Part shown: positions 1 through 14,384 of the stretch, in pieces
Layout of the letters: every line of letters begins with the position of its first letter
Position numbering within the stretch: the stretch's first letter is position 1
The notes under the pieces: model-generated
What the model was told of the DNA's origin: nothing
The model's database searches: none
What the model saw: the letters and a program-made list of their open reading frames with translations, nothing else
NCBI GenBank assembly: GCA_937859855.1
Contig: CALMAR010000028.1
Location: 1-14,384 of the forward strand
Direction of reading: 5' to 3'
Source: an uncultured Kineosporia sp.
GTDB taxonomy: Bacteria > Actinomycetota > Actinomycetes > Actinomycetales > Kineosporiaceae
Length of the DNA: 14,384 bases
Position numbers and translations under genes: made by a program

Positions 1-162
1 ATCCACGAGCTGCGGCCCCCGGCCTCCGCCCGGCTCGGAGCCTTGCACGCCAGCCCGGCCTGACCGGCGCCCAGGCACTGCTCCGGCATTCGCGCGCATT
101 CCGTTCTGGGCGGTTGCTCACCTCTGATCCGCTCTGCGGCCGATTCGGGTTAGCCTCAGCCG
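1..162. other. Upstream flank; possible tail of a preceding gene
   Basis: Frame +1 is open from the window edge to a TGA at 61-63 and would encode about 20 residues ending in LGALHASPA. This could be the C-terminus of a preceding gene, but it is too short to recognise, and other frames are also open in this GC-rich stretch. The rest, up to 162, is non-coding apart from the TAGCCT box at 151-156, which is annotated separately. Confidence 0.25.
151..156 (+). promoter_or_regulatory. Predicted -10 box (TAGCCT) for a leaderless PAS-GGDEF-EAL transcript
   Basis: TAGCCT fits the actinobacterial TANNNT -10 pattern and ends 6 nt before the GTG at 163. That spacing would place the transcription start on the start codon itself. 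No Shine-Dalgarno sequence is visible upstream of this GTG and no convincing -35 hexamer is seen, both of which fit a leaderless transcript. This is a prediction from spacing only. Confidence 0.45.
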
Positions 163-2832
163 GTGGTGCTGGACCTAGCCATGGTCGCAGCGGCCGCCCT
201 GGCCGGGTGGTCGTGGCTGACCGCTGCTCGGCTGGGCGTTCCCTTCGATCGCCGTGATGCGGTCGCGCTGGCTGTCTGGGCGACGCTGTCGGCCCTGGGC
301 CGGCTGCTGGCCAGTGTTCCCGACGCGGTGCCCCGCGGATCCTCCGGCGCCAGCGCCATGGGTCTGATCGCCGATCTGCTGCTGCTGATCGCGGGTGGAT
401 TCGCTCTGGCCGGGGCCGCCGGGATCGTGCTCCGGCTGACCCCCCCGCTGGGCGGCCTGGCCGCGATGCTGAGCGAATCCGCGCTGGTCGCCACCGCTTT
501 GGTGACCCTGGCCTGGGTCTTCACCGGAGCCAGCATGTCGCCGCCGGCGGCGGTGCTGCTCCGGGTGGCTCCCTCGGTCCTGGATCTGGCTGTGGCCGCA
601 CTGGTCCTGCAGATTCCGCTGCTGGTGCGCCTGCTGATCCGCCGGGCACCGGTGGGACAGTACCGCCGCCCGCTGCTGATCTGCGCGGCCGCGGTGTTGC
701 TGATCACGGCTGGCGACTCGGCCCTGGCCCGGCGGGCGGGGGGCGTGACCCGCCCGGGCTGGCTGAGCGGGGTACTGCTGAGCCTGGGCTACCTGGGCGC
801 CGCCGCGGTGCCGAGGATCGGCGAACTGCCAGCGGCGCCGCCGAGCCCGCGGCACGGCCTGCGGATGCTGCCGTATGTGCTGGTCGGCTCCGCGGTCGGC
901 GCCGTCTGCGTACAAGCCCTGCTGGGCCAGACCGGCACCATGGCCGTGCTGCTGGTGACCTCGGTGGTCCTGAGCCTGAGCGCGTTGCAGGCCTTCGCGC
1001 TGCGGCAGAATGACCAGCTGCTGATCGGGCTGCGCTCGTCCCGGCAGCGGCTGGACGCGCTGGTCGAGAACACCAGTGACCTGATCGTCCGGCTGGACAC
1101 CAATGGCCGGATCCTGGCCGCGAATGCCGCCGCCGTCCGGCTGCTGCACCGCACTCCCGCCTCGCTGCTCGGCCGGTCCTTCGACGACCTGGCGCGGGCC
1201 GAGGACCGGCGCCAGGTCCGGGAGGCAGTGCTGGACGTCGCCCGGGGCAAGGTGGAGGCCGCGCAGGTGGAGCTGCGGCTGAATGCGCCCGCTACCGGGA
1301 CCGCCCAGTTGCGGCTGCGCCAGCTGGACGGCGGTGCGGTGGCCAACCTGAACGACGTCACCGAATCGGTGGAACTGCGCCAGCGACTGGAGCGGCTGGC
1401 TCGCTACGACCAGATGACCGGGCTGGTCAACCGCGCTCACCTGCTGGACGTGGTCGGCTCCTGGCTGACTGAGCCGGAGCCGGACGTGGTGGTGCTCTAT
1501 GCCGACCTGGATGGCTTCAAGGCGGTCAACGACCGGTTCGGGCACGGGGCCGGCGACCGGGTGCTCGGTGAGGTGGCGGGCCGGTTCGAGGCGCTGGCCG
1601 GTGCGCTGGACGCCCGCCGGGTGATCGTCGGGCGGGTCGGCGGGGACGAGTTCGTGGTCGGGCTGGAGGGCATCCAGCCGGATGCGGCCATGCTGGCGGC
1701 CCAGCGGGTGGTGGAGGCGATCTCGCCATCCTTCATGATCAGCGACCGGACCATTCAGCTCGGGGTCAGCATCGGGCTGGCCGGCGTGGGCCGGGCGCAC
1801 GGTTACAGCGCACCCGCTGGCAGCCCGGCATCAGCTGCTGCGGCCGAACTGGTGCACCGCGCCGATCTGGCCATGTACGACGCCAAGATGAGCCGGCAGA
1901 CCCAGATCGGGCGCTGGGACCCGGAGCTGGAGGAGCGGATCCGGCGCCGGGTGGACATCGCGATGGGGTTGCGCGGGGCGCTGGACACCGGCCGGCTGGC
2001 GGTCGCCTATCAACCGGTGGTACGGCTGTCGGACGGCGTCGTGGTCGGCGCCGAGGCGCTGTTGCGGCTGCCTCCCGGCGTCGACCCCGCGCTGCTCGCG
2101 CCGGGCCTGGATGCGCTGGTCAGCCCGGCCGAGCTGGTCGCCGTGGCCGAGGACACCGGCACCATCTCGGAGATGGGGGAGTGGGTGCTCACTCAGGCGG
2201 CCAAGCAGGCTGCGATCTGGCTGGAAGCCGGCCATCAGATGAGCATCAGCGTGAACATGTCGGTGCAGCAGCTCATCCAGCCCAACTTCGTCGACTCGGT
2301 GGCCGCGATTCTGCGCGGCATCGACCTGCCCCCGGCCCGGCTGGTGCTGGAGCTGACCGAATCGCAGCTGGCCGGGCAGGTCGGGCCGTCGATGCAGGCG
2401 CTGGAGCGGCTGCGGGCGGCCGGGGTGCGGCTGGCTATCGACGACTTCGGCACCGGTTACTCGTCGCTGTCCTACCTGCGCCGGATGCCGGTCCAGCTGG
2501 TCAAGATCGACCGAACCCTGCTGGACGACGTGCAGACCGATCCGCGGGCTACCGCCCTGGTCCGCTCGGTGGTCTCGATGGCCCGGGACCTGGGTCTGCT
2601 GGTGGTGGCCGAGGGAATGGAGGACATGGAGTCGGTCCGGCTGCTGCGGGACCTCGGCGCCTACGCCGGGCAGGGATTCGCGTTGTCTCCGGCGCTGCCA
2701 CCCGAGGCGATGACCCAGGTGCTGGCCGGCCCGCGGGTGGAGATCGGGATGACCGAAGCGGGCCTGAATTCCGGCGAGCCGGACAGGGCCGCCGCCGGCG
2801 ATCCGGCTGATCTGGCCGACCGGCCCAGCTGA
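163..2832 (+). CDS. Membrane-bound PAS-GGDEF-EAL cyclic-di-GMP cyclase/phosphodiesterase
   Basis: This 889-residue protein would make and/or break down cyclic di-GMP at the inner face of the membrane. Residues 1-285 are very hydrophobic, with roughly eight membrane segments. A PAS-like sensor follows at about 290-405. The GGDEF domain has an intact GGDEF signature at 493-497, but no RxxD inhibitory site precedes it. The EAL domain has its key motifs intact: YQPVV, EALLR at 631-635, ELTES, DDFGTGYSS from 760, VKIDR and VAEGME. Phosphodiesterase activity is therefore likely, and cyclase activity is possible. The GTG at 163 is preferred because of the TAGCCT box. GTG at 166 and ATG at 181 are alternatives, and none has a clear ribosome site. 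The stop codon TGA at 2830 is the first triplet of the tandem repeat that follows. The gene has no evident functional tie to the ilv genes downstream. Confidence 0.93.
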   Translation: MVLDLAMVAAAALAGWSWLTAARLGVPFDRRDAVALAVWATLSALGRLLASVPDAVPRGSSGASAMGLIADLLLLIAGGFALAGAAGIVLRLTPPLGGLAAMLSESALVATALVTLAWVFTGASMSPPAAVLLRVAPSVLDLAVAALVLQIPLLVRLLIRRAPVGQYRRPLLICAAAVLLITAGDSALARRAGGVTRPGWLSGVLLSLGYLGAAAVPRIGELPAAPPSPRHGLRMLPYVLVGSAVGAVCVQALLGQTGTMAVLLVTSVVLSLSALQAFALRQNDQLLIGLRSSRQRLDALVENTSDLIVRLDTNGRILAANAAAVRLLHRTPASLLGRSFDDLARAEDRRQVREAVLDVARGKVEAAQVELRLNAPATGTAQLRLRQLDGGAVANLNDVTESVELRQRLERLARYDQMTGLVNRAHLLDVVGSWLTEPEPDVVVLYADLDGFKAVNDRFGHGAGDRVLGEVAGRFEALAGALDARRVIVGRVGGDEFVVGLEGIQPDAAMLAAQRVVEAISPSFMISDRTIQLGVSIGLAGVGRAHGYSAPAGSPASAAAAELVHRADLAMYDAKMSRQTQIGRWDPELEERIRRRVDIAMGLRGALDTGRLAVAYQPVVRLSDGVVVGAEALLRLPPGVDPALLAPGLDALVSPAELVAVAEDTGTISEMGEWVLTQAAKQAAIWLEAGHQMSISVNMSVQQLIQPNFVDSVAAILRGIDLPPARLVLELTESQLAGQVGPSMQALERLRAAGVRLAIDDFGTGYSSLSYLRRMPVQLVKIDRTLLDDVQTDPRATALVRSVVSMARDLGLLVVAEGMEDMESVRLLRDLGAYAGQGFALSPALPPEAMTQVLAGPRVEIGMTEAGLNSGEPDRAAAGDPADLADRPS

Positions 2833-2889
2833 CCTGCCCATTGACCTGCCCACTGACGTGCCCACTGACGTGCCCACTGACCTGCCCAG
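2830..2889. repeat. Five tandem 12-bp repeats, TGAC(C/G)TGCCCA(C/T/G)
   Basis: The units start at 2830, 2842, 2854, 2866 and 2878. They read TGACCTGCCCAT, TGACCTGCCCAC, TGACGTGCCCAC twice, and TGACCTGCCCAG. A degenerate sixth copy may precede them at 2817-2828. Because 12 is a multiple of three, every unit begins with a TGA in the frame of the upstream gene, giving five stop codons in series. The array lies 80 bp upstream of the ilvB leader peptide. It could be a protein-binding array or simply an expandable minisatellite; its function is unknown. Confidence 0.9.
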
Positions 2890-2926
2890 CCAGCGGGCTG
2901 CGGTCTCGGATGATGAGATGGCCGGG

Positions 2927-2940
2927 GTGTCGATTGACAC
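2927..2940. promoter_or_regulatory. 14-bp inverted repeat GTGTC-GATT-GACAC upstream of the ilvB leader (operator candidate)
   Basis: GTGTC and GACAC form perfect 5-bp arms around a 4-bp centre. The site ends 29 nt upstream of the leader peptide ATG. An almost identical site (GTGTC-TATA-GACAC) lies at 10880-10893, 28 nt upstream of the HTH/zinc-finger gene. The right arm contains a TTGACA (2934-2939) that looks like a -35 hexamer, but no TANNNT lies at a normal distance downstream. I therefore read the site as an operator candidate; which protein binds it is unknown. Confidence 0.55.
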
Positions 2941-2969
2941 ACGGCGCCGATCGAGGGGAGGGTGGCAGC

Positions 2970-3023
2970 ATGGTTACCCAGCACCGCAGTTCACTCCTCG
3001 TAATCGGACGGCGCGCCCGCTGA
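2970..3023 (+). CDS. ilvB operon leader peptide (MVTQHRSSLLVIGRRAR)
   Basis: This is a 17-residue ORF with a good ribosome site (GGGGAGGG at 2954-2961) before its ATG. It carries consecutive Leu-Leu-Val-Ile codons (CTC CTC GTA ATC, 2994-3005), exactly the amino acids made by the pathway downstream. GTA is a rarely used valine codon in such a GC-rich genome. Leader-peptide attenuation of ilvB operons is established in actinobacteria such as Corynebacterium. A ribosome slowed at these codons would sense scarcity of charged Leu, Val or Ile tRNA and prevent the terminator at 3049-3083 from forming. The same frame is open from 2841, but that longer reading lacks a ribosome site and would run through the 12-bp repeats, so the short form is chosen. 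Confidence 0.82.
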   Translation: MVTQHRSSLLVIGRRAR

Positions 3024-3060
3024 GGTCTTCCGTGACCCGCGAGCGCGCGACCCCTTGAGC
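3011..3060 (+). promoter_or_regulatory. Alternative RNA folds of the ilvB attenuator
   Basis: Bases 3011-3020 (GCGCGCCCGC) can pair with 3039-3048 (GCGAGCGCGC) with one mismatch. This gives a hairpin directly abutting the terminator. Alternatively, 3019-3027 (GCTGAGGTC) can pair imperfectly with 3049-3060 (GACCCCTTGAGC), which would occupy the terminator's 5' arm and act as an antiterminator. A ribosome held at the Leu/Val/Ile codons would leave 3019-3027 free, whereas one at the stop codon (3021-3023) would cover it. These pairings were found by eye and not computed. Confidence 0.45.
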
Positions 3061-3083
3061 CCTCCTGGGCCGAGGGGTCTTTT
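3049..3083 (+). terminator. Intrinsic terminator of the ilvB attenuator
   Basis: GACCCCT (3049-3055) pairs perfectly with AGGGGTC (3073-3079). An inner GCCC/GGGC stem (3059-3062 with 3067-3070) closes a TCCT loop. TTTT follows immediately at 3080-3083. It sits between the leader peptide stop and the ilvB ribosome site, the position expected of an attenuator. Confidence 0.85.
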
Positions 3084-3139
3084 CGTGCCAGCCGCAGCTC
3101 GCCCCGGACGGGCGACCCCAACTGAAGGAAGGCCCGGAA

Positions 3140-4954
3140 ATGTCAGGCCCGCACAGCACCGATCCCGCGACGGCCCCGCCAGCAACGTCGTCCCCGCCGC
3201 CCGCGATCGCGAGCCTGACCGGCGCCGAAAGCCTGGTCCGCTCGCTCGAAACGGCCGGCGTGGACGTGGTCTTCGGCATCCCCGGCGGGGCCATCCTTCC
3301 GCTCTACGACCCGCTGATGGACTCGCCGTCGGTGCGGCACATCCTGGTTCGGCACGAGCAGGGGGCCGGGCACGCCGCCGAGGGCTACGCCCATGCCACT
3401 GGGCGAGTGGGCGTCTGCATGGCCACCTCGGGACCGGGTGCGACCAACCTGGTCACCCCGATCGCCGACGCCTACATGGACTCGGTGCCGATGGTGGCGA
3501 TCACCGGGCAGGTGGCCAGTGCCGCGATCGGCACCGACGCCTTCCAGGAAGCTGACATCTCCGGAATCACCCTGCCGATCACCAAGCACAACTTCCTGGT
3601 CACTGACCCGGCCGACATTCCCAGGACGATCGCCGAGGCGTTCCACATCGCCAGCACCGGGCGTCCGGGGCCGGTGCTGGTCGACGTCTCCAAGGACGCC
3701 ATGCAGGCGGTCACTTCGTTCGCCTGGCCAGACCGGCTCGACCTGCCCGGATACCGGCCGGTCGCCCGGCCACACAGCAAGCAGGTCCGGGAGGCGGCCC
3801 GGTTGCTGATCGACTCTTCGCGGCCGGTGCTCTACGTCGGCGGCGGTGTGATCCGGGCCGGGGCCAGCGAGCAGCTGCGGGTGCTGGCTGAACTGACCGG
3901 GGCGCCGGTGGTGACCACGCTGATGGCCCGGGGCGCGTTCCCGGACTCGCACCGGCAGAACCTGGGCATGCCCGGCATGCATGGCACGGTGGCCGCCGTC
4001 GCCGCCCTGCAGCAGGCCGACCTGATCGTGAGCCTGGGCGCCCGGTTCGACGACCGGGTCACCGGCAAGCTGGCATCGTTCGCCCCGAAGGCCACCATCG
4101 TGCATGCCGACATCGACCCGGCCGAGATCTCCAAGAACCGGGTCGCCGACGTCCCGATCGTCGGTGACGCCCGGGACGTGATCGAGGAACTGACCGCCGC
4201 GATCCGGGCCGAGCACACCGCCGGGCGCCAGGGCGACCTGCAGGCGTGGTGGCGCCAACTGGACGACTGGCGCACCCAGTTCCCGCTCGGGCATGCCGCA
4301 CCGCCGGACGGCGAGGTCTCCCCGCAGGAGGTGATCGCGCGGATCGGGCAGATCTCCGGGCCGGAGTCGATCTATGTGGCCGGGGTGGGCCAGCATCAGA
4401 TGTGGGCGTCCCAGTTCATCCGGTACGAGCACCCCAACACCTGGATCAATTCCGGTGGCCTGGGCACCATGGGTTTTTCGGTGCCAGCCGCGATGGGAGC
4501 CAAGGTGGGCCGGCCAGACGTTCCGGTGTGGGCGATCGACGGCGACGGCTGCTTCCAGATGACCAACCAGGAGCTGGCCACCTGCGTGATCAACGACATC
4601 CCGATCAAGGTGGCGGTGATCAACAACTCCAGCCTGGGCATGGTCCGGCAGTGGCAGACCCTGTTCTACAACGAGCGCTACTCCAACACCGACCTGCACA
4701 CCTCAGTGGGCCGCCGGGTGCCCGACTTCGTCAAGCTGGCCGATGCCTACGGTTGTGTGGGCCTGCGCTGCGAGCATCCCAGCGACGTCGACGCCACGAT
4801 CAAGAAGGCGATGTCGATCAACGACGTCCCAGTGGTGATCGACTTTGTGGTGTTCCGGGACGCCATGGTCTGGCCGATGGTGCCCGCTGGGGTCAGCAAC
4901 GACCAGATCCAGGTCGCCAGGGACGTGTCCCCGATGTGGGACCGGGAGGACTGA
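3140..4954 (+). CDS. ilvB: Acetolactate synthase, large catalytic subunit
   Basis: This 604-residue enzyme condenses two pyruvates to acetolactate, or pyruvate and 2-oxobutyrate to acetohydroxybutyrate. That is the first common step of valine, leucine and isoleucine synthesis. Three thiamine-diphosphate enzyme regions are seen. The N-terminal pyrimidine-binding domain carries the catalytic glutamate, E73 in [15 protein letters not shown] central domain is of the FAD-associated type. The C-terminal domain has the diphosphate/Mg motif GDG (468-470) running to NN (495-496). The first 25 or so residues are a Pro/Ala/Ser/Thr-rich extension. The ATG at 3140 follows GAAGGAAGG, a good ribosome site. 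The gene starts 56 nt after the attenuator terminator, and ilvN follows 4 nt after its stop. Identity is secure. Confidence 0.98.
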
Positions 4955-4958
4955 TCAA

Positions 4959-5471
4959 ATGAGTAAGCACACGCTGTCGGTGCTGGTGGAGAACCGTCCG
5001 GGGGTCCTGACCCGGGTGGCCGGACTGTTCGCCCGGCGCGGCTTCAACATCCACTCCCTCGCCGTTGGCCCGACCGAGCACGCGGGCATCTCCCGGATGA
5101 CGGTGGTGGTGGACGTCGAGGAGTTGCCGCTCGAGCAGGTCACCAAGCAGCTGAACAAGCTGATCAATGTGATCAAGATCGTGGAATTGGAGCCGTCCCT
5201 GTCTGTGCAGCGGGAGATGCTGCTGGTCAAGGTCCGGGCCGATGTCCAGACCCGGACGCACGTGCTGGAGACCTCGGAATTGTTCCGGGCCAAGGTGATC
5301 GACGTCGCCCCGGATGCGGTCACCATCGAGGCCACCGGCAGTCCGGAGAAGCTGGACGCCTTCCTCAAGGTGCTGGAACCGTTCGGGATCCGGGAGCTGG
5401 TGCAGTCCGGCATGGTCGCGATCGGCCGGGGCAGCCGCTCGATCACCGACCGGGCCCTGCGCAGTGCCTGA
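4959..5471 (+). CDS. ilvN: Acetolactate synthase, small regulatory subunit
   Basis: This 170-residue partner of IlvB stimulates catalysis and gives feedback inhibition by valine. An N-terminal ACT domain spans about residues 4-77, with the ligand-site motif ENRPGVL (G15) and FNIHSL (N30), equivalent to the valine-binding G14 and N29 of E. coli IlvH. A C-terminal regulatory domain follows at about 85-160, ending FGIRELVQSGMVAIGRG, and the length is normal for the family. The ATG at 4959 is chosen because GGGAGGA at 4944-4950 lies 8 nt before it and the gap to ilvB is only 4 nt. The same frame is open further upstream but would overlap ilvB. Translational coupling with ilvB is likely. Confidence 0.97.
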   Translation: MSKHTLSVLVENRPGVLTRVAGLFARRGFNIHSLAVGPTEHAGISRMTVVVDVEELPLEQVTKQLNKLINVIKIVELEPSLSVQREMLLVKVRADVQTRTHVLETSELFRAKVIDVAPDAVTIEATGSPEKLDAFLKVLEPFGIRELVQSGMVAIGRGSRSITDRALRSA

Positions 5472-5485
5472 CAATCGTTGACTGA

Positions 5486-6553
<1,068 letters not shown>

Positions 6554-6564
6554 CCCGCGCCCAG

Positions 6565-6593
6565 GGTCAGCCCGGTCAGCCCAGGTTCAGCCC
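6565..6593. repeat. Three short direct repeats GGTCAGCCC between convergent genes
   Basis: GGTCAGCCC occurs at 6565-6573 and 6574-6582, and GGTTCAGCCC at 6584-6593. They fill the gap between ilvC and the convergent VOC gene and run over the VOC stop codon (6587-6589). No U-tract or strong hairpin is seen, so there is no recognisable terminator here. Confidence 0.45.
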
Positions 6594-6979
6594 GTTGCCT
6601 GGTCCGATAGCCAGGCGTACAGGTCGACGTGTGTGCCGTCCGGATCGAGGACGGTCGCGTACCGCTGACCCCAGGGGGCGTCAAAGGGCTCGGTGAAGCC
6701 GTGACCGGCCTCGGCCAGGCCGGCGTACAGCTGATCGACCGAGACCGGGCTGTCCAGCTGGACGGCCAGCGCGAACATGTTGCGCTGACCGAGAGGCTCG
6801 GTGAGAAAACCGTTTTGGCGCATGAACTCCTCACTGTCGAGCATCAGCCGGAAGGTGCCCAGCGACGCTTCGAAGTGCACGGGGCCATGATCGAACTCAC
6901 ATCCGAGCCGCTGATAGAACGCCTTGGTCGCCGCGATGTCGGCCGCAATCAGGCCGATCGCATCCAGTTTCATCTCCAT
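6587..6979 (-). CDS. VOC/glyoxalase-fold protein, function unknown
   Basis: This 130-residue protein has the vicinal oxygen chelate fold pattern. The first module starts LDAIGLIAADIAATKAFYQRLG, and the second ends ATVLDPDGTHVDLYAWLSD, typical of the glyoxalase/bleomycin-resistance/dioxygenase superfamily. The usual N-terminal metal histidine position holds no His, and the usual C-terminal Glu is an Asp (HVDLY). Canonical glyoxalase I chemistry is therefore doubtful. The start ATG at 6979 is preferred over the in-frame ATG two codons later, because TAGCGT ends 6 nt before it, as in a leaderless transcript. The gene is convergent with ilvC and divergent from serA, and nothing ties it to amino acid synthesis. 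Confidence 0.85.
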   Translation of the reverse strand: MEMKLDAIGLIAADIAATKAFYQRLGCEFDHGPVHFEASLGTFRLMLDSEEFMRQNGFLTEPLGQRNMFALAVQLDSPVSVDQLYAGLAEAGHGFTEPFDAPWGQRYATVLDPDGTHVDLYAWLSDQATG

Positions 6980-6985
6980 GCCCGA

Positions 6986-6991
6986 ACGCTA
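6986..6991 (-). promoter_or_regulatory. Predicted -10 box (TAGCGT) for a leaderless VOC gene
   Basis: On the minus strand TAGCGT is followed by six bases (TCGGGC) and then the ATG at 6979. This spacing places transcription start at the start codon. No Shine-Dalgarno sequence lies at the right distance. Confidence 0.5.
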
Positions 6992-7047
6992 TCGATGGGT
7001 CCTCCCGGCGCCGAAACGGACCGGCGGCCGGTCCCGGGATGGCGCCT

Positions 7048-7053
7048 TAGACT
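7048..7053 (+). promoter_or_regulatory. Candidate -10 box (TAGACT) for serA
   Basis: TAGACT fits TANNNT and would start transcription near 7060. That leaves a leader of about 30 nt carrying the GAGGAA ribosome site of serA. No good -35 is visible, so the call rests on the hexamer and its position in the VOC-serA divergent region. Confidence 0.35.
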
Positions 7054-7089
7054 GCAGTCCGACTTCGAATCCGTCCCCGAGGAACTCCC

Positions 7090-8679
7090 GTGCCCAAGCC
7101 TGTTGTGCTCATCGCCGAGGAACTGTCCCCCGCCACCATCGACGCTCTGGGCCCCGGCTTCGAGGTGCGGCACTGCAACGGTGCCGATCGGGCCGAACTG
7201 TTGCCAGCTCTGAACGAGGCGGACGCTGTGCTGATCCGCTCGGCCACCCGGATCGACGCCGAGGCACTGGCCGCCGCGCCCCGGCTGCACGTGGTCGCCC
7301 GGGCCGGGGTCGGACTGGACAACGTGGACGTCGCCGCCGCCACCCAGGCCGGGGTGATGGTGGTGAACGCGCCGACGTCCAACATCGTCTCGGCCGCCGA
7401 GCTGGCGATCGGGCTCATCCTGGCCACCGCCCGGCACATCCCTCAGGCCACCGCCAGCCTGAGGGCCGGGCAGTGGAAGCGCTCCTTGTTCACCGGCGCC
7501 GAACTGTTCGAGAAGACGCTCGGTGTCGCTGGTCTGGGCCGGATCGGCGTCCTGGTGGTACAGCGGCTGCAGGCGTTCGGAATGAACGTGATCGCCTACG
7601 ACCCCTATGTGCCTCCGGCCCGGGCCGGTCAGCTCGGCGTCCGGCTGGTCGGCCTGGACGAGCTGATGGCCCAGAGCGACGTCATCACCGTGCACCTGCC
7701 CAAGACCGCGGAGACCGCTGGCCTGATCGGTGCCGAGCAGTTCGCGATGGCCAAGCCGGGGCTGCGGATCGTGAACGCGGCCCGGGGCGGGATCGTGGAC
7801 GAGGCCGCGCTCTACGCCGCGCTCAAGGAGGGCCGGGTGGCTGGGGCCGGGCTGGACGTCTACGCCTCTGAGCCCTGCACCGACTCTCCGCTGTTCGAGC
7901 TGGACAGCGTGGTCGTCACCCCGCACCTGGGCGCTTCCACCGACGAGGCCCAGGAGCGGGCCGGGATCGCGGTGGCTCGATCGGTCCGGCTGGCGCTGGC
8001 CGGAGAACTGGTGCCCGACGCCGTCAACGTCTCCGGCGGCTTGATCGCGCAGGAGGTGCGGCCAGGTATCCCGCTGGCCGAGACGCTGGGCCGGATCTTC
8101 ACTGCGGTGGCCGGTGGGCTGCCCACCCACCTCGACGTCGAGGTTCGCGGCGAGATCACCAGCCAGGATGTCGGTGTGCTCCGGCTGGCCGCGGTCAAGG
8201 GGCTCTTCAGCGGCGTGGTCGAGGGCCAGGTGTCGTATGTGAACGCGCCGGTGCTGGCCAGTGAGCGGGGCATCGAGATCCGGCTGGTGACCGAGCCGGA
8301 GAGCGAGGAGTACCGCAATGTGGTCACCGTACGCGGCACGCTGGCTGACGGCACGCCGCTGGCCATCTCCGGGACCCTGACCGGCCCCAAGCAGGTGGAG
8401 AAGCTGGTCGGTATCGACGGCCACGACCTGGAGGTGGCGCTGGCCGCGTACATGCTGGTGCTGCGCTACACCGACCGGCCCGGCGTGATCGGATCGCTCG
8501 GCCGGCTGCTCGGCGACGCCGGGGTGAACATCGCCAGCATGCAGGTCGGGCGCACCGACGCGGGCGGCGAGGCGGTCAGCGTCCTGACGCTGGATGCTCG
8601 GGCCGGGCAACAGGTGATCGACGAGATCGCCGCTGAAGTGGGAGCACGCTCGGTCCGGCTGGTCACCCTGATCGACTGA
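7090..8679 (+). CDS. serA: D-3-phosphoglycerate dehydrogenase
   Basis: This 529-residue enzyme oxidises 3-phosphoglycerate to phosphohydroxypyruvate with NAD+, the first step of serine synthesis. The substrate domain is split around a Rossmann domain with GLGRIG at 148-153. The catalytic residues are R232 (NAARGGIVDE), E261 (ASEP) and H279 (TPHLGAST). After about residue 315 comes the intervening (ASB) domain found in the long actinobacterial form. A C-terminal ACT domain (about 455-529, LRYTDRPGVIGSLGRLLG) normally confers serine control. The length is very close to that of mycobacterial SerA1. The GTG at 7090 follows GAGGAA at 7079-7084. The neighbouring GGT-like gene begins 17 nt after the stop and is probably co-transcribed. 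Confidence 0.97.
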   Translation: MPKPVVLIAEELSPATIDALGPGFEVRHCNGADRAELLPALNEADAVLIRSATRIDAEALAAAPRLHVVARAGVGLDNVDVAAATQAGVMVVNAPTSNIVSAAELAIGLILATARHIPQATASLRAGQWKRSLFTGAELFEKTLGVAGLGRIGVLVVQRLQAFGMNVIAYDPYVPPARAGQLGVRLVGLDELMAQSDVITVHLPKTAETAGLIGAEQFAMAKPGLRIVNAARGGIVDEAALYAALKEGRVAGAGLDVYASEPCTDSPLFELDSVVVTPHLGASTDEAQERAGIAVARSVRLALAGELVPDAVNVSGGLIAQEVRPGIPLAETLGRIFTAVAGGLPTHLDVEVRGEITSQDVGVLRLAAVKGLFSGVVEGQVSYVNAPVLASERGIEIRLVTEPESEEYRNVVTVRGTLADGTPLAISGTLTGPKQVEKLVGIDGHDLEVALAAYMLVLRYTDRPGVIGSLGRLLGDAGVNIASMQVGRTDAGGEAVSVLTLDARAGQQVIDEIAAEVGARSVRLVTLID

Positions 8680-8696
8680 GCGAAGTGAGGCGCGCA

Positions 8697-10229
8697 GTGG
8701 CTGTTGCGCTGGCCGCTCCGAACGACGGCAGCGCCCGCGCCGGTGAGGCCGTGGCCCAGCTGGGCGGCGATGCGGTGGACGTCGCTGTGGCGGCGATGTT
8801 CGCCGCACTGGTCAGCGAGCCCGGCATCTCCTCGCTCGGCGGCGGCGGGTTCGTCACCATCGGAGGCGGGAGCGATGGCCAGCCGCCGATCACCATCGAT
8901 GGGTCGGTCGTCGTGCCGGGGCGGGGCCGTGACCCTGCGGCCGTGGCCGCCGAACCGGCGCGGCTGTTCCTGGAGTACGGCGGCGGCACCGAGATGCTGA
9001 TCGGTCCGGCGTCGGTCGCGGTGCCCGGCACCCTGACCGCGCTGGAACTGGCCCATCGGCGGTTCGGCCGGATCGGATGGGCCGAGGTGGTGGCGCCGTC
9101 CATCCAGCTGGCCCGGGACGGGTTTCAGCTCGGATCGGCCGCTGCCCACTACCTGGGCTTCGCCGGTGAACCGCTGTTCGGGCTGGACCCCTCGGCATCC
9201 GCCGTCCTGACCGGAACCGGCGGGATCGCGCTGGGCCTGGGCGACCGGATGCGGATGCCCGAGCTGGCGTCCTTCCTGGAGCGGGTCGCAGCTGAGGGGG
9301 CCGCGGCGTTGATGAGCGGGGACGTCGCGGCCGCGCTGGCCGCGCAGATGGACGAGCAGGGCGGCCTGCTGACCGCGCGCGACCTGGCTGACTATCGGCC
9401 GATCGTGCGCCCGTCGCTGCTGGTGCACAGCTCTGGGTGGACCTTCGGCACCAATCCCGGACCAGCCGTCGGCGGGGCGGTGCTGGCCGCGATGCTGACC
9501 CTGCTGGAGTCAGGCGCCGGGCCGGTTGCGCTGGCCGAGATGGTCGAGGTGCAGCGGGAGGTTCTCAGCTACCGGGTCCGGGAGCTGGACCGGGCTCCGG
9601 ACCGGGTCGCCGCGGTCCGTTCGATGCTGCAGCAGGCGGCGGCCGGCCGCCTGAACGGCCTGCGTCATGGACCGAAAGCCCCCTCCACGGTGCATGTTTC
9701 GGCGGTGGACGCGGACGGTCAGGCCTGCGCGATCACCGCTTCGGCGGGCTACGGCGCCGGGGTCAGCGTGCCCGGGACCGGGGTTTGGCTGAACAACTGC
9801 CTGGGTGAGCCGGAGCTGACCCGCGGCCGGCTCCGGCCGGGGGAGCGGCTGGTCTCTAACATGGCCCCGACGGTGGGCCGGCACGAGGACGGCCGGGTGC
9901 TGGCGATCGGCAGCCCGGGAGCGGACCGGATCGCCACCGCCGTTCTGCAGACCCTGGCCGCGCTGATCGGGGGGGCGTCGCTGGCGGATGCGGTCCGGCG
10001 GCCGCGGGTGCACGTCAGCGTGGATGATGAGGGGACGCCGCTGCGGGTGGAGTACGAGGCCGACGTGCTGTCCGCCGAGCAGGTTCCGGACGCCGCCGGC
10101 CTGCCGTGGCGCCGGCACGAGCCACTGTCCATGTTCTTCGGCGGAGTAGGAGCCGCGCTGCTCGGGTCGGCCGGGCGGCTGGCTGGCGCTGCTGATCCGC
10201 GCCGTGACGGTGCGGTCGTGCTCACCTGA
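8697..10229 (+). CDS. Gamma-glutamyltranspeptidase-like Ntn hydrolase, substrate uncertain
   Basis: This 510-residue protein belongs to the gamma-glutamyltranspeptidase family, which self-cleaves before a catalytic threonine. Family landmarks include GGDAVDVAVAA and SSLGGGGFV near the N-terminus, T331 in PSTVHVSAVDADG (the nucleophile position), and GSPGADRI in the small subunit. Two glutamate-binding positions differ from E. coli GGT: the aspartate of NNQMDD is G370 in NNCLGE, and the SS pair before MSPT is S387-N388. No signal peptide is seen, although classical GGTs are exported. It is therefore likely a cytosolic hydrolase or acylase with different specificity. GTG at 8697 is preferred because GTGAGG lies 6 nt upstream; GTG at 8685 lacks a ribosome site. 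Its stop overlaps the 3' end of the convergent zinc-finger gene by 8 bp. Confidence 0.85.
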   Translation: MAVALAAPNDGSARAGEAVAQLGGDAVDVAVAAMFAALVSEPGISSLGGGGFVTIGGGSDGQPPITIDGSVVVPGRGRDPAAVAAEPARLFLEYGGGTEMLIGPASVAVPGTLTALELAHRRFGRIGWAEVVAPSIQLARDGFQLGSAAAHYLGFAGEPLFGLDPSASAVLTGTGGIALGLGDRMRMPELASFLERVAAEGAAALMSGDVAAALAAQMDEQGGLLTARDLADYRPIVRPSLLVHSSGWTFGTNPGPAVGGAVLAAMLTLLESGAGPVALAEMVEVQREVLSYRVRELDRAPDRVAAVRSMLQQAAAGRLNGLRHGPKAPSTVHVSAVDADGQACAITASAGYGAGVSVPGTGVWLNNCLGEPELTRGRLRPGERLVSNMAPTVGRHEDGRVLAIGSPGADRIATAVLQTLAALIGGASLADAVRRPRVHVSVDDEGTPLRVEYEADVLSAEQVPDAAGLPWRRHEPLSMFFGGVGAALLGSAGRLAGAADPRRDGAVVLT

Positions 10230-10851
10230 CCCGCTCTGACCCGGTCTGGCCGGTGGTCTCGGCGATGATCTCTTCGCACAGGGCCAGGCATTCCTCACAG
10301 ATCGCGGCAGGCTTCGACGCTCCTGGCGCGATGATCAGCCGGATCGGCGAGCGCGGGTCAGCGGCCAGTTCGACCGCGGTGTGCTTGCCGCAGAACGGGC
10401 ACTGACCAGGCGCCGGCTGCTCGGCCACAGTCACCTGCTGGCCGTACACGAGTTCACCGTCCCGGTCCAGGCTCGTTCCGGCCAGGGCGACGCAGGAGTC
10501 GCAGATAGCCACGCCACCCTGGCCCGCGATCAGCTTGGTCACCTCCTGCTGGTGACGGCCGCAGAACGAACAGGGCAGAACCTGGCGGCCGAACCGGCGC
10601 ACTCGGGGAGCCCAGGTCGCTGGCTGATGGGGCCGAACGACGCTAGCGGAGCGGACGCCGAGCAACTGGTGCACTCGCTGATGACTCAGGCTCAGCGCCT
10701 CGGCGATCTCCCGCAGTGATCCGCCGTCAAGATAGAGCGCCCGGACCGCACGCTGGAAGCCGTCCCGAGCGTTCTTGACCTCCTGCTGGGCTGCTGTGAT
10801 CTTGTCCGCTGCTGATCGAGCCGAGTCCAGCAACCGTTCATCCAGCCCCAT
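10222..10851 (-). CDS. Helix-turn-helix protein with two tandem ClpX-type C4 zinc-binding modules
   Basis: In this 209-residue protein, residues 5-40 form a charged, probably helical segment. A helix-turn-helix follows at about 42-65 (GGSLREIAEALSLSHQRVHQLLG), resembling sigma region 4 or similar small actinobacterial HTHs. Two zinc-binding modules follow, like the N-terminal domain of ClpX: CSFC (94, 97) with CDSC (117, 120), and CPFC (151, 154) with CEEC (185, 188). The first also keeps the ClpX-like EVTKLIAG. There is no AAA+ ATPase domain, so it is not ClpX. A DNA-binding regulator using the zinc modules for dimerisation or partner docking is inferred. The ATG at 10851 lacks a clear Shine-Dalgarno. 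A 14-bp palindrome ends 28 nt upstream and could mediate autoregulation. Its target genes are unknown. Confidence 0.85.
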   Translation of the reverse strand: MGLDERLLDSARSAADKITAAQQEVKNARDGFQRAVRALYLDGGSLREIAEALSLSHQRVHQLLGVRSASVVRPHQPATWAPRVRRFGRQVLPCSFCGRHQQEVTKLIAGQGGVAICDSCVALAGTSLDRDGELVYGQQVTVAEQPAPGQCPFCGKHTAVELAADPRSPIRLIIAPGASKPAAICEECLALCEEIIAETTGQTGSERVR

Positions 10852-10876
10852 AGGGTCAGTCTGCGCCCAAGGTTGG

Positions 10877-10900
10877 CTTGTGTCTATAGACACTAGACAC
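10877..10900. promoter_or_regulatory. Perfect palindrome GTGTCTATAGACAC plus a third half-site (operator candidate)
   Basis: GTGTCTATAGACAC at 10880-10893 is a perfect 14-bp palindrome. It extends to 20 bp (10877-10896) with one mismatched pair. A second TAGACAC follows directly at 10894-10900. It lies 28 nt upstream of the minus-strand HTH/zinc-finger gene and 132 nt upstream of leuB. On the minus strand it overlaps plausible -10 hexamers (TAGTGT at 10895-10890, TATAGA at 10888-10883), so a bound protein could block that promoter. It shares 12 of 14 bases with the site at 2927-2940. Confidence 0.6.
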
Positions 10901-11012
10901 GCGCAGCGCGAGCCCGGGATCACGGCACCAGGAGGCGGCTGGCACTCCACTATCCGCAGCCGGCCCAGCGTCCGAAATTTGAGACGCGGAGGCCACGATC
11001 CGGACGCCCGGC

Positions 11013-11018
11013 TAGAAT
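11013..11018 (+). promoter_or_regulatory. Predicted -10 box (TAGAAT) for leaderless leuB
   Basis: TAGAAT is close to the consensus -10 and ends 7 nt before the leuB GTG at 11026. Transcription would start at or next to the start codon. No ribosome site lies between the box and the GTG. No good -35 is found at 16-19 bp upstream. Confidence 0.6.
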
Positions 11019-11025
11019 CATTCTC

Positions 11026-12087
11026 GTGAGCACGGTCACTGCGCCCTCGTCGATCCGGCTTGCCGTCATCGCCGGAGACGGCATCGGCCCAGAAGTGGTG
11101 GCCGAGGGTCTCAAGGTGCTCCGCGCCGCCGCCGGTTCCGAGGTCGACCTGCAGACCACGGAGTACGACCTTGGTGCCCGCCGCTGGCATGCCACCGGCG
11201 AGACGCTTCCAGATTCGGCGCTGGCCGAGATCCGGCAGCACGATGCGATCCTGCTCGGCGCGGTCGGCGATCCCGGCGTCCCAAGCGGTGTGCTCGAGCG
11301 GGGCTTGCTGCTCAGGCTGCGGTTCGAGCTCGATCATTACGTGAACCTGCGCCCGGCCAAGATCTATCCCGGCGTCAGCTCGCCGCTGAGCGACCGGGTC
11401 GTGGCGGACGGCGTCGACTTCGTCGTGGTCCGGGAGGGCACTGAGGGCCCTTACGTGGGCAACGGTGGCTCGGTCCGGATCGGCACCCCGAACGAGATCG
11501 CCACCGAGGTCAGCATCAACACCGCTTTCGGCGTCGAGCGTGTGGTCCGGGACGCCTTCACCCGCGCCGCCGGCCGCCCGCGCCGCCATCTCACCCTGCT
11601 GCACAAGCAGAACGTGCTGACCCACGCCGGCCACCTCTGGCGCCGCACGTTCGAGCGCGTCGGCCAGGAGTTCCCCGCGGTCAGCACCAGCTACATGCAC
11701 GTCGATGCGGCCACCATCTTCCTGGTCACGCAGCCATCCCGGTTCGACGTGATCGTGACCGACAACCTGTTCGGCGACATCGTCACCGACCTGGCCGCGG
11801 CTATCACAGGCGGCATCGGGCTGGCTGCTTCGGGGAACATCAACCCGGAGCGAACCACGCCCAGCATGTTCGAGCCGGTGCACGGCTCGGCCCCCGACAT
11901 CGCCGGCCAGCAGAAGGCCGACCCCGCCGCCACCATCCTGTCGGTGGCGATGCTGCTGGAGCACCTGGGCCTGGACAAGGCCGCCGAGCGAGTAGAGCAG
12001 GCCGTCGCTGCCGACTTCGAGGCTCGCGACGGCCAATCCCAGCGCAGCACAGCGCAGATCGGTGACGCCATCTCCTCGCGTCTGTAG
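11026..12087 (+). CDS. leuB: 3-isopropylmalate dehydrogenase
   Basis: This 353-residue enzyme oxidatively decarboxylates 3-isopropylmalate to 2-oxoisocaproate with NAD+ and Mg2+, in the leucine branch. GDGIGPEV (18-25) is the N-terminal signature. The substrate arginines lie in [17 protein letters not shown] (R97, R109) and [13 protein letters not shown] (R136, Y143). K194 in LLHKQNVL is catalytic. The metal aspartates are D227, D251 and D255 ([10 protein letters not shown]), and GSAPDIAG is the NAD-loop motif. The size fits the actinobacterial LeuB group. The GTG at 11026 is supported by the TAGAAT box 7 nt upstream. A strong hairpin follows the stop codon, and ilvE begins 73 nt downstream. 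Confidence 0.97.
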
Positions 12088-12109
12088 CAGCTTGCCAGGC
12101 GGCAACTGC
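12087..12109 (+). other. RNA hairpin at the leuB stop codon
   Basis: GCAG and TTGCC (12087-12096, with one bulged C) pair with GGCAA and CTGC (12101-12109) around an AGGC loop. No U-tract follows. It could be a U-less terminator, a 3'-end stabiliser, or a processing signal between leuB and ilvE. Confidence 0.5.
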
Positions 12110-12125
12110 GAGCGATCAGCGCTGG

Positions 12126-12131
12126 TAACGT
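12126..12131 (+). promoter_or_regulatory. Weak -10 candidate (TAACGT) for ilvE
   Basis: TAACGT fits TANNNT and is preceded by TGG, roughly like an extended -10. It would start transcription near 12138, upstream of the ilvE ribosome site AGGAG (12150-12154). No -35 is apparent. ilvE could equally be read through from leuB. Confidence 0.25.
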
Positions 12132-12160
12132 CCGATCAGGGCCCACGCTAGGAGCTTGCA

Positions 12161-13249
12161 ATGGAAATAACGATCACATCCAACCCCCGACCCGCTACGC
12201 AGCAGCGCCGGGAAGAGATCCTGGCCGCCCCCGGGTTCGGCCGGTTCTTCACCGACCATATGTTCGCCGCCACCTGGGGCCCCGAACAGGGCTGGCACGA
12301 CCAGCGGATCGTGCCCTACGGCCCGATCCAGCTCGAACCGGCCGCGGCTGTCCTGCACTACGCCCAGGAGAGCTTCGAAGGGCTCAAGGCCTACCGCTGG
12401 GCTGATGGCTCGATCTGGGCCTTCCGGCCCGACGCCAACGCGGCCCGGATGTCCCGCTCGGCCGCCCGGCTGGCGATGCCCGAGGTGCCGGCCGAGGACT
12501 TCGTGGCGGCGATCCAGGAGCTGGTCGCCGTGGACCAGGCCTGGGCCGGCGCCTCCGCCGGCGGCGGTGAGGCCAGTCTGTATCTGCGGCCGTTCATGTT
12601 CGCCTCCGAGGTCTTCCTGGGAGTGCGCCCTGCGCTGAGCTACGAGTTCATGGTGATCGCTTCGCCGGTCGGCCCCTACTTCAAGAGCGGGGTCAAGCCG
12701 GTCAAGATCTGGTTGTCCACCGAATACACCCGGGCCGCTCCCGGCGGCACCGGCGCGGCCAAGTGTGGCGGCAACTACGCGTCCAGCCTGGCTCCGATGG
12801 TCGAAGCCGCCTCGCACGGTTGCGAGCAGGTGTGCTTCCTCGATGCCAGCGAGCAGAAGTGGATCGAAGAACTGGGCGGGATGAACATCTACTTCGTCCG
12901 TACGGACGGCACCCTGGTCACTCCGCCCACCTCGGGCACCATCCTGGAGGGCGTGACCCGCAGCTCGATCATGGAGCTGGCCAAGGAACAGGGCTTGAAC
13001 GTGGAGGAACGCCGGGTCAGCATCGACGAGTGGCGAGACGGCGTCACCTCCGGGCAGATCAGCGAGATCTTCGCCTGCGGAACAGCGGCAGTGATCACCC
13101 CGGTCGGCGAGCTGCACTGGGACGGCGGATCAGCGATCACCGGCGACGGCACGCCCGGGGCGGTGACGACCGGGATCCGGCAGGCGCTGGTCGATATCCA
13201 GTACGGCCGGGCCGAAGACACCCACGGCTGGATGCGCCGCCTGGTCTGA
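12161..13249 (+). CDS. ilvE: Branched-chain amino acid aminotransferase
   Basis: This 362-residue, pyridoxal-phosphate-dependent, fold-type IV enzyme interconverts Val, Leu and Ile with their 2-oxo acids using glutamate. It is the last step of all three pathways. The PLP lysine is K201 in GTGAAKCGGNYASS, matching the position of K202 in human mitochondrial BCAT. LHYAQESFEGLKAYR and the cofactor loop region SGTILEGVTRSSIMELA are typical of the longer BCAT type found in actinobacteria and eukaryotes. The ATG at 12161 follows AGGAG (12150-12154) at 6 nt. It lies 73 nt after leuB on the same strand, so co-transcription is possible despite the hairpin between them. Its 3' end is only 2 bp from the convergent secreted-protein gene. 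Confidence 0.97.
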   Translation: MEITITSNPRPATQQRREEILAAPGFGRFFTDHMFAATWGPEQGWHDQRIVPYGPIQLEPAAAVLHYAQESFEGLKAYRWADGSIWAFRPDANAARMSRSAARLAMPEVPAEDFVAAIQELVAVDQAWAGASAGGGEASLYLRPFMFASEVFLGVRPALSYEFMVIASPVGPYFKSGVKPVKIWLSTEYTRAAPGGTGAAKCGGNYASSLAPMVEAASHGCEQVCFLDASEQKWIEELGGMNIYFVRTDGTLVTPPTSGTILEGVTRSSIMELAKEQGLNVEERRVSIDEWRDGVTSGQISEIFACGTAAVITPVGELHWDGGSAITGDGTPGAVTTGIRQALVDIQYGRAEDTHGWMRRLV

Positions 13250-13251
13250 CC

Positions 13252-13779
13252 TCAGCCGAGCGTGTCGCAGATGTTCTCCACCCGCCCGGTGCCAAGCGAC
13301 AGCACCCGCGAGCCGTCCGCGGCCACGGCGAGCGAATGCCCATGCCCGGACAGCACGAAGAAACCCGGGCCGCCGGGATCGGTGGCGGCGAGGCCAGCGG
13401 CGAAGTGGCCGCTGGCCAGCGTGATGGTGAACGAGCCGTCAGTGCCATACCGCACGGTCGCGCGACCAGTAAGGTTGCGCCGCACCGATTCTCCGCTGCT
13501 GGTGTTGGTGTAGCGGACGATCAGCGGGCCCCTGATCTGTTGCAGCTCGGGTGAACCGCCGGGGTAGGTGCTCAGAGTACGGATCTCTTCGCGGTCGCGC
13601 AGGATGTCGCCGTTCAGCCCGAACGAGCACCGGGTGCCCGCGGCCAGCTGGAACGGCTGTGAGCGATAGGGCGTCCACGCAGTGGGCTTCGTTTCGCCCG
13701 GCGTGGCTGCACTGGCCGAAACGACCGGGGTCATCAGGACAGTGACCACAGCGAGGATTCCCAGGGCACGGCGAATCAT
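13252..13779 (-). CDS. Secreted protein of unknown function
   Basis: This 175-residue protein has a Sec-type signal peptide: MIRR, a hydrophobic stretch (about 5-20), and a likely cleavage after SASA (about residue 24). No lipobox cysteine is present. The mature part is beta-rich and Gly/Thr/Ser-rich, with two cysteines (C51, C171) near its ends that could form a disulfide. Features such as VRYTNTSSGESVRRNLTGRA and DPGGPGFFVLSGHG recall a loosely defined family of small actinobacterial secreted proteins, but I cannot assign a function. The ATG at 13779 follows GGGAGGA at 7 nt, a strong ribosome site. The frame is open further upstream but lacks that support. It is convergent with ilvE and divergent from the rhomboid-like gene. 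Confidence 0.8.
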   Translation of the reverse strand: MIRRALGILAVVTVLMTPVVSASAATPGETKPTAWTPYRSQPFQLAAGTRCSFGLNGDILRDREEIRTLSTYPGGSPELQQIRGPLIVRYTNTSSGESVRRNLTGRATVRYGTDGSFTITLASGHFAAGLAATDPGGPGFFVLSGHGHSLAVAADGSRVLSLGTGRVENICDTLG

Positions 13780-13869
13780 GGCATATCCTCCCAATCCGGA
13801 AAGTGCCATCCTGCCACCCATGACCGGAATCCACGCCTGCCGAGCCGCCCGGGTAGGAGGCTGAAGGCC

Positions 13870-14384
13870 GTGAGCACATCGGGCGGGGGCCTGCTCAATG
13901 CCATTCTCTACCTGACCGACGTGGCCCTGGCCGTACAACTGGCGCTGGCCCTGAACGGGCGGACCAGGGTGGAACAGGCGCCGCCGGGCCTGGGCCCGGG
14001 CGGCCTGGCCGGAGCGGCGGCGATCTGGCTGGTGGTGGCCGTCCCCTCCACCCTGCAGTTCCCCTTCCCCGGGGTGCTCCACGCCCTGAGCCGCGACCCC
14101 GGCCTGATCAAGAGCGGTCAGGTCTGGCGGCTGCTGACCAGCATGGTGGTGCAGGACGGCGGGATCCCAGGCACGGCGTTCAACCTGGTGATCCTGGCTG
14201 TGGTGGTGCCGATCGCGATGCTGGCCTGGGGCCCGGGCATGACCCTGACCCTGCTGCTCGGGAGCCAGCTGATCTTCGGCTCAGTGGTGACCTTCGCCTG
14301 GCCGAGTTCGGGCGCGGGCAACTCCGCGGCCACGCTCGGCCTGGCCGCATCGCTGGCCGGGCTGGTGCTGACCCGGTCCTGGCC
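13870..14384 (+). CDS. Rhomboid-like membrane protein, cut by the window end
   Basis: The frame from the GTG at 13870 is open to the window edge (171 complete codons). It encodes a hydrophobic protein with about four to five membrane segments in the visible part. VWRLLTSMV (W86, R87) and a later GNSAATLGLAASLAG (S152) match the order of rhomboid intramembrane serine protease motifs, WR followed by the GxSG region. Here the serine motif reads G-N-S-A. The catalytic histidine would lie beyond the window, so protease activity cannot be judged. GGAGG at 13856-13860 precedes the GTG by 9 nt. A 90-bp divergent intergenic region separates it from the secreted-protein gene. Confidence 0.65.
   Translation, partial: MSTSGGGLLNAILYLTDVALAVQLALALNGRTRVEQAPPGLGPGGLAGAAAIWLVVAVPSTLQFPFPGVLHALSRDPGLIKSGQVWRLLTSMVVQDGGIPGTAFNLVILAVVVPIAMLAWGPGMTLTLLLGSQLIFGSVVTFAWPSSGAGNSAATLGLAASLAGLVLTRSW

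Follow-up and report, generated by a model that had tools for sequence, protein, structure and literature searches.

Matching palindromes upstream of the ilvBNC leader and of an HTH/zinc-finger gene in an uncultured Kineosporia: a candidate operator over two proposed -35 boxes

Why should two almost identical inverted repeats, one ahead of the leader of ilvBNC and the other ahead of a gene for an HTH/zinc-finger protein, stand at virtually the same distance from a start codon? The question is raised by a 14,384-nucleotide stretch of DNA from an uncultured Kineosporia sp., here called the window, whose genes are those for a PAS-GGDEF-EAL protein, ilvB-ilvN-ilvC, a gene of glyoxalase type (minus strand), serA (named by position and reading), gamma-glutamyltranspeptidase, the HTH/zinc-finger gene (also on the minus strand), leuB and, taken to be ilvE, a gene for a class IV aminotransferase.

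The two sites and the genes beside them

Palindrome 1, GTGTCGATTGACAC, occupies positions 2927–2940 and is given on the plus strand, an arbitrary choice for a symmetric site; the equally symmetric palindrome 2, GTGTCTATAGACAC, occupies 10880–10893 and is given on the minus strand. Both are operator-like and, as a preliminary description of this DNA had stated, both are intergenic and alike at 12 of 14 bases, and a search of the window for the exact form GTGTCN4GACAC (GTGTCNNNNGACAC) returns these two copies only. With up to two mismatches GTGTCNNNNGACAC has 11 matches in the window, and that is the chance level (mean of 9.09 in shuffled sequence, with 11 or more in 65 of 200 shuffles). The distances first reported also hold, with 29 nt between palindrome 1 and the ATG at 2970 of the ilvB leader, and 28 nt between palindrome 2 and the ATG at 10851 of the HTH/zinc-finger gene.

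What follows palindrome 1 is of a familiar type. The leader peptide (2970–3023, plus strand), MVTQHRSSLLVIGRRAR, includes LLVIGRR, which is common to the Nocardia and Tsukamurella leaders, and downstream of it a terminator hairpin followed by CTTTTC forms an attenuator (3049–3083, plus strand; fold z -2.62) ahead of ilvB (3140–4954, plus strand), the first gene of ilvBNC. With Ile, Val and Leu codons in the peptide, and a hairpin and T-run before ilvB, this is the arrangement of actinobacterial ilv leader attenuators. In the published accounts (PMC8079986, PMC11857589, PMC1262725) these likewise have a short leader peptide with branched-chain codons, a promoter (in the window a proposed one) right before the leader start codon and a terminator hairpin before ilvB; the window's leader differs from those described there in its Shine-Dalgarno-like GGAGG, its weak -10 and the palindrome over its -35 box.

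The surroundings of palindrome 2 are less simple. It lies in the 174-base gap between the HTH/zinc-finger gene (10230–10851, minus strand) and the divergent leuB (GTG at 11026), with 132 nt from its near end to the leuB start, so that it can serve either gene, and only for the HTH/zinc-finger gene does it have a promoter position. Adjoining it in tandem is a further half-site (10894–10900, minus strand; TAGACAC on the plus strand and GTGTCTA on the minus), making three half-sites together. This third half-site, the divergent leuB and the -35-like hexamers in the right arms of both palindromes had escaped the preliminary description.

Promoter geometry and the near-equal distances

Every pair of hexamers within 75 nt upstream of each start codon was scored, and the best for the ilvB leader was TTGACA-18-GAGGGT-6-ATG. 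Its TTGACA (2934–2939, plus strand), which occurs once in the window on either strand, is in the right arm of palindrome 1 and starts at -36 from the leader ATG; the proposed -10, GAGGGT (2958–2963, plus strand), is weak and has only A2 and T6 of TANNNT. For the HTH/zinc-finger gene the best pair was TAGACA-17-CAGACT-6-ATG, in which the proposed -35 box TAGACA (10881–10886, minus strand) is at -35, in the right arm of palindrome 2, and the proposed -10, CAGACT (10858–10863, minus strand), is again weak and has A2 and T6 only. Neither -10 hexamer has T at position 1, and a scan for consensus promoters found none in the ilvB leader gap or in the HTH/zinc-finger gene gap. Before the ilvB leader there is no better TANNNT because 2833–2969 is without a single TA dinucleotide, and the sole TANNNT upstream of the HTH/zinc-finger gene, TAGTGT, ends 38 nt before its ATG.

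Is it then reasonable to regard the hexamers in the right arms as -35 boxes? We infer that it is, from what is found at leaders of the same kind. The ilvB leaders of Nocardia farcinica (TTGACT-18-TAACGT-7-GTG), Tsukamurella tyrosinosolvens (TTGACG-18-TACTTT-7-GTG) and Nonomuraea gerenzanensis (TTGGCG-19-TATGGT-7-ATG) have their -35 boxes at -37 to -38; the Streptomyces lividans ilv leader (ilvL) is reported to be leaderless by RNA-seq (PMC8079986) and in Corynebacterium glutamicum the ilv transcript reportedly starts a single nucleotide away from the start codon of the leader (PMC11857589); and within the window itself leuB has a proposed -10, TAGAAT (11013–11018, plus strand), 7 nt before its GTG. 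For these reasons one expects a -35 box here, some 30 nt ahead of the start codon, and, provided that transcription begins at or close to both start codons, promoter geometry accounts for the nearly equal distances from palindrome to ATG. The preliminary description had seen in that equality the signature of a regulator; this part of it gives way to the -35-like hexamers of the right arms, while its proposal of one regulator for both genes is still the best on offer, now with the same operator overlying the proposed -35 box of each. For the ilvB leader there is a complication, namely that the GGAGG at 2957–2961, which overlaps the proposed -10 GAGGGT, resembles a ribosome-binding site, for which a leaderless message has no need, and so the leader may not be leaderless. 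Should the promoter reading alone hold, the lesson would be one of caution, as equal distances to start codons can reflect the -35 boxes of leaderless transcripts rather than a regulator.

A shared operator or a coincidence of left arms

The explanation that we favour, with moderate confidence, is that the palindromes are copies of one operator placed over the -35 boxes of the ilvB-leader and HTH/zinc-finger promoters, both with near-leaderless transcripts; such a placing makes them probable binding sites of one regulator. A dimeric regulator would bind GTGTCN4GACAC at both promoters and, once bound, would make the right-arm -35 hexamer inaccessible to sigma-A and RNA polymerase. With the hexamer covered in this way, repression is the most likely action. 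At ilvBNC it would be exerted before leader-peptide attenuation comes into play, and the HTH/zinc-finger gene would likewise be repressed, perhaps by its own product. If true, ilvBNC in a Kineosporiaceae-like lineage would have, beyond attenuation, a transcriptional layer of control at the -35 box.

The main alternative, which we consider unlikely while taking it seriously, is that the right arms are mere -35 boxes, that the left arms match them by chance and that there is no shared operator. It has the attraction that -35 boxes by themselves account for the right arms and for the equal distance. How often, then, would chance supply the rest? The tests made on this point (Markov windows, resampling and planted promoters) were all designed after the pair had been seen. 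In the broadest, a perfect 5-bp inverted repeat, with any arm and a spacer of 0–12, was common to two intergenic stretches in 31 of 300 Markov windows (10%), a frequency that favours coincidence. Resampling of upstream regions, from which that of leuB was omitted since it is the same DNA as the upstream region of the HTH/zinc-finger gene, gave an inverted repeat (spacer 0–10) common to two regions in 99 of 2000 trials with distance ignored, and in 3 of 2000 when equal distance (within 1 nt, and inside 60 nt) was required. When ten random upstream regions were given planted -35 and -10 boxes, an equal-distance shared inverted repeat appeared in 1 of 2000 trials under each of three settings, and none had an arm with at least two A/T. 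The pair by itself is thus mildly surprising and the equal distance raises the surprise. That both left arms are perfect and at the same spacing, at frequencies of 3 in 2000 or, with promoters planted, 1 in 2000, counts against coincidence, as does the third half-site at palindrome 2. Taken together the tests lend a real operator support that is fair without being strong. The list of observed resampling matches also contains six serA/glyoxalase pairs, which arise because a single stretch was read from each of its two sides, and are meaningless.

Conservation upstream of ilvB had been put forward in the preliminary description as a test, and among three distant actinobacteria the outcome was negative: in Nocardia, Tsukamurella and Nonomuraea no copy of GTGTCN4GACAC is present in the DNA around ilvB and leuB (stretches of 29.0, 29.0, 41.0, 7.0 and 7.0 kb). 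This favours the coincidence of left arms, though the comparators are from other orders, so that the absence is of little weight for the lineage of the window itself. One Nocardia replicon (2,657,929 bases) has a single copy of the motif, as it has of a backward control pattern, and that copy falls in an open frame of 318 amino acids in a record without gene annotation. A scan of genome contigs returned clostridial loci only.

Which protein might read the operator?

Three candidates were weighed as readers of the shared operator, and the likelihood granted to each is a share of that given to the operator, not an addition to it. The likeliest single one is the HTH/zinc-finger protein, which would bind GTGTCN4GACAC, repress its own gene and control ilvBNC; as an identification this is tentative. 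That palindrome 2 adjoins the protein's own gene speaks for it. So does the composition of the protein, a sigma-70-region-4-like HTH with ClpX-type C4 zinc fingers. An HTH of sigma-70 region 4 reads -35-like DNA, and the profile for that region (PF04545) recognises 108 of the 118 family members (E of 0.01 or lower), which makes regulation of its own gene by this product plausible as far as sequence can tell. The residues S56, H57, Q58, R59 and Q62 of the recognition helix are invariant in the 118-row alignment, as are the zinc-finger cysteines C94, C97, C117 and C120. On the other side, the window's own protein scores 19.2 bits against PF04545, which is under the curated cut-off of 24.1, and other HTH profiles also match many of the 118 members. 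Its predicted structure (mean pLDDT 80.1) has helices at 46–52 and 57–64, and the matches of the HTH to structures in the PDB are weak and not specific, which again weakens the case. The zinc finger adds to the indirect support, with E 3.7e-21 and 75.2 bits against PF06689 (ClpX C4 zinc-binding; cut-off 27) and a sequence match to the ClpX zinc-binding domain in the PDB at E 3.9e-17. In ClpX that domain forms a dimer.

A more specific proposal, and a correspondingly more doubtful one, is that a family whose members join a dimerising zinc finger of the ClpX type to a region-4-like HTH recognises a palindrome formed around the -35 box, with each half-site mimicking that box, and in this way vies with sigma-A for its own promoter and for that of ilvBNC. 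Just as speculatively, branched-chain synthesis would under that proposal be tied to a widespread actinobacterial protein of unknown function. The family is large, with 1513 proteins at E 0.001, and the operator, if true, would provide this uncharacterised HTH plus ClpX-type zinc-finger family with its first DNA motif and target.

Could the sites instead belong to WhiA, whose DNA-binding domain also resembles sigma region 4? Each palindrome contains GACAC and GTGTC, that is, GACAC in both orientations, and palindrome 2 with its neighbour has it a third time, while GACAC is what WhiA of Streptomyces (S. venezuelae) binds according to PMC3781837. The half-site is accordingly shared. However, the motif described there is short and asymmetric and WhiA binds it as a monomer, which does not predict what the window has, an exact inverted pair with a fixed 4-bp spacer, twice over. 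In addition GACAC/GTGTC is common, with 14 occurrences in the window and 9 of them outside the palindrome sites, and we judge that the palindromes are improbable as WhiA sites.

The remaining candidate is the lineage's own NdgR/LtbR, an IclR-type protein that regulates branched-chain synthesis and would here read the palindromes through a diverged motif. Its appeal is one of targets, as according to PMC4340878 the Streptomyces coelicolor NdgR binds ilvB, leuB and leuC/ndgR; NdgR/LtbR operators lie ahead of ilvBNC and of leuB, as the window's sites do, and control branched-chain synthesis, as is proposed for the window's sites, and one published S. coelicolor site, in the ilvB region, has TTGAC at its end, as is expected of a site that overlies a -35 box. 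The NdgR motif given there is of 15 bp, [GT]T[CT]CAC[CA][CTA][TC][GC][TC]GGAC, as against the 14 bp of GTGTCN4GACAC. With a matrix built from 18 S. coelicolor sites published in that report, which themselves score 11.5 to 19.9, the palindrome positions score -14.8 to -5.4, and the 15-bp GTCCA-N5-GGAC-like pattern is lacking from them; the spacing and half-sites are unlike those of NdgR. The Nonomuraea regions offer some encouragement, at 13.7 for leuB and 9.7 for ilvB, while near ilvB Nocardia reaches 7.3 and Tsukamurella at most 4.5. The window's leuB retains two weak NdgR-like sites, GGCCACGATCCGGAC over the leuB -35 position (10991–11005, plus strand; 9.7, below all 18 published sites) and another at 10970–10984 (9.4), and their retention argues against a changed NdgR motif, though at least a dozen positions elsewhere in the window score above 9.7, some inside genes, so that these weak candidates prove little. 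A diverged NdgR is, in short, as improbable a reader as WhiA.

Some observations on the neighbourhood of palindrome 2 may be added. The best named matches of LeuB are from Kineosporia species (78–81% identity), which by this one protein marks the window as Kineosporiaceae-like. A relative of the HTH/zinc-finger protein (57% identical; P0003) and a relative of LeuB (82%; P0122) are each on a JGI contig of 4759 bases, and as these are probably one and the same contig, it is suggested that the HTH/zinc-finger gene has kept leuB as its neighbour.

The ilvB leader

Between 2970 and 3083 lie the ilvB leader peptide and a terminator hairpin, and this region, for which Rfam returned no match up to an E-value of 0.5, is an attenuator of the leader type already described in actinobacteria. 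Further upstream, immediately 3′ of the PAS-GGDEF-EAL protein gene and ahead of palindrome 1 (the operator-like inverted repeat at 2927–2940), a 12-bp unit, TGCCCACTGACG, and its variants are arrayed head-to-tail in four or five copies (2835–2894).

The HTH/zinc-finger family

The product of 10230–10851 (reverse strand) belongs to a family, 1513 relatives strong, that combines a sigma-70-region-4-like HTH with ClpX-type zinc fingers. A limited literature search found no paper on this large family, and it is apparently uncharacterised.

The leuB start

At 11013–11026 TAGAAT is followed, after 7 nt, by the GTG of leuB, an arrangement from which leuB seems to be leaderless; the same seems to hold in Nonomuraea, with TATGGT, 7 nt and ATG. 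Shortly upstream of TAGAAT, the proposed −10 box, the matrix for NdgR, the IclR-type branched-chain regulator, picks out two weak sites (10970–11005).
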